From: Natrinema mahii
Lineage (GTDB): Archaea > Halobacteriota > Halobacteria > Halobacteriales > Natrialbaceae
Direction: 5' to 3'
Assembly (NCBI GenBank): GCA_000690595.2
Contig: JHUT02000001.1
Location: forward strand, 620,001 to 684,000
Length of the DNA: 64,000 nt
A model generated the notes under the pieces. The model was not told the origin of the DNA, made no database searches, and saw only the letters and a list, made by a program, of their open reading frames with translations. Positions 1 to 64,000 of the stretch are shown here, piece by piece (position 1 is the first letter of the stretch; the number at the start of each line of letters is the position of its first letter). Position numbers and translations under genes: made by a program.

Positions 1-2203
1 GCCCCGTCGGGTCGGGACCGCCGCCGCCACCGCCGCGGAACTCCTCTTCGATCCGCTCGTAGTAGTCGAGGATGTCGTCGGTGATCGTCGGCCGGACGTT
101 CTCCATGGCCTGCCGGAAGTGTCGCATCTCGACGATGTCGGCCTCCTCGTCCTCGCGCAGCGCCTCGATGGCCGCCTCGCGGGCGATCGACTCGAGGTCG
201 CTGCCGACGTAGCCGTCCGTGATCTCGGCGATCTCGCGCAGGGTGACGTCGGCGGCCAGCGGCGTGTCCTCGGTGTGGATCTCGAGGATGCGTTCGCGGC
301 CGTCGACGTCGGGCTGGCCGATCATGACCAGCCGGTCGAAGCGGCCCGAGCGCAGCAGTGCGGGGTCGATCATGTCCGGGCGGTTGGTCGCGCCGATGAC
401 CATCACGTCGCCCATGTCCTCGAGGCCGTCGAGTTCGGTCAGCAGCTGGTTGACGACCCGCTCGGAGACGTTCGAGCCGGTCTCACCGCCCCGGCCGGGC
501 GCGAGCGCGTCGAGTTCGTCGAAGAAGATGACCGTCGGCGAGACCTGCCGGGCCTTGCGGAAGGTCTGGCGGATAGCCTTCTCCGACTCACCGACCCACT
601 TCGAGAGCAGCTGCGGGCCACGCACCGAGATGAAGTTGGCGTTGGTCTCGTTGGCGACGGCTTTTGCCATCAGCGTCTTCCCGGTGCCCGGCGGGCCGTA
701 CAGCAAGACGCCGGCAGGCGGGTCGACGCCGAGCCGATCGAACCGCTCGGGGTTCGAGAGCGGCCACTCGACCGATTCCTGGACCTGGTCCTTGGCGTCG
801 TGGAGGCCGCCGACGTCGTCCCAGGAAATCTTCGGTAGCTCCACGAGGACCTCCCGCATCGCCGAGGGTTCGACCTCGTTCAAGGCCCCGCGGAAGTCCT
901 CCCGTTTGACGATCATCCGGTCGATCAGGCTCGGCGGGATGTCCTCCTCGTCGAGGTCGATCTCGGGGAGGTACCGCCGCAGCGCCTTCATCGCGGCCTC
1001 CTTGGTGAGACTCTCGATGTCGGCTCCGACGAAGCCGTGGGTCTCGTCGGCCAGATGGCCGAGGCTGACGTCGTCGGAGAGGGGCATCCCACGGGTGTGG
1101 ATCTGCAGGATCTCCTCGCGGCCCGTCTCGTCGGGGACGCCGATCTCGATCTCGCGGTCGAACCGGCCCGGGCGACGCAGCGCCGGATCGACGCTGTCGA
1201 CGCGGTTGGTCGCCGCGATGACGATGACCTGCCCCCGGGACTCGAGGCCGTCCATCATCGTCAGGAGTTGGGCGACGACGCGGCGTTCGACCTCGCCGGT
1301 GACGTCCTCACGTTTCGGGGCGATGGAGTCGAGTTCGTCGATGAAGATGATCGAGGGCGATTCCTCGGTCGCGTCCTCGAAGATCTCCCTGAGTTGCTGT
1401 TCGGACTCGCCGTAGTACTTCGAGATGATCTCCGGCCCGGCGATAGAGAAGAAACTGGCGGAGGTCTCGTTGGCGACCGCTTTGGCTAGCAGGGTCTTTC
1501 CGGTGCCCGGCGGCCCGTGCAGCAGGACGCCCTGTGGCGGCTCGATGCCGAGCTTCTTGAAGATCTGCGGGTGTTTCATCGGGAGCTCGACCATCTCCCT
1601 GACCCGCTGGATCTCGTTTTGGAGGCCGCCGATGTCCTCGTAGGTGATCCCGCCACCGGTCTTCTCGAAGCCCGAGATCGGCTCCTCACGGAGTTCGACG
1701 TCGGTGTCCTCGGTGATGAGGACCACCCCCTCGGGCTCGGTCTCGACGGCGATCAGCGGAATCGCCTGTCCGGGCGATCGCATGAACGGATGGTTCGTCG
1801 AGGACATCACCGGGACGATGTCGCGACCGACGACCGGTCGTTTCAAGATCTGGCGTTTCACCATGCCGGCGGCGTCGGAACCGAACTGGACCGACGCCTC
1901 CTCCGGCGGCGCGAGGACGAGCTTGTCGGCTTTCGTCGCCTCGGCCTTGCGGATCGTCACCCGCTCGCCGATGCCGACGTCGGCGTTCTGGCGCGTGAAG
2001 CCGTCGATGCGGACGGTGTCGGTGTTCCAGTCCTGCCGGTCGGCGCGCCAGACCTTCGCGGCAGTGGTGTCTGCACCCTCGATTTCGATGATGTCGCCCG
2101 GACTCAGCTTCAGATGCAACAGCGTGTCCGGGTCGAGTCGGGCGATACCACGACCCGAATCGTTCGGGTACGCCTTCGCAACCTCCAGTTGGACTTCGTT
2201 CAT
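1..2203 (-). CDS. cdc48: CDC48/VCP-type AAA+ ATPase (3' end outside window)
   Basis: An archaeal CDC48 (VAT/p97) homologue: a hexameric cytoplasmic ATPase that unfolds and extracts proteins, often feeding the proteasome. The start is the ATG at 2203 ([17 protein letters not shown]); 734 residues are visible and the stop lies beyond position 1. The order is an N-terminal double-psi barrel/CDC48 domain (about 1-185), then AAA module D1 with GPPGTGKT near residue 230 and [12 protein letters not shown], then D2 with GPPGTGKT near residue 500 and [14 protein letters not shown]. The visible end is a Gly-rich tail after EEEFRG. Family members are about 740-755 residues, so only a short acidic tail is missing. 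It is transcribed divergently from larC1. Haloarchaea carry several CDC48 paralogues, so which one this is remains open. Confidence 0.97.
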
Positions 2204-2411
2204 GATTTGGGGACGGCGATGTGATTGACTCCGATTCGTGCGCGGATAGGTTTTTTGCTAGGGTGAGTCATTTCCTGTGCTAGTAGCTACCATACTCACG
2301 TCGGACGGGCGGTTACAAAGATGTACCGGCCTCGGTTGGTTTTGGCCCTATCGATACCGCCCCTCGAGCGAGGAGAGATGGCGTTTTGCGTTTTCCGCGC
2401 CGAGAACTGGC

Positions 2412-3269
2412 ATGCGAGCCCTCGCGTTCGACGGCCGGATGGGAGCCAGCGGCGATATGATCCTTGCCGCGCTCATAGACGCTGGTGCCGACGCCGACGT
2501 TCTCGAGCCGGTGACCGAGGCGCTGCCGGTGGCTTACCGGATCGACGACACCGAAAAGACCGGGATCGCGGCCACGACGGTCGACGTGGTCTTCCCCGAC
2601 GACGATCACGCACACGACCACGCCGACGGGGATGGTGAGCACGATCACGATCATTCCCACGGCCCCGACGATACGGAGGACGAGCATGCCCACGAGGGGA
2701 CAGGCGACGGTACCGACACTCCCGCAGAGGGCCACGGCCCCCATCGCAGCTACCGCGAGGGCTGTGAGATCGTTCGGGAAATGGACCTCGAGCCGGCGAT
2801 CGAAGCCGACACGCTCGCGATCTTCGAACTGCTCGGCGAGGCCGAGGCCGCCGTCCACGGCGAGGCCCTCGAGTCGATCCACTTCCACGAGGTCGGGGCC
2901 GACGACGCGGTCGCGGACGTGGTCGGCGCGGCGGCCCTGCTGCACGACCTCGAGCCCGAGCGCGTCGTCACCACGCCGCTTGCGACCGGCGGCGGGGCGG
3001 TCGCGATGAGCCACGGCGAGTACCTCGTCCCCACGCCGTCGGTGGTCGAACTCGCCCAGCGGGCCGACTGGTCGCTGCGAGGTGGCCCCGTGGACGCCGA
3101 ACTCCTGATGCCGACCGGCGCGGCGATCCTAGCCCACGTCGCCGACGGCGTCGACTCGCTGCCCGCGCTCGCCCTCGAGTCATCGGGCTACGGCGCGGGC
3201 GGCTACGATCTCGACCCGCATCCGAACGTGCTTCGTACGCTGGTCGGAACCGGCGAGGGACGCTGGTGA
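2412..3269 (+). CDS. larC1: Nickel-pincer cofactor biosynthesis protein LarC, N-terminal part
   Basis: LarC inserts nickel, in a CTP-dependent reaction, into the dithiolated pyridinium precursor to complete the nickel-pincer nucleotide cofactor of lactate racemase-type enzymes. The start chosen is ATG 2412, because the protein opens with the family signature MRALAFDGRMGASGDM; an in-frame upstream extension to 2277 has no family similarity. The product is 285 residues. Residues 63-110 form a His/Asp-rich stretch (HAHDH, HDHDHSHG) that fits metal binding. HFHEVGADDAVADVVG and MPTGAAILAHV are typical of the family. It ends in TGA at 3267-3269, overlapping a GTG start for the C-terminal half. In Lactobacillus plantarum LarC is also split into larC1 and larC2, joined by programmed frameshifting, so a fused product is possible. 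Confidence 0.88.
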   Translation: MRALAFDGRMGASGDMILAALIDAGADADVLEPVTEALPVAYRIDDTEKTGIAATTVDVVFPDDDHAHDHADGDGEHDHDHSHGPDDTEDEHAHEGTGDGTDTPAEGHGPHRSYREGCEIVREMDLEPAIEADTLAIFELLGEAEAAVHGEALESIHFHEVGADDAVADVVGAAALLHDLEPERVVTTPLATGGGAVAMSHGEYLVPTPSVVELAQRADWSLRGGPVDAELLMPTGAAILAHVADGVDSLPALALESSGYGAGGYDLDPHPNVLRTLVGTGEGRW

Positions 3270-3731
3270 AAGACGACATCGCCGTCCTCGAGACCAACCT
3301 CGACGACGCGACGCCCGAGGTACTGGGCGGCCTGCAGGAGACGCTGTCGGACGCGGGCGCGCGAGACGTGTCTCCCCGCGACGATGAAGAAGTCCCGGCC
3401 CGGGCATCTGGTGAAGGTCATCTGTAAACCGGCGGATCGGGAACGGGTCGCTCGAGCGCTGGCGAAGGAGACCGGGACGCTCGGCGTTCGGGACGCCGGG
3501 GTTACGCATCGGTGGATCGCCGAGCGGGAGTTCGAGACTGTACGGCTCGAGATCGATGGCGAGGAGTACGAGGTCGACGTGAAAATTACCAGCGGTGCTG
3601 ACGGTGAAGTCTACGACGTGAGTGTGGAGTACGACGACGCGAAGGCAGTAGCACGAGAGACAAAAACCACGGTTCGAGACGTGCTTCGGTGGGCAGAACA
3701 AGCAGTCACCACTCTAGATACAAATCTCTAA
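3266..3731 (+). pseudogene. larC2: LarC C-terminal part, larC2, with an apparent +1 frameshift
   Basis: Reading from GTG 3266, which overlaps the larC1 stop as GTGA, gives VKDDIAVLETNLDDATPEVL and continues to about residue 37, the standard start of the LarC C-terminal domain. At the CCCC run 3374-3377 the frame then runs into a stop at 3425. Removing one C restores DVS-PATMKKSRPGHLVKV and the rest of the domain to the stop at 3731 (residues such as KETGTLGVRDAGVTHRW). The second segment is open by itself from ATG 3384 (115 codons). Either this is a real frameshift, a sequencing or assembly error in a C run, or a recoding site. Without the correction LarC would lack a continuous C-terminal domain. 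Confidence 0.75.
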
Positions 3732-3821
3732 CATTTAAGCGAGCCACACGCCTATTTATGGATTTATAAACAATTCAAAAATTAAAACGATGAGACGCGA
3801 ACAGCCTGCTGAGTCACCTAC

Positions 3822-4220
3822 TTAGAACGGCGGGCCAGGCGGGAACCCGTCATCGCTTTCATTGAAGCTAATGTCAATCGCGATTTCGTTCTCGGCATCG
3901 TTGTCGGCGTAGTTGACCGAAGCCGTGGTCACGTTCTCGACATCGGCGTTATTAGCCTGATCGACATCCTGATTTTGGAACGAGGTCGCCTCAGCGTAGC
4001 TCTTGTCCGAGCTGCTGAATGCCAACGTATTCTGGGTCTGTGCGTTGTCGTTACCCTGGTCGACGCTTATCTGAGTCGTCGCGTTCGAGTCCTGATCGTT
4101 ATCGACTTGGGGATTGAGAACGTCGATATCGGGCTGTGCTGCCGCTGTTCCGGCGAACCCCAAGAAAGCGAGGCTGCCGACCAGTGCTACCGTCAGTGCG
4201 AGCGTGAGTGCGCGTTTCAT
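3822..4220 (-). CDS. Small secreted Gln/Asn-rich single-repeat protein
   Basis: The product is 132 residues from ATG 4220 (MKRALTLALTVALVGSLAF); a GTG twelve bases upstream at 4232 is also possible. There is a clear Sec signal peptide ending near GTAAAQ. The mature part has one copy of the pattern found five times in the large protein encoded divergently at 4899: ISVDQGNDNAQTQNTLAF, then SYAEATSFQNQDVDQANN, with Gln and Asn alternating with other residues. There is no cysteine and no lipobox. Function is unknown. The alternating Q/N pattern suggests beta strands stacked by side-chain amide ladders, as in curli-like proteins. By analogy with the CsgB/CsgA pair it could be a nucleator or partner of the large repeat protein, but that is inference. 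Confidence 0.75.
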   Translation of the reverse strand: MKRALTLALTVALVGSLAFLGFAGTAAAQPDIDVLNPQVDNDQDSNATTQISVDQGNDNAQTQNTLAFSSSDKSYAEATSFQNQDVDQANNADVENVTTASVNYADNDAENEIAIDISFNESDDGFPPGPPF

Positions 4221-4898
4221 TGGTTCGGTCACCGTGTGTGGGCACCACGCGTCGCCACACCGGGGAGACTCTCGAGGGGGGATCCCTCGAGCGACAGCGC
4301 TGTCGCTGGTGGCGAATGCGGCTGTCGTCTCCCGGTCGCTCCCCGCTGTGGCGCGTTGCCCAGTCGCTACTCATCACGGGGACCCATTTGAATCCGGCAA
4401 ACGGTTTCGAGCCGAATAGCGGTATTAGAGAACCTGATACGGCTATTTATGCGGCCAAGGTGGCCGTTCAGCGACCGTAACCAACAACGTGTCGTCGTTT
4501 CGACGACCCTATTCGGACTTCCCTCTGCGTTTCGAGGACGGGATTCCGCGCCCCCGTTGCCGAAATCCGCAGTGTGAAACGGTTGTTGATCCGTTTCGCG
4601 GCGCTAATACCCGCATTCGATCGCTGAAACGATCAGTAAGCCGATCAATGGCGCGCCAAAGAATTCCTCAATTTTCATTTTCAGTCGAGCGGCGAGAAAT
4701 ACGCCCAGACAGGTTCGAGCAAGACGGTTCGGTGAACCGAAGCCGCCGATTTCTCCCCGTAAGTAGCCCCCTTCGATCCCATAGGCGGTTTCATACTCCG
4801 GCCAACCTGTCGATAACAAAGTCTGTAATGGGAGAACGGGGGTTTGCGTCGCACAGTTGCAGAAACGAAAGACAATCACGACGGATATCAAACACTCA
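4221..4898. other. Divergent intergenic region rich in hairpins
   Basis: These 678 bases separate the two divergent Gln/Asn-rich secreted protein genes. No convincing gene was found. The region contains TATTTAT at 4444-4450, followed by three perfect inverted repeats: CGGCCA-AGG-TGGCCG (4452-4466), GTCGTCG-TTT-CGACGAC (4491-4507) and GAAACGG with CCGTTTC (4576-4597). It is less GC-rich than its neighbours in places (for example around 4660-4685). The likely roles are shared regulatory DNA or long untranslated leaders; a small RNA starting near 4475 is also possible. Confidence 0.55.
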
Positions 4899-6461
4899 AT
4901 GACAACCGATACGACGAGACGATCACGAGCTACGACGATTCTTATGGCCTGTATGCTGGCCTTGTCGATGGTAGCGGCCGTCCCGGCGGCTACCGCAGGC
5001 GGGGACGCCGCGTCCAACAGCGACACGGTCCACACGCTCGAGGACGGCGACGAGCTGTATCTGGTCTTCGGCGCGGATCTTGGCGATATGTCCCTCGAGG
5101 AGTACGTCGAGCAACACGCGGACGGGACGAGTAGTTCGGCCGCCGAAGTCATCCAGCACCAGGATGTCGATCAGGTCAACATCAACGAACAGGGATCGGC
5201 AGTCTCGGTCTCGATCGACGGCGGGCAGGCGACGGCCGTCCAGGAGGCCAACCAGCAGAACGACAACGTCCAGACCGGTGAGGCCACGGCCGGCAACGTC
5301 GACGTTCAGAGCGCGGAGACGCAGTTCGAGAACGTCGGCACGGTCAACATCATCATGGGGAACGGCGGCGACCAGCAGTTCGACGGCTGGGGCGTCAAAG
5401 ACGAGAAGGGTGACGACGAGACGGTCACGCAGGAAGCCATCGCCGGCGTGACCCAGTCCCAGACGGTCGGCCAGGTCAACTACAACAACCAGAGTACCGC
5501 GTTCGCGTACGCCATGAACGACAGCGAGGCGACCGCGCTCCAGCAGTCCTACCAGCGTAACGAGAACCTCCAGGAGGGCATGGCCAACGCCTCGAACGTC
5601 TACCTCGGTGACGGCGAGTTCGGGCACGCGAAGGACAAGTCCGGCGACGACGGTCCCAGTGTCGGCCAGAGTGCCGAAGCGCTGGTAAACCAGTCCCAAG
5701 ATGTCGCTCAGGAGAACGTCAACGAACAGGGCGGTGCGGTCGCCATCGCGTTCGGCGAGAACAGCACTGCCACGGCGATTCAGTTCACCGACCAGAGCAA
5801 CCTCAACGAGCAGTTCGGTAGCGCAACCGCCTCGAACCTGATGGTCTCGTCCCTCGGGATGAACGTCGCGACCGCCGGCGATGTCGACGGCGACGTCCTC
5901 TCGACCACGACTGACGCACACAAGCCTGACAAGAAGGACAAGGTAGACGGCGTCGACGACACCGAACAGACCGCGACCGCAGGCATCGCCCAAGAGCAGG
6001 CGGTCGAACAGCAGAACATCAACTTCCAGAACACCGCGATGGCGCTCGCGGAGAACGGAAGCGAGGCCACGGCGATCCAGCTCGCCTACCAGCAGAACTA
6101 CAACGCACAGGTCGCCTACGCCGACGCGCTCAACGTCTACGCGAGCCCCGGCTACGTCTCCGACGACGTCACTCGGACCTCGAGTACGACCGTCACGGTC
6201 GACGGGAACGCGGGCATGGCCCCCGGCACGTCGTACGACTACGCCGGGAACGCCACGCAGACGAACGACGTCGAACAGCAGGCCAGCGCGGCGGTCGCCC
6301 AGCAACAGATCGTCACACAGCAGAACCTGAACGAGCAACACAGCTCCATCGCGGTCGCCGAAGACGGCGGCAGCGCCGGGAGTTCACAGATCAGCATGCA
6401 GGAGAACGAGAACGTCCAGCTCACGTCGGTCGCCTCGACGAACACCTGGGTCGGCGCGTAA
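4899..6461 (+). CDS. Secreted protein with five Gln/Asn-rich beta-type repeats (candidate amyloid/curli-like)
   Basis: The product is 520 residues. ATG 4899 is chosen because it leads into a signal peptide (ATTILMACMLALSMVAAVPA, cut near ATAGG); an upstream in-frame ATG at 4857 would add 14 polar residues. The mature protein carries five units of about 57 residues, with a consensus of Q-x-Q-x-V-x-Q-x-N-x-N-x-Q, then alternating Ala, then S-x-A-T-A-[IVL]-Q-x3-Q-x-N-x-N-x-Q and an A-x-A-x-N-V end. Examples are QSQTVGQVNYNNQ and QEQAVEQQNINFQ. Units 1 to 2 and 3 to 4 are each spaced exactly 100 residues apart, joined by acidic linkers. There are no cysteines outside the signal peptide, no C-terminal anchor and no PGF motif. 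The alternation suggests stacked beta strands or a solenoid with Q/N ladders, resembling curlin repeats in style but not in the exact motif. The family is not recognised with certainty. The divergent 3822-4220 gene encodes a one-repeat relative. Confidence 0.85.
   Translation: MTTDTTRRSRATTILMACMLALSMVAAVPAATAGGDAASNSDTVHTLEDGDELYLVFGADLGDMSLEEYVEQHADGTSSSAAEVIQHQDVDQVNINEQGSAVSVSIDGGQATAVQEANQQNDNVQTGEATAGNVDVQSAETQFENVGTVNIIMGNGGDQQFDGWGVKDEKGDDETVTQEAIAGVTQSQTVGQVNYNNQSTAFAYAMNDSEATALQQSYQRNENLQEGMANASNVYLGDGEFGHAKDKSGDDGPSVGQSAEALVNQSQDVAQENVNEQGGAVAIAFGENSTATAIQFTDQSNLNEQFGSATASNLMVSSLGMNVATAGDVDGDVLSTTTDAHKPDKKDKVDGVDDTEQTATAGIAQEQAVEQQNINFQNTAMALAENGSEATAIQLAYQQNYNAQVAYADALNVYASPGYVSDDVTRTSSTTVTVDGNAGMAPGTSYDYAGNATQTNDVEQQASAAVAQQQIVTQQNLNEQHSSIAVAEDGGSAGSSQISMQENENVQLTSVASTNTWVGA
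5139..5306 (+). repeat. Gln/Asn-rich protein repeat unit 1 of 5
   Basis: It encodes AAEVIQHQDVDQVNINEQ through GEATAGNVDV. It contains both halves of the consensus, Q-x-Q-x-V-x-Q-x-N-x-N and ATAVQ-x3-QQN-x-N. It is followed by a linker of about 40 residues that includes GNGGDQQFDGWG. Confidence 0.85.
5436..5606 (+). repeat. Gln/Asn-rich protein repeat unit 2 of 5
   Basis: It encodes AIAGVTQSQTVGQVNYNNQ through ANASNVYL. Its first Gln lies exactly 100 residues after the matching Gln of unit 1. The second half reads EATALQQSYQRNENLQ. Confidence 0.85.
5673..5846 (+). repeat. Gln/Asn-rich protein repeat unit 3 of 5
   Basis: It encodes AEALVNQSQDVAQENVNEQ through ATASNLMV. The second half reads TATAIQFTDQSNLNEQ. 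It is followed by an acidic and lysine-rich linker (KPDKKDK). Confidence 0.85.
5973..6143 (+). repeat. Gln/Asn-rich protein repeat unit 4 of 5
   Basis: It encodes ATAGIAQEQAVEQQNINFQ through ADALNVYA. It lies exactly 100 residues after unit 3. The second half reads EATAIQLAYQQNYNAQ. Confidence 0.85.
6282..6452 (+). repeat. Gln/Asn-rich protein repeat unit 5 of 5
   Basis: It encodes ASAAVAQQQIVTQQNLNEQ through STNTWV, ending four codons (including the stop) before the end of the gene. Its second half is the most divergent (QISMQENENVQ). Confidence 0.8.
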
Positions 6462-6537
6462 CCTCTCGAGCCGTCACACGGTCGGTTTTCGACCGCAGTG
6501 ACCGACGTATCCGTTTCTTTTGTCCGGTTTTCCGACG

Positions 6538-7329
6538 CTACGACGACGGCTCCGAGCCGTCGGTGTCGTCCGTCTCGGGCGAGTCGCTCCCCGATTCGAC
6601 ACCGTCGTCGCGGTGTTCCGCGAGCGCCTCGTCGATCGTCAACTCGCCGGCGGCGACCCGCCGGGCCAACACCTCATCGATCGCCCGGTTGCGTTCGCTG
6701 CGTTCGCGCGAGCGATCCTTGATGACCTGAATCTCGCCCTCGGTCGGCTCGATCTCGCGGGTGTCGACGACCTCTCCCTCGAGGCGAGCGATGTTGACCG
6801 CGGCCAGCACGTCACCCATCCCGCGCGAGCCCGTGCCTAGGTAGGGAGTCGTCCCCGTATCGTCGACGAGTTCGACGCGGACGTCCTCGAGGTCGGTGAC
6901 GAGTTTCGCGCCCTCGAGGCGGGAGCCATCGCCGATCCGGACGACCGGGGCGGACGCGTCGGCGGCTTCGCGTTCGATCACGTCGACGGCATCGGAGAGT
7001 GGGACCTGAAAGGCGGCGACGACCGTCTCGCCGGAGAGGACGGCGATACCGGGTTTGCGACCGGGGTCGACGCCGATGATCGTCCGACCGCCGTCGCCGC
7101 GAACGGCGGCCAGCGCCCGGTCGACTGCGCGCCGCGGATCGTCCGGGTCGGCGACGACCGTCGTCGCGTCCGCGAACGCGTCGGCGCTGTCCGCGTCGGT
7201 GATGACCACGGCCGTCCGATCCGGGAGCTCCGCGTCCGGTTCGACGGTCGTAAACGTCGTTCCGCGGTCGCGAAGCTCGTTGACGACGCCGTGGTACACC
7301 TCGAAGTCGGCCGTAGCGACGACGATCAC
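6538..7329 (-). CDS. Predicted RNase H-fold (RuvC-like) protein beside radB
   Basis: The product is 263 residues, with a GTG start at 7329. The centre holds TIIGVDPGRKPGIAVLSG, a G-x-D-x-G motif like the first active-site strand of RuvC/RNase H-fold nucleases, followed by a glycine-rich stretch GTGSRGMGDVLAAVNIARLEG. The C-terminal third is charged and likely disordered. It lies divergent from radB, and this pairing suggests a role in recombination or repair. A nuclease function is inferred only from the fold; no full set of acidic catalytic residues could be confirmed by eye. In haloarchaea it is generally annotated as a conserved hypothetical protein. Confidence 0.75.
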   Translation of the reverse strand: MIVVATADFEVYHGVVNELRDRGTTFTTVEPDAELPDRTAVVITDADSADAFADATTVVADPDDPRRAVDRALAAVRGDGGRTIIGVDPGRKPGIAVLSGETVVAAFQVPLSDAVDVIEREAADASAPVVRIGDGSRLEGAKLVTDLEDVRVELVDDTGTTPYLGTGSRGMGDVLAAVNIARLEGEVVDTREIEPTEGEIQVIKDRSRERSERNRAIDEVLARRVAAGELTIDEALAEHRDDGVESGSDSPETDDTDGSEPSS

Positions 7330-7502
7330 GGGCGGATTTCGCCCCCGTCGGGGATAAACGTACGCGAACGGATTCCGTCGTCGGGACGGCCCGTCGGTCG
7401 GAGGTGGGCACCGACGGTATCAGGCCGGGAGCGCTATCGAGGAGGGGGTCCCGCGTCGGCCCGTTCCGGGGCCTTTTTGCGCGCACCCCGTCAACTCGAA
7501 CC

Positions 7503-8210
7503 GTGACCGACGAGGCGATCCCGACCGGCTGTGACCCGGTCGACGAGTTGCTCGACGGGGGGTTCGAACGCGGGACCGTCACGCAGTTGTACGGTCCGCC
7601 GGCGGCCGGGAAGACGAATCTCGCGCTGTCGGCGGCCGTCGAGACGGCCGTCGACGGGGGGACCGCGGTCTATATCGATACCGAAGGCGTCTCGGTCGAC
7701 CGCTTCCAGCAGTTGCTCGAGGCGAGCGTCGACGGGGACGACCTCGAGGCCGTCGCCTCGCGGATCGTCATCGAAGACGCCGTCGACTTCGAGGAACAGG
7801 CCGAGGCCGTCCGCGACGCCGAGGGGTTCGCCGAGCGCGCCGAGTTGATCGTCCTCGATAGCGCGACGGGCTTTTACCGGCTCGAGCGGACCGCCGACGG
7901 CGACGAGGGGGAGGCGCTGCGCAGCGTCACCCGGCAGGTGACCCACCTGCTCTCGCTCGCGCGGAAACACGATCTGGCGGTCGTCCTGACGAATCAGGTC
8001 TTTTCGGACCCGGACTCGGATCGGACCCGGGGGCTGGGCGGTAACACGTTGGAACATTGGACCGGCACCGTCGTCCGGTTAGAGCGGTTCCGGGGCGGGA
8101 ACCGACGCGCGACCCTGGAGAAACACCGCTCGAAGCCGGCCGGCGAGTCGGTTCAGTTCCGGATCACGGATCGGGGACTCGAGGGCGGCGAAGAGTCGGC
8201 GCGACACTGA
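7503..8210 (+). CDS. radB: DNA repair and recombination protein RadB
   Basis: RadB is an archaeal RecA/RadA paralogue that assists RadA during homologous recombination. GTG 7503 gives a 235-residue protein of normal RadB size, starting VTDEAIPTGCDPVDELLDGG; longer in-frame starts upstream have no family similarity. The Walker A motif is GPPAAGKTN near residue 37, Walker B is ELIVLDSATGFYRL, and the L2-region motif VVLTNQVF is present. As in other RadB proteins there is no N-terminal helix-hairpin-helix domain. It is divergent from the RNase H-fold gene. Confidence 0.95.
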   Translation: MTDEAIPTGCDPVDELLDGGFERGTVTQLYGPPAAGKTNLALSAAVETAVDGGTAVYIDTEGVSVDRFQQLLEASVDGDDLEAVASRIVIEDAVDFEEQAEAVRDAEGFAERAELIVLDSATGFYRLERTADGDEGEALRSVTRQVTHLLSLARKHDLAVVLTNQVFSDPDSDRTRGLGGNTLEHWTGTVVRLERFRGGNRRATLEKHRSKPAGESVQFRITDRGLEGGEESARH

Positions 8211-8214
8211 TCCG

Positions 8215-8292
8215 GTTTCCTGTCAGTCAGTACCGGCGTACCCGCAGGACGATCGCGGGTACACCGGGAAACGGTGACAGTAATCCGTATGA
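8215..8292 (+). repeat. Dispersed 78-nt structured repeat, copy C
   Basis: It is related to copies at 29992-30070 and 49678-49755. Conserved blocks are GTCAGTACCGG at the left and ACCGGGA with CCGTATGAG at the right. The middle forms a perfect hairpin, GTACCCGC with GCGGGTAC. It sits between the convergent ends of radB and the CBS-domain gene. Confidence 0.7.
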
Positions 8293-8340
8293 GCCGGTCG
8301 GCGTCGAGTCCGGAACGCGAAAAACGAAAGGAAGTCGGCG

Positions 8341-9498
8341 TTACAGTTCGTTGAGCTTCCGCAGGAGCTGGCCGCGGTACTCCTCGTCGCTGGTAACGCC
8401 TTTGAGTTCGAGGACGTTGCGCTCGAGTTTGTCGAGCGCGACGCGGAAGGCGTTCTCCGAGCCGTAGCCCTCGCCGGTGCCGGCGACTTGGCCCTTGTTG
8501 GTCCGCAGGCGGATCTGACACTGCACGAGCGGCGTTCCGCGGAGCCGCTCTTGGTGTTCCTTGAACCGGACGTGGGCGTGCATCACCTGCATGTCCTGGT
8601 ACTTGTCGACGACGTCCTCGATGCTCTCGACGATCCCCTCTCGGGTGATGGTGTCGAGCATCGAAATGTTGGTGATCTGAACGTCCATGTGTTCCTCCTC
8701 GGTGAAGGTCAGCGCCCGGAGGACGTCGGTCTTGGTGATGACGCCGATGACGACTCGGTCGTCGTCCTCGGGCGTGACCATCAGCCCCGCGTAGTCGTTG
8801 TCCAGCATGGTCTCGACGGCTACCTCCGCGGTCGTGTCCAGCGTGGTCGTCTCGACGGGGCTGGTCATGATGTCGTAGATCGGCACGTCGAGTAACCGAT
8901 CGGAGTCGCCGACCCGATCGCCCGTCGTCGTCGTGTGGTTCTCCCGGATGACGAAGTCGGCGATGTCGTGGGTCGTGACGACCCCGCTGAGGTAGCCGTT
9001 CTCGTTCATCACGGGCAGGCGGGAGATGCCGTGTTCGCGCAGGAGGTTGATCGCCTTGCCGACCCCGTCGTCCTCGGTGACCGTGACCGGATCGGCGGTG
9101 TAGATGTCCTCGACGGTCAGCGCGTCGAGGTTCTCCAGTACCGCCTCGAGGATCGCGTCGTCGGTGATGACGCCCCAGAGGTCGCCGTTCTCGAAGACCG
9201 GCGCGACCTTCGCGTTGCTCTCGACGAGGACGCGGGCGGTCTCCCGGACGTCCTCCTGCCGGTCGACCTTGGGCGAGGGCGTACTCCGGCTCGGCTTCGT
9301 GAGTGCCGCCACCTTGGCGTCGTCCTCGACGTGGGACTGGAGAATCTCCCGCTCGCTGATGACCCCCTCGTAGTCCCCGTCGTTCGTGACGATGATCCCC
9401 TTGGGGTTGCCGTCCTCGAACATGGACCGGACTTTCCCCATTCGCGTGCCGACGTCGACTTCGATGAACTCCGTGGTGGCGATATCAGCGATATCCAT
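8341..9498 (-). CDS. Four-CBS-domain protein with HPF/RaiA-like C-terminus
   Basis: The product is 385 residues from ATG 9498. Residues 1 to about 270 are four CBS domains in two Bateman pairs (for example DGNPKGIIVTNDGDYEGVIS, REHGISRLPVMNENGYLSGV), which usually bind adenosine nucleotides. The last 115 residues, from DVQITNISMLDTITREG to LERNVLELKG, have the strand-helix-three-strand-helix pattern of ribosome hibernation-promoting factors. CBS-domain proteins have been described as archaeal ribosome hibernation or dimerisation factors, so an energy-sensing ribosome-inactivating role is a reasonable inference. A TATA-like element TATTTTAAATA (minus strand, 9528-9538) and a perfect hairpin at 9502-9517 precede the start. 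Confidence 0.85.
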   Translation of the reverse strand: MDIADIATTEFIEVDVGTRMGKVRSMFEDGNPKGIIVTNDGDYEGVISEREILQSHVEDDAKVAALTKPSRSTPSPKVDRQEDVRETARVLVESNAKVAPVFENGDLWGVITDDAILEAVLENLDALTVEDIYTADPVTVTEDDGVGKAINLLREHGISRLPVMNENGYLSGVVTTHDIADFVIRENHTTTTGDRVGDSDRLLDVPIYDIMTSPVETTTLDTTAEVAVETMLDNDYAGLMVTPEDDDRVVIGVITKTDVLRALTFTEEEHMDVQITNISMLDTITREGIVESIEDVVDKYQDMQVMHAHVRFKEHQERLRGTPLVQCQIRLRTNKGQVAGTGEGYGSENAFRVALDKLERNVLELKGVTSDEEYRGQLLRKLNEL

Positions 9499-9501
9499 CT
9501 T

Positions 9502-9517
9502 TCTACGTGAACGTAGA
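9502..9517. promoter_or_regulatory. Hairpin just upstream of the CBS-domain gene start
   Basis: TCTACG-TGAA-CGTAGA is a perfect six-base-pair inverted repeat with a four-base loop. It lies three bases outside the ATG (minus strand, 9498) and inside the TATA box at 9528-9538. It could be an operator at the transcription start or a hairpin in a very short leader. Confidence 0.5.
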
Positions 9518-9573
9518 GCCGCCGGGGTATTTAAAATACTGCACGTTTTATCCGGGTGGCTTCAGCCCGGGTG

Positions 9574-9581
9574 TTTTTATA
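9574..9581 (+). promoter_or_regulatory. TATA box for the lycopene cyclase-domain gene
   Basis: TTTTTATA lies 22-29 nt upstream of the ATG at 9603, the spacing expected for a leaderless haloarchaeal transcript. Confidence 0.6.
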
Positions 9582-9602
9582 CTGGCCGTTGAATAGACGC
9601 CG

Positions 9603-9923
9603 ATGGTCGACATCAGCGTCTTCGGACGGTACACCTACCTCGTGACCGAACTCGTCTGGGGGATCGTCGCCGCGCTCCTGTTGCGCCGCGCGAACGCCGT
9701 TCGGAAGGCCGCCGTGACCATCCTCGCGCTGTACCCCATCGCCTACGTCTGGGACCGATACACCCTCGCCGTCGGCGTCTTCGACATCAAACTCCGGACC
9801 GGGATCGACGTCGCCGGCATCCCGCTCGAGGAACACCTGTTCATGGCGGTCGTCCCCGGCCTCGTGATCGGCATGCACGAGACGATCTTCGGCGAGGAGA
9901 CCGGCTCGACCGCGCGCCCGTGA
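9603..9923 (+). CDS. Single lycopene cyclase-domain membrane protein
   Basis: The product is 106 residues with three predicted membrane segments (near 10-30, 33-50 and 80-95). DIKLRTGIDVAGIPLEEHLF matches the lycopene cyclase domain signature, including the conserved P-x-E-E motif. True archaeal CrtY proteins carry two such domains in about 230-250 residues, so this is half-size. It could work as a homodimer, act in carotenoid or bacterioruberin metabolism, or be a relative with another role. The TATA box at 9574-9581 fits this start. Confidence 0.8.
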   Translation: MVDISVFGRYTYLVTELVWGIVAALLLRRANAVRKAAVTILALYPIAYVWDRYTLAVGVFDIKLRTGIDVAGIPLEEHLFMAVVPGLVIGMHETIFGEETGSTARP

Positions 9924-9990
9924 CCGAGTCGCTCTCACTTACTGTAGTCCGCCCGGACCCTCTTGTATCGGCGAGTGGACAGTCGATTCG

Positions 9991-10731
9991 ATGGACGAGC
10001 GCCGATCCGATGGGGCAAAACGCGAGCCGACCGAGCGGGTCGATCGGGCGCTGTTCCGGGGGCTATTCAGTCTCCTCGTCGCGGTCGCACTCGTCGTCTC
10101 CCTCGCAGTTGGGGCCACCGTGTTCGCCCCGCAAGTGACCGACGGGCTCGGCCTCGGCGAGGGGCCCGCGCCCAGTTCCGAGCCGCCGCCGGCCGGTGAG
10201 CGCAACCCGCCGGTAACGGACCCCGACGATCCGGGCATGACCCGGTACGAAACCGACGTCGAGACGATCACCTCGCCGACCGTCGAGGACTTCGTCCACG
10301 CCGAAATCAACGAGCGGCGGGCCGAACGCGGCCTCGAGCCCCTCGAGTGGGACGGGACCGCCGCGTCGGTCGCTCGCGCCCATACTCGCGACATGGGCCA
10401 GCGAGATTACTTCGCGCATACGAACCCCGAGGGCGAGGGACCCTACGATCGCTTCCGAGACGTCGACGATTACTGTCGGGCCTACGGCGAGAACATCGCC
10501 ATGACCTGGGTCGATCGACGCGTCGAACGACCGACCGGCGGGGTCGTTCGCTACGAAACGGCCGAGACCCTCGCGATCGGTCTGGTCGATCAGTGGATGA
10601 ACTCCACCGATCACCGGCGGGCGATCCTCGAGGCGGGTGAGACGCCGGCGTGGGACCGAGCGGGAGTTGGCGTCTACATCGACGAGGACGGCGCGGTCTA
10701 CGCCGGCCAGAACTTCTGTCGCGAGTGGTGA
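9991..10731 (+). CDS. CAP (SCP/PR1) domain secreted or membrane-anchored protein
   Basis: The product is 246 residues. Residues 1-22 are charged, followed by a membrane segment (FSLLVAVALVVSLAVGATVF), a Pro-rich linker, then a CAP domain from about residue 95: VHAEINERRAERGLEPLEWD, AHTRDMGQRDYFAHTNPEG, YGENIAM and LVDQWMNSTDHRRAIL. The conserved His/Glu pattern of the CAP cavity is present (HTNPEG, GEN). The most likely topology is an N-terminal anchor with the CAP domain outside the cell. The substrate is unknown, as for most prokaryotic CAP proteins. Confidence 0.9.
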   Translation: MDERRSDGAKREPTERVDRALFRGLFSLLVAVALVVSLAVGATVFAPQVTDGLGLGEGPAPSSEPPPAGERNPPVTDPDDPGMTRYETDVETITSPTVEDFVHAEINERRAERGLEPLEWDGTAASVARAHTRDMGQRDYFAHTNPEGEGPYDRFRDVDDYCRAYGENIAMTWVDRRVERPTGGVVRYETAETLAIGLVDQWMNSTDHRRAILEAGETPAWDRAGVGVYIDEDGAVYAGQNFCREW

Positions 10732-10840
10732 GTGTCGCTGCGGACTCGAGTCGACCGGCGGTCGCCGCTCTTCTCGCCGCCGGGTGACAGGAACTGCGAA
10801 CGACTTACAGGTTCTTGGTCCTGACCGTCGTACGAACTGT

Positions 10841-11623
10841 ATGGAGCTTCCGGAGACAGTCACGACGATCTATCGGACGGCGAGCGACCGCGATCTGACC
10901 TTTCTCGCGGCAGGTTTCGCCTACTACGCGTTCGTGTCGCTGATCCCGCTGGTCCTGCTCGCGCTCGTCGTCGGCTCGCTGCTGGGCGGCGAGGCGGCCG
11001 CCGAGCGGCTGATCACCGTCGCCGGGGACTTCCTCCCGGCCTCGGGCGCGGATCTCGTTACCGAAGCCCTGACCACCGAATCGGGGCGAGCCGAGGCGAC
11101 CGTCGTCGCGCTCGTCGTCGCCGCCTGGGGTGCGCTCAAGGTCTTTCGAGGGCTGAGCCTCGCGTTCGACAAGGTCTACGACGAGGTCGCCGAGGAGAGT
11201 CTCGTCGGGCAACTCGTCGACGGACTCACGGTACTCGTCGCGGGCGCGGGCGCGCTCGGCCTGATGATCGGGATCGGGGCAGCGCTCAGGCTCGTCACCG
11301 GTACCGTGCCGTTAGCCGACTTCCTCGGCTGGCTTATCCTGCTTGCCGGGCTCGTTCTCGTCTTCCTGCCGATCTACTACGTCCTGCCGCCGATTCCCGT
11401 CGACGTGACCGAGATCCTGCCGGGCGCGGTCTTCGCCGCCGTCGGCTGGACCGTCCTCCAGTTCGGGTTCCAGCTGTACGCGTCCAACGCCGCCCAGTAC
11501 GAGGCCTACGGGGCACTCGGTGCCGTGTTGCTGTTTGTCACCTGGCTCTACTTCGCGGGCATCATCATTCTGTTCGGGGCCGTTCTCAATGTCGTCCGCG
11601 CGAACCCGGCGCTCGCGGAGTGA
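10841..11623 (+). CDS. YihY/UPF0761 family inner-membrane protein
   Basis: The product is 260 residues from ATG 10841 (MELPETVTTIYRTASDRDL). There are six hydrophobic segments, with the family hallmarks DLTFLAAGFAYYAFVSLIPL, WGALKVFRGLSLAFDKVYDE and AYGALGAVLLFVTWLYFAG. This family was once called RNase BN by mistake and is now regarded as a membrane protein of unknown transport or structural role. The 93-base shorter upstream space carries no other gene. Confidence 0.93.
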   Translation: MELPETVTTIYRTASDRDLTFLAAGFAYYAFVSLIPLVLLALVVGSLLGGEAAAERLITVAGDFLPASGADLVTEALTTESGRAEATVVALVVAAWGALKVFRGLSLAFDKVYDEVAEESLVGQLVDGLTVLVAGAGALGLMIGIGAALRLVTGTVPLADFLGWLILLAGLVLVFLPIYYVLPPIPVDVTEILPGAVFAAVGWTVLQFGFQLYASNAAQYEAYGALGAVLLFVTWLYFAGIIILFGAVLNVVRANPALAE

Positions 11624-11715
11624 TTCACCCCCGCCGTCCGGGTACTGTCCACGGGGCTCGTCTTTCGACCACCGACAGGGGAAGGATTATGTCGCCGGCA
11701 GCGACAGCCACCACC

Positions 11716-12447
11716 ATGAGCGACGAGCGATCATCCGGTTCCGCCACGGCCGACGAGGCGGACGCGGCCGACGACGACGCGGACGACTCCCTCAAGCCCG
11801 GCGGCGGTCCCCAGCGGGTCGTCTCCGAGGAAAGCGTCGACGACATCCTCGAGTCGCTGGACTCGGCCCGGTCGGGTCCCGACTCGAGCGACGGGAACGA
11901 CGAGACAGCGGCCAGTGAGTCCGTGACGACCGCGTTCGACGAGGACGACGTCCCGACCACCGACTCCGCGACCGACGACGGCGACGACGAGCGGTCGGCG
12001 GCGCGAGCGGGGACCGACTCGACGGCCCCCGCGGACGCCGACTCGACCCCGGAGCCGAGCGAGGCCGAAGGTATCGACGGCGCACCCGACGAATCCACGG
12101 ACCCGGAGCCGGCGTCGATCGACGACGCTGCCGCTTCGATCCCGGACGACGCCGACCTCGAGGACCTCGCGGCCCGCGTCGAAACGGGCGACGTGACCGG
12201 TGCCGACGTCCGCGCAGCGGAGGCCGGCGAGGGCCGCGAGTCGACCCCCGAGATCGACGATGTCGACCTCTCGATGGACGACCTCGAGACGGGGGCCGCG
12301 CCGGGGTCGGCGGACGACGACTGGCCCGACGACGCCGGCCCGCTCGCCGGCTCGGTCGACCGCGACGGAAACGACGGGGAGAGCGACGATGCGTCCGACG
12401 ACTCCCCCGGCCTGCTCGGGCGGCTCAAGCGATTCTTCTCGCCGTAA
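11716..12447 (+). CDS. Acidic low-complexity haloarchaeal protein
   Basis: ATG 11716 gives 243 residues; ATG 11689 is an alternative start. The protein is extremely Asp/Glu/Ser-rich and probably disordered, apart from two conserved-looking ends: LKPGGGPQRVVSEESVDDIL near the N-terminus and LLGRLKRFFSP at the extreme C-terminus, where an amphipathic basic segment could touch the membrane. It lies directly downstream of the yihY gene in the same direction. Function is unknown. Confidence 0.75.
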   Translation: MSDERSSGSATADEADAADDDADDSLKPGGGPQRVVSEESVDDILESLDSARSGPDSSDGNDETAASESVTTAFDEDDVPTTDSATDDGDDERSAARAGTDSTAPADADSTPEPSEAEGIDGAPDESTDPEPASIDDAAASIPDDADLEDLAARVETGDVTGADVRAAEAGEGRESTPEIDDVDLSMDDLETGAAPGSADDDWPDDAGPLAGSVDRDGNDGESDDASDDSPGLLGRLKRFFSP

Positions 12448-12493
12448 CGCGGCGTTCCTTTGCGGTCTCCGCTCGAGGGAGTCGTCCACCAGC

Positions 12494-12728
12494 TCAGCCG
12501 CCCAGCGTGATGAGTGCGAACGGCGTCGCGACCGAGGACAGCGTCGTGGCGAAGGCGTTCAGCGACGCGAAGACGAACGTCGAGACGAAAAGCAGCGCCG
12601 GGAGCGCGACGCAGTAGGCGAGGTCGTTCAACAGCGCGGTCCGGCGTTCGTCGAGGACGCTCGGCACCTGGAACCGCGCCGACCAACGGGACGACCAGCA
12701 GTGCCAGCAGCCGACCGACGACCGCCAT
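12494..12728 (-). pseudogene. Remnant of a membrane transporter, possibly AEC family
   Basis: Minus-strand reading from ATG 12728 gives MAVVGRLLALLVVPLVGAV, a membrane helix. The neighbouring frame then continues with RFQVPSVLDERRTALLNDLA and ALPALLFVSTFVFASLNAFA, ending SVATPFALITLGG and a TGA at 12494. The joined pieces look like the first helices of an auxin-efflux-carrier-type transporter fused to a short piece of its C-terminus, with a frame change and a large internal loss. This is a judgement from hydrophobic pattern and phrases such as SVLDERRTALLNDLAY; the family assignment is tentative. Confidence 0.45.
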
Positions 12729-12813
12729 AGCCCCGCCCAGTCGGTTCCGCGGTTTGTATCGTTCGGCCCGGTTCAGCGGGTTTTATAATAGATAACAGGA
12801 CTGGTGTACTATC

Positions 12814-13842
12814 ATGACTGTGAACCGTCGCGACGTGTTGAAGCTTACGGGCGTTTCGATGGCAGCGGGTGCTGCCGGCTGTCTCGGATCCGACGACGAG
12901 GACGGCAACGGCGGCGGCGGCGAAGACTCCCCGCCGACGTACGCGCAGTGGCTCACCACCGACGACGAGGGGGCGGTCGGATTCATTTACATCGACTGGT
13001 CGGATTTCGACGAGTCCGAAAGCGACGAGGGGACCCAAGACGACGAACTGGGCGAGAAATATCAGGACGACCCGATGATGGGTCTGCCGATGGCCGGGAC
13101 GATAGCGGCAGGGTTCGCCATCGGGTTCGGCCTCAGTTCGTACGGTCTCACCGGCGTCCTCGAGGCGACCGACTCCGAGGACGCGGAATCGCTCGACTCG
13201 AGCGCCGACGCGACGCTCGTGGCCAACCGGACGGTCGTCCTGCCCGGCGAGATCGACACCGACGAAGTGGCCGATATCCTCACCGCCGAACCCGAGTCCA
13301 CGTTCGCGAGACAGTACGAGCGAAGCGACGGGATCGAGGACTACGACATCTACACCCCCGTCGACGGGAGCGCCGACGCGATCGCCGTCAGCGGGAGCGC
13401 GATCGTCTTCGTCAGCGGCAACGACGTCACCGATCCCGTCGCCGCGGTCAAAACGCCGATCGAGGCCGCCGCGGGCGACGCCGAACGAGCGACCGAGGAA
13501 GTCACCGACATCGAGTGGTTCCTCTCGGCTGCCGGCCACGGCGCGGTCGCGTTCGGGGGCTACGGTGACGAGTTCGAGACCGACCCCAACGGCGACGGCG
13601 GAACCAGCGGCGGCGGGGCGTTCTCGGACGTGGAGTATCCCGAACTCGAGGGGCTCGAGGGCGGCGTCAGCTCGCTCTCGCTCGACGGCGACGGCGGTGG
13701 CTCCGGCGAGTTCGCCGCTATCGTCGGCGACGCGGACGCGAGCGCGCTCGAGGACTCGCTTGGCTCCTCCGCCGACGAGCGTTCGGTCGACGTCGGCGAC
13801 GACCGGGTGACGGCCTCGGCGACCTGGGACGCCGTCGAGTAA
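12814..13842 (+). CDS. Tat-exported lipoprotein of unknown function
   Basis: The product is 342 residues. It begins MTVNRRDVLKLTGVSMAAG with the twin-arginine motif, and AAGC is a lipobox near residue 22, so it should be lipid-anchored on the outer face of the membrane. After a Gly/Asp linker comes a soluble domain with YAQWLTTDDEGAVGFIYIDW and VANRTVVLPGEIDTDEVADI. Low-complexity Gly/Asp segments lie near residues 257-270. Related haloarchaeal lipoproteins are common but uncharacterised, and no enzyme motif was recognised. Confidence 0.85.
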   Translation: MTVNRRDVLKLTGVSMAAGAAGCLGSDDEDGNGGGGEDSPPTYAQWLTTDDEGAVGFIYIDWSDFDESESDEGTQDDELGEKYQDDPMMGLPMAGTIAAGFAIGFGLSSYGLTGVLEATDSEDAESLDSSADATLVANRTVVLPGEIDTDEVADILTAEPESTFARQYERSDGIEDYDIYTPVDGSADAIAVSGSAIVFVSGNDVTDPVAAVKTPIEAAAGDAERATEEVTDIEWFLSAAGHGAVAFGGYGDEFETDPNGDGGTSGGGAFSDVEYPELEGLEGGVSSLSLDGDGGGSGEFAAIVGDADASALEDSLGSSADERSVDVGDDRVTASATWDAVE

Positions 13843-13859
13843 TCACGGCGACGGGAGTG

Positions 13860-13883
13860 GCCCGTCTGGCGATTCAGGCGGGC
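13860..13883. terminator. Hairpin downstream of the Tat lipoprotein gene
   Basis: GCCCGTCTG and CAGGCGGGC pair over nine positions (one G-U) around a six-base loop, starting 18 bases after the stop at 13842. It could terminate or protect the transcript. No U-run follows, so the role is uncertain. Confidence 0.4.
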
Positions 13884-14112
13884 GGGAGACGCGGACGGCC
13901 GACGGTGTGAGCCGTCGAGGAAGTGAGCTGCTGTCGACTCCTCGAGAGCGACGGACCGACGACTCCGGCTAGTCAAGACTGTGCTTCCGGACCGTGACGG
14001 TCGCGAAACCGGGTCGACTCGTTCGACGGAGAACCGCCGCTCGGTCCATCGTTGGCAACTCGTCTCACCGTAACGAATCCACCGCTCGCGAATTTGCTCG
14101 CAGTAAAATTAG

Positions 14113-14187
14113 TGGGTTGGAGCAGATTTGAACTGCCGGCCTCCTCCATGTCAAGGAGGTGTCGTAACCAGACTAGACCACCAACCC
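14113..14187 (-). tRNA. tRNA-Val (anticodon GAC)
   Basis: It is 75 nt on the minus strand. The acceptor stem is GGGTTGG paired with CCAACCC, with discriminator A. The anticodon stem is CCTCC/GGAGG around the loop TTGACAT, giving anticodon GAC. The T arm contains GTTCAAATC. No intron is present and CCA is not encoded. It lies between a lipoprotein gene and trpD. Confidence 0.95.
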
Positions 14188-14370
14188 TGGTTCGACTTCG
14201 TCCGTGGCCTGCGTCGCCACGTCCGCTGCACTCAATCGTTGCCGACCACACTAATTGAAGGTTTCGAATCGACTGCCGTACGCGACTCATCCGCACGCGG
14301 CCGGGCGACACGCTTAAGTCGATGTACTGATTTGGACATTACAAGACAACTACGTACATTGGTGGTCACT

Positions 14371-15438
14371 ATGCAGGAATACGTCGAACGAGTCACGGAC
14401 GGGCAGGATCTCACGCAAGCGGACGCTCGAGCGGCCTCGACGGCCGTGTTCGAGGACGCGACGGAGGCACAGATCGGCGCGCTGTTGGCTGCGCTGCGAG
14501 CAAAAGGCGAGACCGAAGCCGAGATCGCCGGCTTCGCGGAGGGGATGCGCGATGCGGCCCGAACGATCTCGCCGGACCGGGCGCCGCTGGTCGATACCTG
14601 TGGCACCGGCGGGGACGACTACGACACGATCAACGTCTCGACGACGAGCGCGATCGTCGCCGGCGGGGCCGGCGTTCCGGTCGCCAAGCACGGCAACTAC
14701 TCCGTCTCCTCCTCGTCGGGCAGCGCGGACGTCTTAGAGGAGGTCGGCGTCGACGTCGAAGCCGAACCCCCGGCCGTCGAGAAAGCGATCGAGGAGGACG
14801 GCATCGGGTTCATGCTCGCGCCGGTCTTCCACCCGGCGATGAAGGCCGTCATCGGCCCGCGTAAGGAACTGGGGATGCGGACGATCTTCAACGTCCTCGG
14901 GCCGCTGACCAACCCCGCGGGCGCGGACGCACAGGTCGTCGGCGTCTACGACCCCGATCTCGTCCCGGTCCTCGCCGACGCCCTCGCACGGATGGACGTC
15001 GAGCGTGCGCTGGTCGTCCACGGAGCGGGCACCGACGAGATCGCGATCCACGGCGAGACCCGAGTCGCAGAAGTCTGTGCGGAACGAAGTTCCGCGAACT
15101 CTCGAGCGGCGGAGCCGCGAGACGACGGCGAGTCGGTCGAGGAGTACACCCTCGAGCCGGCGGATCTCGGACTCGAGGAACACGACATCGCGGACATTTC
15201 GGGCGGTTCGCCCGAGGAAAACGCCGCGGACATGCGCGGGATCGTCGAGGGCGATATCACCGGCGCGAAACGCGACGTGATCCTCGCGAACGCGGGCGCG
15301 GCGATCTACGTCGCCGGCGAGGCCGACTCGCTCGCGGCCGGCGCGGACGCGGCCCGCGAGGCCATCGAGTCGGGCGCGGCCGCGGAAAAGCTCGACCAGT
15401 TACGCGGCGTCACGGCCCAGCCGACCGGGGACCGATGA
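14371..15438 (+). CDS. trpD: Anthranilate phosphoribosyltransferase
   Basis: TrpD joins anthranilate to phosphoribosyl pyrophosphate in tryptophan synthesis. ATG 14371 gives 355 residues. Family motifs are VDTCGTGGDDYDTINVST, AKHGNYSVSSSSGSADVLEE and GPLTNPAGA. Residues 237-251 (AERSSANSRAAEPRD) are encoded by a palindromic insert at 15079-15124 that also occurs in the rpap gene; family members normally run from AEV straight into EYTL. It is the first gene of trpDFEG; a TTAAGT element at 14313-14318 could be the promoter, leaving a leader of about 30 nt. It overlaps trpF by ATGA. Confidence 0.96.
   Translation: MQEYVERVTDGQDLTQADARAASTAVFEDATEAQIGALLAALRAKGETEAEIAGFAEGMRDAARTISPDRAPLVDTCGTGGDDYDTINVSTTSAIVAGGAGVPVAKHGNYSVSSSSGSADVLEEVGVDVEAEPPAVEKAIEEDGIGFMLAPVFHPAMKAVIGPRKELGMRTIFNVLGPLTNPAGADAQVVGVYDPDLVPVLADALARMDVERALVVHGAGTDEIAIHGETRVAEVCAERSSANSRAAEPRDDGESVEEYTLEPADLGLEEHDIADISGGSPEENAADMRGIVEGDITGAKRDVILANAGAAIYVAGEADSLAAGADAAREAIESGAAAEKLDQLRGVTAQPTGDR
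15079..15124. repeat. In-frame palindromic insert inside trpD
   Basis: There are two adjacent hairpins: GCGGAAC-GAA-GTTCCGC (15079-15095) and CTCGAGCGGC-GGA-GCCGCGAG (15101-15121). About 36 bases match a segment of the rpap gene at 45770-45806 with about 83 percent identity. Both copies keep the host reading frame open and encode a similar SRAAE-x-RD peptide. Confidence 0.65.
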
Positions 15439-16091
15439 CCCGGGTCAAGATCTGCGGCCTGACCGACGAGGGCGACCTCGAGGCGGCGATCGACGCCGGC
15501 GCGGACGCCGTCGGGATCATCTGTGAGGTCTCGGTCGACACGCCTCGCGAGGTTTCGATCGAGCGTGCCCGCGCGCTCGCGGCGGCGACCCCGCCGTTCG
15601 TCACGAGCGTCCTCGTGACGATGCCCGACGGCCCGGCGGACGCGATCGAACTGGTCGAGGAGATCGAGCCCGACGCGATCCAGATCCACAGCGACATCCG
15701 ACCCGGTGACCTCGCGTACCTGCGCGCGAACCTCGAGGCGGAACTGCTGCTCGCGGTCGACGCCGACGACGCCGCGACCGCCGAGACCTACGACGAGATC
15801 GTCGACGGACTGCTCGTCGACACGGCCAGCGCCGAGGGCGGCGGCGGGACTGGCCGCACCCACGACTGGGACCGGACCCGCACCGCCACGGCCGACCTCG
15901 AGTCACCGCTGATCCTCGCCGGAGGGCTCACTCCCGAGAACGTCGGTGACGCGGTCCGGACCGTCGCGCCTTTCGCCGTCGACGTCGCCAGCGGCGTCGA
16001 GGAACGCGGCGGGGTCAAGGACCGCGAGGCCGTTCGCTCGTTCGTCGACCGAGCCAAGACCGCCCGCCAGCGGGCGGAGCCCGACGCGTGA
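15435..16091 (+). CDS. trpF: Phosphoribosylanthranilate isomerase
   Basis: TrpF carries out the Amadori rearrangement after TrpD. The product is 218 residues with an (alpha/beta)8 barrel. VKICGLTDEGDLEAAIDAGA holds the catalytic Cys (KICG). The matching acidic residue falls in LLVDTAS, and the phosphate-binding loops are LILAGGLTPENVGDAV and DVASGVEERGG. It starts in an ATGA overlap with trpD and ends overlapping trpE, so all four genes are probably translated as a coupled unit. Confidence 0.96.
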   Translation: MTRVKICGLTDEGDLEAAIDAGADAVGIICEVSVDTPREVSIERARALAAATPPFVTSVLVTMPDGPADAIELVEEIEPDAIQIHSDIRPGDLAYLRANLEAELLLAVDADDAATAETYDEIVDGLLVDTASAEGGGGTGRTHDWDRTRTATADLESPLILAGGLTPENVGDAVRTVAPFAVDVASGVEERGGVKDREAVRSFVDRAKTARQRAEPDA

Positions 16092-17779
16092 CTCCCATGC
16101 CCGATCCCAAACCCACCCCCACCGACCGGTTCTCGTTCGATCTCGACCGAGCGGCGTTTCGCGAGGACGCCGGCTCGAGCGCCGATCGAGCCGACCGCCC
16201 GGCCATCGTCCGGACCGTCGCGACCCTCGAGGTCGAGACGACGCCGCTCGCGGCTTACGCCGCGCTCACCGGCCGGTCCGAGGCGATCGACCGGGAGCGG
16301 TCGCCCTACGCCTTCCTCCTCGAGAGCGCGGAGAAGACCGCCTCGAGCGACCCCGACGGCGCGTTCCGGCCGAGTACCGCCGACGCCGAGCGCCACGCAC
16401 GCTACTCCTACGTCGGCTACGACCCCGAGGCCGTCGTGACGGTCGAATCCGGCGAGGCGACCGTCGAGGCCCTGACCGACGACGCGCCGCTTGCGGCCAT
16501 CGACACCGACGCCGACGGTGACACCGTCGACGCGCTCCGGGCCGCGATGCCCGACGTCCGCCTCGAGAACGTCCCCGACCACGACCGCCAGCACCTCGAG
16601 GGCGGGCTGGTCGGCTTTCTCGCGTACGACGCCGTCTACGACCTCTGGCTCGAGGAGGTCGGCCACGAGCGGCCCGACTCGCGGTTCCCGGACGCGCAGT
16701 TCCTCCTGACGACCAAGACCCTGACCTTCGACGAGCGCGACGGGACGGTGTCGCTTGTCTGTACGCCCGTTCTCGAGGCCGACGACGACCCCGACGCGGT
16801 CTACGATGCGCTCGTTGCAGAGGCCGGCGAAGTGGTGACAGCGCTGTGCGAGGCCGAGCCACCCGAGACCGGTGGCTTCGTCCGCGACGAGGAAATCGCG
16901 GGGCCGCAGGACGAGTACGAGGACAGCGTCCGGGCGGCCAAGGAACACGTCCTCGACGGCGACATCTATCAGGGCGTGATCTCCCGCACGCGAGAGATCT
17001 ACGGCGACGTCGATCCGCTCGGCTTCTACGAGGCGATGCGCGAGGTCAACCCCTCGCCGTACATGTACCTGCTCGATCACGACGAGCTGACCGTCGTCGG
17101 GGCCAGTCCCGAGACCCTGCTCTCGGTGCGCGGGCGCGAAGTCATGTCGAACCCGATCGCCGGCACCTGCGACCGGGGCTCGAGCCCCGTCGAGGACCGC
17201 CGGCTCGCGGGGGAGATGCTGGCCGACAGCAAGGAACGCGCCGAACACACGATGCTGGTCGACCTCGCGCGCAACGACGTGCGCCGCGTCTCGGAGCCCG
17301 GTTCGGTCCGGGTCGACGAGTTCATGAACGTCCTCAAGTACAGCCACGTCCAGCACATCGAGTCGACGGTGACCGGCCGACTCGCCGCGGACTCGGACGC
17401 GTTCGACGCGACCCGAGCCTCGTTCCCCGCCGGGACGCTGTCGGGCGCGCCGAAGATCCGCGCGATGGAGATCATCGACGACCTCGAGTCCGAGCCCCGC
17501 GGGCTCTACGGCGGCGGCGTCGGCTACTACTCGTGGTCCGGCGACGCGGACTTCGCGATCGTGATCCGGACTGCCACAGTCGAGGACGAGGGCGACGAGG
17601 ACCGGATCACGGTTCAGGCCGGTGCGGGCCTGGTCGCCGACAGCGACCCCGCCGCTGAGTACGAGGAGACCGAACAGAAGATGGGCGGCGTCCTTGCGGC
17701 CCTCGAGGCGATCGAACTGCCCGCCGAGGAGACGGCGAGTCGCGGGGACCCCGACGCGACGCCGGAGGTGGGCCGATGA
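16088..17779 (+). CDS. trpE: Anthranilate synthase component I
   Basis: TrpE converts chorismate and ammonia to anthranilate. A GTG start at 16088 overlaps the trpF stop; ATG 16097 is an alternative three codons later. The product is 563 residues. The chorismate-binding domain includes IYQGVISRTREIYGDVDPLG, GASPETLLSVRGREVMSNPI, RAEHTMLVDLARNDVRRV, AGTLSGAPKIRAMEII and GGGVGYYSWSGDADFAI. The N-terminal half contains the feedback-binding region, seen in many TrpE proteins as a short Ser-rich motif (LLESAEK here). It is partnered with TrpG immediately downstream. Confidence 0.97.
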   Translation: MTPMPDPKPTPTDRFSFDLDRAAFREDAGSSADRADRPAIVRTVATLEVETTPLAAYAALTGRSEAIDRERSPYAFLLESAEKTASSDPDGAFRPSTADAERHARYSYVGYDPEAVVTVESGEATVEALTDDAPLAAIDTDADGDTVDALRAAMPDVRLENVPDHDRQHLEGGLVGFLAYDAVYDLWLEEVGHERPDSRFPDAQFLLTTKTLTFDERDGTVSLVCTPVLEADDDPDAVYDALVAEAGEVVTALCEAEPPETGGFVRDEEIAGPQDEYEDSVRAAKEHVLDGDIYQGVISRTREIYGDVDPLGFYEAMREVNPSPYMYLLDHDELTVVGASPETLLSVRGREVMSNPIAGTCDRGSSPVEDRRLAGEMLADSKERAEHTMLVDLARNDVRRVSEPGSVRVDEFMNVLKYSHVQHIESTVTGRLAADSDAFDATRASFPAGTLSGAPKIRAMEIIDDLESEPRGLYGGGVGYYSWSGDADFAIVIRTATVEDEGDEDRITVQAGAGLVADSDPAAEYEETEQKMGGVLAALEAIELPAEETASRGDPDATPEVGR

Positions 17780-18426
17780 GCACGACGATGGCGGACGACC
17801 GCGACGCGGCGGGACGCGACGGCGAGGCGGAGCCGCTGACGGTGCTGTTCGTCGACAACTACGACTCCTTCACCTACAACCTCGTCGAGTACGTCAGCCA
17901 GCAGGCCGGCACCGAGACCGAGGTCCTGAAAAACACCGCGTCGCTCGCGGACGTGCGCGCAGTCGATCCCGACGCGATCGTTATCAGCCCCGGGCCCGGC
18001 CACCCGAAGCACGACCGCGACGTGGGCGTCACGATGGCCGTCCTCCGGGAGATCAGCCCCGAGGTCCCGACGCTCGGGGTCTGTCTGGGCCTCGAGGCCG
18101 CCGTCTACGAGTACGGCGGCAGCGTCGGCCGCGCCCCCGAGCCGATCCACGGGAAAGCCTCCGCGGTCGACCACGACGGCCGGGGCGTCTTCGCGGGCTT
18201 AGCGCAGGGGTTCCGTGCGGGCCGGTACCACTCGCTGGTCGCGACCGACGTCCCGGACTGTCTCGAGGTGACGGCGACGGCGGAACACGGCTCGGAGACG
18301 CTCGTCATGGGCGTGCGCCACGCGGCGTACCCCCTCGAGTGCGTGCAGTTCCACCCCGAGAGCGTCCTCACGGCCGTCGGCCACGACGTCATCGAGAACT
18401 TCCTCGCGTTCGCGAGGGAGAAGTAG
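17776..18426 (+). CDS. trpG: Anthranilate synthase component II (glutamine amidotransferase)
   Basis: TrpG releases ammonia from glutamine for TrpE. The product is 216 residues with ATGA overlap on trpE. FVDNYDSFTYNLVEYV is the standard start of the domain, preceded by about 22 extra residues. The catalytic Cys lies in GVCLGLEA and the His-Glu pair in QFHPES. The residues after the nucleophile read GLE where many homologues have GHQ, which does not touch the catalytic triad. It is the last gene of the cluster; trpC, trpB and trpA are not in the window, as expected from the split trp operons of haloarchaea. Confidence 0.96.
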   Translation: MSTTMADDRDAAGRDGEAEPLTVLFVDNYDSFTYNLVEYVSQQAGTETEVLKNTASLADVRAVDPDAIVISPGPGHPKHDRDVGVTMAVLREISPEVPTLGVCLGLEAAVYEYGGSVGRAPEPIHGKASAVDHDGRGVFAGLAQGFRAGRYHSLVATDVPDCLEVTATAEHGSETLVMGVRHAAYPLECVQFHPESVLTAVGHDVIENFLAFAREK

Positions 18427-18447
18427 GGCGGCGAAACCGGAGACGAC

Positions 18448-18639
18448 TCAGAAGAACGGGAGGAAGCCGAGGTCGGTGAAGCCGGTGGCGTACAGCGCCG
18501 CCAGCACGACGGCGGCGACGATGCCGATACGGACGGCCAGTTTGATTGCGATCTTGATCGCGACGACGGCGACGGCGAAGGCGGCCAGCGCCGCCAGGAC
18601 CAGAAGGATCGTCGGTCCCGAAGTCAGTGCTTCGATCAT
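18448..18639 (-). CDS. Small two-helix membrane protein
   Basis: The product is 63 residues from ATG 18639 (MIEALTSGPTILLVLAALAA). There are two hydrophobic stretches (about 10-27 and 36-52) separated by IKIAIKLAVR, ending in FTDLGFLPFF. It runs convergent to trpG. It looks like a conserved haloarchaeal small protein, with no known function. Confidence 0.7.
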   Translation of the reverse strand: MIEALTSGPTILLVLAALAAFAVAVVAIKIAIKLAVRIGIVAAVVLAALYATGFTDLGFLPFF

Positions 18640-19003
18640 GTACCACTCCCCGCACTGGAAGGACGTAATCTTTCTGGAAGTCGTGACTGACGACCGGCGA
18701 CGACTGACTCGCTCGAGTGATCGTTCGACCCGTCGGACTGTGCGGGCACGAAAGAGAAAACCACGGGAGGGCGGCGTGATCACGTCGCAGACAGTCACTT
18801 TCAGTCCGGTCTGAAAATGGTTAAGACGGTCGCCCACGTAGGTTCGAACGACCACGGAGACGGCCGTTTCGGCGGTCGCGTGCGAACCGGAACCGATAGG
18901 TTACAGAGACATCTATACAACCACATTTGTATTACTACAAGAACGGTAGGACTACAACACCACGTTTTATGATGGATGCATGAATACCAAACCTTCGTCA
19001 CGA
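18640..19003. other. Intergenic region upstream of the nrdJ leader ORF
   Basis: No gene is seen. It includes a hairpin TTTCAG-TCCGGT-CTGAAA (18799-18816) and, at 18965-18971, TTTTATG, which is suitably placed (33-39 nt) for transcription starting just before the short upstream ORF at 19004. No cobalamin-riboswitch-like sequence was recognised. Confidence 0.45.
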
Positions 19004-19081
19004 ATGATGCAAGCCAGGACCCGGACCCACGCCACGATCGACGTACTGCAGCGAGGTAGCGACGAGGTGACGCGCGCATGA
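19004..19081 (+). CDS. 25-codon upstream ORF coupled to nrdJ
   Basis: It reads MMQARTRTHATIDVLQRGSD and ends DEVTRA, and its TGA overlaps the nrdJ ATG as ATGA (19078-19081). A TATA-like TTTTATG 33-39 nt upstream would place its start close to the 5' end of the mRNA. It may be a leader peptide or coupling ORF that controls nrdJ translation, or a chance ORF. Confidence 0.4.
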   Translation: MMQARTRTHATIDVLQRGSDEVTRA

Positions 19082-22000
19082 GCGACGCCGACCTCTCCGC
19101 GGAAGAGTTGACGCTCCCGATCAAACGCACCGAGGGGGAGACCCTCGAGGAGCGATTGACCGACAACGCCTATCACGACATTCTGCCGGCCCGCTATCTC
19201 CGAAAGAACGCCGACGGCGACCTCATCGAGGACCAGGAGGATCTCTTCGAGCGCGTCGGCGAGAACATCGCGCTGGCCGAGGCCGTCTACGAGGCCGAAA
19301 ACCGCGACCGCGAGATCACGGTCACGCCGGACCAGCTCAAGCCCGATCACCCGCGGCGGGACGAACTCGCCGCGGAAGTGTTCGGTGCCGGTACCACCGC
19401 GACCGACGACGCCGAGGCCACGCTGTCTGTCTACAACGTCAACAAGTTCGCCTACGACACCGTCGTCCCCGAACTCCCCGACGAGATCCGCGACCACGTC
19501 GAAGACGTCGCCGAGGAGTTCCAGAGCATGATGGAAAATCTGGATTTCATGCCGAACTCGCCGACCCTGATGAACGCCGGTGACGAACTCCAGCAGCTCT
19601 CGGCGTGTTTCGTCGACTCCCCCGAGGACGACATCGACGACATCCACCAGACCGCCAAGGAGGCCGCGCAGGTCTTCCAGAGCGGCGGCGGCATGGGCTA
19701 TGCCTTCTGGCGGCTCCGACCCTACGGCGACGCGGTCGGCTCGACCGGCGGCATCGCCAGCGGCCCGATCACGTTCATGCGCACGTACGACCAGATGTGC
19801 GAGACGATCGCCCAGGGCGGCGCCCGCCGCGGCGCACAGATGGGCGTCATGCGCGTCTCCCACCCGGACGTCATCCAGTTCATCCACGCCAAGAACAAGG
19901 ACGTCTCGCTGGCCGAGACGCTGCGACTGAACGACCCCGACGACTACACGCACACCTCCTTCCAGGATGCCCTCGAGGAGGCCCGCGAACTCATCGACGA
20001 CGACGGGCGGGTCCCCAAGCACCTCCGGAACGCCGTCGAGGGCCACCTCTCGAATTTCAACATCTCCGTCGGGATCACCGACGACTTCATGGACGCCGTG
20101 AAAAACGGCGAGGAGTTCACGTTCACCAATCCCCGAACGGGCGAGCCCCACATCGCCACGGCCGAAACGAAGGAACTCTACGAGATGTTCGGCCTCGGCG
20201 ACCACGTCGAGGTCGGAGAGGAACTGTCGATCCCGGCCGAGGAACTCTGGGACGACATCGTCGAGGGCGCCCACGAGAACGGCGAACCCGGCGTGATCTA
20301 CCTCGAGCGGGTGAACAAACAGCACTCCTTCGACGTCGAGAAACACCCCGACCACCGAATCCTCGCGACCAATCCCTGCGGCGAGCAGCCCCTCGAGGAG
20401 TACGAGGCCTGTAACCTCGGCCACATCAACCTCTCGACGCTCGCGGATCTGGAGGCTCCCGACTGGCGCGTCTGGTACGACGACCACGGCGACGAGTACG
20501 ACGACCTCGAGGACGCCGTTGACGCCTTCCTCGCGGAGGCGATCGACTTCGAGGAGTTCGACCGCCGCATCGAGATGGGCACGCGCTTTTTGGAGAACGT
20601 CGTCACGATGAGCGACTTCCCGGTCGAGAAGATCGAGCAGAAGGTCCGGGAGATGCGCAAGATCGGCCTGGGCATCATGGGGCTGGCACAGCTGTACGTC
20701 CAGCTCGGCATGGAGTACGGCAGCGAGACCTCCAACGAGGTCGCACGCCAGCTGATGCGCCACATCAACCACGGGTCGAAGTGGGCGTCCCACGAACTCG
20801 CCGAGGAGCGGGGCAGCTTCGACGAGTGGGACAAGTCCAAGTACGCGAACCCGACCGAGTACCGCGAGTGGTTCGAGAAGCAGACCGGCCTCGACGCCGA
20901 CGACTGGGCGGACGGGTTCCCGGTCCGGAACCACAACACGACGACCATCGCGCCGACCGGCACGACCTCGATGGTCGGCAACACCACCGGCGGCTGCGAA
21001 CCGATCTACAACGTCGCCTACTACAAGAACGTCTCCGACGACGTGCAGGGCGACGAGATGCTGGTCGAGTTCGACGACTACTTCCTGCGGACGCTCGAGG
21101 CCAACGACATCGACGTCGACGCGGTCAAGGAGGAGGCCAAAGAGCAGATGGCCACCAACCAGTTCGACGGGGTCGAGGGCCTGTCGACGGTGCCCGACGC
21201 CATCGGCGAACTGTTCGTCACGACCGGCGCGCTCTCGGCGAAAGAACACGCCGGCGTGCAGGTCGCCTGTCAGGAGGGCGTCGACTCCGCCATCTCGAAG
21301 ACGGTCAACGCGCCCAACGACTCCACGCTCGAGGACGCCAAGGATGTCTTCGAGTACATCTACGAGCACGGCGGCAAGGGCGTCACCTACTACCGCGACG
21401 GCACCCGCAGCAAGCAGGTGCTGACCACCCGCGCCGACAACGCCGACTTCGCCGACGAGACCGAGGCCGCACAGGCCTTAGTCGAGCAGATCGACGAGAT
21501 CTTCGGCGGCCTAACGGCGTTCCTCGAGAGCGAGGAAGTCCAGGACGTCCTCGAGGCGGACGTCGGCGGACTCCTCGACGAGGACGGCGAGCCCGTGCAG
21601 GTCGACTTCACCGAGAAACGCGAGCGGCCCGACGCCCTGCAGGGGGTCAGCCAGCGTATCGACACCGGCTACGGGAAGATCTACGTGACGATCAACGAGG
21701 ACCCCGAGACCGGCCAGCCGTTCGAACTGTTCGCCAACATCGGACATTCGGGCGGCTTCACGAACTCCTTCACCGAGGCGCTGGCGAAGGTCATCTCGAC
21801 CTCGCTGCGCTCCGGCGTCGACCCCGAGGAGATCGTCGACGAACTCTGTGGCACCCGCTCGCCGAAAGTCGCCTGGGACAAGGGCGAACAGATCCAGTCG
21901 ATCCCCGACGCCATCGGCACCGCGATGCGTCGGTACCTCGAGGACGAGATCGACAAGCCGTATCCGAAACAGCAGACCCTAGAGGAGTCGGCCGACGCCG

Positions 22001-22188
22001 ACGCCGCGGTCTACGACGGGCCGAAGACCGACGGCGGGGCGGCCGCCGCGTCCGCGGACGCCGACGACACGACCCAAGACCTCATCGAGGCCGGCGAGTC
22101 GCCGGAGTGTCCCGACTGCGGCTCGATGTCGCTGTACTTCTCCGAAGGCTGCAAGACCTGCGAGTCCTGTGGCTGGAGCGAGTGCTGA
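19078..22188 (+). CDS. nrdJ: Adenosylcobalamin-dependent ribonucleoside-diphosphate reductase (class II)
   Basis: This enzyme reduces ribonucleotides to deoxyribonucleotides using vitamin B12. The product is 1036 residues and starts at the ATG overlapping the upstream ORF. Active-site and family motifs are MPNSPTLMNAG, QLSACFVDSPED, TNPCGEQPLEEYEACNLGHI (radical-site Cys and its Glu), MGLAQLYVQLG and APTGTTSMVGNTTGGCEP. A large insertion around residues 790-870 separates the barrel from LCGTRSPKVAW. The C-terminus carries two Cys pairs, CPDCG and CKTCESCGWSEC, which likely relay reducing equivalents or bind zinc. The family is usually 950-1050 residues in haloarchaea. Confidence 0.97.
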   Translation: MSDADLSAEELTLPIKRTEGETLEERLTDNAYHDILPARYLRKNADGDLIEDQEDLFERVGENIALAEAVYEAENRDREITVTPDQLKPDHPRRDELAAEVFGAGTTATDDAEATLSVYNVNKFAYDTVVPELPDEIRDHVEDVAEEFQSMMENLDFMPNSPTLMNAGDELQQLSACFVDSPEDDIDDIHQTAKEAAQVFQSGGGMGYAFWRLRPYGDAVGSTGGIASGPITFMRTYDQMCETIAQGGARRGAQMGVMRVSHPDVIQFIHAKNKDVSLAETLRLNDPDDYTHTSFQDALEEARELIDDDGRVPKHLRNAVEGHLSNFNISVGITDDFMDAVKNGEEFTFTNPRTGEPHIATAETKELYEMFGLGDHVEVGEELSIPAEELWDDIVEGAHENGEPGVIYLERVNKQHSFDVEKHPDHRILATNPCGEQPLEEYEACNLGHINLSTLADLEAPDWRVWYDDHGDEYDDLEDAVDAFLAEAIDFEEFDRRIEMGTRFLENVVTMSDFPVEKIEQKVREMRKIGLGIMGLAQLYVQLGMEYGSETSNEVARQLMRHINHGSKWASHELAEERGSFDEWDKSKYANPTEYREWFEKQTGLDADDWADGFPVRNHNTTTIAPTGTTSMVGNTTGGCEPIYNVAYYKNVSDDVQGDEMLVEFDDYFLRTLEANDIDVDAVKEEAKEQMATNQFDGVEGLSTVPDAIGELFVTTGALSAKEHAGVQVACQEGVDSAISKTVNAPNDSTLEDAKDVFEYIYEHGGKGVTYYRDGTRSKQVLTTRADNADFADETEAAQALVEQIDEIFGGLTAFLESEEVQDVLEADVGGLLDEDGEPVQVDFTEKRERPDALQGVSQRIDTGYGKIYVTINEDPETGQPFELFANIGHSGGFTNSFTEALAKVISTSLRSGVDPEEIVDELCGTRSPKVAWDKGEQIQSIPDAIGTAMRRYLEDEIDKPYPKQQTLEESADADAAVYDGPKTDGGAAAASADADDTTQDLIEAGESPECPDCGSMSLYFSEGCKTCESCGWSEC

Positions 22189-22300
22189 GCGCTGATTGAG
22201 GGTTCGGTTCCGGTTTCGCGGTCGTTTTTTCGGCGCGTATCGGTCGCGGGCAAGCACCGCAAACACCACACTTAGCACCGGCCGGCGCGAACAGCGTCGT

Positions 22301-22474
22301 ATGACTGCCGACGCCGGGGACGGCCCCGCCGGTGGTGGGGAGACGGCGGGCTCGAGCGACGGCGCCGGCGCGCCGCGCTGTCCCCACTGTGAAGCCCCGA
22401 TGTACAAGCGCCACTGCAAGTACGTCTGCCCCCAACACGGGGTCATCATCGACTGTAGCGATCCCTTCCGCTGA
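22301..22474 (+). CDS. Small zinc-finger protein
   Basis: The product is 57 residues from ATG 22301. The first half is a Gly-rich tail; the second is a compact zinc ribbon, CPHCEAPMYKRHCKYVCPQH followed by GVIIDCSDPFR, with CxxC, HC and CxxH sites. Small CPxCG-type proteins like this are common in haloarchaea and some regulate growth or biofilms, but this one is not matched to a studied member. Confidence 0.85.
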   Translation: MTADAGDGPAGGGETAGSSDGAGAPRCPHCEAPMYKRHCKYVCPQHGVIIDCSDPFR

Positions 22475-22591
22475 GCCGTTCTCGTGAGTTCGAGCCGAAC
22501 GCCCGACTCGAGACGCAACTCTCGACATGAGCGCGTCGCTGGTCGAGGGACGCGAGACCGAGTCGCGACGAGTTGCGGCGGACCGTTCGAA

Positions 22592-23323
22592 TCAGTTGTC
22601 CGTCGACTGGCCGCTGCCCGTCTGGAGCGGTTCTCGGGACCGGAGCGTGCGGTAGGCGGGGCCGGCGAGCAGGAGACAGGCCGCGAGGAGGCCGGCCAGC
22701 GAAACCGCCAGCCCGGCGTCGCCGATCCCGCCCGTCGTCGCCGTCGCCGCGGAGGCCCCGACGACGACCGCCGCGACCGTCCAGGGGAGTTCGCCCACTG
22801 CGGTGCCGACGACGAACCACCGGAGCGGGACGCCGCTGACCGCCGCGGCACACGTCGCGACGTCCGACGGGATCGGGGCCAGCCGCGAGGCGACGACGCC
22901 CCGAAGCGGGCCCGCGGTCGCGTAGTAGCGGCCGACGGCGTCGCCGGCGCGCTCGAGGCGTCCACCCCCGCCGCCTCCGTTCGACGTCGCGCGGGTCCCT
23001 CCGGACGGTTCGTCGCCGACGACCCAGCCGGCAGCGACGAAGATCGGGAGGACGGTGACGACGACGCCGGCGAGTGCGACCGGAACGCCGACGGTGACGC
23101 CGTAGCCGTAGCCGACGACGGCCGCGAGCGGCGTGGTCGGCCACGCGAGCAGGGGCCGCACGAGATAGAGCCCGGCGACGACGAGGCCGAACGAAAGCGG
23201 ATCGGCGGCGAGCGAGTCGACGGCCCCGATCGCCGTCGACGGCGAGACGAGCAGGCCCGCCGCGACCATGCCGCTGGCCACGACCGCGCCCGCGAGCGCA
23301 CGCGTTCGTCCCGACGACTGCAT
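22592..23323 (-). CDS. TVP38/TMEM64 (SNARE-associated, DedA-like) membrane protein
   Basis: The product is 243 residues from ATG 23323 (MQSSGRTRALAGAVVASGMV). It has about five membrane segments and the family core: LAWPTTPLAAVVGYGYG, then RGVVASRLAPIPSDVATCAA and VPLRWFVVGTAVGELPWT. Members are thought to move lipids or maintain membrane potential, with no defined substrate. The stop lies beside the small zinc-finger gene, transcribed convergently. Confidence 0.88.
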   Translation of the reverse strand: MQSSGRTRALAGAVVASGMVAAGLLVSPSTAIGAVDSLAADPLSFGLVVAGLYLVRPLLAWPTTPLAAVVGYGYGVTVGVPVALAGVVVTVLPIFVAAGWVVGDEPSGGTRATSNGGGGGGRLERAGDAVGRYYATAGPLRGVVASRLAPIPSDVATCAAAVSGVPLRWFVVGTAVGELPWTVAAVVVGASAATATTGGIGDAGLAVSLAGLLAACLLLAGPAYRTLRSREPLQTGSGQSTDN

Positions 23324-23542
23324 CGATTTCAGGTTTCGCTCGAGCGTTGAAACCTTTGTGTCTCGCGGGGCGCGACTGGAACTGCCGCCTGTGCTCGCGG
23401 CCGTGGCGTCTCGGTCGGGAGTAGTTCGCGAACCTGTCACGCGGGACCGTCGGCCGCGTGTGATCCGGCCGCAGTCGCCGATCCAAAGGAAAGGGCTTTT
23501 ATAATCACACTGGATACCATTGAGTGCAGACAGAGACCGCGA
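23324..23542. other. Divergent promoter region before tRNA-Leu
   Basis: No gene is seen. TTTATAA at 23498-23504 is 39-45 nt before the mature tRNA 5' end and is the likely TATA box for it. Confidence 0.5.
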
Positions 23543-23627
<85 letters not shown>

Positions 23628-23908
23628 TCGCACAGGTGGCTGAGCTCCACCCCAAACCGATGCAGGTGATTTCCCTTCGTGGACATCACCCACGCATAAT
23701 CCTTTCCGACGCTACACCGACGAGCGATGGCCGTCCGTAGCTAAGTGACGTGTTCCCGATGGAGCAGCGCCGGTGCTGGAACCGCATTTCGACCGGTTCG
23801 GATGAGAGAACACGGCGGGCCGGCAGTCGGTGCCGGGCCTCGGTTTCGAACACCGTCGTGGCCGTCGCGGAGAGTAACCACTTTCCCGCTTCGCTCGAAC
23901 GATCGCAC
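23628..23908. other. Intergenic region after tRNA-Leu
   Basis: No convincing gene is seen in these 281 bases. Short inverted repeats (GGTGAT...ATCACC near 23670-23695) may mark the tRNA trailer. Confidence 0.4.
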
Positions 23909-24472
23909 ATGGAATACGTCCCTCGAGAGCGCGTGCGCCTGCTTACCGGCGTGTTGAGCGTCGTGTCGCTAGCGGTGGTCTTCGCGGCCGCCGGCGGCCG
24001 GATCCCCGCCTCGAGCGTGCCCGCCGCCCCGGAGTGGGTCATCGATGTGATTCCGGCGGTCAACGCCGTGATCAGTGCGGTCGCGATCGGGACGATCGCG
24101 GTCGGCTGGCGGGCGATCCGCCGCGGTGCGATCGGCCGGCATCGGGTCGCGATGCTGTCGTCGTTCGGGCTGTTCGTGGCCTTTCTCGCGCTCTATCTCT
24201 ATCGACTGACGGTGATGGGCGGACCGTCGGACTTCCCGGGGCCGGCGACGATCGAGCAGTTCGTCTACCTGCCGCTGCTGGCGATCCACATCCTGCTGGC
24301 GATCGTCTGTATCCCGCTGCTGTACTACGTCCTCCTGCTCGCGGCCTCGCGTCCGGTCGCGGAGATTCCGGCGACGAGCCACGCCCGGATCGGCCGCGTC
24401 GCGGCGTCGCTGTGGCTGATCTCGTTTTCGCTGGGGATCGTCGTCTTCGTCTTGCTCCACGTGGTGTACTGA
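23909..24472 (+). CDS. DUF420 family membrane protein
   Basis: The product is 187 residues with five predicted membrane helices. ATG 23909 (MEYVPRERVRLLTGVLSVVS) was chosen because upstream codons are polar and unrelated. Family features are VNAVISAVAIGTIAVGWRAI, the R-x-x-H pair in GRHRVAMLSSFGLFVAFLAL, and IHILLAIVCIPLLYY with a His. DUF420 proteins resemble haem-copper-oxidase accessory or b-type membrane proteins, but function is not established. It is convergent with the DUF5800 gene. Confidence 0.88.
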   Translation: MEYVPRERVRLLTGVLSVVSLAVVFAAAGGRIPASSVPAAPEWVIDVIPAVNAVISAVAIGTIAVGWRAIRRGAIGRHRVAMLSSFGLFVAFLALYLYRLTVMGGPSDFPGPATIEQFVYLPLLAIHILLAIVCIPLLYYVLLLAASRPVAEIPATSHARIGRVAASLWLISFSLGIVVFVLLHVVY

Positions 24473-24482
24473 TCGGCCAGAG

Positions 24483-24680
24483 TCAGTCCAGAATGTCGCC
24501 GACGCGTCGCGGCTCGCCCTGCAGGTTCGGCTGTTCGGCGACGATCTGTAACACCTCGTGGTCGGTCACGTCGTAGTAGGACTTCTCGGTGGCCTCCTCG
24601 AGCAGGTCCTTCTCGAGGCGGAACTCGGTGCCTTCGTAGACGACGTCGACGCCCTCGTCGTCGAATGCGAGCGTAGTCAT
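24483..24680 (-). CDS. DUF5800 family small protein
   Basis: The product is 65 residues from ATG 24680: MTTLAFDDEGVDVVYEGTEF, then YYDVTDHEVLQIVAEQPNLQ and GEPRRVGDILD. It is a compact, acidic and highly conserved haloarchaeal family; function is unknown. Its stop is ten bases from that of the DUF420 gene. Confidence 0.88.
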   Translation of the reverse strand: MTTLAFDDEGVDVVYEGTEFRLEKDLLEEATEKSYYDVTDHEVLQIVAEQPNLQGEPRRVGDILD

Positions 24681-24786
24681 AGCCGGGAGTACGCAGCGGG
24701 GGTGTAAAAGCGAGGCGACTGGCCGGCGGCGGCCGGAGCCGGGACCGGCAGACGGGCGTCGGACGGGCGACTGACGACGCGCGAGG

Positions 24787-24793
24787 TTTATTA
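24787..24793 (+). promoter_or_regulatory. TATA box of the bactofilin-like gene
   Basis: TTTATTA lies 26-32 nt in front of GTG 24819, which supports that GTG as a leaderless start over upstream GTG codons at 24795 and 24798. Confidence 0.65.
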
Positions 24794-24818
24794 GGTGGTG
24801 CCCCCTTTGGGCCCGAGT

Positions 24819-25673
24819 GTGGCCTTCAGCAGGGACCCGCTCGACGAACTCGTCGTGCCCGACGGGACGGAAGCCCAGGAGCGCGACCTCGTTACCGACG
24901 GGGACGTCCTCGTCGGGGCCCGCTCGACCGTCGAGTTCGGCGTGCGCGGCCGGAACGTGCTGGCAGGCGAGTCCGCCGAGTTCGGCGGGGCGATCGAGGC
25001 CGACGGCGACTGCCGGCTCGACATGTGGTGTGACGTGGCCGAGAACGTCTTGGTCGGCGAGGACGCCTACATCGGCGAGCGCGTCCACATCGGCGGCCGG
25101 CTGAAAGTCGCCGGCGATCTCGACATCGGCGACGACGTCGAGATCGAGGAGGGGTTCGAAGCCAACGGCTGGATCGTCATCCGGAACCCGATGCCGACGA
25201 TCGTCTTCCTGTTTGTCTACCTCAAACACCTGCTGTTGATCGGCGAGGACGACGCCGCCCAGCGGCTCGTGTCCGAACTCGTCGAGGACGACGACGAGCC
25301 CGAGGCCGAGCCGCTGGTGATCCCCCGGAACGCGACCGTGGGCGACGACGCCTGGCGCGTCTCGACGCCCGCGACGATCGGCGACGACTGCCGACTCCAC
25401 GGCAACGTCCGCGCCGAACGGATCGCCGTCGGCGCGGACTGCAACGTGTTCGGGAGCCTCCGTGCGCGCGGCGACATCGCCGTCGGCGAGGGAACCCGCA
25501 TCCACGGCGACGTGACCACGCGCGAGGGCGACGTCGACATCGCCGCCGGTGCTCGAATCCTCGGCGACGTCTCCTGTGCGGACCTCGAACTCGGTCCCGA
25601 CGCCGAGATCGACGGCACGATCCGCGCGGACGGCGAGATCACGATGCGGACGACCGAGCGCGATCGCGAATGA
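24819..25673 (+). CDS. Polymer-forming (bactofilin-like) beta-helical protein
   Basis: The product is 284 residues from GTG 24819 (reads (M)AFSRDPLDELVVPDGTEA). It consists of many short repeats of the type G-x-[IVL]-x-x-G-x-x-[VI] (NVLVGEDAYIGERVHIGGRL, GDLDIGDDVEIEEG, GDIAVGEGTRIHGDVTTREG), the pattern of right-handed beta helices found in bactofilins and hexapeptide proteins. A hydrophobic segment with charged flanks (PTIVFLFVYLKHLLLI, about 128-143) interrupts two helix blocks and could attach it to the membrane. It may form a scaffold, although an acyltransferase-like role is not excluded. Confidence 0.8.
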   Translation: MAFSRDPLDELVVPDGTEAQERDLVTDGDVLVGARSTVEFGVRGRNVLAGESAEFGGAIEADGDCRLDMWCDVAENVLVGEDAYIGERVHIGGRLKVAGDLDIGDDVEIEEGFEANGWIVIRNPMPTIVFLFVYLKHLLLIGEDDAAQRLVSELVEDDDEPEAEPLVIPRNATVGDDAWRVSTPATIGDDCRLHGNVRAERIAVGADCNVFGSLRARGDIAVGEGTRIHGDVTTREGDVDIAAGARILGDVSCADLELGPDAEIDGTIRADGEITMRTTERDRE

Positions 25674-25884
25674 AGCGGACGGCCGCTCGCTCCTCACAGT
25701 ACTGATTGTCTCCGCTCGAGCGAGCGCCGCGGACGGAATCCCGGCGGTCCCGGCGAGCGCTCGACGGCGCCGACCCGCCGATCAGCGCTCTCTATCGGCG
25801 ATTTTCACCCCTATTCTTAATACTGATACTATGATAGAAGGCCACAGCCATGTCAACAATGGTCATATACCGACGGGGGTATCC

Positions 25885-26754
25885 ATGCGATCGATCGTGC
25901 TGACGAAAGGCGTCCCCGACTTCTCCGAGGGGGCCGTCTCGTTCGACGAGGAGGGTCACTTAGAGCGGGGGAAGACGCCGACGGTGATGAACCCCAACGA
26001 CGAGTTCGCACTGCAGGCCGCGCTCCAGACGAAGATCCGCCACGGCGGCCACGTCAGCGGGATGAGCATGGGGCCGCCGGGATACGCCGAGGTCCTGCAG
26101 GGGGCGATGGAGACGGTCTACACCGACGACAGCTACCTGCTGTCGGACCGCGAACTGGCCGCCTCCGACACGTGGGCGACGGCGATCACGCTCTCGGCCG
26201 GCCTCGAGACCTACCAGGAGGAAGTCGCTGACATCGACATCGTCTTCGCGGGGTTCAAGACGGCCGACGGGGAGACCGGCCAGACCGGCCCACAGACCTG
26301 CTGGGCGATGGACTGGCCGATCGTCACCCACGTCGTCGCGCTCGATATCGACCCCGACGAGCGGACCCTGCGAGCCAAGCGACTCGTCGAGGGCGACGTC
26401 GACGAGATCGAGACGGTCGAAGCGCCCCTGCCGTGTTTCGTCGTCACCGATCCCGAGTTCGAGCCGACCTACCGGACGGCCTCCCAGCGGTTGACCCGCA
26501 AGCGGCTCCGGGCCGAGACCGAGGAGCGGGCCGCCGACCACGACGACCACCTGACGACGTGGGACCACGCCGACCTGAACCTCGATCCCGACTACATCGG
26601 GCTCGACGGCTCGCCGACGATCGTCTCCTCGGTGGATCCGATCCCCAAGGCGCCCTCCGAGCGCGAGGCGACGATGATCGATCCCGACGCCGGCGACGGC
26701 ATGGGCGAGGTACTCGAGGAGATACAACCCTACGCCGCGGAGGCGGATGATTGA
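25885..26754 (+). CDS. fixA: Electron transfer flavoprotein beta subunit (FixA)
   Basis: FixA and FixB form the electron-transfer flavoprotein that accepts electrons from acyl-CoA and similar dehydrogenases. ATG 25885 gives 289 residues beginning MRSIVLTKGVPDFSEGAVSF. Family motifs are VMNPNDEFALQAALQTKIRH, SDTWATAITLSAGLE and TGQTGPQTCWAMDWPIVTHV. An upstream in-frame ATG at 25831 would add unrelated residues. It overlaps fixB and begins a fixA-fixB-fixCX operon; TTAATA near 25816 may be its promoter. Confidence 0.95.
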   Translation: MRSIVLTKGVPDFSEGAVSFDEEGHLERGKTPTVMNPNDEFALQAALQTKIRHGGHVSGMSMGPPGYAEVLQGAMETVYTDDSYLLSDRELAASDTWATAITLSAGLETYQEEVADIDIVFAGFKTADGETGQTGPQTCWAMDWPIVTHVVALDIDPDERTLRAKRLVEGDVDEIETVEAPLPCFVVTDPEFEPTYRTASQRLTRKRLRAETEERAADHDDHLTTWDHADLNLDPDYIGLDGSPTIVSSVDPIPKAPSEREATMIDPDAGDGMGEVLEEIQPYAAEADD

Positions 26755-28300
26755 GATGACTGCGATCGATCCGGACGACCACACGGTGGACGAACTGACC
26801 GACGAACTCGAGACGATCGACGACGCGGACGAGCTACGGGCGATCCTCGAGGCCGAGCGGGCCGGGCAGGACCGCGCGACGGCCCGGGAAGCGATCCGCG
26901 ACCGGCTCGAGGCAATCGGAGACGAGAGCGACGGCGTCGAGGCGGACGCCGAGCCGGGAGACGAGTCGGGGGCCGCGTCCGACGACGGGGAGACGGACGC
27001 CGGATCCGACGACGGGGAGACGAGTGCCGACGAATCCGAGACCGAAGCCGAGGAAGACGACGGTCTCTCCCATCCCACCCGCGACAAGCGACACGTCCGA
27101 GCGCTCGCGGACGGCGACTACGCCGACATGTGGGTGTTCTGTGAGACCCAGGGCGGCGAGTTGCTCGAGGTCTCGACGGAGATGCTGGGCAAGGCCCGCG
27201 AGTTGATGGACGACTTCGCCGAGGAGTACGGAGACGAGGAGAACGTCGTCGCGTTCCTCATGGGCGAGGACTGCGAGGGACTGGCCGAGGAGTCGATCGC
27301 CTACGGGGCCGACGTGGCGGTCTATCACGACGACCACAGGTTGGAACGGTTCCTACACAAGCCCTACACCGAGATCGCCTCACACATGGCCCGCGGCGAG
27401 GGCTCGATCGAGAGTACCGACTGGCGCGACTACGACAAGCCCCGGTACGTCCTGTTCCCGGCGACGAACAACGGCCGCGACCTCTCGGCGAAGGTCCAGG
27501 CCGAACTCGACTCCGGGCTGGCCTCGGACTGTTCGGATCTCTTCATCGAGGAGAACGAGGTCTCGAACCCAGTCAAGACCGGCGAACCGGGCGTGAAGAA
27601 GACCTTCGAGAAGGTCCTGCACATGAAGCGGCCGGACTTCTCGGGCTTCGAGTACTCGACGATCCTCTGTCTCGACAACCCGGGCCGGGAGTTTCACCCA
27701 CAGGGCTGTTCGGTCATTCCGGGCAGCTTCGAGCCCATGGAGCCCAACCACGACCGCGACGGGCTCGTCGTCGAACACGACATGGAACTGGACGACGACT
27801 GGTTCCGCGTCGAGATCACCGAGTACGATCAACTCGAGGCCGGGATCGACCTCACCGGCCACGACGTGATGGTCTGTCTCGGGCGCGGGATCGCGGACGA
27901 CCCGACCCGCGGGATGGAACTGGGGCTCGAGCTGGTCGACGCCTTCGAGGACGCAGAACTCGGCATCACGCGGGGGATCGTCACCTCTTCCTACGAGTTC
28001 GAGGGCCACATCGAGGGGTACGCGACCGAGGAACGCCAGATCGGGGAGACGGGACAGGTCGTCGCGCCCGACGTCTACATCGCGGCCGGCGTGTCGGGCG
28101 CGGTCCAGCACAAGGTCGGCATGGACGAGTCCGACACCATCGTCGCCGTCAACACCGACGCCGACGCCCGGATCCGGGACTTCTCGGACTACTTCGTCGA
28201 GGGCGACCTCTTCGAGGTGCTGCCGCGTCTGACCGAGGCCGTCGAAGCCGGTGAGACGGCGCTCGAGCCCGAGGCCGTCGCCGACGGAGGTGACGAGTGA
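26747..28300 (+). CDS. fixB: Electron transfer flavoprotein alpha subunit (FixB) with N-terminal extension
   Basis: The product is 517 residues, or 514 if the ATG at 26756 is used. The conserved ETF-alpha part starts near residue 125 (WVFCETQGGELLEVSTEMLG), with FAD-binding motifs in GQVVAPDVYIAAGVSGA and FVEGDLFEVLPRL near the end. Residues 8-57 form a small helical module (VDELTDELETIDDADELRAI, AREAIRDRLEAI) followed by a long Asp/Glu-rich linker, not found in classical FixB. A few bases overlap with fixA, and the TGATG junction with fixC indicates coupled translation. Confidence 0.94.
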   Translation: MIEMTAIDPDDHTVDELTDELETIDDADELRAILEAERAGQDRATAREAIRDRLEAIGDESDGVEADAEPGDESGAASDDGETDAGSDDGETSADESETEAEEDDGLSHPTRDKRHVRALADGDYADMWVFCETQGGELLEVSTEMLGKARELMDDFAEEYGDEENVVAFLMGEDCEGLAEESIAYGADVAVYHDDHRLERFLHKPYTEIASHMARGEGSIESTDWRDYDKPRYVLFPATNNGRDLSAKVQAELDSGLASDCSDLFIEENEVSNPVKTGEPGVKKTFEKVLHMKRPDFSGFEYSTILCLDNPGREFHPQGCSVIPGSFEPMEPNHDRDGLVVEHDMELDDDWFRVEITEYDQLEAGIDLTGHDVMVCLGRGIADDPTRGMELGLELVDAFEDAELGITRGIVTSSYEFEGHIEGYATEERQIGETGQVVAPDVYIAAGVSGAVQHKVGMDESDTIVAVNTDADARIRDFSDYFVEGDLFEVLPRLTEAVEAGETALEPEAVADGGDE

Positions 28301-29982
28301 TGGCGGCCGCGACCGACGACTACGAACACTACGAGGCGATCGTCGTCGGCTGTGGCCCCGGTGGGGCCGCGGCCGCGGCGCGGCTGGCCGACCACGGCGT
28401 CGAGACGCTCGTCTTGGAGCGCGGCACCGAGGCGGGCTCGAAGAACGTCTCCGGCGGCCTGATTTACGGCGAGGAGTCCGCCCCCTACACGCTCGCGGAC
28501 CTCTTCGACGGCGTCCGGGAGGCGGCGACCGAACGGCCCGTGACCGATTACTACATCCACAACGTGGCCGGCAATTCGGTCAAGACCTACGACCTGACCG
28601 ACCTCCACGAACACGACACCGACTGGTGTGACGCCGTCCTCCGCCGGGAGCTGGACTCCTGGCTCGAGCGACGCGTCCACGAGAAGACCAGCGAGACCGG
28701 CGGCGGCGTGCTGACGAACGTTCGGGTGAACGGTCTGCTCGAGTCGGACGGCGAGATCGTCGGCGTCACCTGCGACGAACTCGAGCCGATCACGGCCGAC
28801 CTGATCGTCGCGGCCGACGGCGTCAACTCCGAACTCGCCCGCGAGGCCGGCCTGATGGACTGGGAGGAGCCCGAGGAGTGGTTCCAGGGCGTCAAGGCCG
28901 TCGTCGACGTCGATCCCGACGCGATCGACGACCGGTTCGATCTCGACCCCGACGAGGGCGCCGCCCACCTGTTTTCCGGCGACCTCTTCGACGACGTCCG
29001 AGGCGGTGGCTTCCTGTATACCAACGAGGATTCGCTCTCGATCGGGACCGTCTTCCACCTCGACAGCCTCCTCGAGCGGGAGGCCGAACCGCACGAACTG
29101 CTCGATGCGTTGCTCACGCATCCGCTGCTCGCCGGCTGGTTCGAAAACGAGTACGACGAACGCGAGTACGCGGCGAAACTCGTCCCCGACTCGAAGAAGG
29201 CCGCCCACCGGGAGCCGTACCGCGACCGGCTCGTCCTCGTCGGCGACGCCGCCGGTCAGATGCAGGCCCAGGGGCCGATCATCAAGGGCATGAACCACGC
29301 CGTCACCGCCGGCGCGCTCGCGGCCGACGCCTTCGCGGTCACTCGGGGCAACGCCGACCCGGCGGCCGCCGGGCGGCGCTACACCAAACTGCTCGAGGAC
29401 TCCGGCACCATGGCCAAGCTCCGGCCCCGGCGGTACGACCTCGCCCGCGCCGTCGGCGAACGCGAGGGCGTGACCAGCGCCGTCGAACGGGTCCTCGAGT
29501 CGCCGCTTGGCTCGCTGGCGGTCGGCAACCCGATCGCGGACCGGCTGCTCGAGCGGGCGTACAACTCGCCGTTCCTGGTGTCGATGCTGCCGGACACGAA
29601 GACCGGCTACGTCTCCCTGCCGACGCTGATCGCCGAGGAACACGGCAAGACGATCCACTGGGAGAGCGAGATCGAGCCCCCGACGCTCGAGGAGCGGATC
29701 GGCGACCTGACCTACGACACCGACGTGGGCAACCCACACATCGAGTTGCTGGATCAGTCTCTCGACGCCAGCGGTGCGGCCGTCACCGCTTGCCCGGTCA
29801 GCGCCGAGGACTTCGGCGGCGGCTGCTACCGCTCGGAGGCGGTCAAGACCAACGGCACCGAGGAGACGCTGGTCAGTCTCGACACCCAACCCTGCGTGGA
29901 GTGTGGCACCTGTGCGGTCGTCGCCGACACCGAGTGGGAACACCCCCGCGGTGGCAAGGGCGTCGAATACAGGGAGGGCTAG
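28300..29982 (+). CDS. fixC: FixC-FixX fusion, electron-transfer flavoprotein:quinone oxidoreductase
   Basis: The product is 560 residues from ATG 28300, which overlaps the fixB stop as TGATG; GTG 28297 is an alternative. The N-terminus is an FAD site, YEAIVVGCGPGGAAAAARLA. VLERGTEAGSKNVSGG follows, and GDAAGQMQAQGPIIKGMNHA is the second FAD motif. The last 90 residues are a FixX-like ferredoxin domain with Cys at TACPVSAEDF and CVECGTC, giving four cysteines for a [4Fe-4S] cluster as in ETF-QO. It should pass electrons from FixAB to the quinone pool. A separate fixX gene is absent, consistent with fusion. Confidence 0.93.
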   Translation: MAAATDDYEHYEAIVVGCGPGGAAAAARLADHGVETLVLERGTEAGSKNVSGGLIYGEESAPYTLADLFDGVREAATERPVTDYYIHNVAGNSVKTYDLTDLHEHDTDWCDAVLRRELDSWLERRVHEKTSETGGGVLTNVRVNGLLESDGEIVGVTCDELEPITADLIVAADGVNSELAREAGLMDWEEPEEWFQGVKAVVDVDPDAIDDRFDLDPDEGAAHLFSGDLFDDVRGGGFLYTNEDSLSIGTVFHLDSLLEREAEPHELLDALLTHPLLAGWFENEYDEREYAAKLVPDSKKAAHREPYRDRLVLVGDAAGQMQAQGPIIKGMNHAVTAGALAADAFAVTRGNADPAAAGRRYTKLLEDSGTMAKLRPRRYDLARAVGEREGVTSAVERVLESPLGSLAVGNPIADRLLERAYNSPFLVSMLPDTKTGYVSLPTLIAEEHGKTIHWESEIEPPTLEERIGDLTYDTDVGNPHIELLDQSLDASGAAVTACPVSAEDFGGGCYRSEAVKTNGTEETLVSLDTQPCVECGTCAVVADTEWEHPRGGKGVEYREG

Positions 29983-29991
29983 CATGAGAGA

Positions 29992-30070
29992 GTCTCATGT
30001 CCGTCACTGCCGGCGGGACCGCCGACCGCCGTGCGGTCTCACTGGGACATCGGGACAGCAGACCGTATGA
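29992..30070 (+). repeat. Dispersed 79-nt structured repeat, copy A
   Basis: It shares blocks with 8215-8292 and 49678-49755 (GTCACTGCCGG; ACATCGGGACAGCA; CCGTATGAG). The central hairpin pairs GACCGC with GCGGTC. The right end supplies the ATG of the next gene (30067). Confidence 0.7.
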
Positions 30071-30474
30071 GTCGGTACGGACCGCGGATCGCCGCGCTCG
30101 CACGCCGGGCCGAACGCGAGCGGGCGGCGTTCGACCGGGACGACCGTTCGCCGACGCCGTCGAACGGTCCTCGAACCCCGCGCGACGCCGACGCGTACCT
30201 CCGAGACGGCGTGGGACCGGCCGTCTGGCTCTACGTCGAGGGCCGGACCGGCGGCCGCACGGTCCCGTTCACCGAGGCCGAACTGGCCGCCCTCGAGACC
30301 GCGATGAACCGCTGGCTCGAGTGTTACACGCGCTGTCACGGCGTCGCCCTCGAGGCGGCGTTTACCGTCCGGGAGGCGGCGGAGCTGCTGCTCGAGACGC
30401 GAAACGTCGTCGATACGGCCCAGCTGTTGACCCGCGTTCCGGAGCGCGACCGGGCGTCGCCGCCGACCGGGTAG
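30067..30474 (+). CDS. Conserved haloarchaeal hypothetical protein
   Basis: The product is 135 residues from ATG 30067. It has a basic N-terminus, then VGPAVWLYVEGRTGGRTVPF, MNRWLECYTRCHG and FTVREAAELLLETRNVVDTA, suggesting a small alpha-helical protein. No catalytic motif is seen. The start codon and first codons (MSRYG) lie in the right end of a dispersed repeat, so the start region may have been reshaped by it. Confidence 0.7.
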   Translation: MSRYGPRIAALARRAERERAAFDRDDRSPTPSNGPRTPRDADAYLRDGVGPAVWLYVEGRTGGRTVPFTEAELAALETAMNRWLECYTRCHGVALEAAFTVREAAELLLETRNVVDTAQLLTRVPERDRASPPTG

Positions 30475-30605
30475 CGACTCGAGCCGGCGCCACCGGACGG
30501 AGAAATATGATAAGCGCCCACAAATCTCACGGATAACGGCTCGTACTTGAGTCCCACGCAGTAGACGGGTATTCGACTATTCCCGTTGAGCGCAAAGTCA
30601 GCCCG

Positions 30606-31226
30606 ATGGCACGAGACGATCGGTTATCCCGACGGCGAATGCTTCAGTTGACAGGTGTCGCGGCTTCGACGGCAGTCGTTGCGGGCTGTGGCGGTGGCAA
30701 CGGTAACGGTAACGGTGGTAACGGCAACGGTAACGGGGGCGGTGGGGGCGAGACGATCGAACCCGGAACCCAGATCGAGTTCGACGGACAGACGCCCGGT
30801 TGGGTCGGCATCGCGCCCGACTCGATCGCCGACGAAGAGAACCCGACGCTCACCCTTCAAGAGGGAGAAACCTACGAGATCGGCTGGACGACCGGCGACG
30901 GCGCCGAACACAACATCGCGATCTACGACGAGAACGACGAGGTCGTCGACGATCTCGTGACCGAGCGGGTCACCGATCCCGGTGACGGTCAGTGGCTGGA
31001 GTTCGAGGCCAGCAGCGAGATGGTCACGTACATCTGCGAGGTCCACCCGACGACGATGGTCGCCGACATTCAGGTCGAAAGCGGCGACGGTGGCGGCGGG
31101 ACTGACAACGAGACGGATGGTAACGAAACGGACGGCAACGAGTCGATGAGCAATGAGACGGCGGAAAACGAGTCCATGGGGAACGAGACCGAGGGTAACG
31201 AAACGGACGACAACGAGTCCGAGTAA
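30606..31226 (+). CDS. Tat-exported cupredoxin lipoprotein (halocyanin-like)
   Basis: The product is 206 residues. SRRRMLQLTGVAASTAVVAG then CGGG gives a twin-arginine signal and lipobox. A Gly/Asn linker precedes the blue-copper domain: EGETYEIGWTTGDGAEHNIA has the first copper His, and VTYICEVHPTTM has the Cys-x2-His-x3-Met ligands. The C-terminus is an Asn/Glu/Thr/Ser tail with repeated NETxGNE units. It is likely an outer-surface electron carrier, with the partner unknown. Copper ligation is read from motif spacing only. Confidence 0.87.
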   Translation: MARDDRLSRRRMLQLTGVAASTAVVAGCGGGNGNGNGGNGNGNGGGGGETIEPGTQIEFDGQTPGWVGIAPDSIADEENPTLTLQEGETYEIGWTTGDGAEHNIAIYDENDEVVDDLVTERVTDPGDGQWLEFEASSEMVTYICEVHPTTMVADIQVESGDGGGGTDNETDGNETDGNESMSNETAENESMGNETEGNETDDNESE

Positions 31227-31247
31227 CTCGGTTCTCGAGCGGGGCGT

Positions 31248-31919
31248 TCAGTAGATGAGTTCGTCGTCGTTCTCGACCATGTACAGCGTCCGCGCAGCGA
31301 TGTTGACCGTGTGGTCGCCGACCCGCTCGAGGTCGCGGATCGTCAACAGGAGTCGGGAGACGTCCTGGAGGATGCGCTCGACCTCGTCGGTCGAGTCGAG
31401 TTCGCGCTCGATGAGGTCGCGGACGACGATCTCGCTGGCCCGTTCGGCGAACTCGTCGAGTTCGTCGTCGCGGCCGGCGAGTTCTCGGCACCGATCGGTG
31501 TCTTCGGTGTCGTAGGCCATCATCGCGTCCTCGAGCATGTCGAGGGTCAGTTCGCCCATCTCCTGGACGTCGACGTCGGGGAACAGGTCCCGCTCGGCGT
31601 CCATGGTGTACTCGCCGAGGTTCGTCGCCAGGTCGGCGATCCGCTCCAGGTCGGTGATGATCTTGAACGAGGCGGCAATAAAGCGGAGGTCACTCGCGAC
31701 CGGCTGCTGCAGCGCGAGCAGGTCGATACAGTCCTGCTCTAAGTCGAGGTACATCCGGTTGATCTCGCCGTCGCCTTCGATCACTTCCCGAGCGAGGTCC
31801 TCGTCTTTCTGTTCCAACGCGTCCAGTCCCATGCGCAGTCGTTCCATGACGACCTCGCTCATGTAAAGGACGTCCTCGCGGATCTCCGTCAGCTTCTCCT
31901 GATAGGATTTTCTGGCCAT
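31248..31919 (-). CDS. phoU: Phosphate signalling/transport accessory protein PhoU
   Basis: The product is 223 residues from ATG 31919. It contains two PhoU three-helix repeats, with LQQPVASDLRFIAASFKIIT and DLERIADLATNLGEYT in the first and RDLERVGDHTVNIAARTLYM in the second, the E/D-x3-D metal-binding patterns of the family. PhoU damps phosphate uptake through the Pst transporter. A minus-strand TATA, TATTTATG at 31944-31951, lies about 25-32 nt upstream, so it has its own leaderless promoter even though it sits near the end of the first pst cluster. Confidence 0.95.
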   Translation of the reverse strand: MARKSYQEKLTEIREDVLYMSEVVMERLRMGLDALEQKDEDLAREVIEGDGEINRMYLDLEQDCIDLLALQQPVASDLRFIAASFKIITDLERIADLATNLGEYTMDAERDLFPDVDVQEMGELTLDMLEDAMMAYDTEDTDRCRELAGRDDELDEFAERASEIVVRDLIERELDSTDEVERILQDVSRLLLTIRDLERVGDHTVNIAARTLYMVENDDELIY

Positions 31920-31943
31920 AGTAATCCAAGCCCGTTCGCCCTT

Positions 31944-31951
31944 CATAAATA
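31944..31951 (-). promoter_or_regulatory. TATA box of phoU
   Basis: Read on the minus strand this is TATTTATG, 25-32 nt in front of the phoU ATG at 31919, typical of a leaderless transcript. Confidence 0.6.
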
Positions 31952-32032
31952 CTGTGTGCGAGATATCGTCGTGGATCGCTGGCGGTCCGACCGCGGACGG
32001 TACCGTGGCCGTTGCGATCAATCGTGGACGTG

Positions 32033-32524
32033 TTACCGGAGCCACTCGAGCGGTATCGCCGGGAAGCCAAACGGCCCCGGGCGTCGGACGTCGTATTTCA
32101 TCGCGAGCAAGCCGCCGAGGACGACGGTGACTGCGACGGCCGAAACGGTGCCGTTCAGCAACAGCCAGTCGACCGACGTGCCGTACACCGTGTCGTCGAC
32201 GGGGGCGAGCAGGTAGACGCCGCCGCTGACGAGATCGAGCGCGATGTGCGAGCCGACGCCGAGGACGGCGGCCCGCCAGGGACCGACGGCCGCGCAGAGC
32301 CCGATCAGGACGAGACCGCCAAGCAGCGAGTGAGTCAGCGCCCGATGACTCCACAGCGTGCCGTCGACGGCACCGAGTTCGACCAGCGGCCGAAAGAGGA
32401 ACGTGTCGGCGTCGGGGGCGGCAGCGGCGAGCGCGGCCACGAGATACGGGGCCGCGCGCCGGGACCGGACGACTAGCGCGACCAGCGCCAAACTGCACAG
32501 GATGTGGACCCCGGTTGCGACCAT
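32033..32524 (-). CDS. YdjM/DUF457-type membrane-bound metal-dependent hydrolase
   Basis: The product is 163 residues from ATG 32524 (MVATGVHILCSLALVALVVR). There are about five membrane segments. PDADTFLFRPLVELGAVDGT and WSHRALTHSLLGGLVLIGL carry the Asp and His residues conserved in the inner-membrane metal-dependent hydrolase family, and SHIALDLVSGGVYLLAP completes the set. The substrate is unknown. A longer version starting at 32563 is possible. It lies between phoU and the first pstB, transcribed in the same direction. Confidence 0.8.
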   Translation of the reverse strand: MVATGVHILCSLALVALVVRSRRAAPYLVAALAAAAPDADTFLFRPLVELGAVDGTLWSHRALTHSLLGGLVLIGLCAAVGPWRAAVLGVGSHIALDLVSGGVYLLAPVDDTVYGTSVDWLLLNGTVSAVAVTVVLGGLLAMKYDVRRPGPFGFPAIPLEWLR

Positions 32525-32693
32525 TCCGCTCGGTACCACACCATGTGAGACAATAAATAGCATTCTCAGTCTGGAACACACATTCCCGCGTTTGACGGTG
32601 TGTTCGGCGCGAGTTACTCGCTCGAGTGAGAACGGCGGTGCGGACCGAATGCGGTGCGTAAAGCGAAACGTCGCGGCCGACCGATGACACCGA

Positions 32694-33563
32694 CTATCCG
32701 AACTTGCCGGTGATGTAGTCCTCGACGCGCTCGTGTTCGGGGTTCTCGAAGATCTTGTTGGTGTCGTCGAACTCGACGAGTTCGCCGCCGGTCAGGAAGA
32801 CCGCGGTCTTATCGGAGATACGGGCGGCCTGTTGCATGTTGTGGGTGACGATGATGACCGTGTACTCCTCGGCCAGATCCTCGATCAGGTCCTCGATTTT
32901 CGAGGTCGCGACCGGGTCCAGCGCCGAGGCCGGCTCGTCCATCAGGATCACGTCCGGGTCCGGCGCGATCGCTCGCGCGATACACAGCCGCTGTTGCTGG
33001 CCACCCGAGAGGTCCAGCCCGCTCGAGTCCAGTTGATCCTCGACTTCCTCGAGTAAGGCGGCTCGCTCGAGGGCGGTCCGGACCTTTGTGTCGACGTCGT
33101 CGTCTTTCCCTTGGACCTTCAGGCCGTAGGCGACGTTGTCGCGGATCGATTTGGGGAACGGGTTCGGCGACTGGAAGACCATGCCGATCTTCCGGCGTAA
33201 GGCGACGGGGTCGACGTCGTCGTCGTAGACGTTCTTCCCGTCGAAGCGAAGTTCGCCCTCGACGCGGGCGCTGTCGACGAGGTCGTTCATCCGGTTGATA
33301 CACCGGAGGAACGTCGATTTCCCACAGCCCGACGGGCCGATGACCGCCGTGACCTGCTTTTCAGGAATCTCGATGTCGACGTCGGAGAGCGCCTGTTCCT
33401 CGCCGTAGTAGACATCCAGATTTCGGGCCTCGAGCAGCGTTCGGTCGGTCGTCGTGTCCGCACCGGAGTCGGCGGTGTCGGTGAGGCCGTCGGTGCCCGG
33501 CGTCGGGGCCAGTTGATCGTCGGTCGGTTCCGTTTCCGAGGAAGTCATCTGTTCGTTAGTCAT
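32694..33563 (-). CDS. pstB1: Phosphate ABC transporter ATP-binding protein, first copy
   Basis: The product is 289 residues from ATG 33563. It carries GPSGCGKST (Walker A), FRTVQSP-type Q-loop ([11 protein letters not shown]), [16 protein letters not shown] (signature) and [13 protein letters not shown] (Walker B). The N-terminus is an acidic tail of about 40 residues before [12 protein letters not shown]. It couples ATP hydrolysis to phosphate import via PstC/PstA. The gene starts two bases after pstA1 ends and is nearly identical in its C-terminal half to pstB2, consistent with duplication of the operon. Confidence 0.96.
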
Positions 33564-33565
33564 TG

Positions 33566-34453
33566 TCAGGTGCGCTGTTGATAGCGGTTGCGGATGATGA
33601 TCGCGATCGAGTTGATCGTCAGCAGGACGACAAGCAGCGTGACGACGCCGGCGGCGACGACGCCGTACTGGAACTCCGTCTGGGGATAGGACGCCCAGTT
33701 GTAGATCTGGAGCGGCATGGCACTGACCTTGCTGAAGAAGCTGTTGGGCAGTCCGAACACCGTCGTCGGCGCGGCGATCATGATCAGCGGTGCCGTCTCG
33801 CCGATCGCCCGTCCCAGCGCGAGGATCGTCCCGGTCATGATGCCGGGCATCGCCCGCGGCAGGACGACGTTGCGGATCGTCTGCCACTTCGTCGCGCCCA
33901 TCCCGTAGGACGCCTGTCGCTGCGAGTCGGGCACGGCCCGAATCGCCTCCTGTGCGGAGATGATCACGATCGGCAGGATGAGCAGGGCGACGGTGAACGC
34001 GGCCGCCAGTATCGTCCCGTAGCCGATGTTGAACAGGCCCACGAATAGGCCCAGTCCCAGCAGGCCGTAGACGACCGAGGGGACGCCCGCGAGGTTCGCG
34101 ATATTGAGCTGGATGAATCGCGTGAGATAGCCGTCGTCGGCGTACTCCTCGAGGTAGACCGCGGCACCGACGCCGAGCGGGAAGGTGACGAGCGCGATCA
34201 TCAGCATGATCGCGATCGAGCCGACGAGCGCGGGCAGGAACCCGGCCTCGTAGGGGTTGGGGTGTGGCGGGTTCGTGAGGAACTGCCAGTCGAGCCAGCC
34301 GACGGCGTCGACGGCGACGTTCAACAGCAACGCCGCGAGCGACACGATGCCGACCAGCGTCGCCGCGAGCGCGAGCAGGCGGAACGCGACGTCTTTCGTT
34401 CGACTGACGCGTCCGAAGCCGTCGGCGGGCGTCTCTCCGGTGTCGGCCGCCAT
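33566..34453 (-). CDS. pstA1: Phosphate ABC transporter permease PstA, first copy
   Basis: The product is 295 residues with six membrane helices. The EAA-type cytoplasmic loop is [20 protein letters not shown], followed by [18 protein letters not shown], as in PstA. It starts with the ATG overlapping the pstC1 stop (TGATG), preceded by the GGGAGGTG ribosome-binding sequence inside the pstC1 tail. It acts with pstC1 as the membrane channel. Confidence 0.96.
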
Positions 34454-35382
34454 CAGCGATACACCTCCCGGTACCGTGACGCGACGAGTTCACTGATCAG
34501 GTTCATGACGAAGGTGATGACGAACAGGGTCAGTCCGACCGCGAAGAGGCTCTTGTACGCCGGGCCCTGCCCGACGATGTCGCCGGTGCCGATCTGGACC
34601 ATCGCGGAGGTCATCGGCTGGATCGAATCGAGGAACATCCCCGCCGGGTCGGTTAGGTCGATCATCCGCGGCGTCTGGCCCGCGGCGATGGCGACGATCA
34701 TCGTCTCGCCGATCGCCCGCGAGAGCGCGAGGATAAAGGAGGAGAAGATCCCCGACAGCGCCGCCGGCACGACGACCGACGTCGAGACGGTGAACTTCGT
34801 CGCTCCGAGCCCGTAACTGGCCTGCCGCAGCGAGTCCGGGACGGCGCTCATCGCGTCCTCGCTGATCGAGGACACCATCGGGATGATCATGATGCCGACC
34901 ATGATCGAGGCCGACAGCGCGTTGAACGTCGAGAGATCGACCGGCAGGATCGTGTCGATCGCCGGCGTGACATAGACCAGCGCGAAGTAGCCGTAGACGA
35001 CCGTCGGGACGCCGGCGAGTACCTCGAGCGCCGGTTTGAGATAGGCCCGCTGTCGATCGGAGGCGTACTCGCTGAGATAGATCGCGGTCAGGAGTCCGAT
35101 CGGGAGCGCGACCAGCGCCGAGCCGATCGTGATGACCAGCGTCCCCGAGATCAGCGGGAGGACGCCGAAGGCGATCGGTTCGTTCGTCGGACTCCAGCGC
35201 GTGCCGGTGAGGAAGTCGACGAGCGAAACCTGAGCGAAGAAATCGACCGCGTCGATCAGCAACGTCAGGATGATCGCGACGGTCGTCAGGATCGACAGGA
35301 GCGCACACAGCATGAAGAGATAGCGAAACGCGGTGCCCCGCGCCGTGCGGATCCCGTCGTGGGAGAAGTCCGGCTGGCTCAT
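34453..35382 (-). CDS. pstC1: Phosphate ABC transporter permease PstC, first copy
   Basis: The product is 309 residues with six membrane helices. The EAA loop is [20 protein letters not shown], and [18 protein letters not shown] is typical of Pst[21 protein letters not shown] and [19 protein letters not shown] are also family-typical. Its start overlaps the end of pstS1 by four bases (ATGA), and its end overlaps pstA1. Confidence 0.96.
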
Positions 35383-36353
35383 GCCGTCACCTCCTCGATC
35401 TCGTCCTCGAGTTCATCGAGGTTCTCGTCGCGTTTCTCCTCGGTGATCGGCACGTAGCCGACCTCGGAGACGAGGTCCGTCGCGGCCCGCTCCATGTAGA
35501 AGCGAGCGAAGTCACGGACGGCCGACTTCTCGAGCGACTCCTTGGCGACGTAGATGAACAGGGGTCGCGAGAGGGGCGTGTACTCGCCGTTCATCGCCGT
35601 CTCGATCGACGGCTCGACGCAGCCGTCACCATCGTCGATCGAGAGCGCCTTGATCGAGTCCGGGTTCTCGCTGTAGTACGAGAAGCCGAAGTAGCCCATC
35701 GCGTACTTCGAGCCCTGGACCCCCTGGACGATCGTTCGGTCGCGCTCGGTCGCGTGGTAGTCGCTTCGATGATTTTCTTCCTCGCCGATGATGGCCTCGT
35801 TGAAGTAGTCGAACGTGCCGGAGGTCGTCGCGGCCCCGTACAGTTCGAACGGTTCGTCGGGCCACTCGTCGTCGATATCGCTCCAGTGGGTCGCGCCGTC
35901 GGCGCGCCAGATCTCCCGGAGCTGTTCGACGGTGAGACAGTCGACCCAGTCGGCGTCGGGGTTGACGACGACCGTCAGCGCGTCGGTCGCGACCTGAAAC
36001 TCCATCGGCGTGATACTGTTGTTTCCACACTGTTCAATCTCGGCGTCGGCGATCGCCCGACTCGCGTTGTTAATGTCGGTCCGTCCCGCACAGAAGAAGT
36101 TCCCGAACCCACCGCCGGTTCCGGTCTTACTGAGCGAGAGGTTGACGGTGGGGTTCTCCTCGGAAAACGAGGAGGCGATCGCCTCGGTCACGGGGAAGAC
36201 GGTACTGCTCCCCGCGATGTTTACGTTGTTACCCTCCGCGGCGAAAACGCCGGTACAACCGGCCAACCCGCCGGAGAGGCCAACGCCCGCCGCGGCGAGA
36301 AAGTCACGCCGACCGAGTCCGGCCGGCAACGACGCCGTGGAATCTCTCGACAT
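35379..36353 (-). CDS. pstS1: Phosphate-binding lipoprotein PstS, first copy
   Basis: The product is 324 residues from ATG 36353; a GTG immediately upstream (36356) would add one residue. It has a twin-arginine signal GRRDFLAAAGVGLSGGLAGC with lipobox LAGC. The phosphate-binding core has NIAGSSTVFPVTEAIASSFS, SKTGTGGGFGNFFCAGRTDI and TTSGTFDYFNEAI, equal to the SGSG and GSGT-type loops that contact phosphate. It heads the operon pstS1-C1-A1-B1. Confidence 0.95.
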   Translation of the reverse strand: MSRDSTASLPAGLGRRDFLAAAGVGLSGGLAGCTGVFAAEGNNVNIAGSSTVFPVTEAIASSFSEENPTVNLSLSKTGTGGGFGNFFCAGRTDINNASRAIADAEIEQCGNNSITPMEFQVATDALTVVVNPDADWVDCLTVEQLREIWRADGATHWSDIDDEWPDEPFELYGAATTSGTFDYFNEAIIGEEENHRSDYHATERDRTIVQGVQGSKYAMGYFGFSYYSENPDSIKALSIDDGDGCVEPSIETAMNGEYTPLSRPLFIYVAKESLEKSAVRDFARFYMERAATDLVSEVGYVPITEEKRDENLDELEDEIEEVTA

Positions 36354-36780
36354 CACCGGATCGAAGTCACAGAGTAGGTAAGTATACTACTATGAGATCT
36401 ATATAGCACTATGTACTACTGCGGCGATTCACTGGGTCCCAGCCCAGGGCCGGCGACGGCGTCTCGAACGCATACATATGGCAATAGTTGCCACCCACCA
36501 ATCTAGTGGTGTCTGAAGGTACTTCGGTCCGTCCACTATTCGGCTGAAGACGAGGTGACATATATAGACGAGTCATGCCGAGAACCGAGCGAGAGATGGT
36601 GGGCAGTCTCGGGGCCGCTGGTGCCGATGTCGGCGGCGATCCGGTCGGCCGTGGCGTTGTCGCGGTATTCCCCATGAATTCGTTCGAATTGCGCAAACTA
36701 CGTCAGCAGGGAGCCCACAGCGGACAAAATCAGACGCGACGTGACGTGTCTCTCGGTCGATCGCCGTATAGAGACGACCG
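36354..36780. other. Promoter region between the two pst clusters
   Basis: No reliable gene is seen. It carries several TATA-like sites (GTAGTATACT, minus strand 36381-36390; CATATATAG 36558-36566) and inverted repeats CTGGG...CCCAG near 36431-36445 and CACCA...TGGTG near 36497-36512. The minus-strand site is well placed to start transcription of pstS1. A phosphate-response operator may lie here but no known box could be confirmed. Confidence 0.5.
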
Positions 36781-37500
36781 TCAGGCAAGCAGCGACGCGT
36801 CGTTCTCGAGGGCATACAGCGTTCGAGCGGCGACGTTGACCGCGTGGTCGCCGACGCGTTCGATATCGCGGACGACAACGAGGGTTCGTGAGACGTCCGC
36901 GAGAAGGGGGCCGGCGGGGCGACCGCCGCTTCCGGCCCCGGACGATCGGCCCCCGATGCAGTCGTCGGCGTCGCGACGCAACTCGATGAGCCGCCGGCCG
37001 ACGCGCTCGGTCACCGCCTCACAGCGGCGATCGAGTTCCGCGTCGCGCTCGGCGACCGCCCGGCAGGCCGCCGGTTCCTCGTCGACGAACGCCTCGACCG
37101 CGGCCTCGAGTTGCTCGAGTGCCAGCGCGGCGATTCGCTCGAAGTCCACGTCCGGCAACGCCGGATCCGAGCCGGTTGCGTCGAGCGTGTACTCGGCCAG
37201 ATTGGTCGCCAGATCGCCCACCCGCTCGAGGTCGGTGACGATCGTGAACGCGGCGACGACGGTCCGGAGGTCGCCGGCGACGGGCTGGTACAGTGCCAGG
37301 AGGTCGAGACACTCCCGTTCGATCTCGAGATACCGGTCGTTGACCGCGTGGTCTCGCTCGATCACCTCGCGTGCGAGCGACCGATCGCCGGTAAACAGCG
37401 CTGAACAGCCGTCTGCGAGCTGTTGCCGGACGAGATCGCCCATCGAAACGACCGTCTCGCGGAGCCGTTCGAGACGGTCTCGGTAGTCCTCGCGGGTCAT
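36781..37500 (-). CDS. phoU2: PhoU family protein at the end of the second pst operon
   Basis: The product is 239 residues from ATG 37500, which overlaps the pstB2 stop as TGATG, indicating coupled translation. It has PhoU repeats: LYQPVAGDLRTVVAAFTIVT, DLERVGDLATNLAEYT and RDIERVGDHAVNVAARTLYA. A Gly/Ser-rich loop (GGRSSGAGSGGRPAGP) interrupts the second repeat, absent from the other PhoU at 31248. It is likely the dedicated regulator of the second transporter. Confidence 0.93.
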   Translation of the reverse strand: MTREDYRDRLERLRETVVSMGDLVRQQLADGCSALFTGDRSLAREVIERDHAVNDRYLEIERECLDLLALYQPVAGDLRTVVAAFTIVTDLERVGDLATNLAEYTLDATGSDPALPDVDFERIAALALEQLEAAVEAFVDEEPAACRAVAERDAELDRRCEAVTERVGRRLIELRRDADDCIGGRSSGAGSGGRPAGPLLADVSRTLVVVRDIERVGDHAVNVAARTLYALENDASLLA

Positions 37501-38411
37501 CACCCGAACTTACCGGTGATGTAGTCCTCGACGCGCTCGTGTTCGGGGTTCTCGAAGATCTTGTCAGTGTCGTCGAACTCGACGAGTTCCCCGCCGGTCA
37601 GGAAGACCGCGGTCTTGTCGGAGATCCGGGCCGCCTGCTGCATGTTGTGTGTGACGATGACGACCGTGTACTCCTCGGCTAAATCCTCGATCAGGTCTTC
37701 GATCTTCGAGGTCGCGATCGGATCCAGCGCCGAGGCCGGTTCGTCCATCAGAAGGACGTCCGGGTCCGGCGCGATCGCCCGCGCGATACACAGCCGCTGT
37801 TGCTGGCCACCCGAGAGGTCCAGCCCGCTCGAGTCCAACTGGTCTTCGACCTCCTCGAGTAAGGCGGCCCGCTCGAGCGCCCGATGGACCGTTTCATCGA
37901 CGTCGTCCGCCTTGTCCTGTACCTCGAGTCCGAACGCGACGTTGTCGTAGATGCTCTTGGGGAACGGGTTCGGCGTCTGGAAGACCATGCCGATCTTCCG
38001 GCGTAAGGCGACGGGGTCGACGTCGTCGTCGTAGACGTTTTTGCCCTCGAATCGGAGGTCTCCGTCGACGCGGGCGGCGTCGATGAGGTCGTTCATCCGA
38101 TTGATCGAGCGCAGGAACGTCGACTTCCCACAGCCCGACGGGCCGATAAGCGCAGTGACGCCGTTTTCGGGAATCTCGATGTCGACGCCCTCGAGGGCCT
38201 GCACATCATCGTAGAAGACGTCGAGGTCTCGTGCCTCGATCACCGTATCGGCATCAGCGGGCACCGTACCGCCCTCGACGTCGAGCGAGGCATCGAGAAG
38301 CGAGTCGCTCGTCGCGTCGGATCCCGTGGTCGGTTCGGAGACGGCCGTTTCGCTGCCGTCCGTTCGCTGTTCGTCGTCGCCGTCGACGTTTCGTGTGTCG
38401 TTTTGCGTCAT
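37500..38411 (-). CDS. pstB2: Phosphate ABC transporter ATP-binding protein, second copy
   Basis: The product is 303 residues with an ABC core almost identical to pstB1: [42 protein letters not shown] and [14 protein letters not shown]. The first 60 residues form an acidic, divergent extension. It starts one base after the end of pstA2 and ends overlapping phoU2. The high similarity of the cores and difference of the extension point to an ancient operon duplication kept similar by selection or gene conversion. Confidence 0.95.
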
Positions 38412-38412
38412 T

Positions 38413-40050
38413 TCAATCGCGCCTCTGGTACTTGTTGCGCAGCAAGATTGCGGTGCCGTTCATCATCAGCAAGACGATGAGCAACACGAGGACGCCCGCT
38501 GCGAGGACGCCGTGGTAGAAGTCCGGTTTGGCCAACTGCGCCCACGAGTAGAGCTGTCGCGGCATCGCGCTGAACAGCCCGAAGAACGAGGTCGGCGAGA
38601 TCCGAACGACCGCCGCGACGCCGACCATCAACAACGGTGCCGTTTCGCCGATCGCGCGGCCGAGCGCGAGGATCGTCCCGGTCAGAATCCCCGGCATCGC
38701 CCGCGGTAGGACGACGGTGCGGACCGTCTGCCATCGCGTCGCGCCCATCCCGTAGGCCGCCTGTCGCTGCGAGTCGGGCACGGCCCGAATCGCCTCCTGC
38801 GCGGAGACGATGACGATCGGCAGAATAAGCAGCGCAACCGTCAACCCGCCGACGATGACGATCCCGGGCTGGAGCCCGCCTGCGTTGATAAACAGTGCCA
38901 GGCCGAGTAGCCCGTAAACGACCGACGGAACGCCCGCGAGGTTCGCGATGTTGATCTCGACGAGTTCGACAAACGATCCGAGCAGTCCGCCCGTGGGCGC
39001 GTACTCCTCGAGGTAGATCGCAGCCCCGACGCCGACCGGGAACGCCGCGAGTGCGACGACGATAATCATCATCACCGACCCGACGAGTGCGGGATAGATG
39101 CCGGCTTCCCGCGGCGTTCGGTTGTGAGCGTTGGTCAGAAACTCCCAGTCGAGCCAGACGTCCGGTCCGGTGAACCCGGCAGTTTCGACGACAACGGCAC
39201 AGACGACCACGCCGGCCGCGAGCGCGACCGGCAGTGCGAGTCCGGAAACGCCCTCACCACCGCTGAGAACGCGCTCGACGTATAGCCCGACGGGAACGCC
39301 GACGACCGTCGTCAGGATGAGCCAGGTCGTCCAGGAGACGCCCGCGACCGGCCCGGCGACGGCACCGAGGGCCGCCGCGGCGACCGTCGCCCCGCCGGCG
39401 ATCAGGCCCGCGCGCTCGCTTTCGCGCTCGCGCCGGACGTACCACCCGACCGCCAGCGCGACCGGCACTACGAACGTTCCCAGCAGCGATAGCGGTGCCA
39501 TCGGAAGGACCGGAAGCGACAGGATCAGCGACCGCAGGCTCGGAACGAGCCCGGGGAGTCCGACGATCGTGACCACGAGGACGATCGCGCCGATCGCGGC
39601 CCGCTCGAACGCGCCGGCCCGCCGAACCCGATCGTGGACCTCGAGCGCGCCGTACGCCACGAGTGCCGCGACGACGAGCGCGAGCCACTCGTGTGGGCTG
39701 ACGATGTGTCTGAATACGATACCAACGCCGCCTGCGAGTAGCGTCGCGGCGATAGGCAGTCCAACCGCCGTATAGGCGACTTCACCCGCCCGCGGGTCGT
39801 AGCGGTAGTAGTAGGCCGCGAGGGCGACCGCCGGAACCGCGACGGTCGCGGCGACCGTCGCCCACCAGGCCGGGTCGGCCGTTCCCGGTTCGATCGCGTC
39901 GACCGCCACGTAGACGAGGAAGACGAACACGAGAAACAGCGCGAGCAGCGTCGCACCGAGGCAGCCGGCTTTGAACAGCAGCCCGCGGAGCTGGCTCACC
40001 TGCCCGTCGGAACCGAACCAGGCGCCCGCCGAGTCGTCGGTCGTCGCCAT
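38413..40050 (-). CDS. pstA2: Phosphate ABC transporter permease PstA, second copy, with long N-terminal membrane extension
   Basis: The product is 545 residues, almost twice the 280-300 residues of normal PstA. Residues from about 300 on are a standard PstA ([56 protein letters not shown]). The first 300 residues add about eight further hydrophobic segments with no recognised domain. A strong ribosome-binding sequence GGAGGTG (plus-strand complement 40059-40065) lies eight bases before ATG 40050, inside a 17-codon ORF that links it to pstC2. Confidence 0.9.
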
Positions 40051-40103
40051 CAGCGACGCACCTCCGTTGCGAACGTGACGCTCGCAGTGGTCGCTCGGTT
40101 CAT
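40050..40103 (-). CDS. 17-codon ORF bridging pstC2 and pstA2
   Basis: It reads MNRATTASVTFATEVRR. Its ATG overlaps the pstC2 stop (ATGA), its stop overlaps the pstA2 start (TGATG), and GGAGGAG lies a few bases before its ATG. The first pst operon joins pstC and pstA directly, without such an ORF. It may keep ribosomes moving between the two permease genes, or be a remnant of an insertion. Confidence 0.45.
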   Translation of the reverse strand: MNRATTASVTFATEVRR

Positions 40104-41041
40104 TGGTACTCCTCCCGGTAGCGTGCGGCGATGCGGTTGCTGAGCAGATTCATGCTGAAGGTAATGGCGAACAGCGTCAGTCCGATTGCGAACATCGAGT
40201 AGTATCCCGCGGTTCCGCCGGACAGGTCCGTCGTCACCGCCTGCACCATGGCGGCGGTCATCGTCTGGCCGGAGTTGAGGAGATTCGCGAACGGCTGGGA
40301 CGGATCGAACATTCGGGCCCGGCTGCCACCGGCAACCACGACGATCATCGTCTCACCGATCGCCCGCGAGAGCGCCAGAATGTACGAGGAGAAGATCCCC
40401 GAAATCGACGCGGGGATGACGATCTTCGTCGAGACTTCGAACTTCGTGGCGCCGAGGCCGTAGCCCGCCTGTCGCAGCGAGTCCGGGACGGCACTCATCG
40501 CGTCCTCGCTGATCGAGGAGACCATCGGAATGATCATGATCCCGACCATGATCGACGCCGAGAGCAGGTTAAACAGGCTCACCCCGAGTCCGATCTGCTG
40601 AAGCCACGGCGTCAGATAGACGAGCGCGAAGAAGCCGTAGACGACGGTCGGGATTCCCGCGAGGATCTCGAGTGCCGGTTTCAGCACCGATCGCATCCGG
40701 TCGCTAGCGTATTCGCTCAGATAGACCGCCGCGGCGGTACCGATCGGGATCGCGACGAGCGCCGAGACGACCGTCACGACGAGCGTCGCGGACAGTAGCG
40801 GCAGGATACCGAGGATCGGGTTCTCGCTCCGGAGGACCCACTCGGTTCCGGTGAAGAACGCGTACGGGTCGACCCGTCCGAAGAACTCGAGGGCGTCGAT
40901 CGCCAGCGTCGCGACGATACCAACCGTCACGAAGACTGTCAGTGCTGCACAGCAGAACAGTAACCCGTGATATAACCGTTCCTTTGCGATTCGTCCGTTC
41001 GCCGATCGTGTGAGATCGGCTTCTATTGGTGTGTCACTCAT
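40100..41041 (-). CDS. pstC2: Phosphate ABC transporter permease PstC, second copy
   Basis: The product is 313 residues with six membrane helices. Its EAA loop, [20 protein letters not shown], and [20 protein letters not shown] match PstC1. A GGAGG sequence (minus strand, about 41056-41060) precedes ATG 41041. It starts 41 bases after pstS2. Confidence 0.96.
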   Translation of the reverse strand: MSDTPIEADLTRSANGRIAKERLYHGLLFCCAALTVFVTVGIVATLAIDALEFFGRVDPYAFFTGTEWVLRSENPILGILPLLSATLVVTVVSALVAIPIGTAAAVYLSEYASDRMRSVLKPALEILAGIPTVVYGFFALVYLTPWLQQIGLGVSLFNLLSASIMVGIMIIPMVSSISEDAMSAVPDSLRQAGYGLGATKFEVSTKIVIPASISGIFSSYILALSRAIGETMIVVVAGGSRARMFDPSQPFANLLNSGQTMTAAMVQAVTTDLSGGTAGYYSMFAIGLTLFAITFSMNLLSNRIAARYREEYQ

Positions 41042-41082
41042 TTTCTATTCGGTTTCCTCCGGAAAAATGATTATCGTCCGCG

Positions 41083-42057
41083 TTACTCGCCCGCTGCGCT
41101 CTCGAGCGCGCTCATGTTCTCGTCGACCATGTCCTGGTTCGCGGGGACGTAGCCGACCTCGTCAGCGATCCAGTCGGCGTTGGAGTTCTCGAGGTAGAAT
41201 TTCATGAACTCGTAGACCGGCTCCCGCTGGACTGCCTCTTCGGAGGGGTAGACGAACAGCGGTCGGGCCAGCGGATACGTCCCATCTTTGGCCGCCGGCA
41301 GACTCGGGGAGGCCGGGTCGTCGCTCTCGCTCTCCGCGATATCGAGGGCCTTGACGCGGTCCTCGTTTTCGCTGTAGTAGGCGTAGCCGAAGTACCCCAT
41401 CGCGTACGGGCTGTTCTCCAGGCCCTGAATGATCGTGTTGTCGTCCTCGGTGCCCTCGTACTCGGTCCGGTGGCTGCCGCCGTTGACGTTCTCGGTGAAC
41501 CAGTCGTAGGTCCCTGAGGTCGTATCGGGGCCGTAGAGTTCGAGTTCTTTGTCGGGCCAGTCGGAGTTGACGTCGGACCACAGAGTGGCGCTGTCGTCGC
41601 CCCAGATCTGTGCCAGTTCGTCGAAGGTCATGCTGTCGACCCAATCGTTGTCGGGACTGACGGCCACCGTGAGCGCGTCACCCGCGATGTGCATCTCCAT
41701 CGGCGTGACGTCGTTCTCGGCACAGTGGTCCTCTTCTTCCGATTTGATCGGTCGCGATGCGCCGTTGATGTCGGCGTCCCCGGGACAGAAGTGGTTCTCG
41801 AAGCCGCCACCGCTCCCGGTCGAGTCGGTCGTCACGTTGACCTTCGGGTACTCCTCCATGAATCGCTGGGCCATCTCGTCGGAGATCGGGAAGACGGTAC
41901 TCGAACCCTTCACGATGACCTGCCCGGAGAGTTCGCCGTCGCCGTCCTCGTCGCTCGTTTCACTGCAACCCGCGAGAGCGACCGCGCCGACAGCCCCGGT
42001 CGCGGCGATAAACTTCCGTCGCGATACTGCGTCGCGTCCGAACTGGTTGTCTGCCAT
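41083..42057 (-). CDS. pstS2: Phosphate-binding lipoprotein PstS, second copy
   Basis: The product is 324 residues from ATG 42057; a GTG codon directly before it (42060) could also start. SRRKFIAATGAVGAVALAGC has the twin-arginine motif and lipobox. Phosphate-contacting motifs are VKGSSTVFPISDEMAQRF, DSTGSGGGFENHFCPGDADI and TTSGTYDWFTENV. It is clearly homologous to, but diverged from, PstS1, so the two systems may differ in affinity. It begins the pstS2-C2-A2-B2-phoU2 operon. Confidence 0.95.
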   Translation of the reverse strand: MADNQFGRDAVSRRKFIAATGAVGAVALAGCSETSDEDGDGELSGQVIVKGSSTVFPISDEMAQRFMEEYPKVNVTTDSTGSGGGFENHFCPGDADINGASRPIKSEEEDHCAENDVTPMEMHIAGDALTVAVSPDNDWVDSMTFDELAQIWGDDSATLWSDVNSDWPDKELELYGPDTTSGTYDWFTENVNGGSHRTEYEGTEDDNTIIQGLENSPYAMGYFGYAYYSENEDRVKALDIAESESDDPASPSLPAAKDGTYPLARPLFVYPSEEAVQREPVYEFMKFYLENSNADWIADEVGYVPANQDMVDENMSALESAAGE

Positions 42058-42220
42058 CACGTGGTTGATTCGAGACGGTATAAAAAAGGGATGCTATGAA
42101 CCATATATACTGATCAGTGATCACATAGAGATATATAGGCCTATTTCGTCGATCGTGGCGGGGCCGGAACGCGGTGCGGTCGGGCGGCGACACGTCACCG
42201 GCTCGACCGAGTCGGCAGCG
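42058..42220. promoter_or_regulatory. pstS2 promoter region with palindromes
   Basis: On the minus strand GTATATATGG (42101-42110) is a good TATA element. Next to it, ACTGATCAGT (42109-42118) is a perfect palindrome, and TGATCA occurs twice with one base between (42111-42116, 42118-42123). These could be the binding site of a phosphate-responsive repressor or activator. Confidence 0.5.
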
Positions 42221-42302
42221 ATAGTAGCCATTGCAACGATTTACACACTGATCGCAACGCTGTCGTGCGATCAGGTGTGCAATGACTGTCAGCGGCTACT
42301 AT
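42221..42302 (+). repeat. 82-bp inverted-end element, copy 1
   Basis: The ends ATAGTAGCC and GGCTACTAT are perfect nine-base inverted repeats. Inside, CTGATCGCA and TGCGATCAG pair around a nine-base loop, with flanking CACAC/GTGTG. The same element is at 57961-58045 (opposite strand) and 63760-63842. It is non-coding and too short for a transposase; it could be a MITE-type element. Confidence 0.75.
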
Positions 42303-42663
42303 CGCCCTCGAGACGTTCCCACCGGTCCGGACGCTCGAGGCATCGGGACCGGAATTTATACCGGGTATTCGTCTCGGGTATCCGTGACCGAAATTCGTCA
42401 CCGCTGATCCGATATCGCGAGACGATCGCCACGCCAGTCTAGACGCTCGTCTACCGGTGCGGACAGGACCGCTGACCCGGAGCGAGTCCGAACTGTCCCG
42501 ATATATATACCGGTGCTGTTTCCCTCCCCACAGCCGGCACTTACATGTGGCTTTTTCGCGCCGTGGTCGGCTCCTGTGGCCCCAAAGCACTGATATACCG
42601 ACGTTCGGGAAACGCTCTATAGAGACACGCATATTTATGCTCTCGCGGTCGAAATCCCACTCT
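42303..42663. other. Promoter region of the AbrB-PhoU regulator
   Basis: No gene is seen. ATATTTAT at 42631-42638 sits 26-33 nt before ATG 42664. A second TATA-like GATATATATACC lies near 42500-42515. This region with the repeat upstream separates the divergent pstS2 operon and the regulator gene. Confidence 0.45.
42631..42638 (+). promoter_or_regulatory. TATA box of the AbrB-PhoU gene
   Basis: ATATTTAT lies 26-33 nt upstream of ATG 42664, so the transcript should begin almost at that codon. This argues against the upstream in-frame ATG at 42637. Confidence 0.6.
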
Positions 42664-43659
42664 ATGGAGACGCGAAAGGTCCAGGTGACTGGCGGGTCGA
42701 CCTACACCGTCTCGCTCCCGAAGACGTGGGCGACCGACAACGACGTCAGCGCCGGAACGACCGTCGAGTTCTACCCCGAGGACGATGCGCTCTTGTTGAC
42801 TCCCCAGAGCGATATCGAACGGCAGGAGGGGAGTCTCGACATCTCGAGTCTCGAGGGCGAGCGCCTGACCCGGGCCGTGATGACGATGTACGTCAGCGGC
42901 TTCGACATCATCCGGCTCGAGGCGGGCCGGATCACGACGGACCAGCGGCGGGCGATCCGGGACGCGACACAGGGGCTGGTCGGGGTCGAAGTGCTGGAGG
43001 AGACGACCGACAGCGTCGTCATTCAGGACCTGCTCGATTCCTCGGAACTCTCGATCGTCAACGCCGTCACCCGGATGCGCCTGATCGCCCAGTCGATGCT
43101 CGAGGACGCGGTGCGGGCGCTGACCGAGAACGACGACGACATCGCCGAGGACGTGATCGAGCGCGACGACGACGTCGACCGGCTCTGGCTGGTCGTCTCG
43201 CGGATCTTCCGGGCAACCCTGCGATCGCCCAAGGCCGCCGAGGAACTCGGCGTCCCGCGCGAGGACTGTTTCGACTTCCACTCGAGCGCCCGCCAACTCG
43301 AGCGCGTCGCCGACCACGCCGCCAAGATCAGCAACCTCGCGCTCAAGCTCGAGGAGATCCCCGAGCCGGTCGCCGACGGGCTCGAGGAGCTACGGACCGA
43401 CGCCGCGACGGTGCTGGAGAAGTCGATGGACGCGCTGTTTGCCGACGAGACCGAGGAGGCCAACCGACTCGGTCACGACGCCCGCGAGGCGGTTCTCGAG
43501 ATCGACGAACACACCCGCCAGCTCGACGACATGCTGCGGGACCTAGAGCCGGTACAGGCCCAGTCGCTGGGGTTGATCGTCGACTCGCTGTCTCGAAGCG
43601 CCGACTACGGCGGGAACATCGCCGAGACGGCGCTGCAGAAGGCCGCCCCGAGACCCTGA
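42664..43659 (+). CDS. AbrB/SpoVT-domain plus PhoU-domain regulator
   Basis: The product is 331 residues from ATG 42664. It starts METRKVQVTGGSTYTVSLPK and TWATDNDVSAGTTVEFYPED, a swapped-hairpin AbrB/SpoVT-type DNA-binding fold. The remainder, from VIQDLLDSSELSIVNAVTRM, is PhoU-like (ARQLERVADHAAKISNLALK; SLSRSADYGGNIAETALQ). Combining DNA binding with a PhoU phosphate-sensing domain suggests a transcriptional regulator of phosphate genes; it lies divergently from the second pst operon. That role is inferred from architecture and location. Confidence 0.9.
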   Translation: METRKVQVTGGSTYTVSLPKTWATDNDVSAGTTVEFYPEDDALLLTPQSDIERQEGSLDISSLEGERLTRAVMTMYVSGFDIIRLEAGRITTDQRRAIRDATQGLVGVEVLEETTDSVVIQDLLDSSELSIVNAVTRMRLIAQSMLEDAVRALTENDDDIAEDVIERDDDVDRLWLVVSRIFRATLRSPKAAEELGVPREDCFDFHSSARQLERVADHAAKISNLALKLEEIPEPVADGLEELRTDAATVLEKSMDALFADETEEANRLGHDAREAVLEIDEHTRQLDDMLRDLEPVQAQSLGLIVDSLSRSADYGGNIAETALQKAAPRP

Positions 43660-43997
43660 CGAGACGACGCTCCGGCGTTGCTCACTTCCGGTTACTGCGA
43701 GGGTGGTCGGTCGTGAGTTCGATGAACGAGGTGTTCTGCTATCGTGGCAATACGGAAGTCCCACGCCCTCCCCAACCGATTCGCTCGTGCCTCCGGCACT
43801 CGCTCATCCCTCGCACAGTGTTATCGACCGCCCTCACTATCGTTCGGCCGGCCGACAGCGCGCGCCACCGCATGCCAGTTGATCGGCCCGAGCTACGACG
43901 CTGAGTCCCGTACTGACCGTACGCTTCGGAATCAGGACGGATTCACTTCCGCCCTCCTCCGGGAACGCTTTTTAAGCCCCACCTCCAAAGGAAAACG
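43660..43997. other. Intergenic region before the rpa operon
   Basis: No gene is seen. It contains a GTGCC-TCC-GGCAC hairpin at 43787-43799 within a GC-rich run. The TATA element TTTTTAA (43969-43975) at its end probably drives the rpa operon. Confidence 0.45.
43969..43975 (+). promoter_or_regulatory. TATA box of the rpa operon
   Basis: TTTTTAA lies 23-29 nt before the rpa ATG at 43998, giving a leaderless or nearly leaderless transcript. Confidence 0.6.
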
Positions 43998-45272
43998 ATG
44001 GAACTCGACGATCATGCCGAGGATCTCGCCTCCGACCTCGGTGTCGACAAAGAGGAGGTCAAAGACGACCTGCAGAACCTGGTGGAGTACAGTGTACCGG
44101 TCGACGAGGCGAAACAGAGCCTCCGACGCAAATACGGCGACGGGCAGAGCGGCGGTGGCGGAACGCCCTCAGCGAAGGACATCGCCGACATCGATCCCGA
44201 CGAGAGCAACGTCACCGTCACGGGCGTCGTCCTGACGGCCGGCGAGCGGTCGATCCGCTATCAGGGCGACGACCACGTCATCGTGGAGGGGCGACTGGCC
44301 GACGAGTCCGGCGTCATCGACTACACCGCCTGGGAGGACTTCGGCCTCGAGCCGGGCGAGACGATCACGGCGGGTAACGCCGGCGTCCGCGAGTGGGACG
44401 GCGAGCCCGAACTCAACCTCGGCGAGAGTACCTCGCTGTCGTTCGACGCGGAGTCGCTCGATGTCCCCTACGAGGTCGGCGGCGATGCCCAACTGGCCGA
44501 CCTCCGGACCGGCGATCGCGCAGTCAGTATCGAGGTCGACGTCCTCGAGTGCGAGCGGCGCACGATCGACGGCCGCGACGGCGAGACCGAAATCCTAAGC
44601 GGCGTCTTCGGCGACGAGAGCGGCCGCCTCCCGTTCACGAACTGGGACCCTGCGCCGGAGATCGAGGACGGCGGCCCGGTCCGCATCGAGAACGCCTACG
44701 TCCAGGAGTTCCGCGGCGTCCCCGAAGTCAACGTCTCGGAGTTCTCGACGGTCGCCGCGCTCGATCGCGAGATCGACGTCGGCAGCGACACTCAGACGAT
44801 GGCCGTCGGCGAGGCGGTCCGGACCGGCGGCATCTACGACGTCGAGGTCGTGGGCAACCTGCTGGCGGTCCGGGACGGCTCCGGACTCATCCAGCGCTGT
44901 CCGGAGTGTTACCGCGTGATCCAGAAGGGGCAGTGCCGGACCCACGGCGACGTCGACGGGATCGACGATCTCCGAGTCAAGGCGATCCTCGATGACGGTA
45001 CCGGCACCGTCACCGTCGTCCTCGACGACGAACTCACCGAGCGGGTCTACGGCGGCACCCTCGAGGACGCCCTCGAGCAGGCTCGCGAGGCGATGGACCA
45101 GGCGGTCGTCGCCGATCGGATCCGCGAGCGCATCGTCGGCCGCGAGTACCGCGTGCGCGGGCATCTCTCGGTCGACGAGTACGGCGCGAACCTCGATGCC
45201 GAGACCTTCGAAGAGAGCGACGACGATCCGGCCGCGCGTGCGACGGCCTTCTTAGAGGTGGTGGACGCATGA
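43998..45272 (+). CDS. rpa1: Replication protein A (single-stranded DNA-binding protein)
   Basis: RPA coats single-stranded DNA in replication and repair. The product is 424 residues with three OB folds (about 67-150, 170-255, 275-375), preceded by a short acidic helical region. A zinc-finger motif C-x2-C-x8-C-x2-H covers residues 301-316 (CPECYRVIQKGQCRTH). The three-OB-fold plus finger layout and the following rpap and rpe genes match the rpa1 operon of Haloferax volcanii, as opposed to the shorter rpa3. The stop overlaps the next start as ATGA. Confidence 0.93.
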   Translation: MELDDHAEDLASDLGVDKEEVKDDLQNLVEYSVPVDEAKQSLRRKYGDGQSGGGGTPSAKDIADIDPDESNVTVTGVVLTAGERSIRYQGDDHVIVEGRLADESGVIDYTAWEDFGLEPGETITAGNAGVREWDGEPELNLGESTSLSFDAESLDVPYEVGGDAQLADLRTGDRAVSIEVDVLECERRTIDGRDGETEILSGVFGDESGRLPFTNWDPAPEIEDGGPVRIENAYVQEFRGVPEVNVSEFSTVAALDREIDVGSDTQTMAVGEAVRTGGIYDVEVVGNLLAVRDGSGLIQRCPECYRVIQKGQCRTHGDVDGIDDLRVKAILDDGTGTVTVVLDDELTERVYGGTLEDALEQAREAMDQAVVADRIRERIVGREYRVRGHLSVDEYGANLDAETFEESDDDPAARATAFLEVVDA

Positions 45273-47083
45273 GCGCGACGGACGAGGACGGCGAGGAGAT
45301 CCCCGGGCGGGAGATCGCCTACCGGCTGTTCGCGGCCGAGTACGACGACGCCTCGCTGTCCTACGCCGAGAGCGACGAAGAGCGCGCCCCGAACTACGTG
45401 ATCTCGCCGACCGGCGCGCGGCTCAACCGCGTGTTCGCGGTCGGCACCCTCACGGAGGTCACGTCGGTCAACGAGGAAATGGTCCGGGCCCGCGTCGTCG
45501 ACCCGACCGGCGCGTTCGTCGTCTACGCCGGCCAGTACCAGCCCGACGAACTGGCGTTCCTGGAGCAGGTCGAGCCCCCCGCGTTCGTCGCGGTGACCGG
45601 CAAGGCACGGACCTTCCAGCCCGACGACGGCGACCAGGTCTACACCTCCCTCCGTCCCGAGAGCATCGCGACGGTCGACGCCGACACCCGGGACCGCTGG
45701 GTCGTCAGCGCGGCCGAGCAGACCCTCGAGCGGATCGGCACCTACGCCGGCGCGGCCGGCGCAGAGCCACGGTCCGCGGATAGTCGAGCGGCGGAGGCGC
45801 GAGACGCGGCGGGCGAGGACCTGACCGACGCCCTGCTCGAGGCCGGCGTCGAGTCCGGGCTGGCAGCGGGGATTCCGCTTGCACAGGATCACTACGGCAC
45901 GACGCCGTCGTATCTGGCTGCGCTGCGCGAGTGCGCGCTCGAGGCCTGCGAGGTCGTCGCGGGCGAACGCGATCAGGTGAGCGGGCTCGACCTCGCGCCC
46001 GACGCTTCGAGCCCCGAGTACGACGTCTCGTTCGCGTCGCTGGCCGACCTCGACGAGATCGACGCCGACGCGCTCGAGTCCGAGTCGGAGCCCGCTGAAC
46101 CGGTGGCGGCGACGGCCGGCGGGAGCGGGGCGGCGACCGATCCCGACGACGCCCACTCGGGCTCCGCGGCGGGGACGGCGACCGAAACCGACCCCGGACC
46201 CGCGGACGCCGCGATCGACGCCGACCCCGAGGAGACGACGGCCGATATCGAGACAGCGGCTGACGCCGATCCGGCGACCGACATCGAGACGGCCGATTCC
46301 GCGGCAGCCGGTTCGGCGGGCGACGAGCCCGCAGACGCCGAAGCGGACGCGGAGCCGGCGGTCGACGACGCTGAGCCCGACACCGGATCGCTCGAGACAG
46401 GGGGCGACGAAACCGAAGCGGAAGCCGAGACGACCGCCGCCGAGAGCGACGCGTCGACGACCGCCGACGGGGATGACCTCGGCGACTTCGACGCCGGCGA
46501 GATGGACGACGGCGGGATGTACGAGATGGACGACGAGGAGCGTGAACAGCTCGAGGAGGAGTTCGGCGCGGAGTTTACGACCGGCAGCCAGGTCGAGGAG
46601 CCCGGCGAGGCAGAGATCGATGTTCCCGAGCCGGACGAACCGGCCGACGACCTCGACGACGCGCCGGAACCCGACGACGCCGATACGGAGTCTGCGGCCG
46701 CCGCTGCGGGCGACTCCGACGACGATGGGCTCGGGGAACCGCCCGAATCCGGTCTCGAGGCCGACGGCGCGAGCGACGCGTCGGAGCCCGACGCCGAGCC
46801 GGAGGCGGCGGTGACGGCGGACGAGTCGGCCGACGAGGCGGTAGCCGAGACGGACGACACCGTGAGCGACGCGGAACCGGCCGACGACGTCGACCTCGAG
46901 GACTACGTCGTGGAGACGATGGAGGAACTCGACGACGGCGACGGGGCCGACCGGACGGAACTGGTCGAGACGGTCGCCGACGACACCGGAGCTGCCCCCG
47001 AGGACGTCGAGGAGGCCATTCAGGACGCGCTGATGGGCGGGCAGTGTTACGAACCTGACGACGAGACGCTGAAGGCGATCTGA
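45269..47083 (+). CDS. rpap1: RPA-associated protein (COG3390 family)
   Basis: The product is 604 residues. Residues 1-255 contain a COG3390-type OB-fold region (IPGREIAYRLFAAEYDDASL; NYVISPTGARLNRVFAVGTL). Residues about 260-520 are a very acidic, Ala/Asp/Glu-rich linker. The last 70 residues form a compact end (DLEDYVVETMEELDDGDGAD; EDVEEAIQDALMGGQCYE). It partners RPA in haloarchaea. Residues about 167-180 (SADSRAAEARD) are encoded by the same palindromic insert seen in trpD. Confidence 0.9.
   Translation: MSATDEDGEEIPGREIAYRLFAAEYDDASLSYAESDEERAPNYVISPTGARLNRVFAVGTLTEVTSVNEEMVRARVVDPTGAFVVYAGQYQPDELAFLEQVEPPAFVAVTGKARTFQPDDGDQVYTSLRPESIATVDADTRDRWVVSAAEQTLERIGTYAGAAGAEPRSADSRAAEARDAAGEDLTDALLEAGVESGLAAGIPLAQDHYGTTPSYLAALRECALEACEVVAGERDQVSGLDLAPDASSPEYDVSFASLADLDEIDADALESESEPAEPVAATAGGSGAATDPDDAHSGSAAGTATETDPGPADAAIDADPEETTADIETAADADPATDIETADSAAAGSAGDEPADAEADAEPAVDDAEPDTGSLETGGDETEAEAETTAAESDASTTADGDDLGDFDAGEMDDGGMYEMDDEEREQLEEEFGAEFTTGSQVEEPGEAEIDVPEPDEPADDLDDAPEPDDADTESAAAAAGDSDDDGLGEPPESGLEADGASDASEPDAEPEAAVTADESADEAVAETDDTVSDAEPADDVDLEDYVVETMEELDDGDGADRTELVETVADDTGAAPEDVEEAIQDALMGGQCYEPDDETLKAI
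45770..45806. repeat. In-frame palindromic insert inside rpap1
   Basis: It matches 36 bases of the trpD insert (about 83 percent identity), including GAGCGGCGGAGGCGCGAGAC and a similar SRAAE-x-RD peptide. The first hairpin of the trpD copy is only partly kept (GTCCGCGGA). It leaves the host frame open. Confidence 0.65.
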
Positions 47084-47093
47084 TCGCGAACGG

Positions 47094-47930
47094 ATGCGTG
47101 ACGATTCCCGCCGACGCGATGGGGCCGCCTCGTCGACGCAGCCGCTGGTCGAGCCCGTCCCCGGCGAACCGGCCGCGAGCGCGACGATCGGCCACGAGCG
47201 CGCCCTGCTAATCGCCGACTACCACGCCGGCTACGAGGCGGCGTTGCGGGACGAGCGCGGCGTCGACGTCCCCAGTCGGGCCCCGGACCGCCGGGAGCGG
47301 CTCACTGCCCTGCTCGAGCGGACCCGAGCCGATCGACTGGTCGTCTGTGGCGACCTGATGCACTCGATCGGCGAACCGGGCGGGGCCGAACGCGGCGAAC
47401 TCGAGGTGCTGTTCGAGTCGTTCCCGAGCGACCTCGCGGTCTCCGTCGTCAAGGGCAACCACGACGGCCGAATCGAGACGTGGCTCGGCGAGAGCGACGA
47501 CGTCGATGCGACGGTCAAGGTTGTCGCCGGCGCGGGCGTCGCCCGCGGCGACGTCGGCGTCTGTCACGGGCACACCTGGCCCTCGCGGGCCGTCCTCGAG
47601 AGCGCGGTCGTCTGTCTGGGCCACGAACACCCCTGCGTCCGACTCGAGGACGAGGTCGGCGGGAGCCGCGTCGAGCGGGCGTGGCTGCGGGGCCGACTCG
47701 CTCCGAAGCCGTTTCGCGACCGCCCGGAGTACGAGGGCGTGTCGTGGCTCGAGGGGGCGGCCGAACCGCCCAGAGTCGTGGTGATCCCCGCGTTCAACGA
47801 TCTGGTCGGCGGGACGTGGTGTAACGTGGCGGGGCAGTCGTTTCTCTCGCCGTTCCTCCCATCGGGGTTGGCCGACGGCGAGGCGTACCTGCTCGACGGG
47901 ACCCGGCTCGGTCCCTACGAGTCGGTCTGA
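47094..47930 (+). CDS. rpe: RPA-operon calcineurin-like metallophosphoesterase
   Basis: The product is 278 residues with the full metallophosphoesterase set: DYHAG, GDLMHS, GNHDGR, GHTW and GHEH, which bind two metal ions. The third gene of rpa-rpap-rpe operons encodes such an enzyme in Haloferax. The DNA-related substrate is not defined. It begins ten bases after rpap1, and a Ser/Arg-rich N-terminal tail of about 35 residues precedes the domain. Confidence 0.92.
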   Translation: MRDDSRRRDGAASSTQPLVEPVPGEPAASATIGHERALLIADYHAGYEAALRDERGVDVPSRAPDRRERLTALLERTRADRLVVCGDLMHSIGEPGGAERGELEVLFESFPSDLAVSVVKGNHDGRIETWLGESDDVDATVKVVAGAGVARGDVGVCHGHTWPSRAVLESAVVCLGHEHPCVRLEDEVGGSRVERAWLRGRLAPKPFRDRPEYEGVSWLEGAAEPPRVVVIPAFNDLVGGTWCNVAGQSFLSPFLPSGLADGEAYLLDGTRLGPYESV

Positions 47931-48011
47931 TTCGACAGTGGGACCGCCGCGGTCCGACCGAATACGTTTCAGTTCAAAAATTATTTTGGCGAGATAGAAC
48001 CAACGAGGGAT

Positions 48012-48839
48012 ATGTCCCTCCGGAACCCGTCGGCCGGGCTCTTTTCGGCCGTCCTCGGCGGATACGTCGGGCTACTCGCGCTGTGTGCGGTCAGCCGCGT
48101 CCTCGGCGCGGCATACACGTCGCTGTGGGCCGTCGCGATCGGCGCGTGTGCCGGGCTGATCGCGGCCGGCTGGTGCCATACGCGGCCCGCGCTCGCGACG
48201 ACACTCGTCCGAACGCGGTTGTACGTCCTCCCGGTCGCGGTGATCGTCGCCGGAGTCGCCGTCGTCCCGGTCCTCCCGGCGGCCGGCGTGCACGGCCTCG
48301 AGCCGTGGCTACGCGAGTGGGTCGTGGAGATCGTCGTCTTCAGTTTCGGCGGCGCAATCGCTTATCTGGTCACGATAAACCGTCACGTCACCGCGCTCCG
48401 CGACCGGGAGTCGATACTCGTTGAGTGGCGCGCGCGGCCGGACCGTCGGTATCGGTGGCTGCTTCGCGCTGGCGGGCTCGTTCTCGGCTGCAGCCTCCTC
48501 GTCGTCGGGTTCGCGCTCATCTTCGTCCTCGAGCCGAGCGTCAATCCGCTGCCCGCGTTCGGCGGTGCCCTGATCGGACAGGCGATCACCGCCGGCCGAC
48601 CGCGAACCTACACGCTGTTCGAGAGCGGGCTGTGCGTCCACCGGTCGGGGACGATCAACTACCAGTTCGTTCCCCGATCGCAGTTACGGGCGGTCGACCT
48701 CGCTGCCGACCGACTCGAGATCGGACGCGGGCTTCCGTGGCCGCTCCCGATCCGGTGTGCCACGGCGACGATCGCCCGCCCGGAGCGGGTCGCGGACGCG
48801 CTCGGGCGAGTCCTCGAGTCCGCACCGGCGGCCGACTGA
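48012..48839 (+). CDS. Membrane protein of unknown function
   Basis: The product is 275 residues. About five membrane helices lie before residue 200, and the C-terminal region is a soluble domain (GLCVHRSGTINYQFVPRSQL; RAVDLAADRLEIGRGLPWPL), like the PH-like domain of short haloarchaeal membrane proteins. The sequence around the start (GAGGGATATGTCCCTC, 48005-48020) forms a small hairpin. No family could be assigned. Confidence 0.7.
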   Translation: MSLRNPSAGLFSAVLGGYVGLLALCAVSRVLGAAYTSLWAVAIGACAGLIAAGWCHTRPALATTLVRTRLYVLPVAVIVAGVAVVPVLPAAGVHGLEPWLREWVVEIVVFSFGGAIAYLVTINRHVTALRDRESILVEWRARPDRRYRWLLRAGGLVLGCSLLVVGFALIFVLEPSVNPLPAFGGALIGQAITAGRPRTYTLFESGLCVHRSGTINYQFVPRSQLRAVDLAADRLEIGRGLPWPLPIRCATATIARPERVADALGRVLESAPAAD

Positions 48840-48872
48840 CGCCGTTCCACCGTGTCGGGCGGCGGACGCCGC

Positions 48873-49187
48873 CTACCGTCGGATCGTCTCCGATCTGATC
48901 TCGTCACCCTCGCGCCACTGGAAGTAGTAGTACTCGGTGCCGGCGATTTCGGTCACCGAGACGCTCGCCCGCTCGGGGACGCCGTCGGGATACGCGGCCG
49001 GCTCACCGTCCGCCGGGGACGGTTCGTCTTCCCCGTCGGTCCCGGCCGCTTTCCACGCCGCCAGTTCCTCGAGGTACGCACTCGCCGCACGGAGCGCCGC
49101 CGGCTCCCGGGTCGCGAGTTCGTCGAGCGCCTCGTGGCCAACGCGGTCTAGCTCCGTCGGGGGGCTCGGTCGCTCGTCCGCGGTCAT
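48873..49187 (-). CDS. Small conserved haloarchaeal protein with C-terminal YYYFQW motif
   Basis: The product is 104 residues from ATG 49187. A helix-forming N-terminal half (LDELATREPAALRAASAYLE), an acidic middle, and EIAGTEYYYFQWREGDEIRS at the end. The ending is typical of a conserved haloarchaeal family of uncertain function. It is flanked by unrelated genes in opposite orientation. Confidence 0.72.
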   Translation of the reverse strand: MTADERPSPPTELDRVGHEALDELATREPAALRAASAYLEELAAWKAAGTDGEDEPSPADGEPAAYPDGVPERASVSVTEIAGTEYYYFQWREGDEIRSETIRR

Positions 49188-49319
49188 ACTCGCTGCTGGG
49201 AACCGACGGTCCCTAAAACTCGTCGTTCCGCGCGGGCGGGTCGTCGGGCCCGTTCAGTGACGCGGTATCACGGCTCATATCAGGTCCTAGTATCCATTAG
49301 TACCCCAACTACGTGTGAA

Positions 49320-49327
49320 TTTATATA
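49320..49327 (+). promoter_or_regulatory. TATA box of the small winged-helix gene
   Basis: TTTATATA lies 27-34 nt before ATG 49354, indicating a leaderless transcript and supporting that start over an upstream in-frame ATG. Confidence 0.65.
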
Positions 49328-49353
49328 CACGAACGAGGTGGCTGGGAGTGACA

Positions 49354-49584
49354 ATGGCTTCACAGAAGCACCAAGGAAAAGCGTTCGATCCGGTTCCGGA
49401 CGACCTCGAGTCGGCCCGTGCGAAGTTGGTGTACCTCTACATCGAGGCGGCGGAGGGTGCAACGGTCGAGGAGGTCGGGGAGATTCTGGCGATGAAAAAG
49501 ATCAACGTCCTGAGCGTGCTGGGCTCGCTGGTCGATGCCGGTCACGTCGAAAAACGGGAGTCGGGCTACGCCGTCGCGAACTGA
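49354..49584 (+). CDS. Small winged-helix (MarR/TrmB-type) regulator
   Basis: The product is 76 residues. Most of it is a winged helix-turn-helix: VYLYIEAAEGATVEEVGEIL, then AMKKINVLSVLGSLVDAGHV and EKRESGYAVAN as the wing. There is no ligand-binding domain. It lies convergent to glnA and 100-200 bases from it, and is possibly its regulator, but nothing in sequence proves this. Confidence 0.82.
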   Translation: MASQKHQGKAFDPVPDDLESARAKLVYLYIEAAEGATVEEVGEILAMKKINVLSVLGSLVDAGHVEKRESGYAVAN

Positions 49585-49677
49585 TCGGCCGAGTGAAAGA
49601 CGGGGTCGTCGAACTGACGACGGGTGGGACGAACGACGCGCGTTCTCAGCGTACCGTCGCGACCGCCGACTCAGACG

Positions 49678-49755
49678 GTCTCCCGTCCGTCAGTACCGGT
49701 GGGACCGCGACCGTCCTGGGGTCCTACCGGGACATCGGGACAGCAAACCGTCTCA
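49678..49755 (+). repeat. Dispersed 78-nt structured repeat, copy B
   Basis: Shared blocks are GTCAGTACCGG, ACATCGGGACAGCA and CCGTCTCAG. The central pair is GGGACC/GGGTCC-type, imperfect. It overlaps the last codon region of glnA at 49753-49755, so part of the glnA stop lies within it. Confidence 0.65.
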
Positions 49756-51105
49756 GAAGGTCTCGAGGTAGCGCTCGAGTTCCCAGTCGGAGACGTCGAC
49801 GAGGTAGTCCTCGAACTCCTGGCTCTTGGCCTCGACGAACTTCGGCCCGACGTGGTCGCCCAGCGTCTCGTAGATGACCTCGTCCTCCTCGAGGGCGTCG
49901 ACGGCTTCGCCGAGGTTGGTCGGCAGCGTCTCGATGCCGTACTCCTCGCGTTTTGCCTCGTCGAACTCGTAGATGTTCTCCCGGATCGGGTCGGGACACT
50001 CGAGGTCGCGTTCGATCCCGTCGAGGCCGGCGCTGATGAGCGCCGCGAGCGCGAGGTAGGGGTTACAGGACGGGTCGGGGAAGCGTGCCTCGATACGGGA
50101 GGCCGCCGGGACCCGCGCGGCCGGCTTGCGGATCAGCGCGGAGCGGTTGCGGTCGGACCAGGCGACGTAGACCGGCGCTTCGTAGCCCGGCACGAGGCGC
50201 TTGTAGCTGTTGACGGTCGGGTTCGAGACGGCCGTGATCGCCGGCGCGTGCTCGAGGATCCCGGCGATAAAGGACTGTGCGGTCTCCGAGAGGTCGAACT
50301 GGCCGTCCTCGTCGTGGAAGGCGTTCTCGCCGTCCTCGAACAGCGAGAGGTGGGTGTGCATCCCCGAGCCGTTGATTCGCGGGATCGGCTTGGGCATGAA
50401 GGTGGCGTGCTGGTCGTGCTGGGCGGCAATCGCGCGGACGACCGTGCGGAAGGTGCCGACGTTGTCGGCCGTCGAGAGCGCATCGTCGTACTCGAAGTTG
50501 ATCTCGTGCTGGCCCTTGGCGACCTCGTGGTGGCTCGCTTCGATCTCGAAGCCCATCTCCTCGAGGCCGTAGATGATGTCGCGGCGGACGTCGCTGGCGA
50601 GGTCCTTCGGCGCGAGGTCGAAGTAGCCGCCGTGATCGCCGGTCTCGGTCGTGGCGCGGCCGTCCTCGTCCTCCTCGAAGAGGAAGAACTCCGGTTCGGG
50701 CGCGGCGTTGACCGTGTATCCCATCTCGTCGGCGCGCTCGAGGGTGTTCTTCAGAACGCGACGGGGGTCGCCCTCGAAGGGTTCGCCGGTCGAGGTGTCG
50801 ATGACGTCACAGATCATCCGGGCCGACGCCCCGTCCTCGCGATTTTGCCACGGCAGGACCGCGAACGTCTCGGGGTCGGGCTTGAGTCGCATGTCCGACT
50901 CCTGAATGCGGACGAAGCCCTCGATCGAGGAGCCGTCGAAGTAGATCCCCTCGGTGAAGGCCTTCTCGGCCTGTCGGGCCGGGACGGAGACGTTCTTGAC
51001 CGTCCCCAGAATGTCCGTAAACTGCAGGCGGAGGAAGTCGATGTCCTCCGCCTCGATTTCGTCCAGTACCTCCTCTTCGGCAGCGGTTAGATTTCCGTTC
51101 GTCAT
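49753..51105 (-). CDS. glnA: Glutamine synthetase, type I
   Basis: Glutamine synthetase joins glutamate and ammonia, using ATP. The product is 450 residues from ATG 51105. Metal and substrate motifs are [61 protein letters not shown] and [20 protein letters not shown], typical of archaeal GSI-alpha. A minus-strand TATA, CTTTAATAG at 51135-51143, is 30-38 nt upstream. No adenylylation tyrosine loop of the GSI-beta type was evident. Confidence 0.97.
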
Positions 51106-51134
51106 CTTCTGCTCGCCTAAGCCAACGGATTCTA

Positions 51135-51143
51135 CTATTAAAG
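51135..51143 (-). promoter_or_regulatory. TATA box of glnA
   Basis: Minus strand CTTTAATAG, 30-38 nt in front of ATG 51105. Confidence 0.6.
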
Positions 51144-51293
51144 CTCTACTGTTGTGGGCGAATATACGCAAATCTGTCAAAAAGTGGCCGAGCGTCTACT
51201 ATAATATGAAGTGTTCGGAGGCTGGCTGATATCGACCGAAAAACGGCGGTAAAATTGGATAGTCGTGGACCGTCGCGTCCTGGCCGCCGGCAA

Positions 51294-51623
51294 TCAGCGT
51301 CGAGACCGAGGGTTGGGTTGGGAACCGTCAGCGCGTCGGCCGTCCCGCGTCGAACCGTCGTCGACCCGTCGCCGACGGTCGAACCGCCCCTCCCACACTG
51401 CCAGTGGCTCGGACGACGGCCGCTCGCGTGACCGGTCCGCCTGGCGCGGCCGCTGCAGCAGCGTCGTCTCACACTCCGGACAGACGTACGCGACGCAGCG
51501 CTCACGGGACTGCACCACCCAGTCGCCGTCGACCGGACTCGAGTGATCACACTCCCAGCAAAACAGCGTTGCCTTCCGGGGCGTCGGCGTGCCGTCGTCG
51601 TGGTCAGTTGTGGGCCGGGTCAT
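51294..51623 (-). CDS. Small zinc-finger protein (haloarchaeal)
   Basis: The product is 109 residues. The N-terminal half is a zinc finger, FCWECDHSSPVDGDWVVQSR and YVCPECETTLLQRP (two CxxC pairs); the rest is Arg-rich and disordered. Proteins of this type are common in haloarchaea and of unknown function. Confidence 0.78.
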   Translation of the reverse strand: MTRPTTDHDDGTPTPRKATLFCWECDHSSPVDGDWVVQSRERCVAYVCPECETTLLQRPRQADRSRERPSSEPLAVWEGRFDRRRRVDDGSTRDGRRADGSQPNPRSRR

Positions 51624-51832
51624 CGAGCGTGGGTACAGGACCGACGCATAAAGTTACACTCCGTGCAACGTTCACACAATACGCTAAAACGGTGAATCCG
51701 GCCAGTAATAACGTCACTACGCGTTCGAAATGAGACCTGTTCACACTGGACAGTCGCGTGACCGTCCAACGCGTCCGCCGCCCGACGGTCCCCGTCCGTC
51801 AGTGGTTTCAGCGATCGAGGCGTACCACGCGT

Positions 51833-52183
51833 ATGGCTGCGACCAGCAAACCGCGTCAGCTCGAGACCGGCGACGACGTAGACGAGTTCGTGGCGAGCCA
51901 CGACGTCGCGCTCGTGGAGTTCTACACGAGCGGCTGTGCGCTGTGTCAGGCGATGGAACCGGTCCTCGGCAACGTCGCTCGCGCGACCGACGTCGCGATC
52001 GGCATGGTCAACCCCGGCGACGACATCGGTCTCGTCGACCGGTTCGACATCCGATCGGTGCCGACCCTGATCCTGTTCGAGGACGGCGAGGAGACCGCGC
52101 GGCTGGCCGAGGGGTTCCAGGGCGGCGACGCCGTGACCGACTTCCTTGCGTCGAACGTTCCCACCGCCGTCGACGCCGACTGA
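51833..52183 (+). CDS. Thioredoxin-fold protein with a CALC active site
   Basis: The product is 116 residues from ATG 51833. The thioredoxin fold contains VEFYTSGCALCQAMEPVLGN and the cis-Pro loop IRSVPTLILFEDGEETARLA. The CxxC is CALC in place of CGPC or CPYC, which changes redox potential. It likely reduces disulfides in the cytoplasm. It lies close to the nuclease-helicase pair but separately promoted. Confidence 0.85.
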   Translation: MAATSKPRQLETGDDVDEFVASHDVALVEFYTSGCALCQAMEPVLGNVARATDVAIGMVNPGDDIGLVDRFDIRSVPTLILFEDGEETARLAEGFQGGDAVTDFLASNVPTAVDAD

Positions 52184-52249
52184 CGGGCCCGGCCGGTCGC
52201 CGCCCGGCGTCCGAGAACCCTTATGCCCGCTCGCTCGCATGCCTTTCCT

Positions 52250-53695
52250 ATGCCCGACGAGGGAGGGGCCGACCTGCTCGCGCTCCGCTGTGATGCCGTC
52301 GCCGACCTGGACGAGGCGGCGGTCCGCGACGCGCTCGAGTACTTCGGTCCGGACCTCGTCTACGTCGTCCGGGAGTCGTCGGACGTCCGCGTGGTGAGCC
52401 GGGTCCGGCGGGCCGCCGATTCCCCGGTCGTCGCAGCCGCCGGCCCCGCGGAGATCCGGACCGAAACCGTCGCGGGGATCTCGTTCTGTTTCGCGGGTTC
52501 GACGTCGCTGCTCGCGGACGCGCCGGCGGCCGACTACCTCGTCTGTGACGACCTCGAGCCGACGACCGACGCCGTCGCACTCGAGGCGACGCTCGCCGGC
52601 CGCGAGGCGGCCGCGCGCTACCGATCCCGCTCGAGTCGCGAACCGACGTTCCTGACCGGTGCGCTCCCCGCGAGTTACGACCACGTCTGGGAGGGGGCCG
52701 TCGACGGCGAGTCGGTCCGGCTACCGGTCCGCGGGCTCGCCCCGCTGGAGCGGTCCGGAGCGGCCGAACTCGCCTGCCTCACCTGCGGTCGAGCCGGCTC
52801 GGTCGCGGTGTCGTCGGTCCCGGCCGACAGGTTCGGACTGGGGGCGCTGTCGGGCGTCGGTCCGACGACGGCCCGGCGACTCCGGAAGAACGGCTACGAG
52901 ACTCGAGCGGCCGTCGCAGACGCCGCGGCGACGGCGCTGTCCTCGATCGACGGACTCGGTCCGTCGACGGCCCGCGAGATCGTCCACAGCGCGCGGGCGC
53001 TCGCGGACGGCCGCGTCGTCCGGACGACGGCGGACCCGCTCCCGCCGGCCGGCGACGCGACGCCGCTGTTCGTCGACATCGAAACCGACGGGCTCCAACC
53101 AACGACGATCCCGCTGATCGGCGTCTACGATCCCGCCAGCGACGACTACGTCGACTTCGTCGACACCGCCCCCTCCCGCGAGGACCCGGGGCGAGCGACC
53201 CGCGAGTTCGTCTCGTGGCTGGCCGCCGAGTACGACGCCCCCTCGCTGGTCGCGTGGAACGGCCACGGGTTCGACTACGACCACCTCGAGCGCTTTATCG
53301 CCCGCTACACGCCCGAGTACCGCGCGTACTGGCACGATCACGTCGCGACGTACGACCCCTACGACTGGGCGGTCCGGCGGGGCAACGCCGTCCTGCCGGG
53401 CCGAACGAACCGGCTCGAGGATGTCGCGGCCGCGCTGGGCCGCGATCGCGAGGGGGCCGCGGCCACACTCGACGGGAAGACGTTCGCAGAGCGGCTCCGG
53501 CGGCTGCTCGAGGGCTCGAGTGAATCCGAAGCGCCGACGATCGACTGGACGGCCGCCCGCCGGTACTGCGAGGCGGACGTCCGCGAACTGGCCGCGGTCT
53601 ACGAGGCGATTGCGGTGGCCGATCCCAAACCGACCGATCCCGCGGGAGCCCGGCCCGCGAACGAACCGACACAGACCGGACTCACCGACTTCTAA
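52250..53695 (+). CDS. RNase H-like exonuclease with helix-hairpin-helix motifs (MrfB/YprB-like)
   Basis: The product is 481 residues from ATG 52250 (a TTATG element at 52221 suggests a leaderless start). Two helix-hairpin-helix elements are LGALSGVGPTTARRLRKNG and LSSIDGLGPSTAREIVHSA. The exonuclease core follows: LFVDIETDGLQ (acidic pair), WNGHGFDYDHLERF (Asp), and YCEADVRELAAVYEA (Tyr-x3-Asp), as in RNase_H_2/YprB nucleases. In Bacillus the YprB homologue MrfB acts with helicase MrfA in excision of mitomycin damage. Here the helicase starts two bases downstream, which supports a matching role. Confidence 0.85.
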   Translation: MPDEGGADLLALRCDAVADLDEAAVRDALEYFGPDLVYVVRESSDVRVVSRVRRAADSPVVAAAGPAEIRTETVAGISFCFAGSTSLLADAPAADYLVCDDLEPTTDAVALEATLAGREAAARYRSRSSREPTFLTGALPASYDHVWEGAVDGESVRLPVRGLAPLERSGAAELACLTCGRAGSVAVSSVPADRFGLGALSGVGPTTARRLRKNGYETRAAVADAAATALSSIDGLGPSTAREIVHSARALADGRVVRTTADPLPPAGDATPLFVDIETDGLQPTTIPLIGVYDPASDDYVDFVDTAPSREDPGRATREFVSWLAAEYDAPSLVAWNGHGFDYDHLERFIARYTPEYRAYWHDHVATYDPYDWAVRRGNAVLPGRTNRLEDVAAALGRDREGAAATLDGKTFAERLRRLLEGSSESEAPTIDWTAARRYCEADVRELAAVYEAIAVADPKPTDPAGARPANEPTQTGLTDF

Positions 53696-53696
53696 C

Positions 53697-56210
53697 ATGC
53701 CGGGAGACGCCGACGGACCGATCGAGGGGGACGACACCGATCCGGGCGGCCTCGCGCTGACCGCCGCCCAGCTCCGCGAGACGTACCCCGACGCCCGCTA
53801 CGCTGGACAGTGTCGCGAGCGGTTCACGCTGCCGGCCGAACCCGCCGACCACGTCCCCGCGGCGGAGGTGCTGCCGCCCGACCTCGCCGCGACACTCTCG
53901 GTCGATCCCTGGCGCCATCAGGCCGACGCGCTCGCGGCGCTCGAGCGCGGCGAGAACGTCTGTGTCACGACCTCGACGTCCTCGGGGAAGACCTACGTCT
54001 ACGCGCTGGATATCGCGCGTCGATTCCGCGAAGATCCCGACGTGCGCGCGCTGTTGGTCTACCCGACGAAGGCGCTCAGCCGCGATCAGGAGCGGGAACT
54101 CAACGATCTGTTCGACGACCTCGGACTTGACGTCACGGTCGGCGTCTACGACGGCGACACCAAACGGCGGGAGAAGTCCCGCATCCGCGAGGAGGCGAAC
54201 GTCGTCATCACGAACTTCGCGGGACTCAACCAGTACCTCGAGGGTCACCACCGCTGGGCCGCGTTCCACGCGAACTGCGACCTGCTCGTCGTCGACGAGG
54301 CCCACGCGTGGACCGGCGTCAGCGGGATGCACGCCGCCTGGATCCTCCGACGGGCCCGACGGGTGATCGAGTGGTACGGCGGCGACCCCCAGTACGTCCT
54401 GACGAGCGCGACGATCGGCAACCCGGCCGATCACGCCGAGGCGCTGACGGGCGAGCCGGCGACGGTGATCGACGACGACGGTTCCCCGAGCGGCCGCCGC
54501 CACCTCGTCTTCTGGGATCCACCGACCGACGGCGGCGCGGGCGAGGGCGGCGACGGGAACGACGAGGGGACCGCCCGGCGACCGAGCAAACGCCCCGCCA
54601 CCGTCGAGGCCCCCGAAGTCTGGGCCCACTGTTGTTATCACGGCGTCCCCTCGCTGCTGTTCTGTGACTCGCGGACGGGGACGGAACTCGCCGTCGGTCG
54701 CGCACGGGAGTTCCTCGAGACCCCGTCGCTTCCCTATCGCGGCGGCGCCGACCTCGCCGCGTACAACGCCGGCCACGGCAAGCGCTCGCGGCGAGGTACC
54801 GAAAACCGCCTCAAGAGCGGTGCCCTCGACGGCGTCGCGACGACCAGCGCGCTCGAGGTCGGCATCGACGTCGGCGGGATCGACGGCACCGTCCTGTTGG
54901 GGTATCCCGGCTCGAGACAGTCGTTCTGGCAGCGGATCGGCCGCTCGGGCCGTGGCGAACGCGAGGCTCTGTCCGTGTTCGTCCCGAGCCACTCGACGCT
55001 CGATCAGTACGTTTGCAATCACCCCGAGTACCTGCTCGAGGAGGACCCGGAAAGCGCGGTCGTCGACCTCGAGAACAACCCGGTCTACTTGCAGCACCTG
55101 CGGTGTGCGGCCCAGGAGCTGCCCCTGCGCCGCGAGGACGCGGCCCGCTTCGGCGGCCGCGAGCGCTTAGAGCAAGCCGTCGAGTACGGCCGCCGGACGG
55201 GGGAGTTCGAGGGTTCGCTCGCCGGCGGGATCACCTACGCCCACCGCGACCGACCACAGGACGAGATCAGCCTCTACGCCGCCGGCGGGAACACCTTCGA
55301 GATCCGGCTGGCCGGCGAGGGCTCGATCGATCACCAGCCGATCGGCCGCGCACGCGCGTACCGGGACTATCACGAGGGCGCGACGGTGCTGTATCGGGGC
55401 GACCAGTACGAGGTGGTCGCCCTCCGCGAGGACCGCCCCCAGCCCTACGTGGAACTCGAGGAGGCCGACCTGGACTACTACACCCAGTCCCAGCGCCGGA
55501 CGACGATCTACGACACGGAGATCCGGGAATCCCGCGACGTTGGGAACTTCCGGCTCAACTGGGGGTACGGGACGGTTACGGTCCACCACGGGACGTTCAT
55601 GAAACGCGACCTCGAGTCGGGCGACGTCCGGGAAGTCGGCCTCGAGACCGGCGTCCCACCGCTGGAGATGCGTACCCAACTGTGCTGGGCCGAAGTCCCA
55701 GCGGACGTAGAACGGGCGGTGACGGCCGCTCACAGCGACTACCACAACGACGAGTGCGAGGAGCTTCCCCCGCGGCTCCACGGCTACCTCGGGGGAATCC
55801 ACGCCGTCGAACATGCGATGATCGCCGTGGCTCCGCTCGAGTTGGCCGTCGACGCGGCGGATCTCGGTGGGCTCGCGACCAACCGGCTCCCCGACGGGAC
55901 CGACGCGAGCGGCTGGTTCATCTACGACGGGATCGAGGGCGGGCTGGGCTTTTCCCGGCGCATCTACGAGGAGTACGAGGCGGTCGCGCGGCGGGCCCGC
56001 GACCTCTGGGTCGACTGCGACTGCGGTCGCGACGAGGGCTGTCCCGCCTGTCTCATGAGCGACCGCTGTGGGAACGACAATCGGCCCCTGTACGGGCCGG
56101 CAGCGAGGGACGTGATCGACGCGGTACTGGACGACGGCAGCGCCGCCCCGCGGCCCGACCGCGCGGACGGGGACCGCGACGAGCGCCGCCCGCCCGCATC
56201 GATCTCGTAG
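53697..56210 (+). CDS. DEAH-box repair helicase with C-terminal MZB zinc domain (MrfA/YprA/Hrq1-like)
   Basis: The product is 837 residues from ATG 53697, directly after the nuclease gene. Motifs: VTTSTSSGKTYVYALD (Walker A), LVVDEAHAWTG (DEAH), YVLTSATIGNP, LDGVATTSALEVGIDVGGID and WQRIGRSGRGE (motif VI). The C-terminus has the MZB (DUF1998) region: WFIYDGIEGGLGFSRRIYEE, then CDCGRDEGCPACLMSDRCG with four conserved cysteines. Such helicases move 3'-5' and work in DNA repair. The whole set of family motifs is present, so it should be active. Confidence 0.92.
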   Translation: MPGDADGPIEGDDTDPGGLALTAAQLRETYPDARYAGQCRERFTLPAEPADHVPAAEVLPPDLAATLSVDPWRHQADALAALERGENVCVTTSTSSGKTYVYALDIARRFREDPDVRALLVYPTKALSRDQERELNDLFDDLGLDVTVGVYDGDTKRREKSRIREEANVVITNFAGLNQYLEGHHRWAAFHANCDLLVVDEAHAWTGVSGMHAAWILRRARRVIEWYGGDPQYVLTSATIGNPADHAEALTGEPATVIDDDGSPSGRRHLVFWDPPTDGGAGEGGDGNDEGTARRPSKRPATVEAPEVWAHCCYHGVPSLLFCDSRTGTELAVGRAREFLETPSLPYRGGADLAAYNAGHGKRSRRGTENRLKSGALDGVATTSALEVGIDVGGIDGTVLLGYPGSRQSFWQRIGRSGRGEREALSVFVPSHSTLDQYVCNHPEYLLEEDPESAVVDLENNPVYLQHLRCAAQELPLRREDAARFGGRERLEQAVEYGRRTGEFEGSLAGGITYAHRDRPQDEISLYAAGGNTFEIRLAGEGSIDHQPIGRARAYRDYHEGATVLYRGDQYEVVALREDRPQPYVELEEADLDYYTQSQRRTTIYDTEIRESRDVGNFRLNWGYGTVTVHHGTFMKRDLESGDVREVGLETGVPPLEMRTQLCWAEVPADVERAVTAAHSDYHNDECEELPPRLHGYLGGIHAVEHAMIAVAPLELAVDAADLGGLATNRLPDGTDASGWFIYDGIEGGLGFSRRIYEEYEAVARRARDLWVDCDCGRDEGCPACLMSDRCGNDNRPLYGPAARDVIDAVLDDGSAAPRPDRADGDRDERRPPASIS

Positions 56211-56213
56211 CGG

Positions 56214-56561
56214 CTACGCGTCGGGCTCGAGTTCGCTGGGGTCGAGGTCGCCCGCGAGGTACCGCTCGCCCGCATCGCTGACTTCGTAGACGCCGGGCAT
56301 GTGGCGCGTCATGAGGCCGTACTTGGTCAGTTCCCGGCAGCGATAGGCGGCGAAGTCCGCCGGACAGATCCCCGCCTCGTCGAACTGGTTCGGTTCGAAC
56401 ACGTCTTCGGCCTGCATGTACTCGAGGATCCGTTCGTCGGCGGGGTCCATCCACTCGGCGTCGGTTTCTGCCTCGTCCGGTTCGGCCTCGTCGGCGGCCG
56501 CACTGGTCGCATCGCCCTCGGCCTCGGCCGACGGGTCAGCGTCGGGAGTCGAATCGTCCAT
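56214..56561 (-). CDS. Winged-helix protein of the haloarchaeal phage-repressor-like family
   Basis: The product is 115 residues. An acidic disordered N-terminal third is followed by ERILEYMQAEDVFEPNQFDE, FAAYRCRELTKYGLMTRHMP and GVYEVSDAGERYLAGDLDPS, a winged helix-turn-helix of the kind seen in PhiH1-repressor-like proteins. It ends four bases from the convergent helicase stop. Target genes are unknown. Confidence 0.82.
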   Translation of the reverse strand: MDDSTPDADPSAEAEGDATSAAADEAEPDEAETDAEWMDPADERILEYMQAEDVFEPNQFDEAGICPADFAAYRCRELTKYGLMTRHMPGVYEVSDAGERYLAGDLDPSELEPDA

Positions 56562-56692
56562 AGGCGTATCTGTCGGTTCCCGTTCGGGAGTATGTTTGCG
56601 TATCGATCGACCGCATCACACCGGACCGTCGGCTCGGACGGGGGACCACCGCGGTCCGTTCGAATCACCGACGGTATCGACGGAGCGTGGGC

Positions 56693-57118
56693 CTACGACC
56701 GGCGCTCGTCGGGCGCGCCGTAATCGACGTGGACGTTCGGGGTCGTCGCCGGTTCCCGGCCCGTGATCCCGCGATCGACGAACGTGACGTCGGTCAGTTC
56801 GCCGGAGAACCGAACCGTCACCGTGTCGGACGCGACCGTCCCTTCGACGCTCGTGCCGGAGCGGACGGTCACGTCCGTCGCCGCGGCCTCGGCGGCCAGT
56901 TCGATCCCGCCGTCGACGGTAATCTCGAAACTCGAGGGAGACCCCTGCCCGATGATCGTCAGCGTGTTCGGGTGCGCGACCGCGTCGGCGTCCGACGGCG
57001 TCCGCGTCGCCGCGATCGTCGCGGTCGCGCTCGGTTCTGCTTCGACCGGCGACCACGTTCCGTCGTCCGGCTCGGCAGGACGTCCCTCCTCGTCGGCTGT
57101 CGCGTGCTGGCGTGCCAT
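56693..57118 (-). CDS. Haloarchaeal hypothetical protein
   Basis: The product is 141 residues. After a polar N-terminus it has two beta-rich stretches (NTLTIIGQGSPSSFEITVDG; TDVTVRSGTSVEGTVASDTV; TVRFSGELTDVTFVDRGITG) that suggest a small beta-sandwich or barrel. No signal peptide or catalytic motif. The real start could be later. Function is unknown. Confidence 0.65.
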   Translation of the reverse strand: MARQHATADEEGRPAEPDDGTWSPVEAEPSATATIAATRTPSDADAVAHPNTLTIIGQGSPSSFEITVDGGIELAAEAAATDVTVRSGTSVEGTVASDTVTVRFSGELTDVTFVDRGITGREPATTPNVHVDYGAPDERRS

Positions 57119-57331
57119 GTCGTGAACTCAGTCGAGGAGACGAGTATAAGCCTTCTCACTGAACTAACGGTAAGACGCGACGAAATATAACCGCTCGAGC
57201 CGGAACCGAACGGAATGTGTGACTCGACGAATCGCCCGACGCGGACGCGTTACGGCGCGGAAAAGGGACTCATCCCGGTCGCTCGTCGACGGCTCCGCGG
57301 ACGCGTGGGTCGGTGACGACACCGACGGCCG

Positions 57332-57556
57332 TCACTCCGCGTTCTCGAGCAGTCCGAGTTCGTCCGCGACCAGGTCCGCGATCCGGTCGGCGACGTCGGG
57401 GTCGACTTCGGCGACGGCGTCGCCGTCGTGAAGTTGGTCGTTGTGTCGCTCGATCGCGTCGGCCACGTCCGAGAGCGGGACGCGAGAGGTAGTCTCGCAG
57501 TCGGGGCAGACGATGGGGACGCGAGGGGTATCGTCCGAATCGTTCGCGGTCGTCAT
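57332..57556 (-). CDS. Small CxxC protein
   Basis: The product is 74 residues. One CxxC pair (PIVCPDCETTSRVPLSDV) is followed by a helical acidic tail (ADRIADLVADELGLLENAE). It could bind zinc as a dimer or use a nearby His pair (ERHNDQLHDG). It resembles other small haloarchaeal proteins of no known role. Confidence 0.72.
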   Translation of the reverse strand: MTTANDSDDTPRVPIVCPDCETTSRVPLSDVADAIERHNDQLHDGDAVAEVDPDVADRIADLVADELGLLENAE

Positions 57557-57960
57557 TTCTCGGGTGTCTCGCGTCGACCGTCAAAACCTAATTGGTTCCG
57601 GCGGCCGACGACGAAGTGTCGCTCGAGCCCGACTGCATCGCGAGTCCGCCAGCCCGAGGCAACGGCCGTCGCGATCGAGTCGCCGACCGGTATGGCATGA
57701 CATGACATATTGGCCGTTTGGCGGATTCTACCGGCGGTTTTCGCGCCGTTCCCGACGCGTTGGCCAGCAGAATTATTGTGGTTCGAACCAATCGTCAGGT
57801 AGACGGGGGTACGACAGTCTGTCGGTGGGGCCACCCATTCGATCATCACCCCGTCGTCACACAACGGAGCTCCATGGTTCCCGGCTACATCCGGTAGCCG
57901 TTCCCTGTCTTTCGTCTCCTCGAGTCCGGCAGCGACGCGTCCCGGTACCCGCCCGCCTCC
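57557..57960. other. Intergenic stretch with a 12-base palindrome
   Basis: No gene is supported. TGGTTCGAACCA (57779-57790) is a perfect palindrome. The stretch ends at the inverted-end element copy 2. Short ORFs here overlap on both strands and have no family-like sequence. Confidence 0.4.
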
Positions 57961-58045
57961 TATCGTAGCCGCTGACAGTCATTGCACACCTGATCGCACG
58001 ACAGCGCTGCGATCAGTGTGTGAATCGTTTCAACGGCTACGATAG
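57961..58045 (-). repeat. 82-85-bp inverted-end element, copy 2
   Basis: It is the reverse complement of copy 1 (42221-42302), with about 90 percent of positions the same by eye. Its right end overlaps the 3' end of the PGF-CTERM gene and supplies the last codons and stop. It retains the internal hairpin CTGATCGCA/TGCGATCAG. Confidence 0.75.
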
Positions 58046-58992
58046 CCGCGACGGCGAGCGAGGACGGCGACGGACAGGGCGACGAGCGCACCGACGACGC
58101 CGAAGCCGGGCATCTCGTCGCCGCTCTCGGCGTTTCCGTCGTCACCACCGTTTTCGCCGGCCGATGCCGGGTCGGACGCGTTCGACGGGCCGTTCGAGCC
58201 GTCGGGGTCGAACCGCTCGTCGGCGGGGGCATCAAGCTGCAGGACGACGACGGCCTGACCGTGGGTCGAGTTCTCGGCTGCGTCGTAGGTCCAGCCGCCG
58301 CCCGCCTCTTCGTAGGGCTCCGCGGCGGCGACCGGGTCGATATCGGTGTCCCAGCCGTCGCCCGCCGGTACCTGTTGGATATAGCCGGCGACGTCGATTC
58401 GGTCGGCGTGTTCGCCGCTGATCTCGGCTTCACCGTAGGTGAGGGTCGCGTTCTCGGGGTTCCCGTGGAACTCGAGGCAGTGGGAGTCCATATAGCCGTC
58501 ACCCTGTGCGATGTCCGGACTGGTGCCGAACTGATCGCCGTCGAGCGGGAACTCGTAGTGGTCGTCCATGGGGAACTGGACGGTCATCGGATCGGCGTCG
58601 GAGTGCCACGTCGTCGCACCGCCGGTCGGGACGGTCACGGACGTGTTCGGCACCGACTCGCCGATGACCGGCTCGCCGTTTTCGTTGACCAGCGAGACGC
58701 AGACCTTTCCGGAGCCGTCCCCGAGATAGGGGCTCCGGTACTCGTCGCGCGGGTTCTCGTAACTGACCCAGCTGCCGTCGTCGGCCGCCGCCTCGAAGTA
58801 GGGGTCCCCCTTCTCGGGAGCGGGGTCGACGTATGCCGCTTCGGAAACGGTCCCGTTGTCGTCCGGATCGACCTGCGCGGCGGCCGCCCCGGCACCCGCC
58901 GCGACGAGGCTGCCGATCACGGCCAATCCGAGCCCGAGCGCGAGGAGTGTTTGCCACCGCTCCGGACCGCTCGAGCCGCGTGCGTCGGCCAT
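58030..58992 (-). CDS. PGF-CTERM anchored surface protein of unknown function
   Basis: The product is 320 residues from ATG 58992. After a signal peptide (LLALGLGLAVIGSLVAAGAG, AAAAQ) come acidic extracellular residues (YFEAAADDGSWVSYENPRDE; GEPVIGESVPNTSVTVPTGG). The C-terminus, MPGFGVVGALVALSVAVLAR with RR after it, is a PGF-CTERM signal for archaeosortase A processing and lipid anchoring. The last residues YRSR and the TGA come from repeat copy 2, so the native tail may have ended differently. Function is unknown. Confidence 0.85.
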   Translation of the reverse strand: MADARGSSGPERWQTLLALGLGLAVIGSLVAAGAGAAAAQVDPDDNGTVSEAAYVDPAPEKGDPYFEAAADDGSWVSYENPRDEYRSPYLGDGSGKVCVSLVNENGEPVIGESVPNTSVTVPTGGATTWHSDADPMTVQFPMDDHYEFPLDGDQFGTSPDIAQGDGYMDSHCLEFHGNPENATLTYGEAEISGEHADRIDVAGYIQQVPAGDGWDTDIDPVAAAEPYEEAGGGWTYDAAENSTHGQAVVVLQLDAPADERFDPDGSNGPSNASDPASAGENGGDDGNAESGDEMPGFGVVGALVALSVAVLARRRGYRSR

Positions 58993-59389
58993 GGTTATAC
59001 ACCTCTCCCGGGTTCGACTCGCCGGGAATCGAGCAGGCGATCGGTTAGCGCCGATGACTGTCGGTCTATCGTACGTGTCATCGACCTGCGATACCGGATC
59101 GGCTATCCTATATATGAGTTCGCTACTCGAGCGGTAGCAGGTCGTTACGCGGAGTAGGCGGTCGTTTGAGTGAGCGGTGGCCGTCGAAGCCGACACCTAC
59201 TGCTGGCTCCGATACCCGATCCAGCCGGCCACGACGTTGCTGGCGAAACGACGGCCGGTCCGTCGGCTTCGATTGCCGGTACGATCGATGGAGATTGTGT
59301 GTTGTCCAATAAGTAGTGACTATATAGGATATTATCTTGACTGTTTTTGAATGGTTAGACTTAACACCCATCACTTGGCACTGCGTGGT
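58993..59389. other. Divergent promoter region of the PGF-CTERM gene and the permease gene
   Basis: No gene is seen. The element TATATAGGATA occurs twice in opposite orientations: 59104-59114 (minus strand) and 59321-59331 (plus strand), one for each divergent direction. The plus copy would start transcription about 40 nt before the permease ATG. Confidence 0.5.
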
Positions 59390-60787
59390 ATGGCAGGAAA
59401 CGACAGTGACTTCGAGCGGATCCTGACGAAAAAAGACCTCTTCGTCCTCGCGTTCGGCGCGATGATCGGCTGGGGGTGGATCATCCAGACCGGGTTCTGG
59501 ATCGACGAAGCGGGTGTGGCCGGGTCGGTACTCGGCTTCGTCGTGGGCGCGATCATGGTATGCGTCGTCGGACTGATATACGGTGAACTCACGTCCGCGA
59601 TGCCGTTCGTCGGCGGCGAACACGTGTACAGTTTCCGTGCGCTCGGCCCGCTCTGGTCGTTCGTGTGTACGTGGTCGCTCGTCCTCGGCTACGTCGGCGT
59701 CGTCGTCTTCGAGGTCGTGGCACTGCCGTCCGCGATGGCGTTTATCGTCCCCGGCTTCAACGTCCTCGAACTCTGGACGGTCGCCGGCGAACCGGTGTAC
59801 GCGTCCTGGATCCTCGTCGGCGGGATCGGCGCGATCGTGATGACGGGGCTCAACTACCGCGGCGTGAAGCCCGCGGCACAGTTCCAGACGCTGCTAACGC
59901 TCGTCATCGGCCTCGCGGGCGTCATGCTCGTCATCGGGGCCCTATTCAACGGACAGACCCAGCCGAACCCGCCGCTGTCGGACGTCGGGACGGCCGGCGT
60001 CGCCACGGTCGCGATCATGACGCCGTTCATGTTCGTCGGCTTCGACGTTATTCCCCAATCCGCCGAGGAAGCGGACGTCCCGCCCCGCGTCATCGGGCTT
60101 CTCATTCCGGCGGCGGTCTCGCTGGCCGCGCTGTTTTACATCGGCGTGATCTGGGCGTCCGGGCAGGCCATGCCCGGCGTCGAACTCGTCGAGAGCCCGC
60201 TGCCGGCCGCCGCGGCCATGGAAACGATCTTCAGCAGTCAACTGATCGGCCGCATCATGGCGCTTGCTGGCATCGCGGGCATCCTCACGAGTTGGAACTC
60301 CTTCCTGCTGGGGGCCAGTCGCGCCGTCTTCGCGCTCGCCGATTCGGGGATGATCCCGCGGCGGATCAACGCGCTCCACCCCGAGTACAACACGCCCTCG
60401 ACGGCGATCGTCCTCATCGGCGGACTCTCGATCTTCGCGCCGCTGTTCGGCGAACAGATGTTGGTCTGGATCGTCAACGCGAGCGGACTCGGCCTCGTCG
60501 TCGCCTGGTTCCTCGTCGTCGTCTCGTTCCTCGTTCTCCGCTACCGAGAGCCCGGCCTGAACCGCCCGCTGAAGCTCCCGTTCGGATACGCGTTCGGGGC
60601 CGCGGGGCTGGTCCTGACGCTCGGCTTTATCGGCCTCTATCTCCCGGGCGGACCGTCGGCGCTCGTCTGGCCCTACGAGTGGGCGATCGTCCTCTGCTGG
60701 ACGCTGCTCGGCGTCGTGCTGTATGGAATCACCTCGACGGACTCGGAGATCGAACTGGCCGATCTGGAGCCAAGCGAACTCGAGTAA
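59390..60787 (+). CDS. APC-family amino-acid permease
   Basis: The product is 465 residues with 12 membrane helices. Helix 1 has LFVLAFGAMIGWGWIIQTGF, the Gly-rich substrate site of APC transporters. GELTSAMPFVGGEHVYSFRA, LTSWNSFLLGASRAVFALAD and NRPLKLPFGYAFGAAGLVL are also typical. It should import an amino acid or amine by proton or sodium coupling. Its neighbours, an Lrp regulator and a class III aminotransferase, suggest a substrate that is transaminated, for example beta-alanine or GABA; the exact substrate cannot be read from sequence. Confidence 0.92.
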   Translation: MAGNDSDFERILTKKDLFVLAFGAMIGWGWIIQTGFWIDEAGVAGSVLGFVVGAIMVCVVGLIYGELTSAMPFVGGEHVYSFRALGPLWSFVCTWSLVLGYVGVVVFEVVALPSAMAFIVPGFNVLELWTVAGEPVYASWILVGGIGAIVMTGLNYRGVKPAAQFQTLLTLVIGLAGVMLVIGALFNGQTQPNPPLSDVGTAGVATVAIMTPFMFVGFDVIPQSAEEADVPPRVIGLLIPAAVSLAALFYIGVIWASGQAMPGVELVESPLPAAAAMETIFSSQLIGRIMALAGIAGILTSWNSFLLGASRAVFALADSGMIPRRINALHPEYNTPSTAIVLIGGLSIFAPLFGEQMLVWIVNASGLGLVVAWFLVVVSFLVLRYREPGLNRPLKLPFGYAFGAAGLVLTLGFIGLYLPGGPSALVWPYEWAIVLCWTLLGVVLYGITSTDSEIELADLEPSELE

Positions 60788-60799
60788 GCGTCGAGAGAG

Positions 60800-61291
60800 T
60801 CAGTCCTCGTCGGCGGTCGACTCGACTAACGTCTCGAGTTCGAAGTCGTTCAGCGGATGCGGTTCGTCCTTGACCGTTTCGACCACGAACTGCGAACTCG
60901 TGCGAACGACCTCGTCGATCGCCTCGTAATCGCTGATGAGACGGTGGACCATCTCCCGGTCTGCCAGATGCGCGATGACGATGAAGTCGGTGTCCCCCAT
61001 CGTGAAATACACCTGATTGACCCCCTCGATGGCGGCGAGTTTCTCCCCGACGTCCTCGTGATACTGTTCGTCGTACTCCGCGATGACCTCCGTGACGACC
61101 GTGATCTCCAGCCCTACCGCCTCGAGGTCGACGTCCAACAGGTCGTTGCTCACGACGCCGTCTTCCTTGAGCTTCGTGAGCCGGTAGTGGACGGTCGATT
61201 TCGGAATGTCCGTGTACTCCGAGATTTCATCGGGACTTCCCGTCCCGAGTTCCGCCACGGCCTGTAGAATGCGAGCGTTTCGCTCGTCCAT
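60800..61291 (-). CDS. Lrp/AsnC family transcription regulator
   Basis: The product is 163 residues from ATG 61291. The helix-turn-helix is ARILQAVAELGTGSPDEISE and YTDIPKSTVHYRLTKLKEDG. The C-terminal RAM domain (EVIAEYDEQYHEDVGEKLAA; VYFTMGDTDFIVIAHLADRE) binds amino acids and makes octamers. It is convergent with the permease and divergent from the aminotransferase, so it probably regulates both in response to an amino acid. A minus-strand TATA (GTTTAT, 61315-61320) lies 24-29 nt upstream. Confidence 0.93.
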   Translation of the reverse strand: MDERNARILQAVAELGTGSPDEISEYTDIPKSTVHYRLTKLKEDGVVSNDLLDVDLEAVGLEITVVTEVIAEYDEQYHEDVGEKLAAIEGVNQVYFTMGDTDFIVIAHLADREMVHRLISDYEAIDEVVRTSSQFVVETVKDEPHPLNDFELETLVESTADED

Positions 61292-61463
61292 ATCACGGCT
61301 ATTCGCCCACTCCGATAAACAACATTCGAACATCGGGCCCGTCTCCGGACGAAAGTCGGACGCAGTTCGACGGCTCGTCGCGGCAGTTCTCCCCGATCAC
61401 ACGAGCGCCGTCGCGGACTCGGGCCACGACCGAAAGGTGTGTATTATATTCCAAATACTATGC

Positions 61464-61470
61464 TTTATTA
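61464..61470 (+). promoter_or_regulatory. TATA box of the aminotransferase gene
   Basis: TTTATTA is 25-31 nt upstream of ATG 61495, in agreement with a leaderless mRNA. Confidence 0.6.
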
Positions 61471-61494
61471 GGACTTGGTCTAGAAGAGTGTGGT

Positions 61495-62829
61495 ATGTCC
61501 GGACAAGAATCCGAGAAGCAAGCCGGTCACGAATCGAACGCGGCCGTCGTGTCGGCCTACGAAGATCACGTGATGCCGATCTGGAAATCGCTCGACATCC
61601 CCGTCAAACGGGCCTCGGGCTGTACGCTCGAGGACGTCGAGGGCAACGAGTATCTGGACGTCTTCGCGGGGATCGCGGTGACGAACGTCGGCCACGGGAA
61701 CGAGGCCGTCGTCGACGCCGCCAAAGCCCAGCTCGAGGAGTTCGTCCACGGCTGTTCGTACGTCCATCCCAACGAGCCGGTCGCGGACCTCGCCGAGCGG
61801 ATCGCCGACGTAACGCCAGGCGATCTCGAGAAGACGTTCTTCTGTAACTCCGGGACGGAGGCGGTCGAGGGCGCGGTCAAGCTTGCCCGGAAGTACACCG
61901 GCTCGAAGGAGGTTATTTCCCTCGAGATGGGCTTTCACGGCCGGACGCTTGGCAGTCTCGCGCTGACGGGCAACAACGCCTACAAGCAGGGGATGGCGCC
62001 GACGCTCAACGATGTCGCCCACACCGCGCCGCCCTACGGCTACCGGTGCTCGCGCTGTGAGGGCGGGGAGTGTGACTCGGGGTGTGCCGACGAACTCGAG
62101 CGGGTCATCGGCTCGCATACGAGCGGCGACCTCGCGGCGATCGTCGTCGAGCCGGTCATGGGCGAAGCCGGGATCGTCGTCCCGCCGGAGGGCTGGCTCG
62201 AGCGGGTCCAAGAGATCGCCCACGACCACGGCGCACTGTTGATCGCCGACGAGGTCCAGACCGGCTACGGCCGGACGGGCGAACTGTTCGCGAGCAGCCA
62301 CTTCGACGTCGAACCGGACGTTCTGACCCAGGCCAAGGGGATCGCGAACGGCCTGCCGCTCGGGGCCTTTACCGCCTCCGCGGAGATCGCGGACGCCTTC
62401 GAGTCCGGCGACCACCTCTCGACGTTCGGCGGGAATCCGGTCGCCTGTGCGGCCGCGCTGGCGACGATCGACGAACTACAGGACGGGATCGTCGACGACG
62501 CCCGCAAGCAGGGCCAGTGGCTCGCCGACGAACTCGGGGCACTCGAGGACGAGTACGACGTCGTCGGGCAGACCCGCGGGCTCGGGCTGATGTGGGGCGT
62601 CGAACTCGTCGAGCCGGGGACGACGGGGCCACAGAACGTGTCGCCGGCCCCGGACAGCGACCTCGCGGCCGCCGTCAGCGACTACCTCCGCGACGAATCG
62701 AACGTCGTGATGGGCGTCGGCGGCTACTACAAGAACGTCATGCGCTTCCAGCCGCCGCTTTCCATCTCGCGCGACCAACTGCAGTACGCCGTCGACGAAC
62801 TCCGGGCCGCGCTCGAGACGGTCGCTTGA
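61495..62829 (+). CDS. Class III (GABA/beta-alanine-type) aminotransferase
   Basis: The product is 444 residues with the PLP set: FFCNSGTEAVEGAVKLARKY, GFHGRTLGSLALTGN, LIADEVQTGYGRTGELFA and LTQAKGIANGLPLGAF (Schiff-base Lys). An insertion with four Cys (YRCSRCEGGECDSGCADELE) between residues about 181 and 200 is unusual and could bind a metal. It fits the GABA/AGXT2-like branch; ornithine or acetylornithine types are less likely. It is divergent from the Lrp gene and lies next to the permease. Confidence 0.92.
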   Translation: MSGQESEKQAGHESNAAVVSAYEDHVMPIWKSLDIPVKRASGCTLEDVEGNEYLDVFAGIAVTNVGHGNEAVVDAAKAQLEEFVHGCSYVHPNEPVADLAERIADVTPGDLEKTFFCNSGTEAVEGAVKLARKYTGSKEVISLEMGFHGRTLGSLALTGNNAYKQGMAPTLNDVAHTAPPYGYRCSRCEGGECDSGCADELERVIGSHTSGDLAAIVVEPVMGEAGIVVPPEGWLERVQEIAHDHGALLIADEVQTGYGRTGELFASSHFDVEPDVLTQAKGIANGLPLGAFTASAEIADAFESGDHLSTFGGNPVACAAALATIDELQDGIVDDARKQGQWLADELGALEDEYDVVGQTRGLGLMWGVELVEPGTTGPQNVSPAPDSDLAAAVSDYLRDESNVVMGVGGYYKNVMRFQPPLSISRDQLQYAVDELRAALETVA

Positions 62830-62962
62830 GCCGACGGCTCGAGCAGCGACGGGAACCGGTCGGACCGCCCGGCGGTGACTCGTTTCCATCGGCCGATCGA
62901 ACCCGTCGGCCATCTCCGGCAGCGAGAGATGTATCGTAACGACCGAAACGAGTCACATACCG

Positions 62963-62983
62963 ATCCCACAGCCGTCGTGGGAT
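62963..62983. ncRNA. Perfect hairpin 1 of 3, candidate structured RNA
   Basis: ATCCCAC and GTGGGAT pair over seven bases around a seven-base loop (AGCCGTC). The other two hairpins follow at 62997-63014 and 63029-63048, about 32-34 bases apart. Confidence 0.4.
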
Positions 62984-62996
62984 TGTAACGGGACGT

Positions 62997-63014
62997 GCAG
63001 TCTGGTAGGACTGC
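62997..63014. ncRNA. Perfect hairpin 2 of 3, candidate structured RNA
   Basis: GCAGTC and GACTGC pair over six bases around TGGTAG. Its distance from the neighbouring hairpins is regular. Confidence 0.4.
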
Positions 63015-63028
63015 CGGGACGACAGCGT

Positions 63029-63048
63029 CCGACTCGAGCGAGAGTCGG
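63029..63048. ncRNA. Perfect hairpin 3 of 3, candidate structured RNA
   Basis: CCGACTC and GAGTCGG pair over seven bases around GAGCGA. Confidence 0.4.
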
Positions 63049-63276
63049 CTCTCAGCGACGGCGTCGACCGAAAGGAACGGGGGCGTGCCCGGGTGGCTGT
63101 AGAGGTGGCACAAGGGATGAGTGACACGCCGATTGATCGTCGGGAACGGGACGACTTAGCCGTGTATAAGTGACCAATACAGCACTATAGACGGTCAGTA
63201 ATGAGTACGGATCACACACGTCCGCCACGCCATCGCCGGCCCGCCGCTTTTGGGTCGGGTCGGGATAGGGCGAGCC

Positions 63277-63660
63277 ATGAGCGACGGACCGAACCGCGAC
63301 CGGGCACAGGACAGCGCGGAACAGCGGAAGGCCGAGCGGGCCGATCGCACCGAGTCGATCCTCGCGGCCGTCGAACGCGATCTCGACGACCTCGAGTATC
63401 CGGTCACCAGCGAGGAACTGGCGACGGAGTACGCCACCGAGCCGATCGACATGCCCAACGAGACGGAGTCGCTGGGGAGCGTCTTCGATCGACTGGCTGG
63501 CGAGCAGTTCGACTCGCCGGCGGCGGTCCGGGAGGCGGCCGACGGCGAGATCACCGGCGAAGCCGGCAGCCCGAACGAGGCGACCCCCGAGCGCGACCGC
63601 TCGAAACTGGACGAGGGCGAGGGGGACTCGATCGACGAGCGCGGCGGGGCGGGTTACTGA
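63277..63660 (+). CDS. DUF5789 family haloarchaeal protein
   Basis: The product is 127 residues from ATG 63277. The conserved core is LEYPVTSEELATEYATEPID and ETESLGSVFDRLAGEQFDSP, a small alpha-helical domain like DUF2795/DUF5789. The ends are acidic and disordered. It precedes the aIF2-beta gene, with repeat copy 3 in between. Function is unknown. Confidence 0.82.
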   Translation: MSDGPNRDRAQDSAEQRKAERADRTESILAAVERDLDDLEYPVTSEELATEYATEPIDMPNETESLGSVFDRLAGEQFDSPAAVREAADGEITGEAGSPNEATPERDRSKLDEGEGDSIDERGGAGY

Positions 63661-63759
63661 CACGGCGCGCTCGAGTCCCCCGCCGACGACCGGCGGATGG
63701 CGGTCCGCGACTCGTCGCTGACAGCCGTCACGCGGCCGCTCCCGCGATCGGATCGTGAT

Positions 63760-63842
63760 ATAGTAGCCACGGAAACGATTCCACACTGACCGCGACGCTC
63801 TCGTGCGATCAGGTGTGCAATGACTGTCAGTGGCTACGATAG
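63760..63842 (+). repeat. 83-bp inverted-end element, copy 3
   Basis: It is in the same orientation as copy 1. The ends are ATAGTAGCC and GGCTACGAT, and the inner arms are CTGACCGCG and TGCGATCAG, with more mismatches than the other copies. It lies 38 bases before the aIF2-beta start and downstream of the DUF5789 gene. Confidence 0.75.
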
Positions 63843-63879
63843 CAGAACGGATTTACGTTCGCGTCGCCTGTTTTCGCGT

Positions 63880-64000
63880 ATGGATTACGAGTCGAGTCTC
63901 GACCGAGCGATGGAGGATGTCCCCGATATCGGGGGCGACGAACAGCGGCTGCAGATCCCGGATCCTGAACCCCAGAAAGACGGTGCGTTCACCCGCGTCA
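63880..64000 (+). CDS. Translation initiation factor aIF2 subunit beta (5' part)
   Basis: The ATG at 63880 opens MDYESSLDRAMEDVPDIGGD, then EQRLQIPDPEPQKDGAFTRV, the start of haloarchaeal aIF2-beta, part of the eIF2-like complex that brings initiator tRNA to the ribosome. Only 40 codons are visible before the right edge. The zinc-ribbon part lies outside the window, so the assignment rests on the N-terminus only. Confidence 0.8.
   Translation, partial: MDYESSLDRAMEDVPDIGGDEQRLQIPDPEPQKDGAFTRV

Follow-up and report, generated by a model that had tools for sequence, protein, structure and literature searches.

We have analysed a 64,000-nt stretch of the Natrinema mahii genome, referred to below as the window, and observed that it encodes a large secreted protein with five Gln/Asn-rich units and, divergently from it, a small secreted protein. 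The small one-unit partners make the large protein half of a two-part system. The sequence-only reading of this DNA missed the small partner (3822-4232, minus strand), and the pairing of the divergent small-partner gene with the large gene as a module is new in this analysis. Tentatively, and at somewhat less than an even chance, we favour a two-part extracellular beta-repeat assembly, in which the five-unit protein would serve as template and the one-unit proteins as extension subunits. The features referred to below are as follows.

3822..4220, minus strand: small divergent partner of 132 aa, counted from ATG 4220 (the frame stays open as far as GTG 4232), with relatives at the same divergent place
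4340..4402, minus strand: noncoding block preceding the small gene, the second of two that are conserved
4808..4829, plus strand: noncoding block TGTCGATAACAAAGTCTGTAAT preceding the large gene, conserved as judged from ortholog comparison
4899..6461, plus strand: large five-unit secreted Q/N-repeat protein, 520 aa, the ORF kept in 56 of 100 relatives
4899..4997, plus strand: signal-like N-terminus, approximately residues 1-33, from sequence (basic start, hydrophobic core, AATA-GG), kept in orthologs
5025..5126, plus strand: family-specific N-terminal segment LYLVFGADLGDxSLEEYVE, residues 43-76, from sequence comparison
5130..5306, plus strand: unit 1, residues 78-136
5424..5603, plus strand: unit 2, residues 176-235
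5661..5843, plus strand: unit 3, residues 255-315
5964..6143, plus strand: unit 4, residues 356-415
6273..6452, plus strand: unit 5, residues 459-518

The large protein and its alternating units

The open reading frame for the large protein extends in the window from the ATG at 4899 to the TAA at 6459-6461, which gives 520 aa, and the choice of ATG 4899 as start is backed by the ortholog alignment and by upstream in-frame stops in some orthologs. That the protein is secreted by way of a signal peptide had been claimed earlier, and the signal-like N-terminal sequence, which is kept in orthologs, supports this; the LYLVFGADLGDxSLEEYVE segment that follows is present in 60 relatives and is limited to the large-protein family. 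The closest named relative is N. thermotolerans, whose large protein is 96% identical. Gln and Asn together make up 26.8% of the units, compared with 3.4% in six neighbouring genes. Searches of the large protein against Pfam, NCBIfam and PHROGs gave no match, and the sequence-only reading had likewise not recognised the exact repeat; PDB sequence searches with the full-length and unit profiles gave weak chance matches only (PhoQ, for example), and a literature search, from which subscription journals were mostly absent, yielded no paper on the family. In a divergent subgroup of large proteins (L066-L072) the C-terminus is lysine-rich (KKDKKGKK-like), which is unusual for a haloarchaeal secreted protein.

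Each of the five units spans approximately 58-61 residues, and linkers of approximately 20-40 residues lie between them. The core motif Q-x-Q-x-V-x-Q-x-N-x-N occurs at residues 86, 186, 265, 365 and 468, so that the spacing is exactly 100 residues for units 1-2 and 3-4, with remaining gaps of 79 and 103; unit starts and core-motif positions thus agree with the earlier description of five units of about 57 residues, two pairs of them exactly 100 residues apart. These repeats are far above chance. The best ungapped self-alignment of the protein scored 162, whereas none of 50 shuffles exceeded 61; QxNx[NHS]xQ occurred 10 times (shuffle mean 0.09, maximum 2, n=2000) and QxQx[VIA]xQxN 5 times (shuffle mean 0.012, maximum 1). 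Most genomes that have the large protein contain exactly 5 unit matches, and in this sense the unit count is fixed.

Every unit is composed of two half-units, giving ten long alternating segments in the protein. Half A reads A-x-V-x-Q-x-Q-x-V-x-Q-x-N-x-N-x-Q, followed by a short parity break and a turn, and half B reads S-x-A-x-A-x-Q-x3-Q-x-N-x-N-x-Q-x-G-x-A-x-A-x-N. The sequence-only reading had noted that Gln, Asn and Ala alternate with other residues, and we observed that evolution preserves this alternation strictly: among 62 distinct orthologs, the autocorrelation of column entropy within units was -0.45 at lag 1 and +0.65 at lag 2, and the alternation lasted to lag 12, as compared with 0.00 (sd 0.058) for permuted units. 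The linkers are themselves conserved in the ortholog alignment, and alternation of conservation was looked for in them across the same 62 orthologs and was not seen. The conserved unit positions are 44% Q/N and 41% A/G/S/T and include no K/R; the variable positions accommodate charge and more hydrophobics. A strand that is extended and has one of its faces buried would be predicted to show alternating conservation of this kind, and the evidence for it comes from evolution, independently of fold prediction.

Small divergent partners and their joint inheritance with the large gene

The window's small partner gene lies approximately 0.6 kb upstream of the large gene and is transcribed divergently; its product, a secreted Q/N protein, has a 28-residue signal peptide followed by two half-motifs in the order B-A. 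At least 50 of 74 locus records contained divergent small partners; some genomes are represented by two records, and the figure is an under-count, since the strict pattern used missed some true partners. In relatives, the partners carry approximately one unit and occur at many loci in one to three tandem copies, and in the L073 genome three or more small partner relatives are clustered at a separate place. The first 28 residues of the 56 partners form an almost invariant signal peptide, MKRALTLxLTVALIGSLxFMGFAGTAAA, which is far more conserved than the mature part.

When the mature parts were scored with the unit profile, 20 of 55 reached 15 bits, a score that was not attained by any of approximately 1,100 shuffles or by any of 55 reversed controls; the best partner scored 53 bits, against maxima of 7.4 for shuffles and 14.6 for reversed controls. 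The partners fall into two groups by half-motif order, A-B and B-A. The partner encoded in the window matches the unit weakly, scoring 3.5 bits with the normal profile and 12.3 bits with a permuted unit profile, the latter value being above all shuffles (9.1 or less) and below the best reversed control (13.1); we therefore count it as a family member mainly by its place, its signal peptide and its closer relatives. Sub-threshold family-library matches of the partners (DUF4307, PFF1_TM and others) look like chance and were set aside. In two partners (L073:6058-6603 and L074:3191-3613) the signal peptide and the unit are separated by long low-complexity stretches rich in His, Asp and Lys, which are possibly metal-binding.

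The large protein is a Natrialbaceae protein, found in 55 of 74 sampled genomes of that family and rarely elsewhere. The unit profile matched 58 of 292 genomes of the class (55 of the 58 being Natrialbaceae), and in a phylum-wide sample it matched in Natrialbaceae only. Among the Natrialbaceae, a strong partner match was present in 51 of the 55 genomes that have the large gene, four being without one, and in none of the 19 that lack it (Fisher p = 4e-14, a value that ignores shared descent). Joint absence recurs inside genera g5, g11, g28 and g29, which otherwise have both genes. Relatives of the large gene also occur on plasmids of Haladaptatus, Halomicrococcus, Natronorubrum and others. On the Haladaptatus plasmid, a large-gene relative (39% identity) has different neighbours and still has two one-unit partners on the opposite strand, from which we conclude that the pair travels as a module; the plasmid partners scored 58, 55 and 31 bits with the unit profile. 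A clear match to the unit is also given by Haloterrigena partners (L038). The flanking genes, which recur in approximately half of the loci, differ on this plasmid and are thus probably not part of the system.

Nine of 62 large proteins (L054, L055, L056, L041, L059 and L062-L065) have, after an acidic or charged spacer, a C-terminal PGF-CTERM tail, as in surface proteins processed by archaeosortase A; 0 of 56 partners have one. One ortholog matched Pfam PF18204 (PGF-CTERM) at E 2e-4, and NCBI annotates two plasmid relatives as PGF-CTERM. In the window's large protein the signal (PF18204) was looked for and is absent, as it is from most orthologs, so that anchoring was gained or lost within the family. 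The tail on large proteins, with none on partners, links the family with the cell surface and points, as judged from sequence, to the large protein as the base of the system.

Within the block at 4808-4829, GATAACAAAG is nearly invariant in 20 orthologs, across genera, and the block is probably a leader or regulatory element. Even when up to 3 mismatches are allowed, the genome contains it only once, and it is not a genome-wide regulon signal. An Rfam search near the large and small genes returned nothing.

Predicted fold and comparison with known fibre proteins

AlphaFold2, supplied with a 13-sequence alignment, predicted that each of the five units forms paired strands of approximately 18-24 residues, where pLDDT was approximately 55-76; for the model overall, the mean pLDDT was 50 and the pTM 0.50. 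Without the alignment the prediction was mostly helix (pLDDT 39) and of no use. CsgA models usually reach pLDDT of approximately 83 (PMC10192328), so that the fold predicted here for the large protein is tentative. A Foldseek search of 350,542 chains gave no significant match (best E 0.79); its top three rows, CsgA and two FapC entries, lie below significance (E 0.8-1.5, TM 0.05-0.07). VIA-align likewise gave no significant fold, with SufB beta-helices at Z 4.7, CsgA at Z 3.2, and a cell adhesion protein and an S-layer protein among its low-Z rows. As neither program found a significant fold, the missing of a named fold says nothing, and the modelling results are compatible with stacked strands and with nothing beyond that. 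Of the earlier proposal that the units form stacked beta strands, for which an AlphaFold prediction had been suggested as a check, the paired long strands were thus predicted in all five units, but their stacking into a solenoid was of low confidence and found no significant fold match.

The large protein is not a curlin, since profile, motif and exporter tests all failed. The PF07012 curlin profile matched neither the large protein nor its own genome at E up to 10, with a positive E. coli control. The curlin repeat motif N-x-psi-x-psi-x-Q (PMC10192328) and QxGxxN occurred 0 and 1 times in the large protein, as in shuffled sequence, so the earlier remark that the repeat differs from the curlin motif holds. 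The absence of a Csg-type exporter nearby, also noted earlier, extends to the whole genome, in which PF03783 (CsgG) had no match at E up to 10. Curli CsgA/CsgB do resemble the present system in being secreted, in having five paired-strand units with inward Q/N (as predicted here) and in using related subunits with different roles; yet the curlin repeat is approximately 23 residues long and tightly packed, whereas the unit described here is approximately 57-60 residues, with long linkers and no CsgG. In a previous curli survey, just one archaeal protein was noted to have repeats like those of curli (PMC3521004).

The functional amyloid proteins FapC/FapB of Pseudomonas also have few long repeats with linkers between them, and FapC supplied the second and third Foldseek rows at E ~1, below significance; no FapC chain was among the PDB profile matches of the large protein, and the present host presumably has no outer membrane for a FapF-type exporter. 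With the Caulobacter holdfast anchor proteins HfaA/HfaD, of which HfaA is amyloid-like and forms multimers that depend on HfaD (PMC6707917), the link is a weak NCBIfam HfaD match of the small partner (E 0.0043), whose 16.4 bits fall below the NF037936 cut-off of 100; no HfaB/CsgG homolog was found in the genome. The sheath protein SH of Methanospirillum hungatei is likewise archaeal and extracellular and has a proposed beta-arch assembly; that sheath is built from an amyloid-like beta-arch protein (PMC10593813), to which the present analysis showed no sequence relation.

A candidate surface assembly and its alternatives

In the two-part assembly that we favour, the large protein would be exported, presumably by Sec, and once outside the cell its five units would fold up as a stack of long strands, in which Gln, Asn and small residues form a ladder on the inner face. 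The small proteins of about one unit would then join the stack at its open edge, or pile on one another. On this view the large protein would be the template or base, and the small ones would be the subunits that lengthen a fibre or matrix element serving in surface attachment or biofilm. The PGF-CTERM tail would, in some species, let archaeosortase fix the base to the surface; large proteins without the tail would be released or held otherwise. The route of export, the binding of the partners, the fibre itself and its part in biofilm are our inferences. It is possible, and rather less probable than the general two-part assembly, that the system is a separately evolved archaeal analogue of curli, that is, a polar Q/N-ladder fibre with one-unit subunits on a five-unit, sometimes sortase-anchored template, formed by cells that have neither an outer membrane nor an exporter dedicated to it. 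As proposed, the assembly resembles curli in logic (related subunits, Q/N ladders) and may work like it, without being a curlin.

The linkers of 20-40 residues, unlike the tightly packed curlin repeats, are evidence against the two-part assembly, as are the weak match of the window's own partner and the four genomes that have the large gene and no strong partner. The main rival to the fibre model is a non-polymerising surface or matrix protein, in which the five units form a rigid intramolecular beta-repeat stalk or adhesin and the partners are caps, competitors or independent adhesins. The fixed number of five units, the conserved linkers, the nine anchored orthologs and the low-Z adhesion and S-layer rows in VIA-align all favour such a stalk, but most orthologs have no anchor, and one-unit partners that occur in tandem, each bearing a signal peptide, resemble polymerising subunits; on balance we consider it unlikely, though a serious contender. 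The units might instead bind polysaccharide or stay largely disordered, the protein being a low-complexity, sticky or hydrated matrix polymer with no fixed fold. The low overall AlphaFold2 confidence and the strongly uncharged units would fit this, but strict two-residue alternation over 60 residues is unexpected in a disordered chain, and we regard the idea as improbable.

Haloarchaea already possess an S-layer glycoprotein of their own, which argues against a sheath- or S-layer-like envelope component that would enclose the cell in an unbroken beta-arch layer like the sheath of Methanospirillum hungatei. The gene is also missing in approximately a quarter of Natrialbaceae genomes and plasmid-borne in others, unlike what would be expected of an essential layer, so that this is the least probable of the readings, even though a beta-arch amyloid-like archaeal envelope exists (PMC10593813) and the large protein is exported and sometimes anchored.

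The two-part fibre or matrix assembly, if it is correct, bears on the biofilms of this group. Those of Haloferax volcanii bind Congo red and thioflavin T, and only a putative amyloid was reported for them (PMC4180959). Haloarchaeal biofilms take amyloid dyes, and the module described here offers named, testable candidate genes in a related family. If fibres do form, Q/N-ladder fibres would be possible with a strongly polar core, in saturated salt and without the curli export machinery.
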